Shown: positions 1 to 47,280 of the stretch, one piece after another
How the letters are laid out: every line of letters starts with the position of its first letter
Position numbering within the stretch: position 1 is the stretch's first letter
Virus record (IMG/VR): IMGVR_UViG_3300025913_000011
Location: 1-47,280 of that record
Direction: 5' to 3' (one strand)
From: a virus
Length of the DNA stretch: 47,280 nucleotides
Notes under the pieces: model-generated
What the model saw: the letters and a program-made list of their open reading frames with translations, nothing else
What the model was told of the DNA's origin: nothing
Databases searched by the model: none
Made by a program: the position numbers and the translations under genes

Positions 1-127
1 TAACCGCTTGGGGGTGAGCGCATCACCCCCGGAATTTGAGAGACATGCTAGAGACATTCCTTGATGTATTGCTGATTGAGGAAATTCCGGTAGAGAACGC
101 AACGGATACCGGGATTGTGGGCGCAAA
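1..127. repeat. Left copy of 127-bp terminal direct repeat (circular overlap)
   Basis: Bases 1-127 match 47154-47280 with no difference, so the two ends overlap and the molecule is circular or circularly permuted, 47,153 bp unique. The length 127 equals a k-mer size commonly used by short-read assemblers, so the repeat is most simply an assembly overlap and not a packaged terminal redundancy. The repeat holds the hairpin after the capsid gene and the 5' end of the GroES-like gene, both of which should be counted once. Confidence 0.95.
10..30 (+). terminator. Strong hairpin between capsid and GroES-like genes
   Basis: A perfect 8-bp stem, GGGGGTGA pairing with TCACCCCC around the loop GCGCA, lies just after the capsid stop codon (47147-47149 on the circle) and 14 nt before the next ATG. 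No T-run follows, so it is not a classical intrinsic terminator. It may act as a partial attenuator or as a 3' stabiliser that keeps capsid mRNA more abundant than the downstream message. Confidence 0.6.
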
Positions 128-440
128 TAACCAGAAGATCGTCCGTTCTGAACGTGCAGCGCGCAAGCCGCAGACGGGCATCGTGATCTCCTGCGACACC
201 AAGTTTCCCTGGTACGGGCAGATGGTCGATATGCCGTACAAAGTCGGGGATGTGGTTCGCACCAATGAGTTCGGCAGAGACTACATCCTGCTCAACCCGG
301 AAGACGAGTTCAGGCCGGATGCCAAGAAGTACTACCTGATTCACTACGCGGATATTCAGGGGCGGGTGAAATCGAAGTTTCTGCAATCCGTAGATGTCAG
401 GTTCCGCAACAGCGGAGTCGAGATGGTCGATGCGTCGTAA
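45..440 (+). CDS. GroES-like co-chaperonin (Cpn10 fold), probable capsid-folding helper
   Basis: 131 aa from ATG 45 (preceded by GAGAGAC; a TTG at 36 would add three residues). The order of elements follows GroES. An N-terminal strand DVLLIEEIPVEN resembles DRVIVKRKEVE. A polar loop carries a TGIVG hydrophobic tip, like the GroES mobile-loop GGIVL that docks on GroEL. Then come QTGIVIS (GroES RGEVLAV), KVGDVVRTNEFG (GroES VKVGDIVIFNDGYG) and a closing YYLIHYADIQGRV (VLIMSESDILAIVE). A roughly 20-residue tail follows. The gene sits directly after the major capsid gene. T4 gp31 is the known precedent for a phage co-chaperonin that replaces GroES for capsid folding. No GroEL is encoded, so the host chaperonin would be the partner. 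The fold call rests on pattern matching only. Confidence 0.62.
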   Translation: MLETFLDVLLIEEIPVENATDTGIVGANNQKIVRSERAARKPQTGIVISCDTKFPWYGQMVDMPYKVGDVVRTNEFGRDYILLNPEDEFRPDAKKYYLIHYADIQGRVKSKFLQSVDVRFRNSGVEMVDAS

Positions 441-1074
441 CTGCCCGCAGTGGTTCCAAGAGCGCCTTACGCAAGTCGGAGGCCGCAATCAGCACGGCGA
501 ACCCCGCTTCAAGCTTGTCTGGGGCCAGTCGGAAACGATGCGTGACGGCGGGTACTTCGTGCGCGATGGCTTTCAAGGCTACAGAGACGTTCCTGCGATC
601 GGTGGAGAGGCGTGCTGGACCCTGATGATGTGGGAGCCAGCAGAGAAGTGCGGAACGCCCTACCGCTGGTACAAGGAGCACACCGACGAAACCACGGGAC
701 TGGTGACTCTAGGCCAATATCCGTACAAGGGCCGCTACCGCGTCATCAAGAAGCTGATTCATCGCGAACTGATTGGCGGAGAGTGGTTCACCACCAGAAT
801 GGAGCCCACGCATTTCATTCTCGACGTCATGGTTCCGCTCATCATCGGCTGGAACAAGATCAACGACCAGCAGAGGCTCGGAATCATTCAGGAAGAGATG
901 GAGCGCGAAGAGCAGGAAGCCGACCGCATTTTGGCCGACTCGCTTCATGACAAGAAGATTCGTCGGGATTCGCCACTTGTGCAGAAACGCCTTGAGTTGA
1001 TGGAGCGCACGATGGCCCAGGCAATGGCAATTGCAAGCAGAACACAAACAGGACTCACCCAGCTAGGAGCATAA
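430..1074 (+). CDS. Conserved-looking structural-region protein of unknown function
   Basis: 214 aa from ATG 430, which overlaps the end of the co-chaperonin gene by 11 nt; an in-frame ATG at 394 would lengthen the overlap and has no better ribosome site. The first two thirds are aromatic- and arginine-rich (CPQWFQERL, WGQSETMRDGGYF, YRWYKEH). A hydrophobic stretch FILDVMVPLIIGW lies near residue 140. The last 60 residues are a charged helix (EEMEREEQEADRI) likely to form a coiled coil. It lies between the capsid gene and the connector genes, where head-completion or minor head proteins are usual. I do not recognise a family. Confidence 0.6.
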   Translation: MRRNCPQWFQERLTQVGGRNQHGEPRFKLVWGQSETMRDGGYFVRDGFQGYRDVPAIGGEACWTLMMWEPAEKCGTPYRWYKEHTDETTGLVTLGQYPYKGRYRVIKKLIHRELIGGEWFTTRMEPTHFILDVMVPLIIGWNKINDQQRLGIIQEEMEREEQEADRILADSLHDKKIRRDSPLVQKRLELMERTMAQAMAIASRTQTGLTQLGA

Positions 1075-1079
1075 GAGAC

Positions 1080-1862
1080 ATGGCAACTGAAACCGTAAAA
1101 CAAACCCACGGATTTACTGATCCGCTCGGCAAATGGCAGATGCAGTCGCAGAACCCTGAGCTCTACGACCCAGCGATGCCGCGCATGTACCCGATCCACC
1201 GTCACATCCACATCTATTCCGTCGCTCGGCGCGGCTTCAAGATCAAACATCCCTACTTCAAGGGAGAACTGAAGGGCTGCAAAGACGAAGAGCGCTACGT
1301 GAAGTGCGTCAGTATCCCTGATCCTCCACAGCAACTCGCCATCAACGGCGACGGGAAAAAGGTTGTGGAAGTAGAGCCTCGCGATGAGGCGGGTTGGCGC
1401 GTAGCGATCGACATCCTGAACCCGAACAATCCGAGCACGGACCCATATCTCAGGATGGACGCGCAAGCAGAGGCTTACTACGCCATCGGCAAGAACGTAA
1501 ACCTGATCAAGTATGGGTTATTCCCTTCGCTGAATGATCCGCCGACAGAAGCCGAGTTGATTCGCGCTGAAAAGTCTCGCGACGATACCAGGCAGGAAGT
1601 GATCGATGAAGCATTTGCCGAGCAGGCATCGAGCCCTCAGACCTTCCGCGCATGGCTTCGCGAACATCCCGAGATCAACGATGCAATGAACGCCTTTGGG
1701 GTGGAAGCCGACTGGTTCAAGCCTCAGGCGATCAAGATGAACTGCCCCAATTGCGGAGACTCTGTCAAGGCCGGCGTTGCTTATCACACGCGAGCCAACG
1801 GCAAGGATTGCATCATCGATGAGAAACGAGCCGCCAAAGCAGGCGTAAAGTCGGCGGCCTAA
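1080..1862 (+). CDS. Unknown head-region protein with C-terminal Cys/His motif
   Basis: 260 aa; ATG 1080 follows GGAGCATAAGAGAC. A C-terminal NCPNCGDSVKAGVAYH segment followed by a further Cys resembles one half of a zinc ribbon. The middle contains a helix-rich, charged region (residues 160-205). Two-thirds of the N-terminal part looks globular (HRHIHIYSVARRGFKIKHPYF). Next to capsid and connector genes it is probably a virion or assembly protein, but no known family was identified. Confidence 0.55.
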   Translation: MATETVKQTHGFTDPLGKWQMQSQNPELYDPAMPRMYPIHRHIHIYSVARRGFKIKHPYFKGELKGCKDEERYVKCVSIPDPPQQLAINGDGKKVVEVEPRDEAGWRVAIDILNPNNPSTDPYLRMDAQAEAYYAIGKNVNLIKYGLFPSLNDPPTEAELIRAEKSRDDTRQEVIDEAFAEQASSPQTFRAWLREHPEINDAMNAFGVEADWFKPQAIKMNCPNCGDSVKAGVAYHTRANGKDCIIDEKRAAKAGVKSAA

Positions 1863-2375
1863 ATGTTTGAGTCCATTCTTCGCCGCGAAATTCAAGAGAT
1901 TCGCAGGCTCTTCGAGGACCGGGAAGAAAAGAAGGTTCTCAAGGAAATTCTCTGCGAACTCAGACATATTCGGCACCAGCTAGAGCCGAAGTTCACCCTT
2001 CACATTAAGCAACTCATTTGCCCCGACCCCAAAAGGAGAACAATTTTCATGCCATCCATCGTCGCAGGACAATCCGGCACCTTTGTTTTGAGCGCAACCG
2101 CGAGCGACAATTCCACAGTCGTGCTCGCCAACCCCCAACTCACAGCCGATGATTCAGCAGTAACCATCGTCGCCGACAACACAGATCTGACCGGGCTGAC
2201 GTTCGCCGTCACAGTTCCGGCCTCGGATACGCAGACCTCCTTCAACCTGAACGCGACTGCCGATGCGACGAGCGATACCAGCCCCACGCCGCAATCTATC
2301 TCGGCTTCGCTGTCCGTGACTATCTCGCCTGCAACTGTTCCCGTCACCTTCACGCTGGCCATCAACCAGAAGTAG
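1863..2375 (+). CDS. Helical N-terminus plus Ig-like beta domain; dual-start gene
   Basis: 170 aa if read from ATG 1863, which directly follows the previous stop. Residues 1-45 are a charged amphipathic helix (REIQEIRRLFEDREEKK). Residues 63-170 are a Thr/Ser/Ala-rich beta-sandwich of the bacterial Ig-like type seen in head-decoration and tail proteins (SVTISPATVPVTF at the end). Residues 58-62 are encoded by a strong ribosome-binding site for an in-frame ATG at 2049, so a separate 108-aa Ig-like protein is very likely also made. Function is probably capsid decoration or a tail accessory (inference from domain type and position). Confidence 0.6.
   Translation: MFESILRREIQEIRRLFEDREEKKVLKEILCELRHIRHQLEPKFTLHIKQLICPDPKRRTIFMPSIVAGQSGTFVLSATASDNSTVVLANPQLTADDSAVTIVADNTDLTGLTFAVTVPASDTQTSFNLNATADATSDTSPTPQSISASLSVTISPATVPVTFTLAINQK
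2032..2051 (+). promoter_or_regulatory. Internal ribosome-binding site and in-frame ATG
   Basis: AAAGGAG at 2032-2038 lies 10 nt before ATG 2049, which is codon 63 of the surrounding open frame. It is far stronger than anything before ATG 1863. It either marks the main start of a 108-aa Ig-like protein or gives a second, shorter isoform. Confidence 0.65.
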
Positions 2376-2384
2376 GCAACCCTC

Positions 2385-2454
2385 TTTGGGGCGGTGACGA
2401 TAGCGGACGAGCGGCCCATGTCTCTCCGCATCGCGCTGTCCTAGCTGCCCCGAA
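2385..2454 (+). other. Structured 95-nt gap before the connector gene
   Basis: The gap 2376-2470 has no gene. TTTGGGGC (2385-2392) can pair with GCCCCGAA (2447-2454), allowing one G-T pair, and so encloses about 54 nt. A ribosome site GAAAGGA follows, ahead of ATG 2471. No T-run follows. An mRNA processing or leader structure is possible. Confidence 0.3.
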
Positions 2455-2470
2455 GTAACGAAAGGATCAG

Positions 2471-3289
2471 ATGCCAGCAGCGGTAATCGGCGGGAACCTA
2501 CGGTATCCAACGCTTCAAGCGATTGCGAACCTGTTCCGCGCGCAAATCAACGATGACTTCGAAGGGGCAACCAACACGCCCGGGGAAGGACTCATCGCCT
2601 ACAACACGGCTCCCTTTCTGCTGACGATCATGGACTCGTCCATCCGCGAGCTCTATTCTGATCTGCGCAATGTTGGCGACCCATCGCTGATCCTCGACAA
2701 CTACATTCTTACCGGATTACCTGCTCTCACATCGCCGAATCCGACAGTGCAAGTCTGCCTGTCCTATGCGGGATTCTTCGACGGGTTTCAGTGGCACCCG
2801 CAATGGACTCTGCCGATTTCCTGCAACAAGGTCGAACGAGTCTGGGAGCGCTGGACGGGAAGTGAAGACAACTTCTGGGACATGGCTCCTGCTCCTTTCG
2901 GCCTGCCTCCGGTCTACCAGGTATTCCGCATGGGCCAATGGGAGATGAGACAGAACGCGCTGTGGATGCCGGGGTCTCTGAATCAGACTGACCTACGCCT
3001 GCGCTGCAGAATCACCTTCCCCGACTTTCTGAATCCCGAAACAATCAACTTCTCGACAGCCTACGTCCCGATTGTGGACTGCCAGAACGCGATTGTGGCG
3101 AAGATGCTCATTCTCTATGCGAAGCGCTACGCGCCAGAACAGTATCCGCTGGCAGTGCAGGATGAAATGCGCTTGATGGACAAGCTGAAGCTCGAAATCG
3201 TGCGCAACATGCAGCTGACCGAGTACCAGCGTGCGACCTACGGAGACGAGGCTACGGCCTCCTTCTCGTGGACGTGGACTGAACTGTAG
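2471..3289 (+). CDS. Probable head-tail connector/adaptor-type structural protein
   Basis: 272 aa; ATG 2471 follows GAAAGGATCAG. Notable segments are a Trp/Phe-rich centre (GFFDGFQWHPQWTLPISC) and QWEMRQNALWMPGS followed by DLRLRCR. A long C-terminal helix from about residue 205 contains AKMLILYAKRYAPEQYP and ends in basic residues. The position, after capsid-associated genes and before the gp10-like hub, is where short-tailed phages encode the adaptor (P22 gp4, T7 gp11). That assignment is from position and architecture only; no diagnostic motif was recognised. Confidence 0.4.
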   Translation: MPAAVIGGNLRYPTLQAIANLFRAQINDDFEGATNTPGEGLIAYNTAPFLLTIMDSSIRELYSDLRNVGDPSLILDNYILTGLPALTSPNPTVQVCLSYAGFFDGFQWHPQWTLPISCNKVERVWERWTGSEDNFWDMAPAPFGLPPVYQVFRMGQWEMRQNALWMPGSLNQTDLRLRCRITFPDFLNPETINFSTAYVPIVDCQNAIVAKMLILYAKRYAPEQYPLAVQDEMRLMDKLKLEIVRNMQLTEYQRATYGDEATASFSWTWTEL

Positions 3290-3315
3290 GGCGAGGAGCC
3301 CGAATAACCGCAACC

Positions 3316-3332
3316 TGCTCTGAGGAGGAGCA
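3316..3332 (+). promoter_or_regulatory. Hairpin holding the ribosome-binding site
   Basis: TGCTC (3316-3320) pairs with GAGCA (3328-3332). The loop and right arm contain GAGGAGGAG, the ribosome site for ATG 3339. Translation of the next gene could be damped by this small hairpin. Confidence 0.3.
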
Positions 3333-3338
3333 CTCAAC

Positions 3339-3962
3339 ATGGCACAGACCGGCGTAGTAACACTCCAGCTTTTCGACTTTCCCAAAGGCTCCGACAAGAT
3401 TCAGCACACGCTGATTCTCGAAGGCCCGTTGGTTATCGGCACATCGTCCACCGCAAACATCGCGATCACTGCATGGTCGATCACCTCGAACGTGCTGACC
3501 CTGACGGCGGCCAACTCGCTTACGACAGGGGGCGGGGATTCAATCACAGTCTCGGGATTCACAACCAGCACGTTCCTGAATGGCATTTACACCACCTCTT
3601 CGGCAACGAGCACAACCATCGTGGTTCCTTTGACTCACGCGAATGGATCGGGCACCGAGGCGGGAATTGCCGTCCTGACGCCGCAGTACATTACGGGCGG
3701 TCTGCCGATCACCTATGCTTTCACGAACTCGCAGGGCGCGACGGTTGTCCCTCCTCTCGGCTCGGGAGCCGTGCCGAAGTGGATTCAGGCCGTCTCGAAG
3801 AGCGGTGGAGCATTCAACTACAAGTTTGATCAGACGGTGACGCCGAACACGCTCCGGATCTACTCGGGCATCACAGAAGTGACCACCGCAACCAACATCA
3901 CCCCCGACACCATTGTTTACCGTGCTGAGTTCGCATACGACATCGGGAGCAACGGCTACTAA
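3339..3962 (+). CDS. Beta-sandwich virion protein with a recurrent Ig-like module
   Basis: 207 aa, acidic and Thr/Ser/Gly-rich. Residues about 45-110 hold a module of the form SNVLTLTAAN...GDSITVSGF...FLNGIY...TTIVVPLTHAN. This module recurs in the protein at 11798-12493 (which shares the hexapeptide PLTHAN) and in variant form in the tail hub at 3962-7870. The C-terminal 70 residues (KWIQAVSKSGGAFNYKFD) form another beta domain. It has no signal peptide. It is likely a tail or head-decoration protein; its stop overlaps the ATG of the hub gene (TAATG), indicating coupled translation. Confidence 0.55.
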   Translation: MAQTGVVTLQLFDFPKGSDKIQHTLILEGPLVIGTSSTANIAITAWSITSNVLTLTAANSLTTGGGDSITVSGFTTSTFLNGIYTTSSATSTTIVVPLTHANGSGTEAGIAVLTPQYITGGLPITYAFTNSQGATVVPPLGSGAVPKWIQAVSKSGGAFNYKFDQTVTPNTLRIYSGITEVTTATNITPDTIVYRAEFAYDIGSNGY

Positions 3963-6900
3963 TGCACGGAACGCAGGGAACTCCGGTTCCTTTGACAACC
4001 TGGGGAGGGCTGGTCACACTGGCTGGCCCTGACTCTCTGCCGGAAGGCGCAAGCCCTCGCTGCTATGACGTGGATTTTCTCGTAGGCAGTGCAAGGACTC
4101 GCGACGGACTGCGGAGTGTGTATACCTACGACCCAGCAGGAGAGCCAGTAGGGCCGAACGGCGCTACCCAAGCATCGTCGGCAACATGGACAAACCCCAA
4201 CGGAATTCTGCACCTCGACGCAAGCTATGCATCTTCGGCAGCGTTTCCGGCTTCCGGCAATCTCGACGTAACCAAGTTCTCCTTCGATCTGCCCTCAACA
4301 ACCTACGTACAAGGTTTTCAGATCAAGATCGCAGGCTACGCCAACACAACGACGAATGTGAATGTGCAACTGCTACGGAACGGGCTTCCGGTAGGAGTGG
4401 TCAAGAGCGTTGCTCTGCCATCGGCACCGGATACTGTGACACTCGGCTCTCTCTCTGACCTCTGGGGCGGGGCATTCACCTATGCAGATGTGAATAACAC
4501 GGCCTTCGGAGTGCGGATCACCGTCTCTTCGATCTTCTCTCTCGCCCAAGCCTATCTCGACAACGTGACAGTAAGCATCGGCACGGCGGTTGGAGACGCG
4601 AATTTCAAATTCATCACCACGTTCGTTACGCAGGATGGAGACATAAAGAACCTCTCTCTCGACGCCAATGGAAACTTCTTTGTTGAGGATGTGACGAATA
4701 ACCCCGGCGTGCTGGAACTGGCGCTTGCGGACGTGACGCCTGGATCGTATGCCGTAGGAGTGCAAGGCGAAGGCGTCGAGTACCTTGCTTTCAATAACGG
4801 CTTCACGGGCTCCGACATTCCACGGCAATATACCCCCGAATGGATCGACAAGATTACGCAGGTCGGCCCTGGAGCTTCGCCGGCATTCGCTCCCGGCCAA
4901 GCCTCTGCAAACACCTTCGACATCCTGACCATCACACAGCATCCGGCCATGTCGGACATCATCAACGCGGGGCACCTATCAGTCCTGCTACAGTCTGCAG
5001 GCCCGACTACAACGGCTCCGGGAAACGTCATCACGGTCGCATACTCGCCTTCGTTCTATGGCGGCTCACCGCATCCCGAAGCGGAAGACAGGACGCTGGT
5101 TGATGCGTTCAATTCCGGCGTTCCGGTCTACGTCTACATCTCAGGAACTCCGCTCTCGGCAGCGAATGGAACGTTTCTAGTCACCTCAGTCGGCAATGCA
5201 CAACCTCCGGGAGTAGATCACTTCCGCTACTACTTCACCGTCCAGGCGACAGGTATCGCCTACGCGCAATTCAACGACCAGGTTGGCCAGTATCAGATGT
5301 CCGTCGCGACCATGACGATGGCCGATCCGGTTCCAGGCTTGACGGTAGGGAATATCGTAACCATCGCTGGCACATCGGTGACGGACTACAACACCTCATG
5401 GCCAATTTCGCAGGCGATCAACTCGGCTTCAATGGCGATTACGAATACTTCTGTGACCGGAGGCGTGGCAACCTTCAATTACTCGGTAATCTCAGGCGCA
5501 AACCCCGCGACCGGGCAGCTAGTCACGATCACTGGCACGAACAATGCCGATGGTCAGCTGAATCTCGTCAATGCGACGATCGCAAGCTCCACTGGAGGCT
5601 CAACTGGGAGCTTCACCGTCGCAGTTTCAGCGCCAGACGCATCTTCTGTGCCTGAAAGCGGACAGGCAACCACCGCAGGCACCATCTTTGCCTTCGATCC
5701 CGGCCTGAACACGGTAGGAACCGGAACAAGCCCTATTTTTGGCGATTCGACAGGCGGAACCCTGACCTTTACCGGCGCGGCAGCTCAACTTATCGGCCCC
5801 GGCACTCGTCAAGGCACGGTTTTCTTTATCACGCGCAATGGATACTACACCGCGCCCGGTCCTCCAGTGACTTTTACCTGCCCCGACAACACTACGGCAA
5901 TTCTGGCGTCTCAGATCCCGATTGGACCGCCCAATGTAGTCGCGCGCGGAATTGCATTCACGGAAGCAGGGCAAAACGGCGTTCCGGGAGCCAATTTCTA
6001 CACCATTCCGACGCCTGTAACGTACATCGTGCAGAATGTGAGCTATACCGCGACGTCTTTGATCATCAACGACAACACTTCGACGTCTGCGAGCTTCTTT
6101 TTCACCGATTCCGTGCTCTTGAATGCGCAGGCGATCGATGTATATGGCTACAACCTCTTCAACCAGATTGAAATCGGCAATCCGGGCTGGATCACAGCTT
6201 ACTCGGATCGCAATTTCTACGGTCTCTGCCAGAACAAGGTGCAGAACTTCAACAATCTGAGCTTCGACGGAGGATATTTGCCTGGTGGCCAGATTCTCCC
6301 TCTCGGATGGAGCTCGCCTGATATTTACGGAAGCCTTCTGGTCTCGCCAATCTTCGGCAATTCCTACTACATCACCAACTCAACTACCGGTGAGCTTGCG
6401 GCGGCAGGGTCGATCTCGCAGACGGCTTACCAGGACGCCTATCAGCAGCCGATTATCAATCCAAACACTACGTACTCGATTCGGGTGACTGCCAGAATCC
6501 CATCCGGGAACACTGCGGGGGCGATCGTTGTTTCTTTGACTGCCAACGGCGTGAATTACGGGCAATTCCTGCTCCGGTTTTCATCCATGACGACCTCAAT
6601 GGCGATCTATACCGGAACTTTGCTGACGAACAAGTTCCTGACCGTCCCTCCCGCATTGATGCTCAACATGGAAGCCGCGACGTTGGGCGTCGGTGCGGAC
6701 GTCGAAATCGATCGCATCGAAATCTTCCCAACAGAGATTCCAATCCTGACCACAACGGTCTACGGCTCCTACGCGGGGCTTCCCGAGCAGGTGGACGGAG
6801 TAACCGGGCAAGGCAAGTTCACGAGCCAGAATCAGCAGCCGGTCAACGGTGCAGTGGTCATGTACGACACGTTCTACGGGCTCAAGGGAATCGGCCCCAA

Positions 6901-7870
6901 CGCTTCAATGTATTCGTGGCAGCAGAGCCCGAATCTTGAGCCTGCGGATTGGGATATTCCCGAAGTGGCGCAGCGATCTGGAGCCTCAGGACCGATGGCC
7001 TTTGACTTCGGAGAGCAGTGGATTGTCATGGCGTGCCGGAATGGGGTGTACCTCTACGAGGGCGGCCAGCCGGGCAAGATCATGCAGGAAATCTTCCAAG
7101 TGTGGGATGCCATCAACTGGAGCGCAGAGCAGACCATCTGGGTCAGGAATGATGTGACTGGGCGGAGACTCTTCATCGGCATTCCGCTGCCTACTCCGAA
7201 CTTCTGGCTTCCCGACGCTCCGGTCAATGCAAACCCGACCAGCCCCAACGTGATTCTCATGTTGAACTACCAAGGCATGGATACCGGACGAGAGATCGAG
7301 ATGATGCCCGGGATGCATACCACCATGTTCGGCACTCTGAACGCAATCGATATGCGAAGGAAATGGGCCCTCTGGCAGATTCCGAGTCCCTATGGGGCTA
7401 CAGTGCAGACCGCGACAGACAAAGCATTCTACATCTGCAATGGCAGAGCAAATTCGAAGGTCTACAAGCTTGACCCAACCATGCTGACCGATGACGGGCA
7501 GGCGATCGACTCGCTCTACACCACGGCTGGATTGGGAAGTCCTTCGAAGATGAAGGAGCAGCCGGAACTTGGCGCGTTCAATAAGCGCATTGGGTACATG
7601 AGTCTGAGAGCAACCGGAACAGAGAATCTGACTGTCCGCTTCCTGCCTGATACGTTGCTGGGCCCAGGAGATTCAACGGTCGGCTATAACGCATGGACGG
7701 TTCCGGGTGGATTCAATCTGACGCCGACTTGTCTCCGCGATTTGAGGGCATCGGTGAACTTCTTCGCTAATCGCGCCTTTGTGGAGTTTCGCGGAGCCGA
7801 CTTTGACGCTTCCATTCTGACTTTGTTTGTGCGCAAGGATGCCTGGTCAGCGCCGTGGGGGCCGAAGTGA
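3962..7870 (+). CDS. Large tail hub protein, P22 gp10-like N-terminus with inserted Ig-like modules
   Basis: 1302 aa, start ATG 3962 inside the previous stop. The N-terminus LVTLAGPDSLPEGASPRCYD followed by a VGSARTRDGLRSVYTY stretch is the pattern of short-tailed-phage hub and stabilisation proteins, where the chain first records ring residues and then a propeller. Residues about 310-575 contain at least three tandem beta modules (ISGTPLSAANGTFLVTSV; VTIAGTSV; VTITGTNNADGQ). The C-terminal 360 residues contain propeller-like WxxP and DWDIPE/WALWQIPSPYG segments. P22 gp10 is much shorter (472 aa), so this version is enlarged mainly by the inserted sandwich domains. It probably caps the portal-adaptor and holds spikes or fibres. 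Confidence 0.55.
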   Translation: MHGTQGTPVPLTTWGGLVTLAGPDSLPEGASPRCYDVDFLVGSARTRDGLRSVYTYDPAGEPVGPNGATQASSATWTNPNGILHLDASYASSAAFPASGNLDVTKFSFDLPSTTYVQGFQIKIAGYANTTTNVNVQLLRNGLPVGVVKSVALPSAPDTVTLGSLSDLWGGAFTYADVNNTAFGVRITVSSIFSLAQAYLDNVTVSIGTAVGDANFKFITTFVTQDGDIKNLSLDANGNFFVEDVTNNPGVLELALADVTPGSYAVGVQGEGVEYLAFNNGFTGSDIPRQYTPEWIDKITQVGPGASPAFAPGQASANTFDILTITQHPAMSDIINAGHLSVLLQSAGPTTTAPGNVITVAYSPSFYGGSPHPEAEDRTLVDAFNSGVPVYVYISGTPLSAANGTFLVTSVGNAQPPGVDHFRYYFTVQATGIAYAQFNDQVGQYQMSVATMTMADPVPGLTVGNIVTIAGTSVTDYNTSWPISQAINSASMAITNTSVTGGVATFNYSVISGANPATGQLVTITGTNNADGQLNLVNATIASSTGGSTGSFTVAVSAPDASSVPESGQATTAGTIFAFDPGLNTVGTGTSPIFGDSTGGTLTFTGAAAQLIGPGTRQGTVFFITRNGYYTAPGPPVTFTCPDNTTAILASQIPIGPPNVVARGIAFTEAGQNGVPGANFYTIPTPVTYIVQNVSYTATSLIINDNTSTSASFFFTDSVLLNAQAIDVYGYNLFNQIEIGNPGWITAYSDRNFYGLCQNKVQNFNNLSFDGGYLPGGQILPLGWSSPDIYGSLLVSPIFGNSYYITNSTTGELAAAGSISQTAYQDAYQQPIINPNTTYSIRVTARIPSGNTAGAIVVSLTANGVNYGQFLLRFSSMTTSMAIYTGTLLTNKFLTVPPALMLNMEAATLGVGADVEIDRIEIFPTEIPILTTTVYGSYAGLPEQVDGVTGQGKFTSQNQQPVNGAVVMYDTFYGLKGIGPNASMYSWQQSPNLEPADWDIPEVAQRSGASGPMAFDFGEQWIVMACRNGVYLYEGGQPGKIMQEIFQVWDAINWSAEQTIWVRNDVTGRRLFIGIPLPTPNFWLPDAPVNANPTSPNVILMLNYQGMDTGREIEMMPGMHTTMFGTLNAIDMRRKWALWQIPSPYGATVQTATDKAFYICNGRANSKVYKLDPTMLTDDGQAIDSLYTTAGLGSPSKMKEQPELGAFNKRIGYMSLRATGTENLTVRFLPDTLLGPGDSTVGYNAWTVPGGFNLTPTCLRDLRASVNFFANRAFVEFRGADFDASILTLFVRKDAWSAPWGPK

Positions 7871-8451
7871 GCATCGTTTCGAACGAACTCTTGACGCACA
7901 TTGAGAACAACGACAAGAAACTCGGCATCTACCTGCGCAAGCTCGAAAAGCTGGTCAATACCGGGCTCACGAATGCGGGAGTTTCGGGAACAGGCAAGGT
8001 AGCAGCCCCGGCCCCGCCTGAATCGGTTTCTGTCGCTCCGGCGGCGAGCGGAGACATGTTCCAGGTGGTGGTCAATCATGCCGCACCGATTCGCAAGGGA
8101 ACGCATTACATCTACACCATCGCGAACAACCCGCAGATGTCAGACGCAATCATCGAAGCCAAGCCGGCTACGCGCGCGCCAGCACATTTCGCACATCCGA
8201 CATTTGCAAGCGATGGCACGACCAAGCATGACATTTACGTCGGGGTGCAGGTTCAGTACCCGGGTTCTGACCCGTCGAACCCTACCTTCCACGGCGGGGA
8301 CTCGCCTTCTCCAATTCAGCTGAATGGAACGGCAGCGGCAGACATTCTGCCCGGTACTGGATCAGGGACCGCAGTGAATGGCGGGCAGACCTTGGTGGGG
8401 TTGGGCAAGACGCTGCTAAGGGCCGCCCCAGCTCCAAAGCGGAGCGTATGA
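7867..8451 (+). CDS. Small tail-associated protein with coiled coil and Ig/FN3-like domain
   Basis: 194 aa from GTG 7867, which overlaps the hub stop as GTGA and has GGGGG upstream. Residues 1-35 form a heptad-like helix (LLTHIENNDKKLGIYLRKLE). A flexible Pro/Ala linker follows, then a beta domain (FQVVVNHAAPIRKGTHYIYTI) and a glycine-rich tail. The layout (oligomerising helix, linker, beta domain) suits a tail accessory or fibre-attachment subunit. No family was recognised. Confidence 0.5.
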   Translation: MSIVSNELLTHIENNDKKLGIYLRKLEKLVNTGLTNAGVSGTGKVAAPAPPESVSVAPAASGDMFQVVVNHAAPIRKGTHYIYTIANNPQMSDAIIEAKPATRAPAHFAHPTFASDGTTKHDIYVGVQVQYPGSDPSNPTFHGGDSPSPIQLNGTAAADILPGTGSGTAVNGGQTLVGLGKTLLRAAPAPKRSV

Positions 8452-8831
8452 TTCGCGATTTCAAGACAGAAGATTTTCGCGCCATTCAGACGTTCCACGT
8501 GGAATCCGGCATTGATTACCAGATGCCCAATTTGGGTGGCCCGTTGGTTCCAGTAAAGAAGATTTGCGAGTTGGATGGCGAACTAGTTGGAGCGATGGCG
8601 CTCCGTGTGTGCCCCGAGACATTTCTTTGGCTTGAAAAGCGAAGAAGGCCACAGGAAAAGATGCAGATCATGAGCGAACTGCAGACGGCAGTCCTTCGCG
8701 AAGCATGGGTGAACGGCCTCGATGAGATCTGGGCCGCAATTCCACCCATCGGCTTCGATAAGCGGCTGAAACAGCTCGGATGGGAACCCGACCGGAACGG
8801 TTGGAGACTTTGGACGAGGCGCACAGGATGA
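8448..8831 (+). CDS. GNAT-acetyltransferase-like protein in the ejection module
   Basis: 127 aa, ATGA overlap with the previous gene. The start MIRDFKTEDFRAIQTFH and the hydrophobic LVGAMALRV strand, followed by a helix and the end strand GWEPDRNGWRLWTRR, follow the GNAT layout. A clear acetyl-CoA loop (Q/RxxGxG/A) is not visible, so enzymatic activity is doubtful. T7 gp13 is a known GNAT-like protein located before the internal virion proteins, and this gene has the same position relative to three probable ejection proteins. A parS-like palindrome lies inside the gene (8492-8505). Confidence 0.5.
   Translation: MIRDFKTEDFRAIQTFHVESGIDYQMPNLGGPLVPVKKICELDGELVGAMALRVCPETFLWLEKRRRPQEKMQIMSELQTAVLREAWVNGLDEIWAAIPPIGFDKRLKQLGWEPDRNGWRLWTRRTG
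8492..8505. other. parS-like palindrome, copy 1 (inside GNAT-like gene)
   Basis: GTTCCACGTGGAAT has a perfect 12-bp palindrome at 8493-8504. It differs by one base from the 14-bp palindrome GTTCCACGTGGAAC known as a ParB-binding parS form in pseudomonads. The same 12-mer occurs at 37745-37756. Confidence 0.45.
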
Positions 8832-9385
8832 GATCAGCAGTCAATCAAGCAGGGGACGCTTACAAAACGGCAGCGGCAACAGGCGACCGGCTGGGCTCGG
8901 AAGCCTCAGGCATCAGCTCAAACCTGACGCCGTTTCTGACTCAGGAGATGCTGCACCCGCAAGGGTATTCGCAGGGAGACACCTCTGCGATGCTCTCGGC
9001 AGGGCTGGGGGGCGCTGGGGGAGCGAACTCCGGCCTTGTCGGGCAGGCTGCGCAACGAACTGCGGTCTCGCGCAACGGGGGAGCATTTCAGGCAGCGCTT
9101 GACGATGCCGCCAGACAGCGCTCCAAGGCCGCTGCAGCCTCTTCGGAGGGCATCGCAGCCAAGAACGCAGACCTCAAGCAAACGCAGATGCAGGAAGGCG
9201 CTGCAGGGCTCAACAAGCTCTATGGAACAGATACCAGCGGAATGCTGAATGCGATGGGTCAGGAGCACGAGGACATCAATTCGGAAATTGAAGGCAACAA
9301 GACTGGCTGGCTGCAGAACTCTCTTGCAGTCATCAAGGCGCTCAACCCGACAGGAAAAATCGGCGGCATGGGATTTGGAGGATAG
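8828..9385 (+). CDS. Probable DNA-ejection (internal virion) protein, small
   Basis: 185 aa from ATG 8828, an ATGA overlap with the GNAT-like gene (an upstream GTG at 8780 lies inside that gene). The composition is strongly Ala/Gly/Gln-rich, without Cys, and with helical stretches (AALDDAARQRSKAAAASSEG). The C-terminus TGKIGGMGFGG is typical of phage internal proteins. It is the first of three adjacent proteins of this type, matching the P22 gp7/gp20/gp16 or T7 gp14/15/16 arrangement. The functional call is from composition and order. Confidence 0.45.
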   Translation: MRSAVNQAGDAYKTAAATGDRLGSEASGISSNLTPFLTQEMLHPQGYSQGDTSAMLSAGLGGAGGANSGLVGQAAQRTAVSRNGGAFQAALDDAARQRSKAAAASSEGIAAKNADLKQTQMQEGAAGLNKLYGTDTSGMLNAMGQEHEDINSEIEGNKTGWLQNSLAVIKALNPTGKIGGMGFGG

Positions 9386-10693
9386 ATGGCCAGCCTGCTT
9401 CCTAAATCTCTGACCGCTCCGCTCGACGCCGCACCGCCTCTGCCTTACGCTCTGGGCGATCAGCTTGCAGCCGTGACGCAGGATCAGCCTTTGGCGAAGA
9501 TGCCGCAGTTCGATGCTGCGCCTACGCCCAAGACGGTCTATGCTCCCGACCCTGAGCAGCAAATGATCGACCACGACACCCAGAAGCTTCAAAAGGTGCA
9601 GTGGAACCAGTCACACCCTTGGGGGACTGCTGAAAACCATCCCGGCACATGGGGCAAGATCGCGCACGTTCTTTCGGTAGCAGGGAATATCGCAGGAAAC
9701 ATCGTTGCGCCGAACGTCATGGCGAATATCCCCGGCACGCAAGCCAACATGCAGGAGCAGGAAGCAGGCTTGGCGCATCGGCTGGATACCGAAACACAGC
9801 ACAGCGCAGAGAACAAGCAGAAGGAAGCCTCGGCAGCACTGCAAGGCGCAGAAGCTAGCGATGAGCCGGGCAAGGCCAAGAGCCTCGAAGGCTATCAGGA
9901 TGCCGAAACGCGCAAGATCAACGACGAGCTTCAGCAAGGCCCCGCGCTGCAGCACCTCGAAACCGATCAGGGAATCTTTGCGTTTAATCCGCGCACTAAA
10001 GAACTGACACCGCTGACGTATCAGGGCAGCCCTCTAATGAAGCCGACGCCCGACAAAGGGCTGATGCAGTCTCAGCCAGTCATTGGACCGGACGGCAAGC
10101 CGCACACCTACCTTCTTGACCCAAAGACGGGCAAAAAGATGGCTGATGAGGGGGTGCATTACGAGCGCCCAATCACCATCAACAATAACCAAGAGCACAA
10201 GGAGAAAGGCGAAGTTCTGAAGCAATTCCAGCCCGCTCTTGATTCTGCGGAACGCTTCAATGTGATGACCAAGAATTACGAGGATGCGGTCAAGAACCAT
10301 GACCAGCAGGCCATGCTTTCGCTTCTTGCAAACCACCTTGGCATGACGATGGGCCTGCAAAAGGGCGCTCGCTTGACCAAGGACATCATCAATGAAGCGA
10401 AAGACTCTCGTCCGTGGCTCCAAGGCATGGCCGCTAAGTTCGATAGCAACGGAGTTCTGAGTGGCGTGACGTTAACGCCAGAGCAGATGCGCCAAATGGT
10501 CGATCTGGGACGCGGAAGGTTTATGGAGGACACAACCAAAGCTCGCAATGAAGCCAAATACCTTGGCTCGACAGATGACGGGCCAGAACGCACTCCAACC
10601 AAGGCGACAATTAATCACTACATCGCACTCGCGAACGGGGACAAGCAAAAGGCCAAGCAGCTAGCTATCCAAGATGGCTGGAGCGTGAAGTAA
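9386..10693 (+). CDS. Probable DNA-ejection (internal virion) protein, large
   Basis: 435 aa; ATG 9386 directly follows the preceding stop. The N-terminus is Pro/Ala-rich. A moderately hydrophobic patch IAHVLSVAGNIAGNIVAPNV (about residues 90-110) could insert in membrane. Residues 120-180 are a highly charged, Ala/Gln/Glu-rich helix and the rest is helical with many Lys/Gln. The C-terminal segment (INHYIALANGDKQKAKQLA) resembles end helices seen in internal proteins. No lytic transglycosylase motif is visible. Probably packaged with DNA and released at infection. Confidence 0.45.
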   Translation: MASLLPKSLTAPLDAAPPLPYALGDQLAAVTQDQPLAKMPQFDAAPTPKTVYAPDPEQQMIDHDTQKLQKVQWNQSHPWGTAENHPGTWGKIAHVLSVAGNIAGNIVAPNVMANIPGTQANMQEQEAGLAHRLDTETQHSAENKQKEASAALQGAEASDEPGKAKSLEGYQDAETRKINDELQQGPALQHLETDQGIFAFNPRTKELTPLTYQGSPLMKPTPDKGLMQSQPVIGPDGKPHTYLLDPKTGKKMADEGVHYERPITINNNQEHKEKGEVLKQFQPALDSAERFNVMTKNYEDAVKNHDQQAMLSLLANHLGMTMGLQKGARLTKDIINEAKDSRPWLQGMAAKFDSNGVLSGVTLTPEQMRQMVDLGRGRFMEDTTKARNEAKYLGSTDDGPERTPTKATINHYIALANGDKQKAKQLAIQDGWSVK

Positions 10694-11664
10694 TGCCCGA
10701 AAAACAACAGCCAGTACAGCCCGATCCTTGGGACGAAGCAGCCAAGAACTTCCATGCGCAGCCGGGGGAAACTGCCGCTGCGCCCGGATCCGCAGATGAC
10801 GACTGGAAGATTTGGCAGCAGGGGGGCGGTGGAGCGGGCACGACACCATCAGGCGGTCTCACGGAGATTCGGCCCAACCAATCTGACACGCTCCCGCATG
10901 CGCTCGAAGATACATTTTCGAACATCGGCGCAGGCGGACTCGGCACGCTTGCCACTCTAGGCAGGATTTCACCGTGGGGCGCTCTTGCTGACCACATGCA
11001 GGGTAAGCCGACGATCTACGAGGACGCCTACCAGGCAGTGACCCATCCGAAAGAGACTGGTCAGGGGTTAGTTCATGCCCTTAAGGACGTTGCGCAGCAT
11101 CCGTTAGAGAACGTCGCCGGTGCCATTGGTGCCGCTGGTGCCGGAGGAATGATCCCAGAGGGCGCAAACCTTGTGGCAAAGATACCGACCCGCGCCAAAG
11201 CGGGTGCTCTATTTGATCAGGTCATGGCCCGTGCAGGCGATGAGCCCGTGACGCTCACAAAGGCACTGGCTCCGATGGAGCGAGCCCAGCAATTGAGCGC
11301 GCGCGGTGGCGGCACAATCTCTCCTATTGACAACCTCTACAAGCGCATCAACACGATCAACCCTCTGGACTACAAGGAAGCCCGCGATTGGGCTTCGAAT
11401 CTCTCACGCCTAAGTGCAAACGACAAAATGAATGCCTCCCCGGCGCTCATGGCAGAGGCGAAGAAGCTGAGCCACGCACTTAACGAGGATATCGGCGGTG
11501 CAGCAGCAAGGCGCGGTGTCGGTCCGCAGTACGAGCAGGCTATGGATATGTATAGCCGCGCTTCGCGACTGCGAGAAGGCCTGAAGAATACCGCTAAGTG
11601 GGGAGTCCCCATTGCAGCAGGCGGGGGAGTCGTCGGAACAGTACTGAAGAAAGCTCTTCAGTGA
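10693..11664 (+). CDS. Probable DNA-ejection protein with glycine-rich hydrophobic segments
   Basis: 323 aa, TAATG overlap with the previous gene. The first 70 residues are disordered (Pro/Gln/Gly). Two small-residue hydrophobic stretches, IGAGGLGTLATLG and NVAGAIGAAGAGGMI, look membrane-interactive. The C-terminus ends in a short hydrophobic segment (VPIAAGGGVVGTVL). With 8828-9385 and 9386-10693 it forms the likely ejection trio. Residues 200-290 are helical (LSRLSANDKM, AMDMYSRASRLREG). No enzyme motif was found. Confidence 0.45.
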   Translation: MPEKQQPVQPDPWDEAAKNFHAQPGETAAAPGSADDDWKIWQQGGGGAGTTPSGGLTEIRPNQSDTLPHALEDTFSNIGAGGLGTLATLGRISPWGALADHMQGKPTIYEDAYQAVTHPKETGQGLVHALKDVAQHPLENVAGAIGAAGAGGMIPEGANLVAKIPTRAKAGALFDQVMARAGDEPVTLTKALAPMERAQQLSARGGGTISPIDNLYKRINTINPLDYKEARDWASNLSRLSANDKMNASPALMAEAKKLSHALNEDIGGAAARRGVGPQYEQAMDMYSRASRLREGLKNTAKWGVPIAAGGGVVGTVLKKALQ

Positions 11665-11750
11665 TCGTCACGTGATGGTCGGCCCCAAGCAAACCACCAC
11701 CAGACAAAAGCTACTCCTGCTCCAACAAAGAAAGCCATAACACCGCACAT
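11658..11750 (-). CDS. Possible 30-aa single-span membrane peptide, antisense to the late operon
   Basis: In the 133-nt gap between the ejection and fibre modules the minus strand reads a short peptide. It has MCGVMAFFVGAGVAFVWWW as a membrane span and a charged C-terminus (WGRPSRDDH). The topology and Trp-rich interface look gene-like. A GGGAG and a nearer GGGA lie upstream on the minus strand, but spacing is not ideal. The stop overlaps the end of the ejection gene. It could be chance; a conserved counterpart in related phages would settle it. Confidence 0.3.
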   Translation of the reverse strand: MCGVMAFFVGAGVAFVWWWFAWGRPSRDDH

Positions 11751-11797
11751 TACCACAGTTCCCACTCCCGTAACTAGACGGAAGGAAAGGCGAAAAC

Positions 11798-12493
11798 ATG
11801 CCCGCATACATCAACTCCGCGTTTCAAGGTTCGCAACTGCTTGTCAGGGGCGTGGCCTCCTACCTGTTTGGTTCCTACAACTATAAGCAGGACAACACCA
11901 AACTGCTTATCTCAAACGTGGCGCTCACCTCAAACGTCGCTACGCTCACCGTGCAGATCGTTGGCGGAGAAGTGCCTCTGGTAGGCTCTCTGATTTCCGT
12001 CCAGCAGACCACATCTACCTCTGGCCTGTTCAACGTCAATCGCGTGGCTCTGGCCTCGGTCACCATCGATGCCACGACGGGCGCTGGAACGGTTACCTTC
12101 CCGCTTACCCATGCCAACGTGGTTTCGGCTGCCGACACGGGCTCTGCTGTAGTTGAGGTTCCTGAAAAGTCAGAAGCCCTGGCAGCGGGAGCTTCGATCG
12201 CAGTGGCTTGCACGATGCCATTCGCAGAGCAGTTCACCGTGCCGCTGGCGGTGACGTTTCCGGGTGGAGTTCTGCCGACAGCGGTGACAGTGACTCTTCA
12301 GGTTGCGCTCCACAACATTGACTCCGAATTCACGAACACAACGACTGCGGTGGTTGTTGCTACGGGCGCATACACGACAGGCAAGGGCCCCGTAGTCGAA
12401 GCGACCCTAGAGCGCGGGTACTTCTATCGCGTTCTTGTCTCCGGCCTCACTGCGGGCTCAGCTACCGGAATCATCGCGAAGATCGGCGGGTAA
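11798..12493 (+). CDS. Beta-sandwich tail protein with the recurrent PLTHAN module
   Basis: 231 aa; GGAAGGAAAGG precedes ATG 11798. The N-terminus YINSAFQGSQLLVRGVASYL is followed by a module LTSNVATLTVQIVGGE...PLVGSLISV...GTVTFPLTHAN (about residues 40-110) that matches the one in 3339-3962. A third part (residues 125-231) is another beta domain (AVACTMPFAEQFTVPLAV) that ends in GIIAKIGG. No signal peptide. Placed just before the fibre adaptor, it is probably a tail or fibre-base protein. Confidence 0.5.
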   Translation: MPAYINSAFQGSQLLVRGVASYLFGSYNYKQDNTKLLISNVALTSNVATLTVQIVGGEVPLVGSLISVQQTTSTSGLFNVNRVALASVTIDATTGAGTVTFPLTHANVVSAADTGSAVVEVPEKSEALAAGASIAVACTMPFAEQFTVPLAVTFPGGVLPTAVTVTLQVALHNIDSEFTNTTTAVVVATGAYTTGKGPVVEATLERGYFYRVLVSGLTAGSATGIIAKIGG

Positions 12494-12496
12494 AAG

Positions 12497-13087
12497 ATGG
12501 CACTGGCGCGGCGTGACGACTACCTAACGGATGCTCAGGGAAGAGCTTTAGCGGGGGCGCAGGTCTACTACTGCACTCAGCCGGCAGATGTGTCTTTGCT
12601 CCCCCCTTCTCCTCTGGCGGCGACGTTCAGCGATCTTAGCGGGACGCCGGAAGCGAACCCGCAAATCACGGATGGATTCGGGCACGCCATCGTGTACATG
12701 GACAATGGCCAGCTCTACACCATCGTCTACGTGCATCCGCTCTTTGGCCCCGATCCGCAATACAACAACCAGCCCATCATTGTGCTCAAGGATCAATCGC
12801 TCGGTGGGGGTGGGGGCGGAACGACCATCGCATCGTTCAAGGGAACCCCGACAGGCACCATCGACGGCACCAACAAGACCTTCACGGTGGTCAACGGAAC
12901 GATTCCTCTGACTACGCTGCCGACCCAGATTGAAGCATGGCTCAACTTCCCCCTGATTGAAGGGCTGGGATTCGCGCTGTCTCTGGTTGGAGGGCAGGTC
13001 AAGATCACCTACGCCAACGCACCTCAGCCTGCAAGCGACGGCAGCCCCGCTGACGCAATTTACGCGCAAGGATACACGCTCCTATGA
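12497..13087 (+). CDS. Tail fibre/tailspike adaptor-like protein
   Basis: 196 aa. The start ARRDDYLTDAQGRALAGAQV, followed by PLAATFSD, GTPEANPQITDGFGHAIVYM and GQLYTIVYVHPLF, is the layout of head-binding or adaptor domains at the N-terminus of spikes (name and columns, then fill value, then unit). A Gly6 linker (about residue 103) leads to a second domain (IEAWLNFPLIEGLGFAL). The ATG of the spike gene overlaps its stop (ATGA), so the two are made together. Probably the virion-anchoring partner of the spike that follows. Confidence 0.55.
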   Translation: MALARRDDYLTDAQGRALAGAQVYYCTQPADVSLLPPSPLAATFSDLSGTPEANPQITDGFGHAIVYMDNGQLYTIVYVHPLFGPDPQYNNQPIIVLKDQSLGGGGGGTTIASFKGTPTGTIDGTNKTFTVVNGTIPLTTLPTQIEAWLNFPLIEGLGFALSLVGGQVKITYANAPQPASDGSPADAIYAQGYTLL

Positions 13088-16000
13088 GAAAGCTATTGTT
13101 CGCCGTCTTCGCGCTGGCCCTCCCCGCGTTTTCGCAGGTCATCGACCCTCGCACGCAGATTAACTGGCCCCGCGTCTCTGGAAACGGTTCTCCGTTGTCG
13201 GCAGGGTTTGCCTGTACTGCGTCGAATTACGGGCAGATGTACACCGACAAATCCGGACCGCACTACTGGACATGCGCAAGTCCAGGCGGAACACCTACGT
13301 GGTATCAGGTGGATTCAGCAGGCGGCTCTTCGACGATCCTGCAGGTCAACGGCACCCCAACAACTCCCGTTTCGCCGGTAAATTTCAACGATACGACTCC
13401 CGCAGCTCCCACAGGCTTTCAGAACTGCAAATTCCAGCAGGACGGCACAGCCGATGTGTCCTGCTACGTCCCTGCGTCCAATCCTCCTTCCGTGCAGGAT
13501 CTGGTTGTCCCTCCCGACTCCAATCAAGGCATCTTCATTCCGTTCACGGTCTGCACCAAAGTTCCAGATAACGTGTCTCTGCTTGTCACGCAGACATGCA
13601 AAGGCGATTCCGGGTATCAGCAGACTATCCCGGGGGGGAATTTCAACCACAATGCGCACCCGTCCATCATCTTCTCGGTGCCCGATCCTACGCTCGTGGC
13701 TGCGCTTTCCGGTAAAACCATCGGAAGCATTTTCCTTGCGGCATGGAGCAGGCTTGGGGGAACGACCTCGGGAACCGTCAGCTGCTCTGCTACAGGACTC
13801 GGAACCACGTTAGTCCCAATCAGCGTTCCTTCGGGTTCGCAGAGCACGGTTTCGGTGCCTTCTCTGACCGGCCCCAACGTTTCGACGACAACCTGCACAC
13901 TGAATCAGTCGCAATCTGTCAATGGCGACTACGGCGATACGCAGATGTACCAATCAGGACTCTGGGTTGAGTACACCGGAACTCCTATTACTCCGACCAA
14001 TGCGCTCAATGCGCAGTACCCGCTGGTGTATTCGCTCGACGGCAATGCGCTCACGGTTTCTCCGTTCTTTCCTGACTACCTGTTTCCGCGCCTCTTTGCC
14101 AATCTTCCCTCCTCGGATAAGTGGCAGTTCAATCAGGCAGGCTATCCGACATTCGTAGTCAGCGACAACGACACGACGACGATCGGCAACCAGTGCCACG
14201 GAACCGGAACATCTACAGGGCCTCCATATTCGCTCTGCCAGATGGATGGAACAGGGGGATGGCTCTATGCAGGCACCTTCGGGGGCAGCGGTCCACCGGC
14301 TGTGTCTTCGGTAGATAGCCCGCTTGCCAGCCTCTCGATTTCTCCCAGTGCCGGGGCGGTGCACGCGGATATCAATCTAGGGCATTTCAATCACTGGAGT
14401 GCAAACCAGCAATTCGACGCCGGAATCAATCTCGGCGGTGCACACTCTGAAATCAACCTCAACGGATCAGGCGGTGCAAGCGGAGACTGCCTGAAGTCCT
14501 CGGGAGGCGGCAATACGCCGTTCTGGTCATCGAGTTGCGGAGGTGGGGGAACGGTAGGACCAGGCACGGTTGGGTTCCTTCCGAAGTTCTCTACGACCAC
14601 AACCATCGGCGACTCTCACATAGACGACGGCGCAACGACGTCGGGCCACGTCACCATCACCGAACCCGTGGACGTAAGCTCCACTGGCCCATCTCAGTTT
14701 GGCTTCACCTACAACGGCACTCCGCTGGTGCCGGGGTCAGCGACAACTGCGGTCTATGGAGTCAATTCCTCAGGCCAGGCAGTGGCATCGGAAGCGGCGG
14801 GGGCGGCATCGCGTATCTGCACTGCAGCGAATGCTGCGACGAACACGGGATGCCAAGGGTCCAGTAGCAGCGTTAGCGTCAACGGGTCCTCTGTATCCAG
14901 CCCGAACTTCAATGGCACGACTCCAGCCGCAGGATCGAATGGAAAGAACGTCACATGGCAGGCGTCCGGCTCAAGCGTAAGCGCCGAGATCGTAGGCGAC
15001 GGCAACGCTACCCATTACTTGGACGGAACCGGAAACTATTCAACCCCAGCGGGAGGTGGGGGAGGCGGCTACACCAACGTTACCGGCTCTGCCTCAGAAA
15101 CCACCGTAGCTCTGATCAACACGGCTTGTGGTTCAGGCACCTACTACGCGACCACTCCGCTCTCTATCGCAACTGGGGGCACGATTACCTGCCCTGTACA
15201 GTTCTCCAAAGCAGGATTGTGGACGATTGCCAGCGGGCAGACGGTGACCTTCTCGAAGCCCGTCAGCGAAACCGATGCACCCGCTCAGCACTTCGCTGGA
15301 TCGGGTGTAGTCGTATTTCCATTGCAGAACAATCTCCGCGCTGAGTGGTGGGGATACGTTGCAGATGGGAATCTCGGATCGAACACTGGCACAGATAACT
15401 ACCCAGCAGTCCAAGCAGCCATTACTGCAATGACGGCAGGAACGCTCAACTTCCCATGCGGATTTGCGCGGTTCACTTCCGGCACACCTACAGTCAGTGG
15501 CAAGTCGAATATTCAACTGAAAGGCTGCGTTCTGGGCGGCAACAACACGAATCAGACCACATGGTTTGCTTCGACCTCGACGCTTGGCAACGTGAAGTTC
15601 GCAGGGTCTTCGGGCGCGCATGACAAGTGGAACGGAATCGATTCAATCACCTTCGCTCGTGCTGTCGCTCCGTCCACCACGGCAGGGCAGGCGAGGGGTC
15701 TGGATGTTGAGTGGAACGAGGGTTTTGTTTGGCAGAATTCTCGCGTAGAAGATGCTGGCACCCAAGCAACATACTGGCTTTTCCCAGATGGCGCGTTCTC
15801 TGGGCACACCTCTTATGTCGCAGTCGAATGGGGCTTCAACGGCATTTCACCGGCTGCCGGAACATACTCCTGCTACTACATTGACGGCTCACAGGCTCTT
15901 TCTTCCTGGGTCACAGACCATCGCGGATGCCTGACGAATAACAAGGCCGATGGGACTCATATCTTTTATGGCGATAACTACTCCGGTCCGATCATGGAAG

Positions 16001-17406
16001 ACGTGATGTCGGACTGGTTTCAGACCTTCCAGATTACGACATCTGTTTTTGCCAATGTGACTCCGACTGGTGGATTTCAGAATGGCGACATCCACTACGT
16101 GCATTCTGTCTTCGATACAAACAAGGGTTCCGTAGTCAACCTCACGGGCCTGACCTCAGGGGGCGCTAACGTCAACTTCGACGAAGGGTGGTGCACGAAT
16201 AGCGGAACGCCGTATGGCTTTGAGATTCATTCCTCTCAGGGGATTCACCTATCTAACTTCGAACTGTCTCAGTGTGGCACGACAGCCTCGGCGTACTTTG
16301 ATTCAAGTACGCGCGTTTCGTTCACGAACAACCATTGCGATACGGTGATCAGTAGTTTCGCCGGATGTCTGAAGGTCAACGCGACCAGCGCCAGCGTGTT
16401 CACCGGCAACGACGCAATCGGGAACAGCGCATCGGCCACCCTATTCGACTTCACCGGATCAAGCAACAACACGGTGCAGGGCAATGTCCTGACTGGCACG
16501 GCGTCCATCGGCATCCACTTCGACGCGACCAGCAACACCAACAACGCCTCTTACCTGAACAAGATCATCTCTGCATCAATCACCACACCGGTGTCAGACT
16601 CGGGCAGCGGAAACAACGCGATCTCGGTAGCGGCAGCGACCATTACCGGGCAGGCAGCGGCAAGCGGAAACAACTGCCTTCAGATCGATACCTCTGGAGT
16701 GGTTACGAAGACAGGCTCGGGTTGCGGGGCTTCTTCATCTCCCTACCCGCTCTTCCAGAAGTACGCTTACGTGGCGGAAACCAACTCAACCCCCGTAGCG
16801 TCAATTACCGCTGGTCCCATCACTGTATCTACAACCGACCTTCTCGTTGCTTTCTGCCGGACGGGAAGCACGGGCACCACCAGCATCACAGTGACCGATA
16901 CGCTGGCTAACACATGGACGCCCATCGGCTCCGCGATTGGAACCAATCCATCTATCGCAATGGCATGGACCAAATCAACCTCGTCCGGCTCGGATAGCTT
17001 CACCTGCACGCCGAACGCAACCGCAGCCTTTCAATCGGCAATCGTCGTGGATTATCAGGTGCAGTCTGTTCCCACTCTCCATACCTCGGCATTCGGAGCA
17101 GAGGGCACGAACACAATGTTTACCAGCGGAACGTTCTCGACTACGGTTCGCACGCTTGCAATCGCCTGCTGGACGGGCGGCTCAGGAACCAGCTTCCCAC
17201 AGATCGCGCAGATTGGCGGGAGTCCTGGCCGTCTCAGGGCTGTGGCAGCAAGTGGGATCAACACTGCGGCTGACGCTGGATGCGCTGATGCGGTTCTGGA
17301 GGCTCCTGTATTCACAGGCACGGTGCAGGGGTACTTGTCGCCGAACTTCCCTTACGCAACCTCCAACCTTCCGGGGAACTCGGCAGTGGCCGCGTTTACT
17401 TACTGA
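13084..17406 (+). CDS. Large tailspike-like protein with Sec signal peptide and beta-helix
   Basis: 1440 aa. Residues 1-18 (MRKLLFAVFALALPAFSQ) are a good Sec signal peptide with a cleavage site near AFS. Residues 20-80 carry a conserved WPxVSGNGSPL motif and Cys pairs. The middle to about 750 is low-complexity, Ser/Gly/Thr-rich with repeated VNGS/SPNFNGTTPA units. Residues about 753-1190 start with VADGNLGSNTGTDNYPAVQA, the entry motif of pectate-lyase-type right-handed beta-helices, and continue with Asn-rich rungs (NTVQGNVLTGTASIGIHFD). Residues 1225-1440 form a beta-rich lectin-like domain. Likely host-surface glycan binding or cleavage. A signal peptide is unusual for a virion protein. 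Confidence 0.6.
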   Translation: MRKLLFAVFALALPAFSQVIDPRTQINWPRVSGNGSPLSAGFACTASNYGQMYTDKSGPHYWTCASPGGTPTWYQVDSAGGSSTILQVNGTPTTPVSPVNFNDTTPAAPTGFQNCKFQQDGTADVSCYVPASNPPSVQDLVVPPDSNQGIFIPFTVCTKVPDNVSLLVTQTCKGDSGYQQTIPGGNFNHNAHPSIIFSVPDPTLVAALSGKTIGSIFLAAWSRLGGTTSGTVSCSATGLGTTLVPISVPSGSQSTVSVPSLTGPNVSTTTCTLNQSQSVNGDYGDTQMYQSGLWVEYTGTPITPTNALNAQYPLVYSLDGNALTVSPFFPDYLFPRLFANLPSSDKWQFNQAGYPTFVVSDNDTTTIGNQCHGTGTSTGPPYSLCQMDGTGGWLYAGTFGGSGPPAVSSVDSPLASLSISPSAGAVHADINLGHFNHWSANQQFDAGINLGGAHSEINLNGSGGASGDCLKSSGGGNTPFWSSSCGGGGTVGPGTVGFLPKFSTTTTIGDSHIDDGATTSGHVTITEPVDVSSTGPSQFGFTYNGTPLVPGSATTAVYGVNSSGQAVASEAAGAASRICTAANAATNTGCQGSSSSVSVNGSSVSSPNFNGTTPAAGSNGKNVTWQASGSSVSAEIVGDGNATHYLDGTGNYSTPAGGGGGGYTNVTGSASETTVALINTACGSGTYYATTPLSIATGGTITCPVQFSKAGLWTIASGQTVTFSKPVSETDAPAQHFAGSGVVVFPLQNNLRAEWWGYVADGNLGSNTGTDNYPAVQAAITAMTAGTLNFPCGFARFTSGTPTVSGKSNIQLKGCVLGGNNTNQTTWFASTSTLGNVKFAGSSGAHDKWNGIDSITFARAVAPSTTAGQARGLDVEWNEGFVWQNSRVEDAGTQATYWLFPDGAFSGHTSYVAVEWGFNGISPAAGTYSCYYIDGSQALSSWVTDHRGCLTNNKADGTHIFYGDNYSGPIMEDVMSDWFQTFQITTSVFANVTPTGGFQNGDIHYVHSVFDTNKGSVVNLTGLTSGGANVNFDEGWCTNSGTPYGFEIHSSQGIHLSNFELSQCGTTASAYFDSSTRVSFTNNHCDTVISSFAGCLKVNATSASVFTGNDAIGNSASATLFDFTGSSNNTVQGNVLTGTASIGIHFDATSNTNNASYLNKIISASITTPVSDSGSGNNAISVAAATITGQAAASGNNCLQIDTSGVVTKTGSGCGASSSPYPLFQKYAYVAETNSTPVASITAGPITVSTTDLLVAFCRTGSTGTTSITVTDTLANTWTPIGSAIGTNPSIAMAWTKSTSSGSDSFTCTPNATAAFQSAIVVDYQVQSVPTLHTSAFGAEGTNTMFTSGTFSTTVRTLAIACWTGGSGTSFPQIAQIGGSPGRLRAVAASGINTAADAGCADAVLEAPVFTGTVQGYLSPNFPYATSNLPGNSAVAAFTY

Positions 17407-18140
17407 TGAGCAACTGCAATCAAATTCGCGCTGATGGGATGAGTGAGCGCAGCTGCGCCAATGCCGGAAACGGCAACCACGCGCCACGCGCAACCCACGG
17501 CGAATTGCAGACCACTTCGAGTCACAGCCATCGCCGCGTTGACCACCGGATTTCTTACCGGAGACACGCGGTCATGGCCTCGCACGACGCGCTCCACCTG
17601 GAAGCCAGCGTTTTCGAGAACAAAGGACAAGGATTCTCTGGTGAAGAGGAAGTGATGTGTCCAGTCAATGTAGCGGGCATAGGAAGCCAGCGGCCAAAGA
17701 GCGTTCGGGACCTGGCAGACCAGCCTTCCACTTGGCTTCAGGGCGGTTCGGATTCCGCTCAGCAAATCAATCTGGCTGTCGCGCGGCACGTGCTCCAGAA
17801 CGTCGATAAGAGTTACCGCGTCGAACTCTCCCGCACGGCTCAACAGATACGGAAGAACGTCAGGGACAGCGATTCTCTGCACGGGCAGACCTTGCTTGTG
17901 CGCGAGATCGACCTGACCTGGATCGGCGTCGATTCCCTCTGCTGTGTATCCGGCCTTCATAAGCGCATTCAGCAGAAATCCGGCCCCACAGCCAACGTCA
18001 AGGATGCGTGCGGGAGCAGGCGGAAAGTGCTTCAGGAACGGCTTATAGGAACGAGCCATGCTTGCGTAATAGGCATCGCTGAACTGATGAAGTCTTCGGT
18101 AGTGGAGGGTGTAATCGAGCATGTCTAAGTTCAGGCCCAT
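17400..18140 (-). CDS. Class I SAM-dependent methyltransferase, inserted antisense between spike genes
   Basis: 246 aa from ATG 18140 (a second in-frame ATG is at 18122). Motif I ILDVGCGAGF (residues 46-55), the acidic end of strand 2 GIDADP (69-74), motif FDAVTLIDVLEHVPRD (106-121) and LKPSGRLVCQVPN are all present. This is the UbiG/glycan-methyltransferase style. The long aromatic segment around FLFTRESLSFVLENAGFQVE is the usual C-terminal half. Its stop overlaps the spike stop and its start overlaps the next spike start by about 20 bp. It is a moron-like insert, most plausibly altering host surface glycans in the lysogen or modifying the receptor; target not visible. Confidence 0.8.
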   Translation of the reverse strand: MGLNLDMLDYTLHYRRLHQFSDAYYASMARSYKPFLKHFPPAPARILDVGCGAGFLLNALMKAGYTAEGIDADPGQVDLAHKQGLPVQRIAVPDVLPYLLSRAGEFDAVTLIDVLEHVPRDSQIDLLSGIRTALKPSGRLVCQVPNALWPLASYARYIDWTHHFLFTRESLSFVLENAGFQVERVVRGHDRVSPVRNPVVNAAMAVTRSGLQFAVGCAWRVVAVSGIGAAALTHPISANLIAVAHQ

Positions 18141-20805
18141 CAGTCTAGCACTCTGCCTCCTTGCTCCTCTACCACTTTTAGGTCAGTTCTCCACCGTCTC
18201 CTGTACGCACGGGGAAACGGGAACCTGTCGGCAAGCAACAACCTGCAATCAATCGGACGTTCAGGCAGCAATCAACGCTTCTTCGACCGGTACAGACGGC
18301 TACATTAGCCCGACGAGCTTTCATGGGGATGGGGTGTATGTTCCGAGCGGGTCCTGCTCATGGGGAACTGCCGTTTCTTGGACCGACAAAAATATCAACC
18401 TGATCGGTGCGAATCCCACCATCGCAGCCTCCGATTATTCATGGCGGGTTAGGGTTACCGGAGCGGCGGGGAATCACCAGTCAACAGCAGCAGCCTTCAG
18501 AATCTCGGGCTTCACTCAGAGCAGTGGGCACGTCCTGAACATCAACTCCTCTAACCCCGACATGACCACATGGGCAGGGTTCTACCGTGTCGATAACATC
18601 ACCTACACGGCAACAGGCGGCGGCAATGCCATCAACGTCTACGGGCCTGTGTATGGCGTGTTCGATCACTTGAACGGCACTGCGTCGGGGATGAATCACT
18701 TCGAGCAGTCGATGTACCTGAACTCTGAATTTCCGCCTTCGGCCACAGTAGTTCTAGGTGAGACAGTCGGCAGAACATTCGCGGCGGGACTTGGAACACA
18801 GAACTTCGTCTTTATCGAAGATTCAACTTTTAACTGCTCGGGAAGCTACGGATCGGGTGCCTTATCGGATTCCGAGTCCGGCCCTCAGCGCATGGTCTTC
18901 CGCCACAACACGGTGACCGGAACCTGCTACCACTACGCGCACTGGACGCGCAATGGCGAGTGGGATGGCGGCGTGATGGAGATCTACAACAACAACTACG
19001 CCTGCACTGGCTCAGGATGCTCGGGAGGGTACTTCGCGCGATTCCAGGCAGGAACGGGAGTTGCGTTCAATAACACGGTCACTGGTTACGGCGTGACTTC
19101 CATTCAGATCGATGAGCTTCGCGGTGCGGGTTCGCAGACTGGAGGAATTGTCGGAGAATGCGCCGGGAGTCCACCAGGCAACTCGCAGTTTGATGTGAAC
19201 GCGGGAGACACGAACGCCCCGGGCTGGCCTTGTGCCGGGCAGGTGGGAACGGCATGTATTGCCGGAAGCTGTTCGCGCTCCTCGATGAATTCAGTTCCCT
19301 TCATCATCTGGAATAACGGCACTCAGTCGGGATGCTCGACAGGCGGAAGCTGCACCAACTCAGTGGCGTTCAATCTCGACGTCACGGGCACGCCCCGCAA
19401 TATGGCGAACTACCTCAAAAGCACTGCACATTCTCTGGCAGGGCCTTACAACGGAGCGGTTGACTATTTTTCAGGTTCAGCTAAGCCGTCGAGCGTCGGT
19501 ATCTATACCGGCATCGGCTCGTATGCGCCTTTCACCTACCCCTACCCGACTACCACAGGTGGCGGAGGCGGCCCATTCGCCCTCACAGTCACAACAACTC
19601 ATACTTCGGTAAGTGGCCCTAACTGTTCTACGGGCTCCCGCCCATCAGGAACGGTTATTGGCCCTTGCACAGCCACGCCAGACACGGGCTACAGCTTTGC
19701 GCCGGGATGGTCTGGTGCGTGTTCAGGAACGGGCCTTTGCGGTCCTTTCCCGTTGTCCTCGAATACGTCGCTTGCAGCAACCTCCACGATCAATTCATGG
19801 CTGCTTTCCACGGCCATTGGTGGCTCGGGTTCGGGCACGATCGTATGCACTCCCGCAGCCGGTTCAACCGTCAACTATGGCACTCCGGTGTCCTGCACCA
19901 TCACCCCCGCAGCCGGTTCAACGGTCACATCGGTGACAGGCGGTGGAGGAACATGGACGAGCAACCCCTACCTGTTCAACATGCCGAACAGCGCCGCTAC
20001 AGTAACAGCAACCTTTGCGCTGAATACCTACACCTTCGCAGTCTCAACCGCAGGCACAGGCACCGGCAATCTGACAGGCCTCAACTGCGTAAATGGCACC
20101 TATAACTACCTGACCAATATCTCCTGCTCTGCCACGGCAACGTCAGGCACGTTCGTCGGCTATACGGGCACGGGTTCAGCTTCAGGCTGCTCTGGGAGTC
20201 CATGCGCTCTCTCGATTGGTGCTAATTCAACTCTGCAGGCGACCTTCTCGCTTAGAGCCGCAACCCCGACATTCTCGCCGGTAGCAGGCGCATACGGCGC
20301 AACGCAGAATGTGACCATCTCGACAACCACCGGGGGAGCCACGCTGCGCTATACGACCAGCGGAGTCGATCCGACCTGCTCGACGGGCACGGTCTATTCA
20401 ACACCTGTCTCTGTAGCGTCTTCGCTCACTCTCAAAGCAATCGCCTGCGCATCCGGCTATTTAGATTCAGTGGTTGGTTCGGCAGCGTACACAATCAACG
20501 GCACTGCGGCTGCTCCGACCTTCAGCCCTGTAGCAGGGACCTACACCTCCGTGCAGTCAGTGACGTCGAGCACGGGAACCTCTGCTTGTGCGAGTTTCCT
20601 CTACATCGGCACAGTCAACCCCCCAACTTCGCTTGGAAACACGATCTCAGTGGCAACTTCGGAGACGGTCTACTCCTACGTGCACAACTGCCCGGGATAC
20701 TCCGACTCGACGGTTTCAAGCGCAGCCTACGTCATCAACCTGCCGACAGTCTCGGTATCGATCTCAGGCACAGTCAAGATCTCGGGCACAGTGACACTTC
20801 AATAG
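18121..20805 (+). CDS. Second secreted spike/adhesin: beta-helix, InlB-like repeats, chitobiase C-terminal-like domains
   Basis: 894 aa; GGAGG precedes ATG 18121. Residues 1-21 (PISLALCLLAPLPLLGQ at the end) are a Sec signal peptide. Residues about 30-440 are a Cys-containing parallel beta-helix (NINLIGANPTI, FNNTVTGYGVTSIQIDEL). Residues about 490-700 hold InlB-B-like repeats (ITPAAGSTVTSVTGGGG). Residues about 710-880 are two CHB_HEX_C-like units (TPTFSPVAGAYGATQNVTIS; APTFSPVAGTYTSVQSV), a domain family found on secreted carbohydrate-active proteins. The end, SISGTVKISGTVTLQ, is a short tandem repeat. Likely surface adhesin, spike or a secreted factor. Confidence 0.58.
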   Translation: MSKFRPISLALCLLAPLPLLGQFSTVSCTHGETGTCRQATTCNQSDVQAAINASSTGTDGYISPTSFHGDGVYVPSGSCSWGTAVSWTDKNINLIGANPTIAASDYSWRVRVTGAAGNHQSTAAAFRISGFTQSSGHVLNINSSNPDMTTWAGFYRVDNITYTATGGGNAINVYGPVYGVFDHLNGTASGMNHFEQSMYLNSEFPPSATVVLGETVGRTFAAGLGTQNFVFIEDSTFNCSGSYGSGALSDSESGPQRMVFRHNTVTGTCYHYAHWTRNGEWDGGVMEIYNNNYACTGSGCSGGYFARFQAGTGVAFNNTVTGYGVTSIQIDELRGAGSQTGGIVGECAGSPPGNSQFDVNAGDTNAPGWPCAGQVGTACIAGSCSRSSMNSVPFIIWNNGTQSGCSTGGSCTNSVAFNLDVTGTPRNMANYLKSTAHSLAGPYNGAVDYFSGSAKPSSVGIYTGIGSYAPFTYPYPTTTGGGGGPFALTVTTTHTSVSGPNCSTGSRPSGTVIGPCTATPDTGYSFAPGWSGACSGTGLCGPFPLSSNTSLAATSTINSWLLSTAIGGSGSGTIVCTPAAGSTVNYGTPVSCTITPAAGSTVTSVTGGGGTWTSNPYLFNMPNSAATVTATFALNTYTFAVSTAGTGTGNLTGLNCVNGTYNYLTNISCSATATSGTFVGYTGTGSASGCSGSPCALSIGANSTLQATFSLRAATPTFSPVAGAYGATQNVTISTTTGGATLRYTTSGVDPTCSTGTVYSTPVSVASSLTLKAIACASGYLDSVVGSAAYTINGTAAAPTFSPVAGTYTSVQSVTSSTGTSACASFLYIGTVNPPTSLGNTISVATSETVYSYVHNCPGYSDSTVSSAAYVINLPTVSVSISGTVKISGTVTLQ

Positions 20806-20812
20806 GAGACAT

Positions 20813-21178
20813 ATGAAGAAACTTTCCATCCTCGCGACGATCTTTACCCTGGCACTGGCTTGCGGTGCAGCGCTCCCGCAATCCGGCCACACGGTCACCA
20901 TCAACGTCACAGCGACTGCTCCCGGCACAGCAACCGTGCTCAGAGCGGACGGGCTGTGTCCTGCGACATCTACCCCCTCCTCGGGTACGACGCTCACCAG
21001 CACGCTCTCCGTGCCTACAGCGGGCACTGCGGTGCCCTACAACGACACCACGGTAGTCGATGGAAATTCCTACTGCTACTGGTCAACCTTCAAGGCAACA
21101 GGAGGTGGCAGCGCTGTCTCCAATACCTTTCTCGGTCAAATCGGCGTCACAGTGTCCATCTCAGGGCTGGTTAAGTAA
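20813..21178 (+). CDS. Small secreted Ig-like protein sharing C-terminal motif with previous gene
   Basis: 121 aa; GGAGACAT precedes ATG 20813, 7 nt after the spike stop. Residues 1-21 are a signal peptide (KKLSILATIFTLALACGAAL); the Cys at 17 does not fit a strict lipobox. The mature part is a Thr/Ser-rich beta-sandwich of about 95 residues with two Cys. It ends VTVSISGLVK, close to SVSISGTVK in the preceding protein, suggesting a shared final strand or assembly tag. Probably acts with the spike at the cell surface. Confidence 0.5.
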   Translation: MKKLSILATIFTLALACGAALPQSGHTVTINVTATAPGTATVLRADGLCPATSTPSSGTTLTSTLSVPTAGTAVPYNDTTVVDGNSYCYWSTFKATGGGSAVSNTFLGQIGVTVSISGLVK

Positions 21179-21186
21179 GTTGTTTT

Positions 21187-21209
21187 GCACCCTGTTCCAT
21201 CTAGGGTGC
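21187..21209 (+). terminator. Hairpin in the gap after the spike module
   Basis: GCACCCT (21187-21193) pairs perfectly with AGGGTGC (21203-21209) across a 9-nt loop. It lies 9 nt after the stop at 21178. No T-run follows, so termination would be partial at best; it may protect the upstream mRNA end. Confidence 0.4.
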
Positions 21210-21261
21210 CCGAAGTGCACGACAACTCTGCAAGTGAACATCCGTTGAACAGAGGAGCCGT

Positions 21262-21924
21262 ATGAGCGTCATCACCATCTACGAAACCACGGGCGATACT
21301 TGGAAATCCAATATCGGGCCAAGCATCAATTCCATTCCCTCCGACGCGTTCTTTGCGCAGCAGGACTCAGCATCTGGAAACCTTGTTGTCGTCAACCAGG
21401 CTTCGAAGGAAATGGCGGGAGGGCTGATAAGCGAGAATCTGCCTGTCCCTCCCAACACAAAATACTTCGGCATGGATATCGTGCTCGATCTCTCGCCGGA
21501 AGACTTTCCTCATCTGGCCCGCTGCGAAAACGATCTGAAAGTGACATTCTCTGACGGCTCACAAGCCAACTTCTCGACGCAATGGAATGACAAGGGCATG
21601 TGGCAGCTCGACCCCACCGGAAAGACGTGGGTGGATTCGGGATACAAGGCACCGTTGGTTGTCGGCAGAAACGTTTACCAGTTTCGCGGCTCATTCGATG
21701 GCAAGACATGGAGCGTTACCGGCCTTCGGCTGAACGGCGACACGCCTTTCGTTCCTGGGTCGCAATTCCAGAATCTGCCGGCCATCGCTTCAGGTTGGGG
21801 AGCAGGGCTTCATCCTCAACTGCAAACTGAGGCAAAGAAGGCTCCCTGGTATCTGCGGGAAGTTTACGAACATGTGCGGGTGATTGCTTCAGACGGGCCG
21901 ATCCCGTTTGAGTTTGGGCTGTAA
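21262..21924 (+). CDS. Unknown protein, likely beta-sandwich, late tail region
   Basis: 220 aa; GAGGAG precedes ATG 21262. No signal peptide. Beta-rich segments GGLISENLPVPPNTKYFGMD and VTFSDGSQANFSTQWND suggest a carbohydrate-binding or concanavalin-like sandwich; GKTWSVTGLRLNGDTPFVPG is a further strand pair. It sits after the spike cluster and before the lysis genes and may be another receptor-binding accessory. No family recognised. Confidence 0.45.
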   Translation: MSVITIYETTGDTWKSNIGPSINSIPSDAFFAQQDSASGNLVVVNQASKEMAGGLISENLPVPPNTKYFGMDIVLDLSPEDFPHLARCENDLKVTFSDGSQANFSTQWNDKGMWQLDPTGKTWVDSGYKAPLVVGRNVYQFRGSFDGKTWSVTGLRLNGDTPFVPGSQFQNLPAIASGWGAGLHPQLQTEAKKAPWYLREVYEHVRVIASDGPIPFEFGL

Positions 21925-21932
21925 ATGTTGAA

Positions 21933-21972
21933 CCCTGCTAGAGCGGTAACAGCTCAGCCGAGAGGTGCAGGG
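21933..21972 (+). other. Small structured RNA element before the lysis module
   Basis: CCCTGC (21933-21938) pairs with GCAGGG (21967-21972), and GAGC (21941-21944) pairs with GCTC (21952-21955) inside, giving a two-level hairpin between the stop at 21924 and the start at 22001. Possibly a processing site or expression control for the lysis genes. Confidence 0.3.
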
Positions 21973-22000
21973 AATCTTAGCGGGGCCTTGGGGGAGAGCA

Positions 22001-22420
22001 GTGCCTGAAGACTATGGTGCGGAGATTGCAGGTATCAAGCGCGACCTCACTTCTCTTGAGCGCCGCGTAATCAAAACCGAGAAATGGTGCGAGGAAGAAT
22101 CGCCGGAGTTTCATAGACGCGTGGAGAGATTCGTTACCAGATACGAAGCCATCGAGTCAGAGCGCACTCTACGTGATGCGCAGCGGCACAGAGAAAACAT
22201 CGAGCGCATGGAGCAGATCAGGCTCCGCAACGAGCATACCCAGACACGCAATGACCGCTGGAACCTGCTCATCGCAGCCTTAGGACTGATATGCGCCATA
22301 TGCATGCTTTATCTGGCGGTCAGAGCCACAACCCATGCCAGCGTAAATCCGCTGCGCATCGGCCAGCACAATGACCCGCAAATAGCCCAGCAGGAATCAG
22401 CACACATCCCAATTCTCTGA
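22001..22420 (+). CDS. Coiled-coil protein with one C-terminal membrane span (XhlA/holin-like layout)
   Basis: 139 aa from GTG 22001, chosen because GGGGAGAG stands directly before it (an open frame continues to 21965 without a ribosome site). Residues 5-80 are a charged helix with heptads (IAGIKRDLTSLERRV, RVERFVTRYEAIES). Residues about 86-107 form one membrane span (LLIAALGLICAICMLYLAV). The layout resembles XhlA-type lysis accessory proteins. It begins the lysis module, so a holin partner or pinholin-like role is plausible but unproven. Confidence 0.5.
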   Translation: MPEDYGAEIAGIKRDLTSLERRVIKTEKWCEEESPEFHRRVERFVTRYEAIESERTLRDAQRHRENIERMEQIRLRNEHTQTRNDRWNLLIAALGLICAICMLYLAVRATTHASVNPLRIGQHNDPQIAQQESAHIPIL

Positions 22421-22428
22421 GGTGAACG

Positions 22429-22518
22429 ATGAGCACGACACCCGTTAATCCGCCAGTCCAGCCAGATCCCAACAACCCCAGCCCCACCAAGCCGAAAGAC
22501 GAGCCGAAGCCAGCATGA
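22429..22518 (+). CDS. 29-aa proline-rich peptide
   Basis: ATG 22429 with GAGGTGAACG upstream, stop 22518. Sequence is almost all Pro, Asn, Lys, Thr and Asp (PVNPPVQPDPNNPSPTKPKD), so it would be unstructured. Its stop overlaps the ATG of the next gene (ATGA), which favours translation. Function unknown. Confidence 0.4.
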   Translation: MSTTPVNPPVQPDPNNPSPTKPKDEPKPA

Positions 22519-22688
22519 GCACAGAGAGCAACGTCACCTATCGCCCCCTGCCAGCAGGCGTAACGAAGCCTGACGCAGTGCTTTCGGATTGGCAGGTGCA
22601 GATGATTCTTTCTGGCCTACTGCTCCCCAACGAAAACGCCATTCACGCGCTAGCTAAGGAAGTAGCGAAAGCAAGAGGGATTGAGTAG
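22515..22688 (+). CDS. 57-aa small protein of unknown function
   Basis: ATG 22515 overlaps the previous stop (ATGA). One predicted amphipathic helix is present (AVLSDWQVQMILSGLLLP, then NAIHALAKEVAKARG). No membrane span, Cys or known motif. The lysis-module position and coupling are the only clues. Confidence 0.45.
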   Translation: MSTESNVTYRPLPAGVTKPDAVLSDWQVQMILSGLLLPNENAIHALAKEVAKARGIE

Positions 22689-22702
22689 TTCGGGGAGATG
22701 AC

Positions 22703-22900
22703 ATGCGATTGTCCGACTGGAAGTGGGAGTACGAGTGCGAACCGAGCGACGACATTGTGCTAGCTGCCGCTTATCTCGAAGCGCGAGGTTTGCAATTCCT
22801 AAGCGATTTCGGCTTGGACAACGCCGTGGTGAAGGCTGAGGCACGCATGAGATTGGAGGCAATGGAATGTGGGTCTACAACTCCTCCAACGGAAGCCTGA
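22703..22900 (+). CDS. 65-aa small acidic protein of unknown function
   Basis: ATG 22703 follows CGGGGAGATGAC. Acidic, helical, with WKWEYECEPSDD near the start. The last 34 nt overlap the lysin gene in another frame, so its end may regulate lysin translation. No family recognised. Confidence 0.45.
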   Translation: MRLSDWKWEYECEPSDDIVLAAAYLEARGLQFLSDFGLDNAVVKAEARMRLEAMECGSTTPPTEA

Positions 22901-23229
22901 TTCGCAACGGGATCATTGTCGGCACTGGGTATTCGGGTCACCAGGCAGGCGTCAACAACCCTGAAATGGAGTCGATTCACAACACCGGGCCCATCCCAAG
23001 GGGGAGCTGGACGATCAGCCAGTTCTTCGACGATCCGGGCGGAAAAGGCCCTCTGGTAGCACGGCTGAGCCCCGATGAAGGAACAGAGACGTTCGGCAGG
23101 GGCGGCTTCATGATCCACGGCGACAACGCCATGCATAACGAGGGTGCAAGCTACGGCTGCATCATTCTGGCACGGTCACTCAGGGAGCAGATCGCCACAT
23201 CGGGCGACTGTATTTTGCAGGTTGTGTAA
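22867..23229 (+). CDS. Endolysin candidate, L,D-transpeptidase/DUF2778-like
   Basis: 120 aa, ATG 22867 inside the preceding gene. The motif GGFMIHGDNAMHNEGASYGC (H84, S95, G97, C98) is the HG...SxGC active-site signature of YkuD/DUF2778-type L,D-transpeptidases and -carboxypeptidases, with C98 as the probable nucleophile. NTGPIPRGSWTI (39-50) is the typical preceding strand of DUF2778-type proteins. No signal peptide, so a holin or another route is needed to reach peptidoglycan. It is followed by a holin-like gene. No lysozyme, amidase or transglycosylase is visible elsewhere in the phage, so this is the best lysin candidate. Confidence 0.65.
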   Translation: MWVYNSSNGSLIRNGIIVGTGYSGHQAGVNNPEMESIHNTGPIPRGSWTISQFFDDPGGKGPLVARLSPDEGTETFGRGGFMIHGDNAMHNEGASYGCIILARSLREQIATSGDCILQVV

Positions 23230-23237
23230 GGAGAAAT

Positions 23238-23489
23238 ATGAACTGGAAAGCATGGCTTCACTCACTGGTAGCAGCGGCCATATCTAGCGCGGCGTCTGGC
23301 GTCACGCTAGTGATCGTGGCTCCTGATTCCTTCAACTTCACTTCCGCTGGACTGAGCAAGCTTGCTACCGTCTGCGGGGTCAATGCGCTGGTTGCGGTTG
23401 CTGGCTATCTGAAGCAATCCCCGCTGCCAACAGCGACCGAAACCGTAACCACCACCGTCACCGCAACTCAGGAGACAACCAAACCATGA
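23238..23489 (+). CDS. Holin (two membrane spans)
   Basis: 83 aa; AGGAGAAAT precedes ATG 23238. Two hydrophobic spans are predicted (WLHSLVAAAISSAASGVTLV and KLATVCGVNALVAVAGYL) joined by a short Pro/Asp/Asn loop, with a Thr-rich hydrophilic tail. This is the usual two-span phage holin layout. It lies directly after the lysin candidate and its stop overlaps the lipoprotein start, forming a lysis cassette. Confidence 0.7.
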   Translation: MNWKAWLHSLVAAAISSAASGVTLVIVAPDSFNFTSAGLSKLATVCGVNALVAVAGYLKQSPLPTATETVTTTVTATQETTKP

Positions 23490-23932
23490 ACAGAAACTAC
23501 GCTCAGAAAGTGCTCTTGCTGATCGTCCTGGGGGTCGTAGCGGCTCCCATCATCGGATGCCCAGCCGGAACCCAGCAATCCGCTGCCAAAGCTTCACTAC
23601 AGGTCACCGTAGTGATGCAGTCAGCACAGCAGGGCGAAATTGCAGCCCACAACTCAGGCCTGATCCCTGACGCAGAGCATCAGTTTATTCAGCATCAGTT
23701 CATCTCGCTTGCCGAAGCAGACAAGGCCGCAAACGCCTGCATCGCTGCTGCCCCAAACAAAGGAGCGGTCATTGCCTGCCTTCAGACGGCAGTTAACACC
23801 GTGGACTCGATCAACCAGGAGGGCGGAACGTTCTTGAAGTCGCCGGCGGCTCAGGCGAACTTCACTCTTGCTCTGACCAGCATCAAGTCCATCCTGCAAA
23901 CCATTGAAGTGACTCTCGGAGGTGCGCAATGA
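23486..23932 (+). CDS. Lipoprotein of the lysis module, possible outer spanin
   Basis: 148 aa, ATGA overlap with the holin gene. Residues 1-25 are a lipoprotein signal (VLLLIVLGVVAAPIIGC, lipid Cys at 25). The mature part is Ala/Gln-rich and mostly helical, with two more Cys (about residues 89 and 101). Being a lipoprotein next to a holin fits an outer-membrane spanin or lysis accessory role, but outer spanins are usually shorter and Pro-rich, so the call is tentative. Confidence 0.5.
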   Translation: MNRNYAQKVLLLIVLGVVAAPIIGCPAGTQQSAAKASLQVTVVMQSAQQGEIAAHNSGLIPDAEHQFIQHQFISLAEADKAANACIAAAPNKGAVIACLQTAVNTVDSINQEGGTFLKSPAAQANFTLALTSIKSILQTIEVTLGGAQ

Positions 23933-24120
23933 CTCCAGCAGCAATCGCTCAACTCGTAGCCCTTGCAGAGCAGCTGTTCCCGCTCACCGTGCAGCTCATC
24001 AACAGCCTGAGAGAGGCAGGAGTGCCGACCAAGACAATCGAGGAGTTGCTGGCGCAGGCGAATGCCAATGACGATGCGATCATCGCAACGGCTCAGAAGG
24101 AACTGCCCCCTACGGCTTAA
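23929..24120 (+). CDS. 63-aa helical protein at the end of the late operon
   Basis: ATGA overlap with the lipoprotein gene; last gene of the rightward late operon. Two amphipathic helices (AQLVALAEQLFPLTVQLINS; KTIEELLAQANANDDAI). No span or Cys. Function unknown; possibly a partner of the preceding lipoprotein. Confidence 0.5.
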   Translation: MTPAAIAQLVALAEQLFPLTVQLINSLREAGVPTKTIEELLAQANANDDAIIATAQKELPPTA

Positions 24121-24199
24121 CGAACGATAGCAGGAACGCCAGCAGGCACCAGAAGGCGTAAATCACCAGCCGCGCCTCTCGATACTTGCGATCCCACAT
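24110..24199 (-). CDS. 29-aa single-span membrane peptide
   Basis: Minus-strand ATG 24199 has GGGAG directly upstream, though very close. The product has a charged start (MWDRKYREARL), one span (VIYAFWCLLAFLLSFV) and a short end. The same charged-then-hydrophobic design as other small phage membrane peptides supports it. It overlaps the end of the rightward operon by 11 nt. It would be the last gene of the leftward operon. Confidence 0.42.
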   Translation of the reverse strand: MWDRKYREARLVIYAFWCLLAFLLSFVKP

Positions 24200-24218
24200 A
24201 CTCCCGTCTCAGCCCTCA

Positions 24219-24241
24219 CGCCCCGGCCTTGTGCTGGGGCG
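24219..24241. terminator. Terminator-like hairpin between convergent genes
   Basis: CGCCCC (24219-24224) pairs with GGGGCG (24236-24241) over an 11-nt loop; CTTCTATTT follows on the plus strand. It lies after the end of the rightward late operon and at the end of the leftward Cys-rich gene (stop at 24245), the expected place for a terminator. The plus strand is the better-served direction. Confidence 0.55.
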
Positions 24242-24244
24242 CTT

Positions 24245-24472
24245 CTATTTGCGCATCAATTCTTCCAGGGCCTTTACTTCCTCTTCGGCCTCTGGCTTAT
24301 CTGTTTCGATGAAGTGGGCGCACTGGCACTCTCCCCAGCAATCGCGACCATCAAATGTCTTGCCGAGTATTCCGAAATGGCATCCCATCCTGCCTTCGCT
24401 GTGGTAGCAACGCAGGTGACCGCACTGACAAGGACGCTCCAGCTTCTTACGCTTCTGCCAAAACCACCGCAT
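24245..24472 (-). CDS. Small Cys/His-rich, probable zinc-binding protein
   Basis: 75 aa from ATG 24472 (AGGAAGGTGGAGAG upstream). Metal-binding pattern: PCQCGHLRCYH, then GCHFG, then DCWGECQCAHF, giving seven Cys and several His within about 45 residues. A Glu/Lys-rich tail (EAEEEVKALEELMRK) follows. Small proteins of this pattern occur in many phage accessory regions; role unknown. It is a member of the leftward lysogeny operon. Confidence 0.55.
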   Translation of the reverse strand: MRWFWQKRKKLERPCQCGHLRCYHSEGRMGCHFGILGKTFDGRDCWGECQCAHFIETDKPEAEEEVKALEELMRK

Positions 24473-24517
24473 CTCTCCACCTTCCTCTACATACCCCGGA
24501 GAGTCACCCGATTTGAA

Positions 24518-24640
24518 TTGCGCGGTCGGGAATCGAACCCGAATCTCTGCCCCTATGGACTAGCAAGGTCCAATCCGAGGCAGCACATGAAGGCCGGACG
24601 CTTACTCGCGAGGTCACGCCACGCTCATGCTGCCGCGCAA
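24518..24640 (-). tRNA. tRNA-like cloverleaf with oversized D-arm (or attP-like tRNA remnant)
   Basis: Read on the minus strand: an 8-bp acceptor stem (TTGCGCGG at 24640-24633 with CCGCGCAA at 24525-24518). A 5-bp T-stem TCGGG/CCCGA encloses the loop TTCGATT (24526-24542), a perfect T-arm. A 5-bp stem TGGAC/GTCCA has the 7-nt loop CTTGCTA (24556-24572). In the anticodon position this loop gives T33 followed by TGC, but base 37 is T, not a purine. The D-arm region is about 40 nt longer than normal, with a stem CAGCATG/CATG-TG-CTG, and the total is 123 nt. No 3' CCA is encoded. It may be a divergent tRNA, an RNA mimic, or the host-tRNA part of an attachment site. Confidence 0.4.
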
Positions 24641-24698
24641 ACTTGCTACTGCCTCCCCACGCATACCGTCCCCACCAAGAGGGCTAACCAAATGAGCT

Positions 24699-25046
24699 TC
24701 ATGGATGCTCCTCGAATATGAATTTTTCAACTGCCAATTGGTCTTCAATGAAGACCTGTTCTTGGTTAGATACGAGGCAGTATTTTTCAACCATGCGGCG
24801 AGCCTCAGAAACGCTAGAGAAGAACTGACCATGCAGCGGAAGGCCGGGACCGTTTGCGTAAACCCCCTCTGGAAGACCGCTGATCACCCCTCCGCAATAC
24901 ATTGCCCCATCCTCGTCTGTATATCGATATGCAATCGCGTCATCAGCCCACCATGTAACCCGCACCTGAGTCTGCCTTGGAACCGATATAACGCGCCGCT
25001 GGCATCCGCACAGGATCACCAAGAGGGCTAAGGAAAGAAGTTTCAT
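24699..25046 (-). CDS. Lipoprotein of the lysogeny operon
   Basis: 115 aa from ATG 25046. Residues 1-15 are a lipoprotein signal ending LCGC (lipid Cys at 15). The mature part has a beta-rich middle (VRVTWWADDAIAYRYTDEDG) and acidic C-terminus (VFIEDQLAVEKFIFEE). Its ATG overlaps the stop of the gene upstream. Phage lipoproteins expressed from a prophage are often superinfection-exclusion factors; that role is inferred from location and type, not from sequence similarity. Confidence 0.6.
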   Translation of the reverse strand: MKLLSLALLVILCGCQRRVISVPRQTQVRVTWWADDAIAYRYTDEDGAMYCGGVISGLPEGVYANGPGLPLHGQFFSSVSEARRMVEKYCLVSNQEQVFIEDQLAVEKFIFEEHP

Positions 25047-25174
25047 GGCTCACGCTCCCCAAGTCGTCTGCCCCTGCGCATATCTTTCCACGTTCCCCAT
25101 GCCAGCCACGCAGCAAATACAGTTACTCCCAAATAAGCCGCAGCGAACAAATACCAAACCGTGCTCTCGCTCAT
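25043..25174 (-). CDS. 43-aa single-span membrane peptide
   Basis: Minus-strand ATG 25174 overlaps the stop of the gene upstream (ATGA) and its own stop overlaps the lipoprotein start (ATGA). The product has one span (LFAAAYLGVTVFAAWLAWGT) followed by a strongly basic tail (KDMRRGRRLGERE), giving an N-out/C-in topology. Coupling on both sides makes it a real gene. Possible partner of the lipoprotein in envelope protection. Confidence 0.6.
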   Translation of the reverse strand: MSESTVWYLFAAAYLGVTVFAAWLAWGTWKDMRRGRRLGEREP

Positions 25175-25527
25175 TCCGGCTTACCGTCCTTCCCTTGTGG
25201 CCCCGACCACACATACAAGCGGCCCATTATTATGCGGTAATCAATTGGCAGATTCCGATTCTTGGCAAGTGCCAGAACCTTATCTCGTGTCTGCAATATC
25301 GAGAGATGCTGAGGCTTGGGAACCTCTACCTCTCCGCCACGAGCAGCAGAAATGCGATCCATGATGCTGGACCAATCGACGGCGACTCTGCGTCTTGAGC
25401 GTCGCGGCTTGAGTTGCTTTGCCAGAGTAGGGCACCCAGTGATATGGATGTTCCCGTCCTCAGTCGCACCTGCATAGCCAGTACAGGTGTGCGCCACGCC
25501 TTCCGTAACCGTTATCCACTCGCTCAT
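25171..25527 (-). CDS. Unknown protein of the lysogeny operon
   Basis: 118 aa from ATG 25527, which overlaps the stop of the upstream gene. N-terminal part EWITVTEGVAHTCTGYAG with a Cys, then a basic stretch (LKPRRSRRRVAVDW) and a compact C-terminus (YRIIMGRLYVWSGPQG). The basic patch allows DNA or RNA contact, but no known domain was recognised. Confidence 0.5.
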   Translation of the reverse strand: MSEWITVTEGVAHTCTGYAGATEDGNIHITGCPTLAKQLKPRRSRRRVAVDWSSIMDRISAARGGEVEVPKPQHLSILQTRDKVLALAKNRNLPIDYRIIMGRLYVWSGPQGKDGKPE

Positions 25528-25880
25528 TTCGCGTCCTTCTGCTTCGGGGGCCACGCACCCTGTGCTGCTGCAATCGCCTCATCTACATGCCCTGCGCCGA
25601 TTTCATAGAATCCGAGGTCTAGCGGCGCTCTGGCGAAGTTGATGATCTTCTGCGCATCGAGGAGGGCTTCGTACATCTTTGGGGCAGCTGCAATGAGGTT
25701 GGCGTTGGCTTCAGTCAACTCCAGCGCCTCGCGGTGTTCGCCGTTTAGGTAGTCGAAATTCGGGGCTGGCGATATATGCCCGTACCCAAGATGCGCGACT
25801 ACCCAAGCATCGGGTGTCAGCTCTGCGCCGATAATCTCGCCAGCGCTTTGTCTCCACGGTCCCGGCGTGAATTTGCTCAC
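25524..25880 (-). CDS. Conserved phage accessory protein (MSKFTPGPW type)
   Basis: 118 aa from GTG 25880 with a perfect AAGGAGG ribosome site; it overlaps the upstream stop as GTGA. The start SKFTPGPW, a central HISPAPNFDY, and the segment TEANANLIAAAPKMYEALLD form a pattern seen repeatedly in accessory genes of temperate phages. That core is usually followed by a helical end, as here. Function of the family is unknown to me. Confidence 0.6.
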   Translation of the reverse strand: MSKFTPGPWRQSAGEIIGAELTPDAWVVAHLGYGHISPAPNFDYLNGEHREALELTEANANLIAAAPKMYEALLDAQKIINFARAPLDLGFYEIGAGHVDEAIAAAQGAWPPKQKDAK

Positions 25881-26047
25881 TTGCCCTCCTTGGCCTTCGG
25901 GGGCCAGTAGCCATGCCGTTTCAAAGCAGCTTTGATGATCTCCTGCACTGCATGGCTGGCGCTGTCGTCGATGTTTTCAGCATAGCGCTGCATCGCCTCT
26001 TTCACTCTCGGATCAATCGTGACTGTCCAAAGAACCTTCGGGCTCAT
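25877..26047 (-). CDS. Ribbon-helix-helix regulator, candidate lysogeny repressor
   Basis: 56 aa from ATG 26047; first gene of the leftward operon. Strand VLWTVTIDPRVKEA, helix 1 KEAMQRYAENI, turn DDSA and helix 2 SHAVQEIIKAALKRHG follow the Arc/CopG/MetJ ribbon-helix-helix layout; the strand WTVTI would be the DNA-contacting ribbon. A short basic tail follows. It faces a control region with several GTTAC/GTAAC elements and a palindrome 44 bp upstream. No CI- or Cro-like helix-turn-helix gene is visible anywhere, so this is the best regulator candidate. Confidence 0.6.
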   Translation of the reverse strand: MSPKVLWTVTIDPRVKEAMQRYAENIDDSASHAVQEIIKAALKRHGYWPPKAKEGK

Positions 26048-26090
26048 GCCTCTATATTATGCGCTAAATAGGATATCGGTAGAAACTCGT

Positions 26091-26103
26091 TAGTAACTTA
26101 CTA
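26091..26103. promoter_or_regulatory. Palindromic operator candidate TAGTAACTTACTA
   Basis: TAGTAA and TTACTA are inverted around a single C. It lies 44 bp upstream of the ribbon-helix-helix gene start, at the edge of the leftward promoter region. Confidence 0.45.
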
Positions 26104-26207
26104 GATTCTTATTGCAATCGTTTTCAGGCTGTGCAATTATTTGCCTTCGTTACTTCCCCACCGGGCCTAGGGCCTTTCGTACCGTTACCCATATTCCCCA
26201 AAAGTGC

Positions 26208-26227
26208 CAGTTACGAGCAGGTAACTG
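26208..26227. promoter_or_regulatory. Inverted repeat before the integrase start
   Basis: CAGTTAC and GTAACTG separated by GAGCAG. It ends next to the ribosome site GAGGAG (26227-26232), so a protein bound here, or the hairpin in the mRNA, could block integrase expression. Confidence 0.5.
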
Positions 26228-26239
26228 AGGAGTAGAACT

Positions 26240-27310
26240 GTGTCCACACCCAGCCAACACACCCTGAACCATCTGGATTGTCCAGCGTGCGCGCTCGAAG
26301 CGGGCCCTCAATCAATGCTCACACCAGATTCGCCTTTTTCTGCTGCTGTGCAGGTTTGGTTAGCCGATCACTCTCCCTACATCAAGCCGGGAACCCTGAG
26401 AGTCTATCGGCAATATGCCAAAACGCTAACCCAGTTCCTAAACGACATTCCTCTCAGCCAGATACACATCGGCAACGTGCGAGCATATCAGCGCGAACGT
26501 TCGCAGAGAGCCTGTGCGCAGAGGATCAATGCCGAGGTCATCGCCGTTCTTGCCCCCGTGCTCAAGGAAGTAGGGCTCTGGCATCGCATGAGCGATGTTT
26601 ATAGACCGCTGCCTGTGCCCAAAAAGAAGGTGCGCCAGAACATGAGCGAGGAGGAAGAGAGACGATTCCTTGCCTGTGCGCTGGACTCGTCCAAGCCGAA
26701 ACGCCTCATGGCCGGCCACTGCCTGGTAATCATGGCCAACACCGGAATGGGCTTTGGCGAGTTACGACATTTGAAGCGGGAGGACGTTACTTTAGATGTG
26801 GACAGGCCATTCGTAACTGTCAACCCCGAGGGAGCCAAGAACGACTTCCGCGTGCGCACGATCCCGCTGAACTGGCTTGCGCTGAGGTCTATGAGATGGA
26901 TCCTGCTCCGATGGCATAACCTCGGCGGCAAAAACCCGACAGATTACATCCTGCCTCATCACGGAGTACGCACAGAGCACGAGAAGAACGATCCAAGCCA
27001 TAGGGCCAGCTCTGCCGACTTCTCGCGGCCAATTACCGGTATCTATCGCGGCGGCAACGACATACTGAAAGAAGCTGGTTTAGAACACCTGAAGCTCTAC
27101 GACATGCGCAGCCATTTCTGCACCAAGCTGCTCTCCGATCCCAATGTCTCCGATCAGATGTTCAAAGAGCTGTTCGGCCATACCACGCAAGACATGCGCA
27201 ACCGATATTCAGCGCAGAGGATTGAAAAGAAGTCCGCGGCTGTGGAAAGACTGGCGCTTGATCCGGCTCCCGCAGTCAAGTTGATTGCATTTCCGGGTGG
27301 TCGCAAATAA
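26240..27310 (+). CDS. int: Tyrosine-type integrase
   Basis: 356 aa from GTG 26240, with GAGGAG 7 nt upstream. The N-terminus has CPAC (14-17), perhaps a small metal site. An N-terminal core-binding region (FSAAVQVWLADHSPY...VRAYQRERSQR) precedes the catalytic domain. Catalytic residues seen: R176 in GFGELRHLKRED, K200 in GAKNDFRVRTIPL, R290 in LYDMRSHFCTKL, H314 in LFGHTTQDMRNRY and the nucleophile Y323. The usual His of the HxxR box is replaced by Tyr287, a tolerated variation. It integrates and excises the phage; transcribed between the lysogeny control region and the early promoter. Confidence 0.9.
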   Translation: MSTPSQHTLNHLDCPACALEAGPQSMLTPDSPFSAAVQVWLADHSPYIKPGTLRVYRQYAKTLTQFLNDIPLSQIHIGNVRAYQRERSQRACAQRINAEVIAVLAPVLKEVGLWHRMSDVYRPLPVPKKKVRQNMSEEEERRFLACALDSSKPKRLMAGHCLVIMANTGMGFGELRHLKREDVTLDVDRPFVTVNPEGAKNDFRVRTIPLNWLALRSMRWILLRWHNLGGKNPTDYILPHHGVRTEHEKNDPSHRASSADFSRPITGIYRGGNDILKEAGLEHLKLYDMRSHFCTKLLSDPNVSDQMFKELFGHTTQDMRNRYSAQRIEKKSAAVERLALDPAPAVKLIAFPGGRK

Positions 27311-27324
27311 ATACAAAATACCTC

Positions 27325-27353
27325 TTGACTACTACCAGAGTCGCGACTATAGT
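27325..27353 (+). promoter_or_regulatory. Strong early sigma70-type promoter
   Basis: TTGACT (27325-27330), 17-nt spacer, TATAGT (27348-27353). Two perfect 10-bp palindromes, AGTCGCGACT (27339-27348) and GACTATAGTC (27345-27354), overlap the spacer and the -10 box, which suggests repressor control. Start site would lie only about 14 nt before the first early ATG (27374). Confidence 0.7.
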
Positions 27354-27373
27354 CATTTCAGTGGAGGCAAGAG

Positions 27374-27607
27374 ATGACAAAGACAGAGGTATCATTCAAA
27401 GGTTTTGACAATGCTGGCGAATTGCTCGATGCTCTGGAATCACTGATTTCTGATGCTAAAGCTCTCGCCGTAGGCCAAGAGTTGACTGGCTATGAAGTTT
27501 CAGTAGACGTGAAGTTTGAGGCTAGCGAAGAGAGCCTGAGTATCGCATCTCTCGAAGAAGAAACGCTGTCTGATGGCTCTAAGGTCTACAACATTCTGTT
27601 GAGCTAA
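27374..27607 (+). CDS. First early protein, small and acidic
   Basis: 77 aa; TGGAGG lies 6 nt before ATG 27374. Very acidic C-terminal half (KFEASEESLSIASLEEETLS), predicted beta-alpha-beta order. First gene under the early promoter, the place where phages often put anti-host or DNA-mimic proteins; its charge would suit mimicry, but that is speculation. Confidence 0.5.
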   Translation: MTKTEVSFKGFDNAGELLDALESLISDAKALAVGQELTGYEVSVDVKFEASEESLSIASLEEETLSDGSKVYNILLS

Positions 27608-27616
27608 CTTTTCCAC

Positions 27617-27646
27617 TTGACATTCAACCACCGTCACGACTAAGGT
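27617..27646 (+). promoter_or_regulatory. Second early promoter candidate
   Basis: TTGACA (27617-27622), 18-nt spacer, TAAGGT (27641-27646), just ahead of ATG 27655. The -35 is consensus but the -10 is weak. It would give a very short leader. Confidence 0.45.
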
Positions 27647-27654
27647 TCTTTCAC

Positions 27655-27813
27655 ATGAAAAAGATCATCCGGTACGAGCACAAATGCAAGCGGTGCGAGA
27701 TGACATTCGTGTCGCGCATGCAGAAGCCGAAGTGGTGCGGCAAGTGCAAATCCGCTTCGTGGGATGTGAAGCCGCAGCCCAAAGTTCAAGCTCAGCAACA
27801 GAGCGCAGCGTAG
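27655..27813 (+). CDS. 52-aa zinc-ribbon protein
   Basis: ATG 27655, no strong ribosome site (a near-leaderless start is possible if the promoter at 27617 is used). Two Cys pairs, CKRC (14-17) and CGKC (33-36), form a four-Cys zinc ribbon with a basic surface (KPKWCGKCKSASWDVK). Gln-rich disordered tail. Likely nucleic-acid or protein contact; role unknown. Confidence 0.55.
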   Translation: MKKIIRYEHKCKRCEMTFVSRMQKPKWCGKCKSASWDVKPQPKVQAQQQSAA

Positions 27814-27824
27814 CAAGTAACCAA

Positions 27825-27854
27825 AGGCGAGAGTACAAGTAACGTACCTCGCCT
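27825..27854 (+). promoter_or_regulatory. Long hairpin or operator before the next early gene
   Basis: AGGCGAG (27825-27831) and GTAC (27833-27836) pair with GTAC (27844-27847) and CTCGCCT (27848-27854), an 11-bp stem with one bulge and a 7-nt loop AAGTAAC. AAGTAAC also stands just upstream (27815-27821). The loop carries the same GTAAC word as the control region at 26048-26239. No T-run follows, so a bound protein or an RNA leader is more likely than a terminator. Confidence 0.4.
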
Positions 27855-27880
27855 AGATTCAGCCCAGAAAAGGAAAGCGT

Positions 27881-28093
27881 ATGAGCCTTACCTTACCTCA
27901 ATCTTTCCGCAGCCCAAAAGACGATAGTACGGTGCCTCAACAAGATGCGGCTGTGCCGAGCATCACTTCGACTCTGCTGGAGCTTGCCGTCATCGACGCC
28001 AGCCTAGAAGCCCATCGCAAGTGCCTTTCCACTCTTGAGCGCATCGCTGCTGACCTCGCGAAGATCAAGGCGGAAGCGGGGGTGCGGCAATGA
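27881..28093 (+). CDS. Small early protein, helical
   Basis: 70 aa; AAAGGAAAGCGT precedes ATG 27881. Disordered N-terminus, then a helix TLLELAVIDASLEAHRKCLS and a second (LERIAADLAKIKAEAG). One Cys. Its stop overlaps the next gene start (ATGA). Unknown. Confidence 0.5.
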   Translation: MSLTLPQSFRSPKDDSTVPQQDAAVPSITSTLLELAVIDASLEAHRKCLSTLERIAADLAKIKAEAGVRQ

Positions 28094-28296
28094 CAACCAA
28101 GCCTGAAGTTGTATCTGACGAAATGCTCGATTATCTGGACGGCCTTCGTGAGTCTGGCGCGACCAACATGTTCGGTGCAGCGCCCTATCTCGCCGATGAG
28201 TTCGGCATGGAAATCAAGGATGCCCGTTCGGTGCTGAGCTACTGGATGACTACGTTCTCCGAACGGCACCCGAAAAAAGACGGGAGGCAGCAATGA
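28090..28296 (+). CDS. Conserved small phage protein (MLDYLDGLRESGATNMF type)
   Basis: 68 aa, ATGA overlap. The segment EMLDYLDGLRESGATNMFGA and later VLSYWMTTFSERH form a pattern I have met in early regions of temperate phages near recombination genes. It looks like a compact helical domain, mildly acidic. Function not known. Confidence 0.55.
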   Translation: MTTKPEVVSDEMLDYLDGLRESGATNMFGAAPYLADEFGMEIKDARSVLSYWMTTFSERHPKKDGRQQ

Positions 28297-28520
28297 GCAC
28301 CTTCCCTGATATCGATCGCCGCACAGAAGCTCCGATGCCGTATGAGCTTTACCGCGATGAAGCCTTTCGCAAGTTCGGACGGTTCTTTGCAGCCTTCGTG
28401 CTGATGTCGCTGCTCTTTGCTGGCGCAGTTTACCCGTGGCGCCATGAGCTGGCAGCCCTTCCCTTCTTTGTGCTGTTTGTGGGCGGCATGTGGGTGATGG
28501 CGGGTGGGAGGAAGCAATGA
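28293..28520 (+). CDS. Small two-span membrane protein
   Basis: 75 aa, ATGA overlap. Cytoplasmic-looking start (RRTEAPMPYELYRDEAFRK), span 1 FFAAFVLMSLLFAGAVY, loop with WRHE, span 2 LPFFVLFVGGMWVMAG, basic end. Early-operon inner-membrane protein; function unknown. Confidence 0.55.
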   Translation: MSTFPDIDRRTEAPMPYELYRDEAFRKFGRFFAAFVLMSLLFAGAVYPWRHELAALPFFVLFVGGMWVMAGGRKQ

Positions 28521-28738
28521 AGACGAAGAACAAGCCCCTTCCCATGGGCGTTCAAATGCTTGGACATTTTGCTGATCGGATCGCAGAGGCAAGGATCACG
28601 CCAAAGATGCTGGCCGCTGAAGAGATGTACGAGGCGCTGAAGAACATCGTGGCTTCGCATGACAAGCGGGGTTCTGTCGGCTACGGGCTCATAGAGGCTG
28701 GGGCAATCGCACTCGCCAAAGCGGAGGGCCGTCAATGA
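28517..28738 (+). CDS. Small conserved-type protein (AAEEMYEALKNIV core)
   Basis: 73 aa from ATG 28517 (ATGA overlap; an ATG at 28490 lies inside the previous gene). The core KMLAAEEMYEALKNIVASHD followed by a Gly/Ala-rich helix (IEAGAIALAKAEG) recalls the C-terminal part of accessory proteins like that at 25524-25880 (AAPKMYEALLD), suggesting a shared small domain. Unknown role. Confidence 0.5.
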   Translation: MKTKNKPLPMGVQMLGHFADRIAEARITPKMLAAEEMYEALKNIVASHDKRGSVGYGLIEAGAIALAKAEGRQ

Positions 28739-28917
28739 CCGACTCCTGCTACTACCACGCCTGCTGTGAGTGCGGCTTTGAAGCCTGCGAGTTCGACAAG
28801 AACCTGCAAGGCAAAGACCTGCTGATAGAGGACGAAAAGGACGTTTGGTTCTGCCGTGAGTGCTGGAAGCAGATGGATGCCGAACGGGAAGCGAAGTACA
28901 CGGAGAGTGCAGCATGA
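28735..28917 (+). CDS. Small Cys-rich zinc-binding protein
   Basis: 60 aa, ATGA overlap. CCECGFEAC (10-18) and FCRECW give four or more metal ligands around an acidic middle (DLLIEDEKDVW). Likely a treble-clef or ribbon zinc site. It precedes the ERF gene and overlaps it by 4 nt. Confidence 0.5.
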   Translation: MTDSCYYHACCECGFEACEFDKNLQGKDLLIEDEKDVWFCRECWKQMDAEREAKYTESAA

Positions 28918-29705
28918 GCACACTGAATCAGCAATTAGAAGGCAGCTTGCAGTTGATTGACAAGCGCAGCGCTCAGAACATCCCGGTTGAGCCCTTGAGC
29001 CCCATGCAGGAACTGCAGATGCAGATTGTGCGCACTGGAGATTTGGAGAAGTTGAAGCAGTTGCGCGAGATAGAGCGGGAGTGGAAGGCGGATCGGGCGA
29101 AGGAGCTTTTCACGGAAGCAATGGCGGCGTTCAAAGATGAGCCCCAGGTTGTCCGCATCCTGAAGGACAAGAAGAACAAGCAATACGGAGATTCGCCATA
29201 TGCGTCACTAGGGCGGGAGGCATCGGTTATCGTGCCTCTCTTGAGCAAGCATGGGCTGAGTGGTGACTGGAAGTTGTCCCAGACAGATAAGGGAATCACA
29301 GTTTCCTACGTGCTCACTCATCGGGCAGGCCATTCATCGGAGCCGGTATCAATCACGCTCCCACCTGACGCATCGGGCGTTAAGAATGTCGCCCAGCAGG
29401 TCAAGTCTTCTATCACCTATGGCCGAATCATCACGCTGGAGTGCGCGTGCGGCATAGCTCCGATTGACAGTTTCGCCAGCCTTAACGATGACGGGAACGC
29501 AATCGGGCAGGAAGAGCAGGGAGAACTAGACGAGCGCGATTACGCCAATATGGTCGATCTGATTGAGGCGTCCCGCACCCTTGACGAACTCAAAGTCAAC
29601 TACCGCAAGGCTCAAGATGCAGCCGAATCAGCGAAAGACCATTCGGCCGCAAAAACGTTTGCTGAGATCAAGAACAAGATGTACAGAAAGCTGGCCAAGG
29701 CATGA
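28914..29705 (+). CDS. erf: ERF-family single-strand annealing protein
   Basis: 263 aa from ATG 28914 (ATGA overlap). The ERF signature is visible: PYASLGREASVIVPLLSKHG (95-114), SYVLTHRAGHSS (131-142), QQVKSSITYGRIITLECACG (161-180), IAP and NDDGNAIG. Such proteins anneal complementary single strands during phage recombination and genome circularisation. A coiled-coil N-terminal part (EKLKQLREIEREWKADRA) is longer than in short ERFs. It partners the exonuclease that follows directly. Confidence 0.85.
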   Translation: MSTLNQQLEGSLQLIDKRSAQNIPVEPLSPMQELQMQIVRTGDLEKLKQLREIEREWKADRAKELFTEAMAAFKDEPQVVRILKDKKNKQYGDSPYASLGREASVIVPLLSKHGLSGDWKLSQTDKGITVSYVLTHRAGHSSEPVSITLPPDASGVKNVAQQVKSSITYGRIITLECACGIAPIDSFASLNDDGNAIGQEEQGELDERDYANMVDLIEASRTLDELKVNYRKAQDAAESAKDHSAAKTFAEIKNKMYRKLAKA

Positions 29706-30454
29706 GAAACACGTACGGCTCTCAGCAGGGAGATGCTTGGCTCAAGAACAGAGTGGGGCGCATCCCCGGCTCCAAACTTAAGGCACTGCGCCCAAACAAG
29801 AAGGGTGGCTACTATGCAGAGCGCGAAACATTGCTTGAGGAAGTCATCACTGAGCGGCTTACCGGACGGGCGAAGGATCACTACGTAAGCCCTTCAATGC
29901 AGCGCGGCTCGTCACTCGAAGAGGATGCACGAATCTACTACGAACGCGCCCTAGGTGTGATGACTGCCCCGGTGAACTTCGTGCTTCATCCGAAATACGA
30001 CTTCACGGGCAGCAGCCCTGATGCGCTTGTCGATGACGATGGGGTTCTGGAAATCAAGTGCCTAGAACCGCACAACCATGTGCACTACGTGAGGCGCAAG
30101 GAAATCCCCGAAGAGTACATGCCGCAGATTCAGTGGGAGATGGCCTGCACGGAGCGCAAGTGGTGCGACTTTGTACTGTATTGCCCCGACATCCACGAAC
30201 CAAAGGCGCGATTCTTCTACCGCAGAGTGGATCGTGATCAGGCACTTATCGACTACTACACCGCCGAAGTGCTGAAGCTCAATGCAGAGGTTGAATACTA
30301 CTTTGCCGAAAACGGCTTCACTGCTGTTGCCCCGTATCCAGTGGAAGTGATTACCGAGGATGGCGAAGTGATCGAAGACGGGACCGGAATCACAGACGAA
30401 GACTGGGCCGTCATCGAGCGCAGAGTGCAGAGAGTGGAAGAGGGGGTTGCGTGA
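29702..30454 (+). CDS. YqaJ/lambda-exo-type 5'-3' exonuclease
   Basis: 250 aa, ATGA overlap with ERF. PD-(D/E)xK residues: E73 in QRGSSLEEDARIYYE, D107 in FTGSSPDALVDDDG, E117 and K119 in LEIKC, then a helix with Q142 and Q144 (EYMPQIQWEMACTERKWCD). The resected single strand would be used by the ERF protein, making a two-component recombination system. The C-terminal 60 residues are acidic (VIEDGTGITDEDWAVI) and beyond the usual core. Confidence 0.88.
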   Translation: MRNTYGSQQGDAWLKNRVGRIPGSKLKALRPNKKGGYYAERETLLEEVITERLTGRAKDHYVSPSMQRGSSLEEDARIYYERALGVMTAPVNFVLHPKYDFTGSSPDALVDDDGVLEIKCLEPHNHVHYVRRKEIPEEYMPQIQWEMACTERKWCDFVLYCPDIHEPKARFFYRRVDRDQALIDYYTAEVLKLNAEVEYYFAENGFTAVAPYPVEVITEDGEVIEDGTGITDEDWAVIERRVQRVEEGVA

Positions 30455-30819
30455 GCGAGTTGGTTTGTCGCATTCAAGATCGCGAAGGCAGAGGCCCGTA
30501 TAGGCCGGGATTCTCGCATGTCTGGTCTGAGCGGGAGGACGGACCTGACCCGGTGTTCATCGCATTCCCCGGAATTATGGCGAAGGCACGAAAGATAGTG
30601 GACGAGAAGGGCGGTTCTGTTGGGTGCGCATTTAGAACACTAGAACAAGCGCAGAACTGGTTTAGTCCATCGGAAGTGCTCACGCTCGCCAAGCTGGGGT
30701 ATTCGTTGTGCTGGGTAAAGCCTGATGAGGTGCTAGCGGAGAACACTGATCAGACGGTGATTTGGACTGCTAAGCCGCTCTCTGAATCGGTCATCGCTAC
30801 TGGTTGGAGGCGCCCATGA
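30451..30819 (+). CDS. Unknown early protein after the exonuclease
   Basis: 122 aa from GTG 30451 (GTGA overlap). Starts CRIQDREGRGPYRPGFSHVW, a pattern that I associate with phage proteins placed after recombination genes, but no function is known to me. Trp- and Pro-rich; one helix (FRTLEQAQNWF) and a C-terminal ESVIATGWRRP. Confidence 0.5.
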   Translation: MSELVCRIQDREGRGPYRPGFSHVWSEREDGPDPVFIAFPGIMAKARKIVDEKGGSVGCAFRTLEQAQNWFSPSEVLTLAKLGYSLCWVKPDEVLAENTDQTVIWTAKPLSESVIATGWRRP

Positions 30820-30884
30820 AGCGCACCCCCTTGCAGCGCAAGACTCGGCTCAGAGCGCGCCGAAATAAGCTGGAGGCCGTGTGA
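30816..30884 (+). CDS. 22-aa very basic peptide
   Basis: ATG 30816 overlaps the upstream stop (ATGA) and its own stop overlaps the next GTG. The sequence MKRTPLQRKTRLRARRNKLE looks like the N-terminal tail that usually precedes an HNH domain in related phage nucleases. Here it is separated from the HNH-like gene by a frame change, so it may be a split-off tail or a working leader peptide. Confidence 0.45.
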   Translation: MKRTPLQRKTRLRARRNKLEAV

Positions 30885-31252
30885 GCTTCTTCATCAAGCA
30901 GAAGGGCGTCAAGGTCTATCCCGATGGCAGAGAGGTATGTGACCTATACAGCGTTGCAGGCAAGCGCGAGTATGCACGCCGCATTCAAGCAATGGTCAAC
31001 CGTCAGCGTGGCATCTGCTGCTTGCACGGATACGCTCCTGGCTGCCCCGGAAGATTCGGCGGCGATCGCCAGACTTTTGAGCACGAGAACGGCAGGGGGA
31101 TGGGCGGCGCTCATCGCGACGACCGCATTGAACTGCCCGATGGAACATGGATTAACGGTGCTGCACATTACGCCTGCAACCTATGGAAAGGCTCCCGCAG
31201 GATTCCGTACAACGTTCCATTTAACAGCTTTGCAAAGGAGCTACGCGCATGA
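30881..31252 (+). CDS. HNH-like nuclease-fold protein
   Basis: 123 aa from GTG 30881. Zinc/HNH pattern: CCLHGYAPGCPGRF (Cys and His ligands), then TFEHENGRGMGGAHRDDRI, with the His-Glu-Asn triplet in the active-site position, and AAHYACNLWKGSRRIPYN as the second strand-helix with Asn and Cys. This matches recombination-endonuclease-type HNH proteins of phages (NinG-like in context). The basic extension expected before it is encoded separately in the preceding peptide. Confidence 0.6.
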   Translation: MSFFIKQKGVKVYPDGREVCDLYSVAGKREYARRIQAMVNRQRGICCLHGYAPGCPGRFGGDRQTFEHENGRGMGGAHRDDRIELPDGTWINGAAHYACNLWKGSRRIPYNVPFNSFAKELRA

Positions 31253-31359
31253 CCACCGAGCAGCTAATCCTGCTCTCTCCCTTTGTACTGCTTGGTTTGG
31301 GCATGGCATGGATTTCATTTCGGGGCGCTGCATACAAGTCTACGAGGAGGACGAAGTGA
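31249..31359 (+). CDS. 36-aa single-span membrane peptide
   Basis: ATGA overlap upstream; stop overlaps the GTG of the methyltransferase. One span (LILLSPFVLLGLGMAWISF) followed by a basic end (YKSTRRTK). Coupling on both sides argues for a real gene. Function unknown. Confidence 0.5.
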   Translation: MTTEQLILLSPFVLLGLGMAWISFRGAAYKSTRRTK

Positions 31360-32018
31360 GCCCGTATTACGAGCATGCAGGAATCACGATCTACCACGGC
31401 GACTGCCGGGAGATTCTGCCTAGCTTGCCGAAGGTGGATGCGGTGATTACGGACCCGCCGTATGGAATCGCGTGGAGTAGAGGCATCAACAATGCCCGAA
31501 GTTCCAAGGCACATGCTGGCATAAAAGGAGATGTGGACACCTCGTGCAGGGATGAAGCTTTCTCATTGATCACGTGTCCCGCAATCGCATTTGGCTCTTT
31601 CTATGCTCCATTTCCTAGAGATACAAAACAGGTGCTTATCTGGGCAAAGCCAAATGATGCCGGAGTGGTGGGCAGCACAACCGGATTCAGGAGAGACGCA
31701 GAGCCGATCTTTTTAATCGGAGACTGGGAGACGCGAAAGGTAGAGCGCTCGAGCGTGCTTCGCAGTTGCCACGAAGGGATTTCGGCAATCGCTACCGAGA
31801 CAGGCCACCCGCACACTAAGCCGCTTGATCTGATCGAATCGCTGATTTATTGGAGCAACGCTCAGACCATCCTCGACCCCTTCATGGGCTCAGGGACCAC
31901 GCTAGTCGCTGCCAAGAATCTAGGCAGGAAGGCAATTGGCATCGAGATCGAAGAGAAGTACTGCGAGATAGCAGCAAAGAGGCTCAGTCAGGAAGTTTTT
32001 GACTTTCCGGCTGCCTAG
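31356..32018 (+). CDS. DNA methyltransferase (beta-class order, DPPY)
   Basis: 220 aa from GTG 31356, with GAGGAGG upstream. Catalytic motif DPPY (33-36), variable region, then AdoMet-binding FMGSGTT (176-182), the order typical of beta-class N6-adenine/N4-cytosine enzymes; DPPY favours adenine. An open frame extends upstream to 30924 but runs through the HNH-like gene in another frame and is not used. No cognate nuclease is beside it, so it is likely an orphan methylase protecting phage DNA or regulating it. Confidence 0.88.
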   Translation: MSPYYEHAGITIYHGDCREILPSLPKVDAVITDPPYGIAWSRGINNARSSKAHAGIKGDVDTSCRDEAFSLITCPAIAFGSFYAPFPRDTKQVLIWAKPNDAGVVGSTTGFRRDAEPIFLIGDWETRKVERSSVLRSCHEGISAIATETGHPHTKPLDLIESLIYWSNAQTILDPFMGSGTTLVAAKNLGRKAIGIEIEEKYCEIAAKRLSQEVFDFPAA

Positions 32019-32089
32019 CTACACGCACAAGCGTAGACGTTTTGAAGCACGTACCAGTTAGTTGGGTTGTATCGCAAGTCGGGGGAAAA

Positions 32090-33028
32090 GTGAAGCTAAG
32101 GCCGAAGAATTGGGACACATTTCAGCACTACAAAGATAGGCGACCACCCTGGATCAAGTTGCACCATGCGCTTGTGGATGATCCGGCATTCCATGCGCTC
32201 AAAGGCGAAGACGCGAAATATCTAATGCTCATCTGGCTGATAGCAAGCGAGGACCTGGATGGATATCTACCAAGCAATCACGACCTAGCGTGGCGCTTGC
32301 GGATAGCGGAGAAGCAACTTACTCAACTGCTAGCAAGGTTGCAAGCGTGGATCATATACGACGCTAGCAAACCGCTATCGCCACCGGAGCAACCTGCTAC
32401 CCCAGAGGAGAGAAGAGTAGAGGCAAAGCAGATGCCCCCCGCGCACGCGCAACCCGAAACGCTCGGCTCGGACGAGGAGGAAGAGCGAACCATCCCCGAC
32501 GATCTGCCTGCGGGCCCGCTTGGAAACTACTTGCTCCAGCGCCTCTCGATTCCCCGCAGTTACGCACTGGCGATCAAATTCGCGGACGCAGTGGACTTGC
32601 TTTCTCGGGATGAAAAGCTCTCTCGCGGCAATGCGGCAAAGGTGATCTTGGACCGCGCACGACAAAGACCCCCGAGCGATGGCAAGTGGAATTTTTGGCT
32701 AGACGATGGCAGATGGAAGGAGGTCGGCGGTGAACAGGGAACGAATGCAGAGCGACTTGGAGCGAGTAAGCCAAGCCCAGCTAGAGAACGCGTTGACGGT
32801 GCCAGACGAGTCCTCGCGGGCATTGCTGTCAAAAGGGGACTCGGCCCGACTCTTGGCGGCGATGGACAAACTGACACGGCGATACCCCAGCCAGGATCAG
32901 GAATCGAGCATCGAGGCATACTTCCTGGACTTCGAGCGGTTGGCGGCGAAGCATTCAGTCCGCAAAGTCGAGAAAGCCATCGCAGCGCTGCGCATCAAGC
33001 CGGGCCAGTCATTCTTCCCCCGGCCTGA
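32090..33028 (+). CDS. Phage replication protein, winged-helix N-terminus
   Basis: 312 aa from GTG 32090, after GGGGGAAAA; a TTG at 32042 has no ribosome site. Residues 1-85 (FQHYKDRRPPWIKLHHALVD, DAKYLMLIWLIASEDLDGYL, DLAWRLRIAEKQLTQLL) form the winged-helix fold found at the start of phage replication initiators. The middle is disordered and acidic. NFWLDDGRWKE (about 215) is a usual C-terminal end in relatives. About 100 further residues, Gly/Pro/Arg-rich, overlap the next gene out of frame and may be a non-conserved extension. Confidence 0.65.
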   Translation: MKLRPKNWDTFQHYKDRRPPWIKLHHALVDDPAFHALKGEDAKYLMLIWLIASEDLDGYLPSNHDLAWRLRIAEKQLTQLLARLQAWIIYDASKPLSPPEQPATPEERRVEAKQMPPAHAQPETLGSDEEEERTIPDDLPAGPLGNYLLQRLSIPRSYALAIKFADAVDLLSRDEKLSRGNAAKVILDRARQRPPSDGKWNFWLDDGRWKEVGGEQGTNAERLGASKPSPARERVDGARRVLAGIAVKRGLGPTLGGDGQTDTAIPQPGSGIEHRGILPGLRAVGGEAFSPQSRESHRSAAHQAGPVILPPA

Positions 33029-33212
33029 CGAAGTAGCCGAAGAGATCGAAAGGCAAACAGAGCGGGGAGTTGCGAACGATGCACGGGCCGAAGGCGAGAA
33101 GTTTACGGACATGTGGCGCAAGCACCTGGAGCAGATCATGCAGCCCGAAGAAGTCGAATGGCGGATCAAGAAGTTTGGGCGAGATCCATACGCCGGGAAG
33201 GTGAGCAAATGA
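32730..33212 (+). CDS. Helicase-loader-like replication protein
   Basis: 160 aa from GTG 32730, with AAGGAGGT just upstream. Segments KLTRRYPSQDQESSIEAYFL, ERLAAKHSVRKVEKAIAALR and SFFPRPDEVAEEIERQ match the helical scaffold of phage replication P/loader-type proteins that bring the host helicase to the origin. A charged C-terminus follows (HLEQIMQPEEVEWRIKKFGR). It lies directly after and overlaps the initiator-like gene, as is usual for phage O/P-type pairs. Confidence 0.6.
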   Translation: MNRERMQSDLERVSQAQLENALTVPDESSRALLSKGDSARLLAAMDKLTRRYPSQDQESSIEAYFLDFERLAAKHSVRKVEKAIAALRIKPGQSFFPRPDEVAEEIERQTERGVANDARAEGEKFTDMWRKHLEQIMQPEEVEWRIKKFGRDPYAGKVSK

Positions 33213-33568
33213 GCCCTGAATACGACGCATACATCTGCTCCGACGATTGGAAGACGCTGCACTCAATGCATCCGTCGCCGCGTGAATGCGTGGCCTGCAA
33301 TGTGACTTACAACTTGCGCCTGCACCACATGATCTACCCCAAAGATATCTGGAAGGCGCAGTGGTATCACTGCTGCTGGCTTTGCGAGGGGTGCCACGAC
33401 TGCTTCCATCGTGCCTGCACTGGAGAGCGCCTGAAGTACAAAGCGTGGGCAACCGACGCCTGGAAAGTGGCAATGATTGTTCGGGCCCAGCGCAAAGAGG
33501 AAGACATGGAACCGATCGGCGCAACGCTGGCGAAGATGAGGTTTCTGCAAAGGAGCGATTGGCAATGA
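33209..33568 (+). CDS. HNH/treble-clef zinc protein
   Basis: 119 aa from ATG 33209 (ATGA overlap). CVACNVTYNLRLHHMIYP, then HCCWLCEGCHDCFH, gives two Cys pairs and an HH pair arranged as in HNH endonucleases; the third catalytic residue is not obvious. Conserved-looking C-terminal helix with basic residues. Could be a second recombination nuclease or a structural zinc protein. Confidence 0.5.
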   Translation: MSPEYDAYICSDDWKTLHSMHPSPRECVACNVTYNLRLHHMIYPKDIWKAQWYHCCWLCEGCHDCFHRACTGERLKYKAWATDAWKVAMIVRAQRKEEDMEPIGATLAKMRFLQRSDWQ

Positions 33569-33741
33569 CCGACTTCTACGCACTGAAGCGCTATGAGCGT
33601 AAGGGCCCGAACTGGGGATTGATTGTGGCCTTTTTGTTCACGATGGCTTTTTGGGCAGGCGTGATTCTGCTGTGTGTTCATGCAGTGCAGCTGAAGGATG
33701 CTGCTCAAGAGTTCTTGCAGAAGGTGGGGCTGGGGGGATGA
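33565..33741 (+). CDS. 58-aa single-span membrane protein
   Basis: ATG 33565 overlaps the previous stop. Basic N-terminus (ALKRYERKGPNWG), one span (LIVAFLFTMAFWAGVILLCVHA) and a helical tail. Its stop overlaps the next ATG. Function unknown. Confidence 0.55.
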   Translation: MTDFYALKRYERKGPNWGLIVAFLFTMAFWAGVILLCVHAVQLKDAAQEFLQKVGLGG

Positions 33742-34178
33742 GACTTTCAATCGTGCCCGTTACTTTCGCAGAGGCTAACGCGTTTGTGGCGCAGTATCAC
33801 CGCCACCACAAGCAAATGCCGGGTTGCAAATTCGTTCTTGCCGTAGCAGATGGTGAGCGGATATGCGGTGTTGCGATGGTTGGCAGGCCAGTAGCGCGTG
33901 GTTTGGATGATGGCTGGACCCTAGAGGTCAACCGCGTGGCAACGGACGGCACGAGGAACGCCTGCTCGATTCTTTATGCGGCTGCATGGCGCGCGGCTCG
34001 TGCTCTCGGATACCGCAAACTTGTCACTTACATTCTCGACTCTGAGCCGGGAACGTCTTTGCGAGCTGCTGGCTGGAAAGCCGTTGCCGAGATCAAGGGG
34101 CGTTCATGGGATTGCGTGTCGCGCCCTCGCATAGACAAACACCCGACGCAAAACAAGATTCGTTGGGAGGCAGCATGA
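33738..34178 (+). CDS. XF1762-type GNAT-like protein
   Basis: 146 aa from ATG 33738 (ATGA overlap). The start MRLSIVPVTFAEANAFVAQY, then HRHHKQMPGCKFVLAVADG, CGVAMVGRPVARGLDDGW, LEVNRVATDG, WRAARALGYRKLVTYIL and GTSLRAAGWK reproduce a family widespread in phages and often labelled XF1762, with a GNAT-type fold. The substrate is not known. It stands among early accessory genes. Confidence 0.7.
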   Translation: MRLSIVPVTFAEANAFVAQYHRHHKQMPGCKFVLAVADGERICGVAMVGRPVARGLDDGWTLEVNRVATDGTRNACSILYAAAWRAARALGYRKLVTYILDSEPGTSLRAAGWKAVAEIKGRSWDCVSRPRIDKHPTQNKIRWEAA

Positions 34179-34357
34179 ACGTAGCCGAGCTGCAGCAACT
34201 GCAATGGTTCCCACTGGCAAAGGCTTACTTATGCAGCGATTGCCAGAATGTCAGCAATTCAAATTCGTGGTGCCCGTGCTGCTCTAGTTCTCAGATTGTT
34301 CCGGTAACCAAGTGGGTAGCCGAGCTGGTGGCGCGGTATGCGAAGGAGAGCAAGTGA
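34175..34357 (+). CDS. 60-aa zinc-ribbon protein
   Basis: ATG 34175 overlaps the previous stop. CSDC and CPCC separated by about 16 residues form a four-Cys ribbon (YLCSDCQNVSNSNSWCPCCS). A short helix follows (KWVAELVARYAK). It overlaps the RusA start (GTGA). Confidence 0.55.
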   Translation: MNVAELQQLQWFPLAKAYLCSDCQNVSNSNSWCPCCSSSQIVPVTKWVAELVARYAKESK

Positions 34358-34785
34358 GCGAGCTAACGTTTGTTGCCTATGGCACGCCACGTCCGCAGGG
34401 CTCTGCTAAAGCCTTCGTTCGCGGAAATCGGGCATTCATCACCTCCGACAACCCGAAGCTGAAACCGTATCGCCACACGCTGACCCAGGTAGCTCTCGAG
34501 GAGTTGCGCAGAAACGTGCCAGAAGGCCCGCTGTGCTCTCGAGGAGTCGGGGTTGAGGTTTCCATCGTCTGGCACATCGCCAAGCCCAAGAGCAAGGCAA
34601 AGCGCGTCACGCACATCACAACCAAGCCCGATACCGACAAGCTGGCTAGAGCAGTTTTGGATTCACTGACTGGCGTGGGCTACGAAGACGACGCGCAAGT
34701 GGTTTCGCTATATGCACGGAAGCTCTACGGAACACCGGAGCGAACTGAAGTGCGAGTGCGGGCGATTGAAGACCCGCTGATCTGA
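34354..34785 (+). CDS. rusA: RusA-type Holliday-junction resolvase
   Basis: 143 aa from GTG 34354 (GTGA overlap). Diagnostic: FVAYGTPRPQGSAKAF (6-21) and the acidic core HITTKPDTDKLARAVLDSL, with D93 and D95, then GYEDDAQVVSLYARKLYG with D112/D113; these aspartates hold the metals. RusA dimers resolve four-way junctions. With ERF and the exonuclease it completes a recombination set. Confidence 0.88.
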   Translation: MSELTFVAYGTPRPQGSAKAFVRGNRAFITSDNPKLKPYRHTLTQVALEELRRNVPEGPLCSRGVGVEVSIVWHIAKPKSKAKRVTHITTKPDTDKLARAVLDSLTGVGYEDDAQVVSLYARKLYGTPERTEVRVRAIEDPLI

Positions 34786-34796
34786 AAGGAAAGCAA

Positions 34797-35126
34797 GTGA
34801 GCACGGAAGAGCAAAAAGCGCATAACCGCAGAGTGGAGTACATGCGGCGACTCAGGAGGGGGGAAGCTGATCCCACCCTGCACATCATAGCGGCCTATGC
34901 AGAGCGCTTCCGGTGCGCGAAGAAATGCATTGTCCGTATCGGAACTGAGCAGTTGAGTTTGTGCCGATCGGACGAAGCGCGAAGGATATTGATCCATGCG
35001 CAGCAGATGGCTATTGCCTCGGCAAAGAAGGCCAACAAGGTATCGAACATCCGCCGCAAGAAGGTAAGGCACAGTATCGAACGGCTCGTAGCCCTGGCAT
35101 TCCGCGAGACACGCAAATGCGCTTGA
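34797..35126 (+). CDS. Basic helical protein of unknown function
   Basis: 109 aa from GTG 34797 (GAAAGGAAAGCAA upstream). Strongly basic, with RRVEYMRRLRRGEADP and KKANKVSNIRRKKVRH, mostly helical; a few Cys scattered. Could bind nucleic acid; no family recognised. Its end overlaps the start of the next small gene. Confidence 0.45.
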   Translation: MSTEEQKAHNRRVEYMRRLRRGEADPTLHIIAAYAERFRCAKKCIVRIGTEQLSLCRSDEARRILIHAQQMAIASAKKANKVSNIRRKKVRHSIERLVALAFRETRKCA

Positions 35127-35197
35127 TCATCTGGGACCACCGTTTGGGCTGGCTGCCTCAGGTGAGGGCGAGATGGAAGAAGTGGAGGGGGAAGTGA
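35117..35197 (+). CDS. 26-aa basic Trp-rich peptide
   Basis: ATG 35117 lies in the end of the upstream gene; stop TGA 35195-35197 overlaps the next ATG (TGATG). The product RLIIWDHRLGWLPQVRARWK is basic with four Trp. Its main role may be translational coupling for the membrane gene that follows. Confidence 0.35.
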   Translation: MRLIIWDHRLGWLPQVRARWKKWRGK

Positions 35198-35616
35198 TGC
35201 AAATCGGTGGACCCCTGATGATCTTCGGATCGTGTCACGCAAGTGGCTTGTTGGCAGCAATGCCTAGACTGGTACAGGCACCGACAGGGTTGCTGGATAA
35301 GGGGTCGGTTCTGGCAACCATCCTTCTGCTGTTCGCGGGTCATGCAGTCTGTGATTATGCGCTTCAGGGGCAGTTCATGTCGGATGCCAAAAACCATCGC
35401 AAGCCGATACCGGGCATTCCGTGGTATCACCCGCTTGCTGCTCATGCGCTGATTCACGCGGGGATGGTCTACATCGTCACGGCATCGCTCTGGTTCGCAC
35501 TCGCAGAGCTTGTGATTCACTGCGCCACAGACTACGCCAAATGCAACGGCAACATTGACTTTCAGGAAGATCAGTTTGTGCACTACTCATGCAAACTGCT
35601 TTGGGCAATTTGGTAG
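35197..35616 (+). CDS. DUF3307 membrane protein
   Basis: 139 aa from ATG 35197 with GGAGGGGGA upstream. Conserved pattern: LLLFAGHAVCDYALQGQFMS (43-62), NHRKP, PWYHPLAAHALIHAGM (75-90), LAELVIHCATDYAKC (102-116) and FVHYSCKLLWAI (128-138), matching DUF3307 inner-membrane proteins of phages. The two to three predicted spans and the conserved His/Asp residues suggest an integral-membrane enzyme or channel-like role, not known. Confidence 0.72.
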   Translation: MQIGGPLMIFGSCHASGLLAAMPRLVQAPTGLLDKGSVLATILLLFAGHAVCDYALQGQFMSDAKNHRKPIPGIPWYHPLAAHALIHAGMVYIVTASLWFALAELVIHCATDYAKCNGNIDFQEDQFVHYSCKLLWAIW

Positions 35617-35645
35617 CCCCTATCAGGGCAACACAGAGGAGGGCG

Positions 35646-35819
35646 ATGAACGAGGAATACATTCTGCGTATCCAGTGCATTCTGAAGCACTGCCAGCACA
35701 TGGAGCGCGATGGGCTTGAAAACTCGCTTCATTATCTGCGCCAGATCGAGCAGGACGCACGGGCTCTAGAAGATTTGGTAATCGGAGATCGAACAGAGCA
35801 ACCAGTTCACTTGGCTTAG
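35646..35819 (+). CDS. 57-aa helical early protein
   Basis: ATG 35646 with GAGGAGGG upstream. One long helix (YILRIQCILKHCQHMERDGL) and a second (NSLHYLRQIEQDARALEDL). Acidic overall, two Cys. Unknown. Confidence 0.5.
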   Translation: MNEEYILRIQCILKHCQHMERDGLENSLHYLRQIEQDARALEDLVIGDRTEQPVHLA

Positions 35820-35833
35820 AGGGGGATGCACAG

Positions 35834-36322
35834 ATGGGCGTCGAGAGACAGATACCGGGACTCAAGGCCGAGCACTATGAGAGCAAGCGGAAAGACTACA
35901 TGGTGCCCGATTGGAACGAAGACAGCGTGATCGACCAGTTCGAAATCACCATTCAATCACATGATCCTGTTGAGTTGTGGAGACAGGTTTGCGCCTCAAT
36001 GACGGCATTCTGGCAGGCTGATGACGCCTACATAGAGTCGAAGCAGCGCATCGCCGACCTCGCCGCAGAGGTGGAGAGGAAGGATGCGGAGATTGAGAGG
36101 CTGACACTAGCTCTCGACGGTCTTCTCACTGGCATCACGACTTGCCACTATTGCGCCTGCGAATTGATTCCAGAGCGCGGGGTGCCACACTGCGAAGATT
36201 GCCCCTCGGGATGCGAAAGTCACGATGCACCTGATTGCATACAACTTTCAGAGCTGGTGGACGCAGCAAGAGAAGCACTCGGCACAGACCAGCAATTGCA
36301 GCCCAAGGGAGAACAACTGTGA
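35834..36322 (+). CDS. Early protein with coiled coil and C-terminal Cys cluster
   Basis: 162 aa, ATG 35834 with weak ribosome site. Middle helix AAEVERKDAEIERLTLALDG is a coiled coil. CHYCACELIPERG...HCEDC...CESHDAPDC is a multi-Cys/His cluster likely binding zinc. Common type in phage early regions; function unknown. Stop overlaps the next start (GTGA). Confidence 0.5.
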   Translation: MGVERQIPGLKAEHYESKRKDYMVPDWNEDSVIDQFEITIQSHDPVELWRQVCASMTAFWQADDAYIESKQRIADLAAEVERKDAEIERLTLALDGLLTGITTCHYCACELIPERGVPHCEDCPSGCESHDAPDCIQLSELVDAAREALGTDQQLQPKGEQL

Positions 36323-36543
36323 ACGAGTTGAAGCCGTGTCCGTTTTGTGGAAGTAAAGCGAGCCTATGCAGTCCTGCCGACAGGCACGGACGGTTCTATG
36401 TGGCTTGCATGGGCAGCGATTGTTGGTGCGCAATGGGAGAGTACTACGATCCCGACGGAATGCCTGACCACCGCTACTACACCGACGAACAAGCTATTGA
36501 GGCATGGAACACGCGCCAGACGCAGGGAGGACAGAGCAAGTGA
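36319..36543 (+). CDS. Lar-like restriction-alleviation zinc protein
   Basis: 74 aa from GTG 36319. The Lar pattern is present: MNELKPCPFCGSKASLCS at the start (Cys pair at 7 and 10), VACMGSDCWC (second Cys pair) and the end TDEQAIEAWNTRQ, matching the EAIxAWNxR ending of Lar proteins. In Rac prophage Lar relieves type I restriction; a protective role against host restriction is plausible, with the orphan methyltransferase. Confidence 0.62.
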   Translation: MNELKPCPFCGSKASLCSPADRHGRFYVACMGSDCWCAMGEYYDPDGMPDHRYYTDEQAIEAWNTRQTQGGQSK

Positions 36544-36704
36544 CAGGAAGCAAGAAGCTTCATATCTTCAGCCACACGGATGCACGGCAACGATGGGTGT
36601 CGTTCTGCGGCATGGTAGGCGTACCGTTAGTAATCTCCGAGAAGCCTACCTGCAAACGCTGCATTGCCAACAAGCTGCGGGCAGATAGGGGACAGGAGAG
36701 ATGA
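36540..36704 (+). CDS. 54-aa protein with one Cys pair
   Basis: GTG 36540 overlaps the previous stop. KLHIFSHTDARQRWVSFCG then PTCKRCIANKL, the CKRC pair and the earlier Cys suggesting a zinc site. Basic end (KLRADRGQER). Unknown. Confidence 0.45.
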   Translation: MTGSKKLHIFSHTDARQRWVSFCGMVGVPLVISEKPTCKRCIANKLRADRGQER

Positions 36705-37072
36705 GCCAGACACCGATTCCAGATGACTTGAAAGAGATGTATCACTTTGCGCAGGAGTGGCGTAGAGAGTTCGGCGGTGAGCGGCGCTATGGAGCGGGAA
36801 CTGTCGAAGTCCTCATTGAGCGCATAGGCAAAGCGGAGGCTGAGGTCGAGGCGCTGCAACGGGAGAATGACCGCCTGAAGGGAGAGCGGGATAGGCAGTA
36901 TGAATTCAATGCCGGAGCGATTGCCAAAATAGCCACTCTCGAACGTGCGCATGTCCCTTTTAGTACGGCCGATGTCTGCTGGTGCCAGCCGTTTGAAGGC
37001 CCCACGCATCCAGAATGCCCTATGCACGGGGCCCCACAGCCAGCCACACAGAGCACGGAGAACGAACGATGA
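36701..37072 (+). CDS. Coiled-coil early protein with Cys-rich end
   Basis: 123 aa, ATGA overlap. Helix from about 45 to 85 (VEALQRENDRLKGERDRQYE) forms a coiled coil. C-terminal DVCWCQPFEGPTHPECPMHG holds three Cys and two His. Similar in build to 35834-36322, so both may be members of one small family. Unknown role. Confidence 0.5.
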   Translation: MSQTPIPDDLKEMYHFAQEWRREFGGERRYGAGTVEVLIERIGKAEAEVEALQRENDRLKGERDRQYEFNAGAIAKIATLERAHVPFSTADVCWCQPFEGPTHPECPMHGAPQPATQSTENER

Positions 37073-37266
37073 CCTGTTTTTGCGGAGCAACGGCACTACG
37101 CCACGTAAACGAGGAAGGCTTCTGCAAACTGCATGAAAAGGAATCCTTTGCAGCAGCAGCAAGGGACAAGAAGCTGCAACAGAGCATTGCCGGCCTGCTG
37201 ATGAGAGATCATCACCTCAGAGGCAATGACGATCAGACTTTAGGAGCGAGGCGGCACAGGTTTTAA
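37069..37266 (+). CDS. 65-aa Cys/His protein, last gene of the early run
   Basis: ATG 37069 overlaps the previous stop. MTCFCGATALRHVNEEGFCK gives CFCG and a further Cys and His, then a helical, basic C-terminus (RDKKLQQSIAGLLMRDHHLR). The early rightward run of genes ends here. Confidence 0.45.
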   Translation: MTCFCGATALRHVNEEGFCKLHEKESFAAAARDKKLQQSIAGLLMRDHHLRGNDDQTLGARRHRF

Positions 37267-37506
37267 CGTCTCTCGTCTTGTAGTGGGCAGCATGGAGTAT
37301 CGGCGCTCAGGGAAGATGAGGACTCGCTCTGATTTAAGACCATTGCTGTGCTGAACATGGATGAGGAGTCGGACTTGTGGTTTGAATTGCATGCATCGGC
37401 CCCGAAAGCCCTCTCGAGTTTGTTTCGGTTGATGAGAACCAGCAGCTCATGGATGCCCATGCAAAGAACGTAGCAAGATCAATTCTGAGTTGCTGTTCCG
37501 GATTGC
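37267..37506. other. Gap with no convincing gene; possible gene remnant
   Basis: No complete gene with good start is seen. The plus strand holds two short pieces in neighbouring frames that look protein-like: MDEESDLWFELHASAPKALS from ATG 37357, and PLEFVSVDENQQLMDAHAKN in another frame ending near 37510. This is what a frameshifted small gene would look like. The minus-strand open frame (37263-37460) has no ribosome site and reads as a shadow. Confidence 0.35.
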
Positions 37507-37707
37507 TCACCTGAGAACGCCGTGCCCAAACACCGGGAATGCCCAAGATCCAGTTAGCAGCGATATAAGCGCAATCAGGCAAATGATCGCGAAGATCACG
37601 CGCACAACCCAGACCATCGGTGCTGGAACGGGAATCATGGTGATAATCCACCAGACGATGCCCAGGATTAGGCAGAGAATCAGCAGAGAAATCAGTAGGC
37701 TTAGCAT
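37507..37707 (-). CDS. Small two-span membrane protein, isolated leftward gene
   Basis: 66 aa from ATG 37707 (GGAGAACTCTGGAAA upstream; an ATG at 37776 has no ribosome site). Two spans: SLLISLLILCLILGIVWWII and WVVRVIFAIICLIALISLL, with a PVPAPM loop. A family of such proteins exists in phages and bacteria, function unknown. It stands alone between the early and late runs and would be separately transcribed, possibly from the prophage. Confidence 0.6.
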   Translation of the reverse strand: MLSLLISLLILCLILGIVWWIITMIPVPAPMVWVVRVIFAIICLIALISLLTGSWAFPVFGHGVLR

Positions 37708-37743
37708 TTTCCAGAGTTCTCCTGCACATATGATGCTCGAATG

Positions 37744-37757
37744 TTTCCACGTGGAAC
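37744..37757. other. parS-like palindrome, copy 2 (between divergent genes)
   Basis: TTTCCACGTGGAAC contains the perfect 12-bp palindrome TTCCACGTGGAA (37745-37756), identical to that at 8493-8504, and differs by one base from the 14-bp parS form GTTCCACGTGGAAC. It lies 10 nt upstream of the promoter -35 box. It could also be an operator for the late promoter or the leftward gene. Confidence 0.45.
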
Positions 37758-37766
37758 GTTTTGTGC

Positions 37767-37794
37767 TTGACACCATCTACAAACGCTTTATATT
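37767..37794 (+). promoter_or_regulatory. Strong late-facing sigma70-type promoter
   Basis: TTGACA (37767-37772) is the consensus -35; a 16-nt spacer leads to TATATT (37789-37794), 5 of 6 to consensus. It reads into the 37857 gene and on to the terminase genes. The 37744 palindrome stands just upstream, a place for an activator or repressor. Confidence 0.65.
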
Positions 37795-37856
37795 TGCAAT
37801 TGTCCTTCCTTATTGCCATTTGTGCGGCTCTCTGCCCCGATAGGCAGCGATCAACA

Positions 37857-38216
37857 ATGCCAAATAACCCTCTTGTCTTCAATGTGACACGCAAGTATCG
37901 TGTGAGCCTCAAGCAGGCCCGCAAAGCTGTCGAACTGTGCTCATGTGCATGGGTTGACGGCAAAGAGGGGCTCGAGGTGAGAGATTTGAGCATTTCAGAG
38001 GCAATTGCTGCAAGAAACGTGCAAGCGAGAGAACGCGAGATCGGCGCAGAGATACTCGTCTCTTGTGAGATCCCAGGCCTGATGTTTAAAGGCCCAACCA
38101 CCGCAAATCAAGTGCCGAGAGAGGTTTATGAAGAGCTCGATACTCCACTAGCTTTTCGTAAATGCAATTGGCCCCGCCTGAAACAGGCAAACCAGTTCTG
38201 CCAAGCACATACCTAA
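37857..38216 (+). CDS. Unknown protein, first gene of the late run
   Basis: 119 aa from ATG 37857 (an ATG at 37761 lies before the promoter and is rejected). RKYRVSLKQARKAVELCSC and ERE-rich helix give a mixed alpha/beta look with four Cys; RKCNWPRLKQANQFCQ is the basic end. It follows a strong promoter and precedes terS, so a late-gene regulator or packaging accessory is possible; no known domain was found. Confidence 0.5.
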   Translation: MPNNPLVFNVTRKYRVSLKQARKAVELCSCAWVDGKEGLEVRDLSISEAIAARNVQAREREIGAEILVSCEIPGLMFKGPTTANQVPREVYEELDTPLAFRKCNWPRLKQANQFCQAHT

Positions 38217-38642
38217 ATGGGAACGCCACTCTACAACAGGGAAGAACTAATCCCCGAAATCCTCGAATGGATCGCAGAGGGGAAAACGCTTCGTGAATTC
38301 TGCCGCCAACCTGAAAAGCCCTCATATGGAAGTGTTTACGATTGGCTCGAACAAGATAAAGACTTCGCTTCACGCTTCGCGCGCGCGAGGGAACAAGGCG
38401 AGGAAGTTATTGCGCAAGAGTGCCTTGCAATCGCTGACGATGGCACGAATGACTACATGGAAGAGAAGCACGGCGACGATGAAGAGAGCTCTTGGCGCTT
38501 CAATGGTGAGCATGTGCAGCGCTCCCGTTTGCGCGTAGATACCAGGCTGAAACTGTTGGCGAAGTGGAATCCAAAGAAGTACGGCGATAAGGTTGAGCAT
38601 TCCGGCGAAATCGGGTTTAAGCGGGTCGTGGCCGATCTCTAG
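38217..38642 (+). CDS. terS: Terminase small subunit
   Basis: 141 aa, ATG 38217 one base after the previous stop. Helix-turn-helix N-terminus NREELIPEILEWIAEGKTLR...SVYDWLEQDKDFASRFARAR, coiled middle (QGEEVIAQECLAIADD), then VQRSRLRVDTRLKLLAKWNP and KKYGDKVE, the usual C-terminal part of P22-like TerS proteins. It recognises the packaging site and loads TerL. Paired dyads lie immediately after the gene. Confidence 0.82.
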   Translation: MGTPLYNREELIPEILEWIAEGKTLREFCRQPEKPSYGSVYDWLEQDKDFASRFARAREQGEEVIAQECLAIADDGTNDYMEEKHGDDEESSWRFNGEHVQRSRLRVDTRLKLLAKWNPKKYGDKVEHSGEIGFKRVVADL

Positions 38643-38643
38643 C

Positions 38644-38690
38644 CTTAATTGTATTAAGTGCGCTCGCCGAGCCAACTTAACATTGTTAAG
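38644..38690. promoter_or_regulatory. Paired CTTAA-N5-TTAAG dyads between terS and terL
   Basis: CTTAA-TTGTA-TTAAG (38644-38658) and CTTAA-CATTG-TTAAG (38676-38690) share the same 15-bp dyad. Their centres are 32 bp apart, about three helical turns, so two dimers would sit on the same face. The second dyad extends to a 19-bp inverted repeat, AACTTAACA-T-TGTTAAGTT (38674-38692). They lie in the 71-bp gap before terL. Candidate operator, or pac-site elements for TerS. Confidence 0.5.
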
Positions 38691-38713
38691 TTCCCTGACA
38701 GAATCTAAACCAC

Positions 38714-40297
38714 TTGCAGACATTTGAAGACGTCAGCCTCCGAAACCTGATCAAGCCTGAGCCGAAGCAGGACGAATGCTTCAAGGCGACAGACAAGTTC
38801 CGATTCGTGCTCTATGGTGGGGCGGCTGGTGGTGGGAAGTCCTACATGCTGCGCTGGTGGTGTTTGCGCCAGCTGATCCGCAGATACGAAAAGACAGGCA
38901 TTCCGAATCTGGTTGCAGGCCTGTTTAGCATCGATTACCCCACGCTGCAGGACCGGCAGATCTCGAAGATTGAGCGCGAGTTTCCCGCATGGTTAGGCCA
39001 GACAAAGCGCACAGAGAAAGAAGGCCTTTGCTTCTTCATCCATCCCGACTTTGGCGGTGGGCGGATCGCACTAAGGAATCTGGCAGATGCTAGCTCTTAT
39101 AAGTCGGCTGAGTTCTGCGATATCGCGGTTGAAGAGCTTACGGAAAACAAGCGCGACGTATTCGAGGATCTGGTTCTATTCCGACTTAGAACTCCTGGAA
39201 TCGAACGACCCTGCTTTCTGGGCGGCACAAACCCAACGGGCATCGGCTTGCAATGGGTCAAAGCCCTCTGGATCGATCGCAAGTTCCCCAAAGAACTAGA
39301 GAATCTGAAGCACGAGTTCTTTTATGTTCCAGCCTTGCTCGATGACAACCGCTATCTAGGCCTGAGCTACAGACAGTCGCTCGAAGGATTGCCCGACAAG
39401 AAGCGCAAGGCGTTACTTGAAGGCGATTGGACGGTTCCCGAAGGGCAGTACTTCACGAACTGGGAAGAGCGCGAACGTAAGGTTCCGCACTCCATAGTCT
39501 CGCAAATCGTTCAGCCCTGGTGGAATCATTGGATTGGGCAAGACTGGGGTTTTAAGCATCACAGCCCTACGATCTGGCACGCAGTGGGGAATGTTCTTCC
39601 CGAGCAGGCAAGGCTGTTAGGCCGCAACTGGGATACGCCTAGGCGTTGCGTCTTCACGTATCGCGAACTAGTTGTCTCATTGTCCGAGCCGCCTGAGACT
39701 GAAGCCAGCAAGACCGATGAGCAACGTCTTCGCGATGACGATGCATATGATCCACGAGATGTGCCCCGCAGCGAGAGGCAATTAGGCCGAAAGATTGCAT
39801 ACTTGAACGGCGGCCAGAAGATCAGCCGGCACATTCTCTCGGCAGATGCTTTTGGCAAGAAGACAAGCCAAAAGACGCCAGCAGAGCTAATCAACGAAGG
39901 GACTGGATCAGCGATCCCCAGCCCAACGCCAGCAGACATGAGCCCAGGTTCCCGCGTCCCGGGCTGGCGCTTTCTATCGAATCAGATTCAGTCGGATGTG
40001 TGGTTTGTATCAGATCTTTGCCCTGAATCACTAGCGGCAATTCCGGCTCTCGAATACGACAAAGACGGTCCAAATACAGAAGACATTCTCAAGACGGACC
40101 ACATTTACGACGACGTTGGCGACTGCCTTCGCTATTCGCTGGCCGACATGCTAAACAGCGCAAAGAAGCCTTACGAAGTTGAACTAGCAGAGCGTATTCA
40201 GGCCGAGCCCAACGAATTCAACCGGCACTTCATGCGGTTAGCTGAGACAGAGCGCAGGGAGAAGGCGAGTCAGCCAATCCCTTACTGGGAGCAGTGA
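38714..40297 (+). CDS. terL: Terminase large subunit (TerL)
   Basis: 527 aa from TTG 38714, the only start available before the Walker A box. ATPase: Walker A GGAAGGGKS (35-43) and Walker B CDIAVEE (135-141) with coupling GTNPTGIG (171-178). Nuclease domain metal residues: D277 in GQDWGF, D378 in SADAF, and D466/D467 or D470 in YDDVGD. The pattern matches headful-type terminases such as P22 gp2, which fits a circularly permuted genome. It pumps DNA into the prohead through the portal. A weak start suggests low translation. Confidence 0.92.
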   Translation: MQTFEDVSLRNLIKPEPKQDECFKATDKFRFVLYGGAAGGGKSYMLRWWCLRQLIRRYEKTGIPNLVAGLFSIDYPTLQDRQISKIEREFPAWLGQTKRTEKEGLCFFIHPDFGGGRIALRNLADASSYKSAEFCDIAVEELTENKRDVFEDLVLFRLRTPGIERPCFLGGTNPTGIGLQWVKALWIDRKFPKELENLKHEFFYVPALLDDNRYLGLSYRQSLEGLPDKKRKALLEGDWTVPEGQYFTNWEERERKVPHSIVSQIVQPWWNHWIGQDWGFKHHSPTIWHAVGNVLPEQARLLGRNWDTPRRCVFTYRELVVSLSEPPETEASKTDEQRLRDDDAYDPRDVPRSERQLGRKIAYLNGGQKISRHILSADAFGKKTSQKTPAELINEGTGSAIPSPTPADMSPGSRVPGWRFLSNQIQSDVWFVSDLCPESLAAIPALEYDKDGPNTEDILKTDHIYDDVGDCLRYSLADMLNSAKKPYEVELAERIQAEPNEFNRHFMRLAETERREKASQPIPYWEQ

Positions 40298-40554
40298 TGA
40301 ACTGGCTACGAGACATAATCCGCAAGTGGCTTGGAGTGCTCTACGGGCCGGAACTCGAATCCGCAAGGGCAATCACTGAGGCATGGCACAACGAAGTTAC
40401 AAAGCTTCGCACCGAACTCGACGCGCTCAAAAGTGAAGTTCGTGCACGCAACCCCGAACCCCAGCAAGTCTCTCTGCGCATCAGCGTAGACGACTACGAA
40501 GCAAGCCAATTGAAGACGCTCGAAGAATTCAGGGAAGAGAAAGGGAAAAGCTGA
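40297..40554 (+). CDS. Small coiled-coil protein
   Basis: 85 aa from ATG 40297 (TGATG overlap with terL). Amphipathic N-terminal helix (MNWLRDIIRKWLGVLYGPEL) and coiled coil EVTKLRTELDALKSEVRARN, then ISVDDYEASQLKTLEEF. Function unknown; the gene is one of six small genes between terL and portal. Confidence 0.5.
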   Translation: MNWLRDIIRKWLGVLYGPELESARAITEAWHNEVTKLRTELDALKSEVRARNPEPQQVSLRISVDDYEASQLKTLEEFREEKGKS

Positions 40555-40748
40555 TGGCACGTGGATACTCGCGACATTCAAGGTTTAGACCAAGAGAAGG
40601 AGCACTGATGCGAATGCTTGGTCGCGTCATGGAATATTACCGACGCTTAGCGGAAACCGGCTGGAGCACACAGCAAGAAGCACAGGCATATTGCGATGCA
40701 GCACGAATCGTATGGTTGCTGCAATCGAAACCTGAAGGAGTGAACTGA
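40554..40748 (+). CDS. Small basic helical protein
   Basis: 64 aa from ATG 40554 (TGATG overlap). Arg-rich start (ARGYSRHSRFRPREG), then a helix (MLGRVMEYYRRLAETGWSTQ) and QEAQAYCDAARIVWLL. Unknown. Confidence 0.45.
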   Translation: MARGYSRHSRFRPREGALMRMLGRVMEYYRRLAETGWSTQQEAQAYCDAARIVWLLQSKPEGVN

Positions 40749-41044
40749 TGGCACACGTAGCCAAAGACGGCTCAAAGCACACCAACATCGACTCGATGAA
40801 GCGGGCTGACGCCAAGCACGCTGCCAGGCCAGCTCATGAACCCCAAGAGCAAGAGCCCGATCCTCAAGATCCCGCTGAACCACAGGAGCAGGAACAAGGC
40901 GAGATGAGCTCCGATGACGTGCTGAACGCTTTCGAGCAGCACATGCAGCAGCACATGTCCGGTCAGCAGCCCGACCCGCACAATGCTAAGCGATTGGCAG
41001 ACCACTTCACGAAGTACGCGCATGGAGCCGCCCATGTCCAGTAA
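40748..41044 (+). CDS. Pro/Glu/Gln-rich small protein
   Basis: 98 aa from ATG 40748 (TGATG overlap). Central stretch PQEQEPDPQDPAEPQEQE is disordered; a C-terminal helix (LNAFEQHMQQHMSGQ...KRLADHFTKYAHG) is His/Gln-rich. Similar low-complexity proteins occur beside portals. Unknown role. Confidence 0.45.
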   Translation: MAHVAKDGSKHTNIDSMKRADAKHAARPAHEPQEQEPDPQDPAEPQEQEQGEMSSDDVLNAFEQHMQQHMSGQQPDPHNAKRLADHFTKYAHGAAHVQ

Positions 41045-41294
41045 CCCCTATCTCGCACCGCTCACCGAACGCATGCAGAGGCTTCGTCATCTGGGCGGGC
41101 AGGCCTTTCAGGCTATCTCGCATCCAGTGGACACTGTCGAGTCTCTGCTTGGAATGCCGATCGATGGCGCGCCACAGCCCACAGGGGACGCGCACGAGCA
41201 GGCAATCCAGCAGATGAACCAGCAAGCGCAGGCGCAGCGCGTACAAGGCGCAACGCAGAGCTTTCAGCCAAAACGCAGGATGCCAGCCAAGTGA
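41034..41294 (+). CDS. Gln/Pro-rich small protein
   Basis: 86 aa from ATG 41034, with GGAG 7 nt before it (an ATG at 41022 has no better site). SNPYLAPLTERMQRLRHLGG, a short middle, then a Gln-rich helix (QAIQQMNQQAQAQRVQ) and a basic end. It overlaps the previous gene by 11 nt. Confidence 0.42.
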   Translation: MSSNPYLAPLTERMQRLRHLGGQAFQAISHPVDTVESLLGMPIDGAPQPTGDAHEQAIQQMNQQAQAQRVQGATQSFQPKRRMPAK

Positions 41295-41488
41295 CGACCG
41301 CAAAGACAGATGGAGCGGAATTCCGCGACGAATGCACTGTAAGTGGTCCGTTCTCCGCATTCATGCAGCCCGGAGCCGCCCGCGATGCGCAAATCATTGC
41401 TGAGAGTATTGCGATCGCCAAGCCGAACGTTACAGCACGTATCGCGCGCATCGATTACGAAACCAGCACAATCTACTTCGAACCATGA
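41291..41488 (+). CDS. Small alpha/beta protein
   Basis: 65 aa from GTG 41291 (GTGA overlap). AEFRDECTVSGPFSAF then RDAQIIAESIAIAKPNVTAR and IDYETSTIYFEP. One Cys. Its predicted order (beta-alpha-beta) is compact. Unknown. Confidence 0.45.
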   Translation: MTTAKTDGAEFRDECTVSGPFSAFMQPGAARDAQIIAESIAIAKPNVTARIARIDYETSTIYFEP

Positions 41489-41676
41489 GGATGAAGACTG
41501 TCAATCTCGGCTCCAAAGGCAGCTTCAAGGAGAAGCCTGGAGCATTGCATCGCGATCTCGGCATTCCGCTGGGCGAGAAGATTCCTGCATCCGAACTCGC
41601 ACCCAAGCCGGGTGATTCGCCACAGTTGCGCAGACGCAAAGCCAGCGCTAAAGGCTTCAGGGCAATGAACCATTGA
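41485..41676 (+). CDS. Small basic protein before the portal
   Basis: 63 aa, ATGA overlap. GSKGSFKEKPGALHRDLGIP and GEKIPASELAPKPG; the end is basic (RRRKASAKGFRAMNH). Stop overlaps the portal TTG. Unknown; low complexity suggests disorder. Confidence 0.45.
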   Translation: MRMKTVNLGSKGSFKEKPGALHRDLGIPLGEKIPASELAPKPGDSPQLRRRKASAKGFRAMNH

Positions 41677-44204
41677 GCACTCTCGCGCTTCCAGTCACAG
41701 GCCAGACGAACGAGCAACCTAAGGGTATCCAGCTTAGTCCGCTGGCATTCCCTGAAGGCTACGTGCCGGGGAAATATGCTTCGTTCCCTGTCTCGCCTGA
41801 GGATATGTTTGGCCCGGATGAGCTGGGCGATTACAAGGCTGCGATCGATGATCTGGACGAGATCGTTACGCGCGCCGATTCTTCCGCTCGTCTTTGGGAA
41901 GTGCTGCAGGCATGGGAAGCGCGGCTATTCTCTCGCGGCTACCAGTTCCTGAACGCAAGCAGGCAGGGCTGGGGGATGTACGGTGCGGTAAACGGTTCGC
42001 GCGCATCCGGGCAAGAGATCATGCAGTCGCAGAACCAGGGCAAGATGTTCCCGGTGAACGTCTATGCCGCGCGCGAAGACAAGATCGTGGCTGCGTTGTC
42101 TCGCGACGTACCCGGGCTCACATTTGTTCCCAAACGCGATGCCGACCCGATGGACCAGACAGCAGCCGATGAAGCGAAGAAGTACCTCAAGGTCTGGCTT
42201 AATGATGCGGGAGTCAAAGAGCTTGTCGGCAAGATTGCGCAATACTTCTATACCGATGACCGCGTAGTTCTTTACACGCGCTCAGTCGCTGATGAGCAGG
42301 AGTGGGGCACCGAAACCCCGGCAGAGCAGCAGGAGGCGTTTGGTGCGCCTGTTCCCGAGGGCGTTACGCCGGAAACGGAGATGGAGAATCCCGCGGCCGA
42401 CGGGGAAGTTCCCGCGGTCAGAGAGATCACTACTGCCGTAGGCAAGCTCGAAGCCAAAGTTCCGATCTACGCCGACTCGCAAGGGCAGATGCCGTGGATT
42501 CGCATCTCGACCGAAGAGAACGTCAATACCCTCAAAGAGCGCTACGAGTGGATTGCGGACAAGATTAATGCCGGAGCTTCCGAAGGCAAAGATCAACTGG
42601 ACCGCATGGCGCGCATCAATGTTCGCTTGGCTGTGCAAGTCTCGTCTAGCTCGGGCGAAAGTCTTCAGCAGGACGCAACGGAGACGCTGACGTGGTACCG
42701 GCCTTCGCAGTATCGCGCCATCAAAGACAGGGCAGTACAGCAGCTATTCAAGGAGCAGTTCCCGGATGGCTTGCTAGTGGTTCGGGCCGGTGGCCAGTTT
42801 GCCTTCTGCCGCAACGAGGGAATGGGGAAACATCTCACCATCCTCCACCCAAAGCATGGTTCGGGGCAGAACCGCAGGGCAATCGGCTCGAATTATCTTC
42901 CGCTACAGAAGATTCTCAACGCCAACATCAACCTGCTTGATCGCTACTTCCGCAATTGCATCGCGCGCCGATTCCATGACGCGGAGGCGATCAACTCAGA
43001 AGCGATTAACACTCAAAGCAACGACCCGGCCAAGAGCACACCGGTCAAGCGCAAGCCTGGCGAGTCCATCTCTGACTACACCGGTGTTGAAAACGTACCG
43101 GAACCCAAAACCGGCATCTTCGAGTTTGTCCAGTGGCTCATCGACGGTGGCCCGGAAGCAATGGACGGCGCATCTCCTGCCATGTTCGGCATGGAAGATG
43201 CGGATACCTTCGGCGCAACCAAGCTGAATCGCGACCAGGCGCTGCAAGTCTTCTCGATGCCGTGGTCTCAGATTTGCATCGGACTTGCCAAAGCCGCAGA
43301 ACAGGCCGTTGAGTGCGCAGCGCAGAATCGCGTTGCCGACATCTCTTCGAACGTGCCCGGGCAGGGCAAGCTGATGATCGAACTTGAGAAGCTGCAGGGC
43401 AATGCTCTGTGCTATCCCGAGTCGATGGAGATTCCGCAGACCATCGCAGAACTGGAAGCGCAGGCATTTGAGGCAATGCAGTTCGCCGACAAGGTACAGA
43501 TTCTCGGGCAAATGCTGGCTGACCCGAGAAACCTGACGCTCATCGCGAAGTTCCCGACATTCGAAGGCTGGGAGATTCCAGGCCTCGATGACGTCGAGCA
43601 GCAGCAGGGCGAATTTGAGCTCCTGATGAAATCGGCCCCGCAGGATAACCCCGACTATCTGGCAATCCAGCAGCAGATGACAGCAATTGAAAAGCAGGCA
43701 GGCTCGCCCGAAGGACTGCAGGCTAATCCTGACCTGTTGGCGCAGGCTAAGCAGCTCGTGGAGCAGTTGCAAGGCGTTCCGCCCAAAGTCAGTTCCGTTC
43801 CCGTCGCACAGGATGGCTCAGAGAACCACGCCATCCATGCAGTCATCACGCTGGGCTGGCTAAATTCAGCCGAAGGGCGCAAGTACAAGAATGGCTCGGA
43901 AGAGATGCAGGCTGTCTATCAGAACTTCAAGCTCCACTGGCAGCAGCATGTCGAGATGGGCCAGAAACTCACGCCTCCGAAGGAAATGGAGTTCAAGGGC
44001 ACACTGAGCGTCGATCCCAGCAAGTACTCGCCCGAAGTGCAGGCCAAAGTGTTTCAGGCAGCCGGTCTCCAGGTCTCGCCCGAAGAGGCAACGGGCAATC
44101 AGGATCTTGTGCCGCATGAGGTTGTGACCGAGAAGGAAGGCGTGGACGAGAGCGGCATCCCCGTTAAACAGAAGATTGCAATGGTAGGCAAGGGCCTACG
44201 GTAA
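41673..44204 (+). CDS. Portal protein, P22-like (long)
   Basis: 843 aa from TTG 41673 (TTGA overlap). Portal features: WEARLFSRGYQFLNASRQGW (entry helix), FPVNVYAAREDKIVAALSRD, VPIYADSQGQMPWIRISTEE, RYEWIADKINAGASEGKDQL and LNRDQALQVFSMPWSQICIG. Length and order fit the P22-type portal with a long helical C-terminal barrel, here residues about 600-760 (ELLMKSAPQ, LAQAKQLVEQLQGV). The end is Lys/Glu-rich. It is the twelve-fold ring through which TerL fills the head. The C-terminal part may form the internal tube. Confidence 0.85.
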   Translation: MSTLALPVTGQTNEQPKGIQLSPLAFPEGYVPGKYASFPVSPEDMFGPDELGDYKAAIDDLDEIVTRADSSARLWEVLQAWEARLFSRGYQFLNASRQGWGMYGAVNGSRASGQEIMQSQNQGKMFPVNVYAAREDKIVAALSRDVPGLTFVPKRDADPMDQTAADEAKKYLKVWLNDAGVKELVGKIAQYFYTDDRVVLYTRSVADEQEWGTETPAEQQEAFGAPVPEGVTPETEMENPAADGEVPAVREITTAVGKLEAKVPIYADSQGQMPWIRISTEENVNTLKERYEWIADKINAGASEGKDQLDRMARINVRLAVQVSSSSGESLQQDATETLTWYRPSQYRAIKDRAVQQLFKEQFPDGLLVVRAGGQFAFCRNEGMGKHLTILHPKHGSGQNRRAIGSNYLPLQKILNANINLLDRYFRNCIARRFHDAEAINSEAINTQSNDPAKSTPVKRKPGESISDYTGVENVPEPKTGIFEFVQWLIDGGPEAMDGASPAMFGMEDADTFGATKLNRDQALQVFSMPWSQICIGLAKAAEQAVECAAQNRVADISSNVPGQGKLMIELEKLQGNALCYPESMEIPQTIAELEAQAFEAMQFADKVQILGQMLADPRNLTLIAKFPTFEGWEIPGLDDVEQQQGEFELLMKSAPQDNPDYLAIQQQMTAIEKQAGSPEGLQANPDLLAQAKQLVEQLQGVPPKVSSVPVAQDGSENHAIHAVITLGWLNSAEGRKYKNGSEEMQAVYQNFKLHWQQHVEMGQKLTPPKEMEFKGTLSVDPSKYSPEVQAKVFQAAGLQVSPEEATGNQDLVPHEVVTEKEGVDESGIPVKQKIAMVGKGLR

Positions 44205-44214
44205 CAGGAGAGAC

Positions 44215-45522
44215 ATGGACGGACTAGAGACAGTTATTGAAGAGCCGATTGAGCAGGAACTAGACGGCGGGATAGAGCAGCCAGAGCTTGCCGCTGAAGA
44301 GCCTGTTGAGGGCGAAGGTGAACCAGTTGAGCAGCAGGAATCCCCATCCAACCCCTACACCACGCAGTTCAGCCGCGAGATGCGCGCTGCGCTCAAAGCG
44401 TGGGAGCAGGCCAACCCGGAAGCTGCCAAGTTCGCCAAGCAGGCAAGAGATAACCATGCTCGCCTCTTCGCGCTCACCCAGCTAGAACCAAAGGGCATTG
44501 ACGGGGTACGCGAGAAGTACGCGCTGCTCGATGGTCTGGTTCGGGGCGAAGCCAAGGGTGTTGATGCTCTGACGTCAATTCAGGAAGAGCTCGCAGCGGT
44601 TGAGGAAGTGGACAACCTCTTAGCTGCTGGCGATCCCCGAGCTTTCGATGCGCTGGGCGAAGACTTCAATCAAGGACTGGCTAAACTCGCTCCAGCCTAT
44701 CTTGAGCGGGTGCAGAAATCCGACCCTGCAGCGTTCGAAGCAGCAGTCATGCCGCATGTGGTTCGCACTCTGGCAGGCTCTGACGCGCTCAAAGCATTCA
44801 ATGATCTCGTAGACGTCCTCAACACGAAGGATGATCCGCGACTCGATGACGCAGCCAAGTTCAAGTATGTGTTCACGGCGCTGCAGAAGATGGCAGAGGG
44901 CCTTAATAGCCTCTCAACCAAGGTGCAGGCCAAGCCGACTGAGCAGGCGCAAGGCGATCCGCTACAGGACCGCCAGACGAAGCTCGAAAAGCAGGAGCAG
45001 GAGTTCCACTGGAACACCCGAATCCAGCCGGTCGCAACGCAGCACGAGAACCAGACCTTCGAAACGCTGTTCAAGCCGTATCAGCAGAGACTGAAACTCG
45101 ATGCCGGGGCAAAAGCCGACCTGCTCAAAGCATTCAAGGCTGGAATGAAGGATGCCGGTAACGGTGATTCCGAATATCTGCGGCAGATGAAGATTTACCG
45201 GGGCCAACGAAACCCCGATCCGCAGGCAGTAGCCAACTTCGTCAAGAATGCAATCAACAAGCATTCGAAGACGGTGATGGAATCGCTCGTAAAAGCACGC
45301 TACGGCGCATTCCTGGCAGGCAAGGCGAAGCCGACAGTGCAGCAGAGGACATCAACCAAGCCCGGGCCGACTGCTCCCAACGTCGAGATTCGCACAGTGA
45401 AACCGCCTGCCCATGAGATCGACCACAGAAACACTCCCATTGAATGGATGGCCAAAAGCTATCCAGGAGGGCCGAAATACAGGCTCTTCGGCGGCAAAGT
45501 AGTACAGGTACGAGTGCAGTAG
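44215..45522 (+). CDS. Scaffolding protein
   Basis: 435 aa; CAGGAGAGAC precedes ATG 44215. Acidic, Glu/Gln/Pro-rich N-terminus (EEPIEQELDGGIEQPELA, EEPVEGEGEPVEQQE) without Cys, long charged helices in the middle, and a basic C-terminus (KTVMESLVKARYGAFLAGKA). This is the composition and place of a scaffolding protein between portal and capsid. It would be removed before DNA filling. Confidence 0.68.
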   Translation: MDGLETVIEEPIEQELDGGIEQPELAAEEPVEGEGEPVEQQESPSNPYTTQFSREMRAALKAWEQANPEAAKFAKQARDNHARLFALTQLEPKGIDGVREKYALLDGLVRGEAKGVDALTSIQEELAAVEEVDNLLAAGDPRAFDALGEDFNQGLAKLAPAYLERVQKSDPAAFEAAVMPHVVRTLAGSDALKAFNDLVDVLNTKDDPRLDDAAKFKYVFTALQKMAEGLNSLSTKVQAKPTEQAQGDPLQDRQTKLEKQEQEFHWNTRIQPVATQHENQTFETLFKPYQQRLKLDAGAKADLLKAFKAGMKDAGNGDSEYLRQMKIYRGQRNPDPQAVANFVKNAINKHSKTVMESLVKARYGAFLAGKAKPTVQQRTSTKPGPTAPNVEIRTVKPPAHEIDHRNTPIEWMAKSYPGGPKYRLFGGKVVQVRVQ

Positions 45523-45793
45523 AAGGGCGCTCGGGAACGACCTCGGACGGCACGCCGGGGCAGACGCGGGAATTCATGCCCGCCCCTTGAGTGGTGGTTC
45601 CTAAGCTCCGCAAGGATGCAGATGGCACCGAGCGCCTAAGTGCCGCACAGAGACATAGCAGCACAACGTTCTGCCCATCCAATCAGGCCCGTCGAGCCGG
45701 GTTTCTATCTCGTTAGCCCTGAGAGAAAAGCAAACGCGAATTGAGACATCGCGCAGGGGAAACACGCCCTAGCTCACTTTCAGGACAAACATC
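45523..45793. other. 271-nt leader region before the capsid gene
   Basis: No gene seen. GGGGC...CGGG (near 45555-45570) can fold with CCCG/CCCC (45580-45587) into a GC hairpin, and CCCG-TCGAGC-CGGG followed by TTTCTATCTC (45688-45709) looks like a weak terminator. No clear -10/-35 pair was found. The long leader may set capsid mRNA level by termination and processing. Confidence 0.35.
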
Positions 45794-47149
45794 ATGGCAA
45801 ACCCGATGACAGAACTGGCCGCAGAGGCCATTGAACTCGATGCGTGGGTGGAAGAGATCCCTGACTATCAGGCGCATTTCGACCGCTTCCTGACCCGCCT
45901 TGAAAAAGGCGCTCACAAAATTAACATCTCCAACAACACCACGGGCGGCGGAACAACCCGCTCTCCGATGCGTGTGCCTTTCCGTGCGCAGGGCGGCGGC
46001 GGCATCCAGCAGTTCGCTGCGGATACAGCCGGAACCGTGGCCATCTGGCAGCGCGGTACGGGTTCGACCTACGACGGCTTTGTGGCCGCCCCGGTTCGGC
46101 TCGTCAACGTGTGCGAAATTTCAAACCTTGCGCAGCAGGCAACAGACGGCAAAGACAGAGGCCTGGTCAAGATCAAGCGCGAAGAGCTCCAGAACACGCT
46201 CAAGGCGTTCGACAACCAGGTTGAGGGCATCATTCACCGTGACGGCTCCGGCACAATCGACCAGATCCCAACCACGGCAACGGTTAACAACGCGACGGGC
46301 GGCGGGACCATCGGCACCGCAACCTATTCGAGCATCGTTGGGCTGAACACTGCGGCATCCTTCCAGGATCAGCAGACCGTTCAAGTGCTTTCGGCAGTCG
46401 GCGGAACGAATCGCGGCTCTTTCACGATCTCCTACGTCGATCCGGTTTCGCAGACCATTTACTCGACCACAGCTCTGCCTTCGGGAACCACCACGGGCGA
46501 TCTGCTGGTCGTGAATGGCGCTGCGGGAACAGCCGGCACGTCGATTCTCGGCAAGGATTACTGGCTGCAAAACGGCAACACCGGCACCATCGGTGGAATC
46601 GCCAAGGCCAACTATCCCGGACGTCTGAGCACGCCAACCATCAACTTCGGCGGCAATGGAGCCATCACCAACTCCACAGCGCAGAGGATTGAAGCCATTC
46701 GCATGCGTGCGATGGGCGACGACTACGACGCGAACAAGTCGTGCTTCTGGCTGGCCAACCCGTCCCAGGGCGTGACACTGAGCAATCAGTTCTACAATCC
46801 CGGATTCACCCGGCTCGATGAGGGTTCGAAGGACTACGTTCCCGACACGGCACGCAAGATGATGCAGAAAACCGTGCTGGGCGAGGATGTGGTCTGGGCA
46901 ACCACCGCAGAGCCGACCCGCATGGACCTGATCGTGCCGGATACCTGGTACTTCGGCGAACTGTTCCCGACCCGCTTGCATGAGTGGACCCCCGGAAACA
47001 CCATCGCTGCAGTTCCCGCCATCGGCGCGGCTGCTGGAAGCACCTACTACGACTCGCAGATGTTTGCCTACGAGCGCGGATTCCAGCTGGTCTGCAACGA
47101 CCCGAAACAGAACTTCTATCTTTCCAATCTCCCGGTTGTCAGCCTGTAA
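45794..47149 (+). CDS. Major capsid protein (HK97 fold)
   Basis: 451 aa, ATG 45794. The N-arm MANPMTELAAEAIELDAWVE leads to HINISN-type strand and VAIWQRGTGSTYDGFVAAPV. A long spine helix follows (KDRGLVKIKREELQNTLKAF). Residues about 170-240 are a beta-rich insertion (QTVQVLSAVGGTNRGSF, SQTIYSTTALPSGTTTGD) like those of capsids with an I-type domain. RIEAIRMRAMGDDYDANKSC and the A-domain end (TYYDSQMFAYERGFQLVCND) close the fold. The stop is followed by the strong hairpin and the GroES-like gene. Confidence 0.85.
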   Translation: MANPMTELAAEAIELDAWVEEIPDYQAHFDRFLTRLEKGAHKINISNNTTGGGTTRSPMRVPFRAQGGGGIQQFAADTAGTVAIWQRGTGSTYDGFVAAPVRLVNVCEISNLAQQATDGKDRGLVKIKREELQNTLKAFDNQVEGIIHRDGSGTIDQIPTTATVNNATGGGTIGTATYSSIVGLNTAASFQDQQTVQVLSAVGGTNRGSFTISYVDPVSQTIYSTTALPSGTTTGDLLVVNGAAGTAGTSILGKDYWLQNGNTGTIGGIAKANYPGRLSTPTINFGGNGAITNSTAQRIEAIRMRAMGDDYDANKSCFWLANPSQGVTLSNQFYNPGFTRLDEGSKDYVPDTARKMMQKTVLGEDVVWATTAEPTRMDLIVPDTWYFGELFPTRLHEWTPGNTIAAVPAIGAAAGSTYYDSQMFAYERGFQLVCNDPKQNFYLSNLPVVSL

Positions 47150-47153
47150 CCCT

Positions 47154-47280
47154 TAACCGCTTGGGGGTGAGCGCATCACCCCCGGAATTTGAGAGACATG
47201 CTAGAGACATTCCTTGATGTATTGCTGATTGAGGAAATTCCGGTAGAGAACGCAACGGATACCGGGATTGTGGGCGCAAA
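47154..47280. repeat. Right copy of 127-bp terminal direct repeat
   Basis: Identical to bases 1-127. Contains the hairpin after the capsid gene (47163-47183) and the first bases of the GroES-like gene (ATG 47198), so this end should be merged with the left end. The true junction lies inside the capsid-GroES gap. Confidence 0.95.

Follow-up and report, generated by a model that had tools for sequence, protein, structure and literature searches.

The spike-like proteins, probably serving in host recognition, and the adhesins of a group of Acidobacteriota phages from soil are, judged by their sequences, very probably exported via the Sec pathway. Assembly of tailed phages is taught as a cytoplasmic process that is complete before lysis. 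With nearly all spikes of the group exported, either tailed virions would be completable outside the cytoplasm, or phages would routinely secrete large, disulfide-rich, glycan-binding proteins while infecting a dominant soil phylum.

The window, that is, the whole stretch of DNA that was analysed, is an entire IMG/VR virus record of 47.3 kb. A terminal repeat of 127 bp at its ends (1-127 and 47154-47280) establishes that the record is complete, and with the encoded integrase and large terminase it identifies the window as a complete temperate virus, probably of the short-tailed type. The end repeat of record G018 is also 127 bp long, and those of G007 and G014 are 77 and 98 bp. Neither the putative spike (SPIKE) nor the adhesin-like protein (ADH) has direct relatives in the viral contig collection, on direct scans, or in 50,697 phage records. 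Relatives were recruited via a 1302-aa tail-block protein (3962-7870) and the major capsid candidate (45794-47149), and 33 additional virus records, some of them fragments, were fetched; capsid protein identity across them ranges from 83% down to 23%. Neither recruiting protein matches Pfam or PHROGs, the 1302-aa protein has no match among the 50,697 phage records, and the group seems to be absent from cultured phages.

The 1302-aa protein was found on three contigs binned in Acidobacteria metagenome-assembled genomes, and among 396 Acidobacteriota genomes sampled one more carries the phage, on a 63-kb contig (G308:C158). Because this contig runs on into ordinary bacterial genes, named from our reading of their sequences, the phage on it is an integrated prophage of the group. 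Together, the binned contigs and the prophage make Acidobacteriota a well-supported host phylum. Two records, G010 (L033-L035) and G011 (L036-L037), are near-identical viruses from two metagenomes; the 1302-aa homologue of G011 is broken into two ORFs and so represents a frameshifted or misassembled copy.

Signal peptides in the window and its relatives

Signal peptides were called with a self-written rule (a positive n-region, a 9-residue uncharged h-region and a [AVGSCTIL]-x-[AGSC] cleavage site), and several gene starts were set by hand for these calls. With N-termini whose residues 2-41 had been shuffled, the rule fired in 0.9% of cases (134/14,800); among real genes it fired on 43 of 740. 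Three genes in the window had been read from the letters alone as beginning with Sec signal peptides; their ORFs lie exactly as described, and the rule fires on all three. SPIKE (13084..17406, + strand), an ORF of 1440 aa, is a putative exported tail spike. Its predicted signal peptide (13084..13134, +), which is conserved in place in relatives, is MRKLLFAVFALALPAFS, with cleavage before QVID. ADH (18121..20805, +; 894 aa) was recognised as an exported adhesin-like protein by its Pfam domains and cysteines; its predicted signal (18121..18183, +) is MSKFRPISLALCLLAPLPLLG, cleaved before QFST, and its homologue in G005 has one of the same type. The third gene, IG121 (20813..21178, +), encodes a small exported protein of 121 aa. 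Its signal (20813..20860, +) is MKKLSILATIFTLALA, followed by CGAA, the cleavage point being uncertain; the G005 homologue is 57% identical and has its own signal peptide, ending ..GFAFG before QSGHTV. Shuffles of the protein's own N-terminus reached the observed score 95 times for SPIKE, 304 times for ADH and 139 times for IG121, each per 20,000. The three gene starts are credible on sequence grounds, since the ATG of SPIKE shares bases with the stop codon of the preceding gene (ATGA), AGGAG lies 5-6 nt upstream of IG121 and GGAGGG lies about 11 nt upstream of ADH. The label 'Ig-like', once given to the 121-aa protein, found no support in Pfam or NCBIfam.

The Pfam domains of ADH, namely CHB_HEX_C_1 (chitobiase C-terminal), Flg_new_2 (InlB B-repeat) and Fn3_assoc (Fn3-associated), are typical of secreted bacterial proteins, and the ADH-type protein of G005 has a weak Beta_helix match. 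By Pfam, no outer-membrane barrel, lipobox or transmembrane anchor was found in the exported proteins. The maximum 19-residue hydropathy past the signal is 1.27-1.37, so that no hydrophobic segment follows it.

The spike gene bears a signal in 16 records, and the sole exception among records with a recognisable spike gene is G023. Signal-bearing spike-like genes occur in G000, G001, G003, G005, G007, G008, G010, G014, G015, G016, G018, G019, G020 and G022 and in the prophage of G308; the major capsid proteins of signal-bearing records are as little as 23-45% identical. The gene that follows the 196-aa adaptor-like gene begins with a signal and usually overlaps the adaptor stop codon, as with MRLKKTLALLLFASPLLG (G005), MKKLAILLLLSVSAFA (G007), MKKILITALFLFSLPVLA (G010) and MRSIFTSLAMLCVALGAAA (G003), each followed by Q, and a comparable signal in G008; in the prophage, the gene after the adaptor reads ..FGSGCAQSALA, then QAINLGPQVKGVLP. 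The signal in G014, again followed by Q, is MRKLLLLLLFAYPCFA. The gene upstream of the signal-bearing gene in G014 is another small late gene rather than a standalone adaptor. The spike of G001 lies elsewhere in the structural block and has kept its signal, and a second G014 spike, also elsewhere in that block, has one too; the signal persists when the spike body is swapped or the gene relocated. Many genomes have signal-bearing genes in tandem (five consecutively in G010), and in most of the signal-bearing set the predicted site is mostly -x-[A/S/G] followed by Q. From these comparisons, the signal is a rule of the group rather than a local oddity.

Among proteins of at least 300 aa, the rule called 20 of the 29 that are spike-like, a class selected by composition only, versus 6 of 254 others (Fisher p 8e-19). 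Conserved core families gave 4 calls in 364, every one doubtful. Four of the nine uncalled spike-like proteins (in G001, G005 and two in G015) bear a signal on a hand-judged start or h-region, and three (G004, G024 and G023_17) resemble ordinary structural proteins. The remaining two, G023_12 and G023_14, are real exceptions: they are spike-like, lack a signal and lie among structural genes. Given these G023 proteins, export is not obligatory in the group.

G023 also encodes a GroEL-type chaperonin (PF00118, E 5e-62); the stretches concerned are L113 9284-13942 (G023) and L114 3754-5331. Chaperonin homologues occur in G021 and G029, fragments in which no spike genes were seen, and none was found in records with exported spikes. 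Chaperonin and export are possibly two ways to fold difficult spikes; the numbers are small.

Cysteines of the mature proteins

Cysteines were counted on mature proteins, with the signal removed, in 27 exported proteins, a set that is partly hand-curated and includes some related members. Their median cysteine content is 2.07%, compared with 0.68% in conserved core families, which are mostly structural (p 2e-12). The mature cysteine number is even in 25 of the 27 (p 3e-6), versus 164 of 312 (53%) proteins without a signal; removal of signal-peptide cysteines alters the parity of several proteins, and on whole proteins, several of them with cysteines in the signal and one a false call, only 13 of 21 are even. 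Proteins exported by Gram-negative bacteria are known to favour even cysteine numbers (PMC7678975). Gaps within consecutive pairs are shorter than gaps between pairs in 24 of 24 exported proteins, a result matched by 0 of 5000 permutations, whereas proteins without a signal show no effect (38/76). The 30 mature cysteines of SPIKE form 15 consecutive local pairs (e.g. 44-64, 115-127, 157-172, 234-271 and 371-385); ADH has 28, and two additional prophage proteins have 20 and 4. The cultured spikes T7 gp17, P22 gp9 and KP34 gp57, to which the spikes described here have no sequence similarity, contain 0.3-1.3% cysteine.

This signature is independent of the signal predictor. The density, even parity and local pairing of cysteines in the mature proteins suggest that the signals are functional, and the pattern argues that the exported set folds in an oxidising compartment, with local disulfides.

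The spike body and neighbouring genes

SPIKE lies downstream of the conserved tail block, as the corresponding genes do in most relatives. A conserved late protein of 231 aa (11798..12493, +), with 41-61% identity over nearly its full length in most relatives, precedes a tail-fibre-adaptor-like protein of 196 aa (12497..13087, +), which was recognised by alignment, has no signal peptide and overlaps the SPIKE start with its stop. The adaptor-like gene is present in 8 of the first-fetched related records and in the prophage. The spikes are the most variable of the late genes, while the flanking tail genes keep 40-60% identity. In G014 and G016 an adaptor-like domain is seemingly fused behind the signal (weak pairwise hhalign matches, E 0.007 and 0.0007), and a similar fusion was seen by eye in G019. 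No standalone adaptor was detected in these three records; an adaptor HMM run against all proteins found standalone adaptors only and did not recover the proposed fusions.

Residues 1-532 of SPIKE align with the G005 spike at 34% identity, and residues 1209-1400 match a separate exported 251-aa protein of the prophage. The mature N-terminus begins with the motif QVIDPRTQINWP (13135..13170, +), comparable to QSPVNPTTQIQWG in G005 and QKVNPNTQIGWP in G010; this short motif is common to the three spikes, whose bodies differ. Signal peptide and motif are the only N-terminal stretch that SPIKE shares with the G010 spike (47%, residues 1-29). SPIKE matched nothing in Pfam, PHROGs, NCBIfam or the 50,697 phage records, and thus has no similarity to known spikes there; a PDB sequence search gave nothing significant (best E 0.45). 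AlphaFold2 run on single sequences, without homologues, gave pLDDT values of 32-33 for SPIKE 681-1206 and ADH 22-486. BLAST matches among spikes obtained without composition correction were low-complexity matches and were discarded. T7 gp17, P22 gp9 and KP34 gp57 are likewise large, late, host-specific proteins with a variable body; unlike the spikes described here, T7 gp17, P22 gp9 and KP34 gp49 and gp57 carry no signal peptide when tested.

Between SPIKE and ADH lies a reversed class I SAM methyltransferase gene (17400..18140, -; Pfam Methyltransf_23, E 4e-24; NCBIfam match below cut-off only), and the + strand ORF at 17406-18128 is spurious. The gene is missing at the same place in G005, and it is a candidate glycan-modifying moron. 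A reversed O-acyltransferase gene stands beside the spike of G008 (PF01757, E 7e-25; L010 22517-23641, -). By analogy, both resemble glycan-modifying genes of lysogenic (serotype) conversion such as the gtr genes of P22, and such neighbours would be in keeping with spikes that recognise glycans on the cell surface.

Downstream of the spike genes, three genes with signal-like N-termini (22867..23932, +) are the probable lysis genes, by position. They encode a Tlde1-domain protein (22867-23229, +; Pfam Tlde1_dom, E 4e-13), a small membrane protein (23238-23489, +) and a lipoprotein-like protein (23486-23932, +). The Tlde1 family is known from T6SS peptidoglycan effectors, and the protein is a candidate unusual endolysin. 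A Tlde1-domain protein also occupies the lysis-gene position in G016.

Docking at lysis and the alternatives

The Sec products of diderm hosts remain periplasmic unless another system carries them onward. The sequence-only reading had supposed that spikes, once exported, would be lost from the cell before assembly; for a diderm host this premise is wrong, as Sec leads to the periplasm, and no outer-membrane passage is indicated. Given where diderm Sec products stay, and with no outer-membrane module visible, the most economical reading is that the proteins are stored in the periplasm until lysis. We propose that the temperate phage expresses its Sec-exported spike and adhesin proteins late, and that their signal peptide would be cut at the -x-[A/S/G] site preceding Q. 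The spikes would fold with disulfides and be kept in the periplasm during the cytoplasmic assembly of DNA-filled particles. Once the products of the adjacent downstream lysis genes breach the membranes, the N-terminus of the mature spike (Q..NP.TQI.W or Q.INL.TQV.G.LP..NGG) may dock on the particle via the conserved adaptor-like protein. Export would separate spikes from assembling particles until release, and would permit disulfide-hardened spikes. That the exported spikes dock on the virion at all is about evenly balanced in our judgement, and we give similar weight to storage of the late-made spikes and adhesins in the periplasm with docking at lysis. For the whole group, a scheme in which spikes are Sec-exported, disulfide-bonded, periplasmic and added at or after lysis, the tail being finished outside the cytoplasm, is put forward somewhat more tentatively.

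A role on the virion is favoured by the coupling to the adaptor gene, the variability of spikes within a conserved late block, the conserved motif after the cleavage site, the apparent signal-adaptor fusions and the match of the SPIKE C-terminal region to a separate exported prophage protein, and also because no other receptor-binding candidate is evident in these phages. It is weakened by the secreted-enzyme-like domains of ADH and of an exported G001 protein, which contains a GDSL lipase domain, and by the signal-less spike-like proteins of G023. The main rival, a serious if less probable possibility, builds on the former: the proteins would be exported and never join the virion, acting as late secreted glycan-active enzymes or adhesins released in infection or lysis, such as exopolysaccharide depolymerases, decoys, cell-debris binders or auxiliary carbohydrate-active proteins. 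The whole export evidence fits this equally; the chitobiase C-terminal, Fn3-associated and InlB-type domains, the lipase domain and the rows of genes in some genomes (five in G010) speak for it. Soil viruses do encode active carbohydrate enzymes, as shown by an auxiliary viral chitosanase (PMC9485262). That system too is a soil virus, and polysaccharide-related domains occur in ADH and G001; here, however, the signal-bearing cassette sits within the tail block across a virus group, and a text search of PMC9485262 found no discussion of signal peptides, secretion or tails. Secretion alone would leave the phages without a receptor-binding candidate, and it sits poorly with the overlap of spike start codons with the adaptor gene and the apparent fusions of adaptor-like domains to the signal in three records. 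Loading after lysis, one option of the sequence-only reading, is the one we favour, while sequence cannot decide between it and plain secretion.

Lysogenic conversion, in which prophage-expressed surface or secreted proteins alter adhesion or block superinfection, would suit the integrase, the prophage in a bacterial contig and the reversed gene next to the spike, a methyltransferase in the window and an O-acyltransferase in G008. We consider it unlikely, as SPIKE runs in the same direction as the tail block and is coupled to it; the earlier suggestion of a lysogen surface protein is likewise weakened by the late, ATGA-coupled position near a tail gene and by the lack, by Pfam, of an anchor or outer-membrane domain and of a hydrophobic segment after the signal. 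Known tailed-phage spikes, those of T7, P22 and KP34 among them, assemble in the cytoplasm, which, with the late gene position, would be in keeping with an uncleaved signal serving virion spikes as a cytoplasmic or inner-membrane assembly tag. This proposal is disfavoured, and we hold it to be very unlikely, because the mature spikes have the even, paired cysteines of an oxidising compartment, absent from cytoplasmic controls, and because textbook cleavage sites occur in most of the set. With so simple a rule as predictor, wrong starts or chance hydrophobic N-termini might be suspected; conservation of the signal across divergent records and the prophage, the low shuffle rate and the predictor-independent cysteine signature have already largely refuted such an artefact, whose probability we put close to nil.

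We know of no tailed phage that loads exported spikes after lysis, and our searches of the open-access literature turned up no description of tailed-phage spikes with signal peptides; in papers on phiCbK, JC1, JG068, Loki and PfDIW6, such peptides come up solely in connection with lysis proteins or among the methods. Filamentous phages have virion proteins with signal peptides (pIII and pVIII), assembled from the membrane or periplasm, but they extrude without lysis, whereas the phage described here is tailed and has a terminase, a tail block and lysis genes. Sec-exported endolysins, such as fOg44 Lys44 with its signal peptide and the SAR endolysins, establish that a late phage protein can use host Sec before lysis (PMC6116005); these are lysis enzymes and never virion parts, in contrast to the spike- and adhesin-like passengers described here.

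Docking of the exported spikes, if shown, would amount to a new way of assembling tailed phages. Their export would explain why annotation misses the spikes of these phages, and the combination of a signal peptide with the motif Q..NP.TQI.W or TQV.G.LP..NGG behind it is suggested as a marker of spike genes in uncultivated viruses. The prophage on contig G308:C158 (L133, L134, L136 and L137) offers a possible way to a culturable system.
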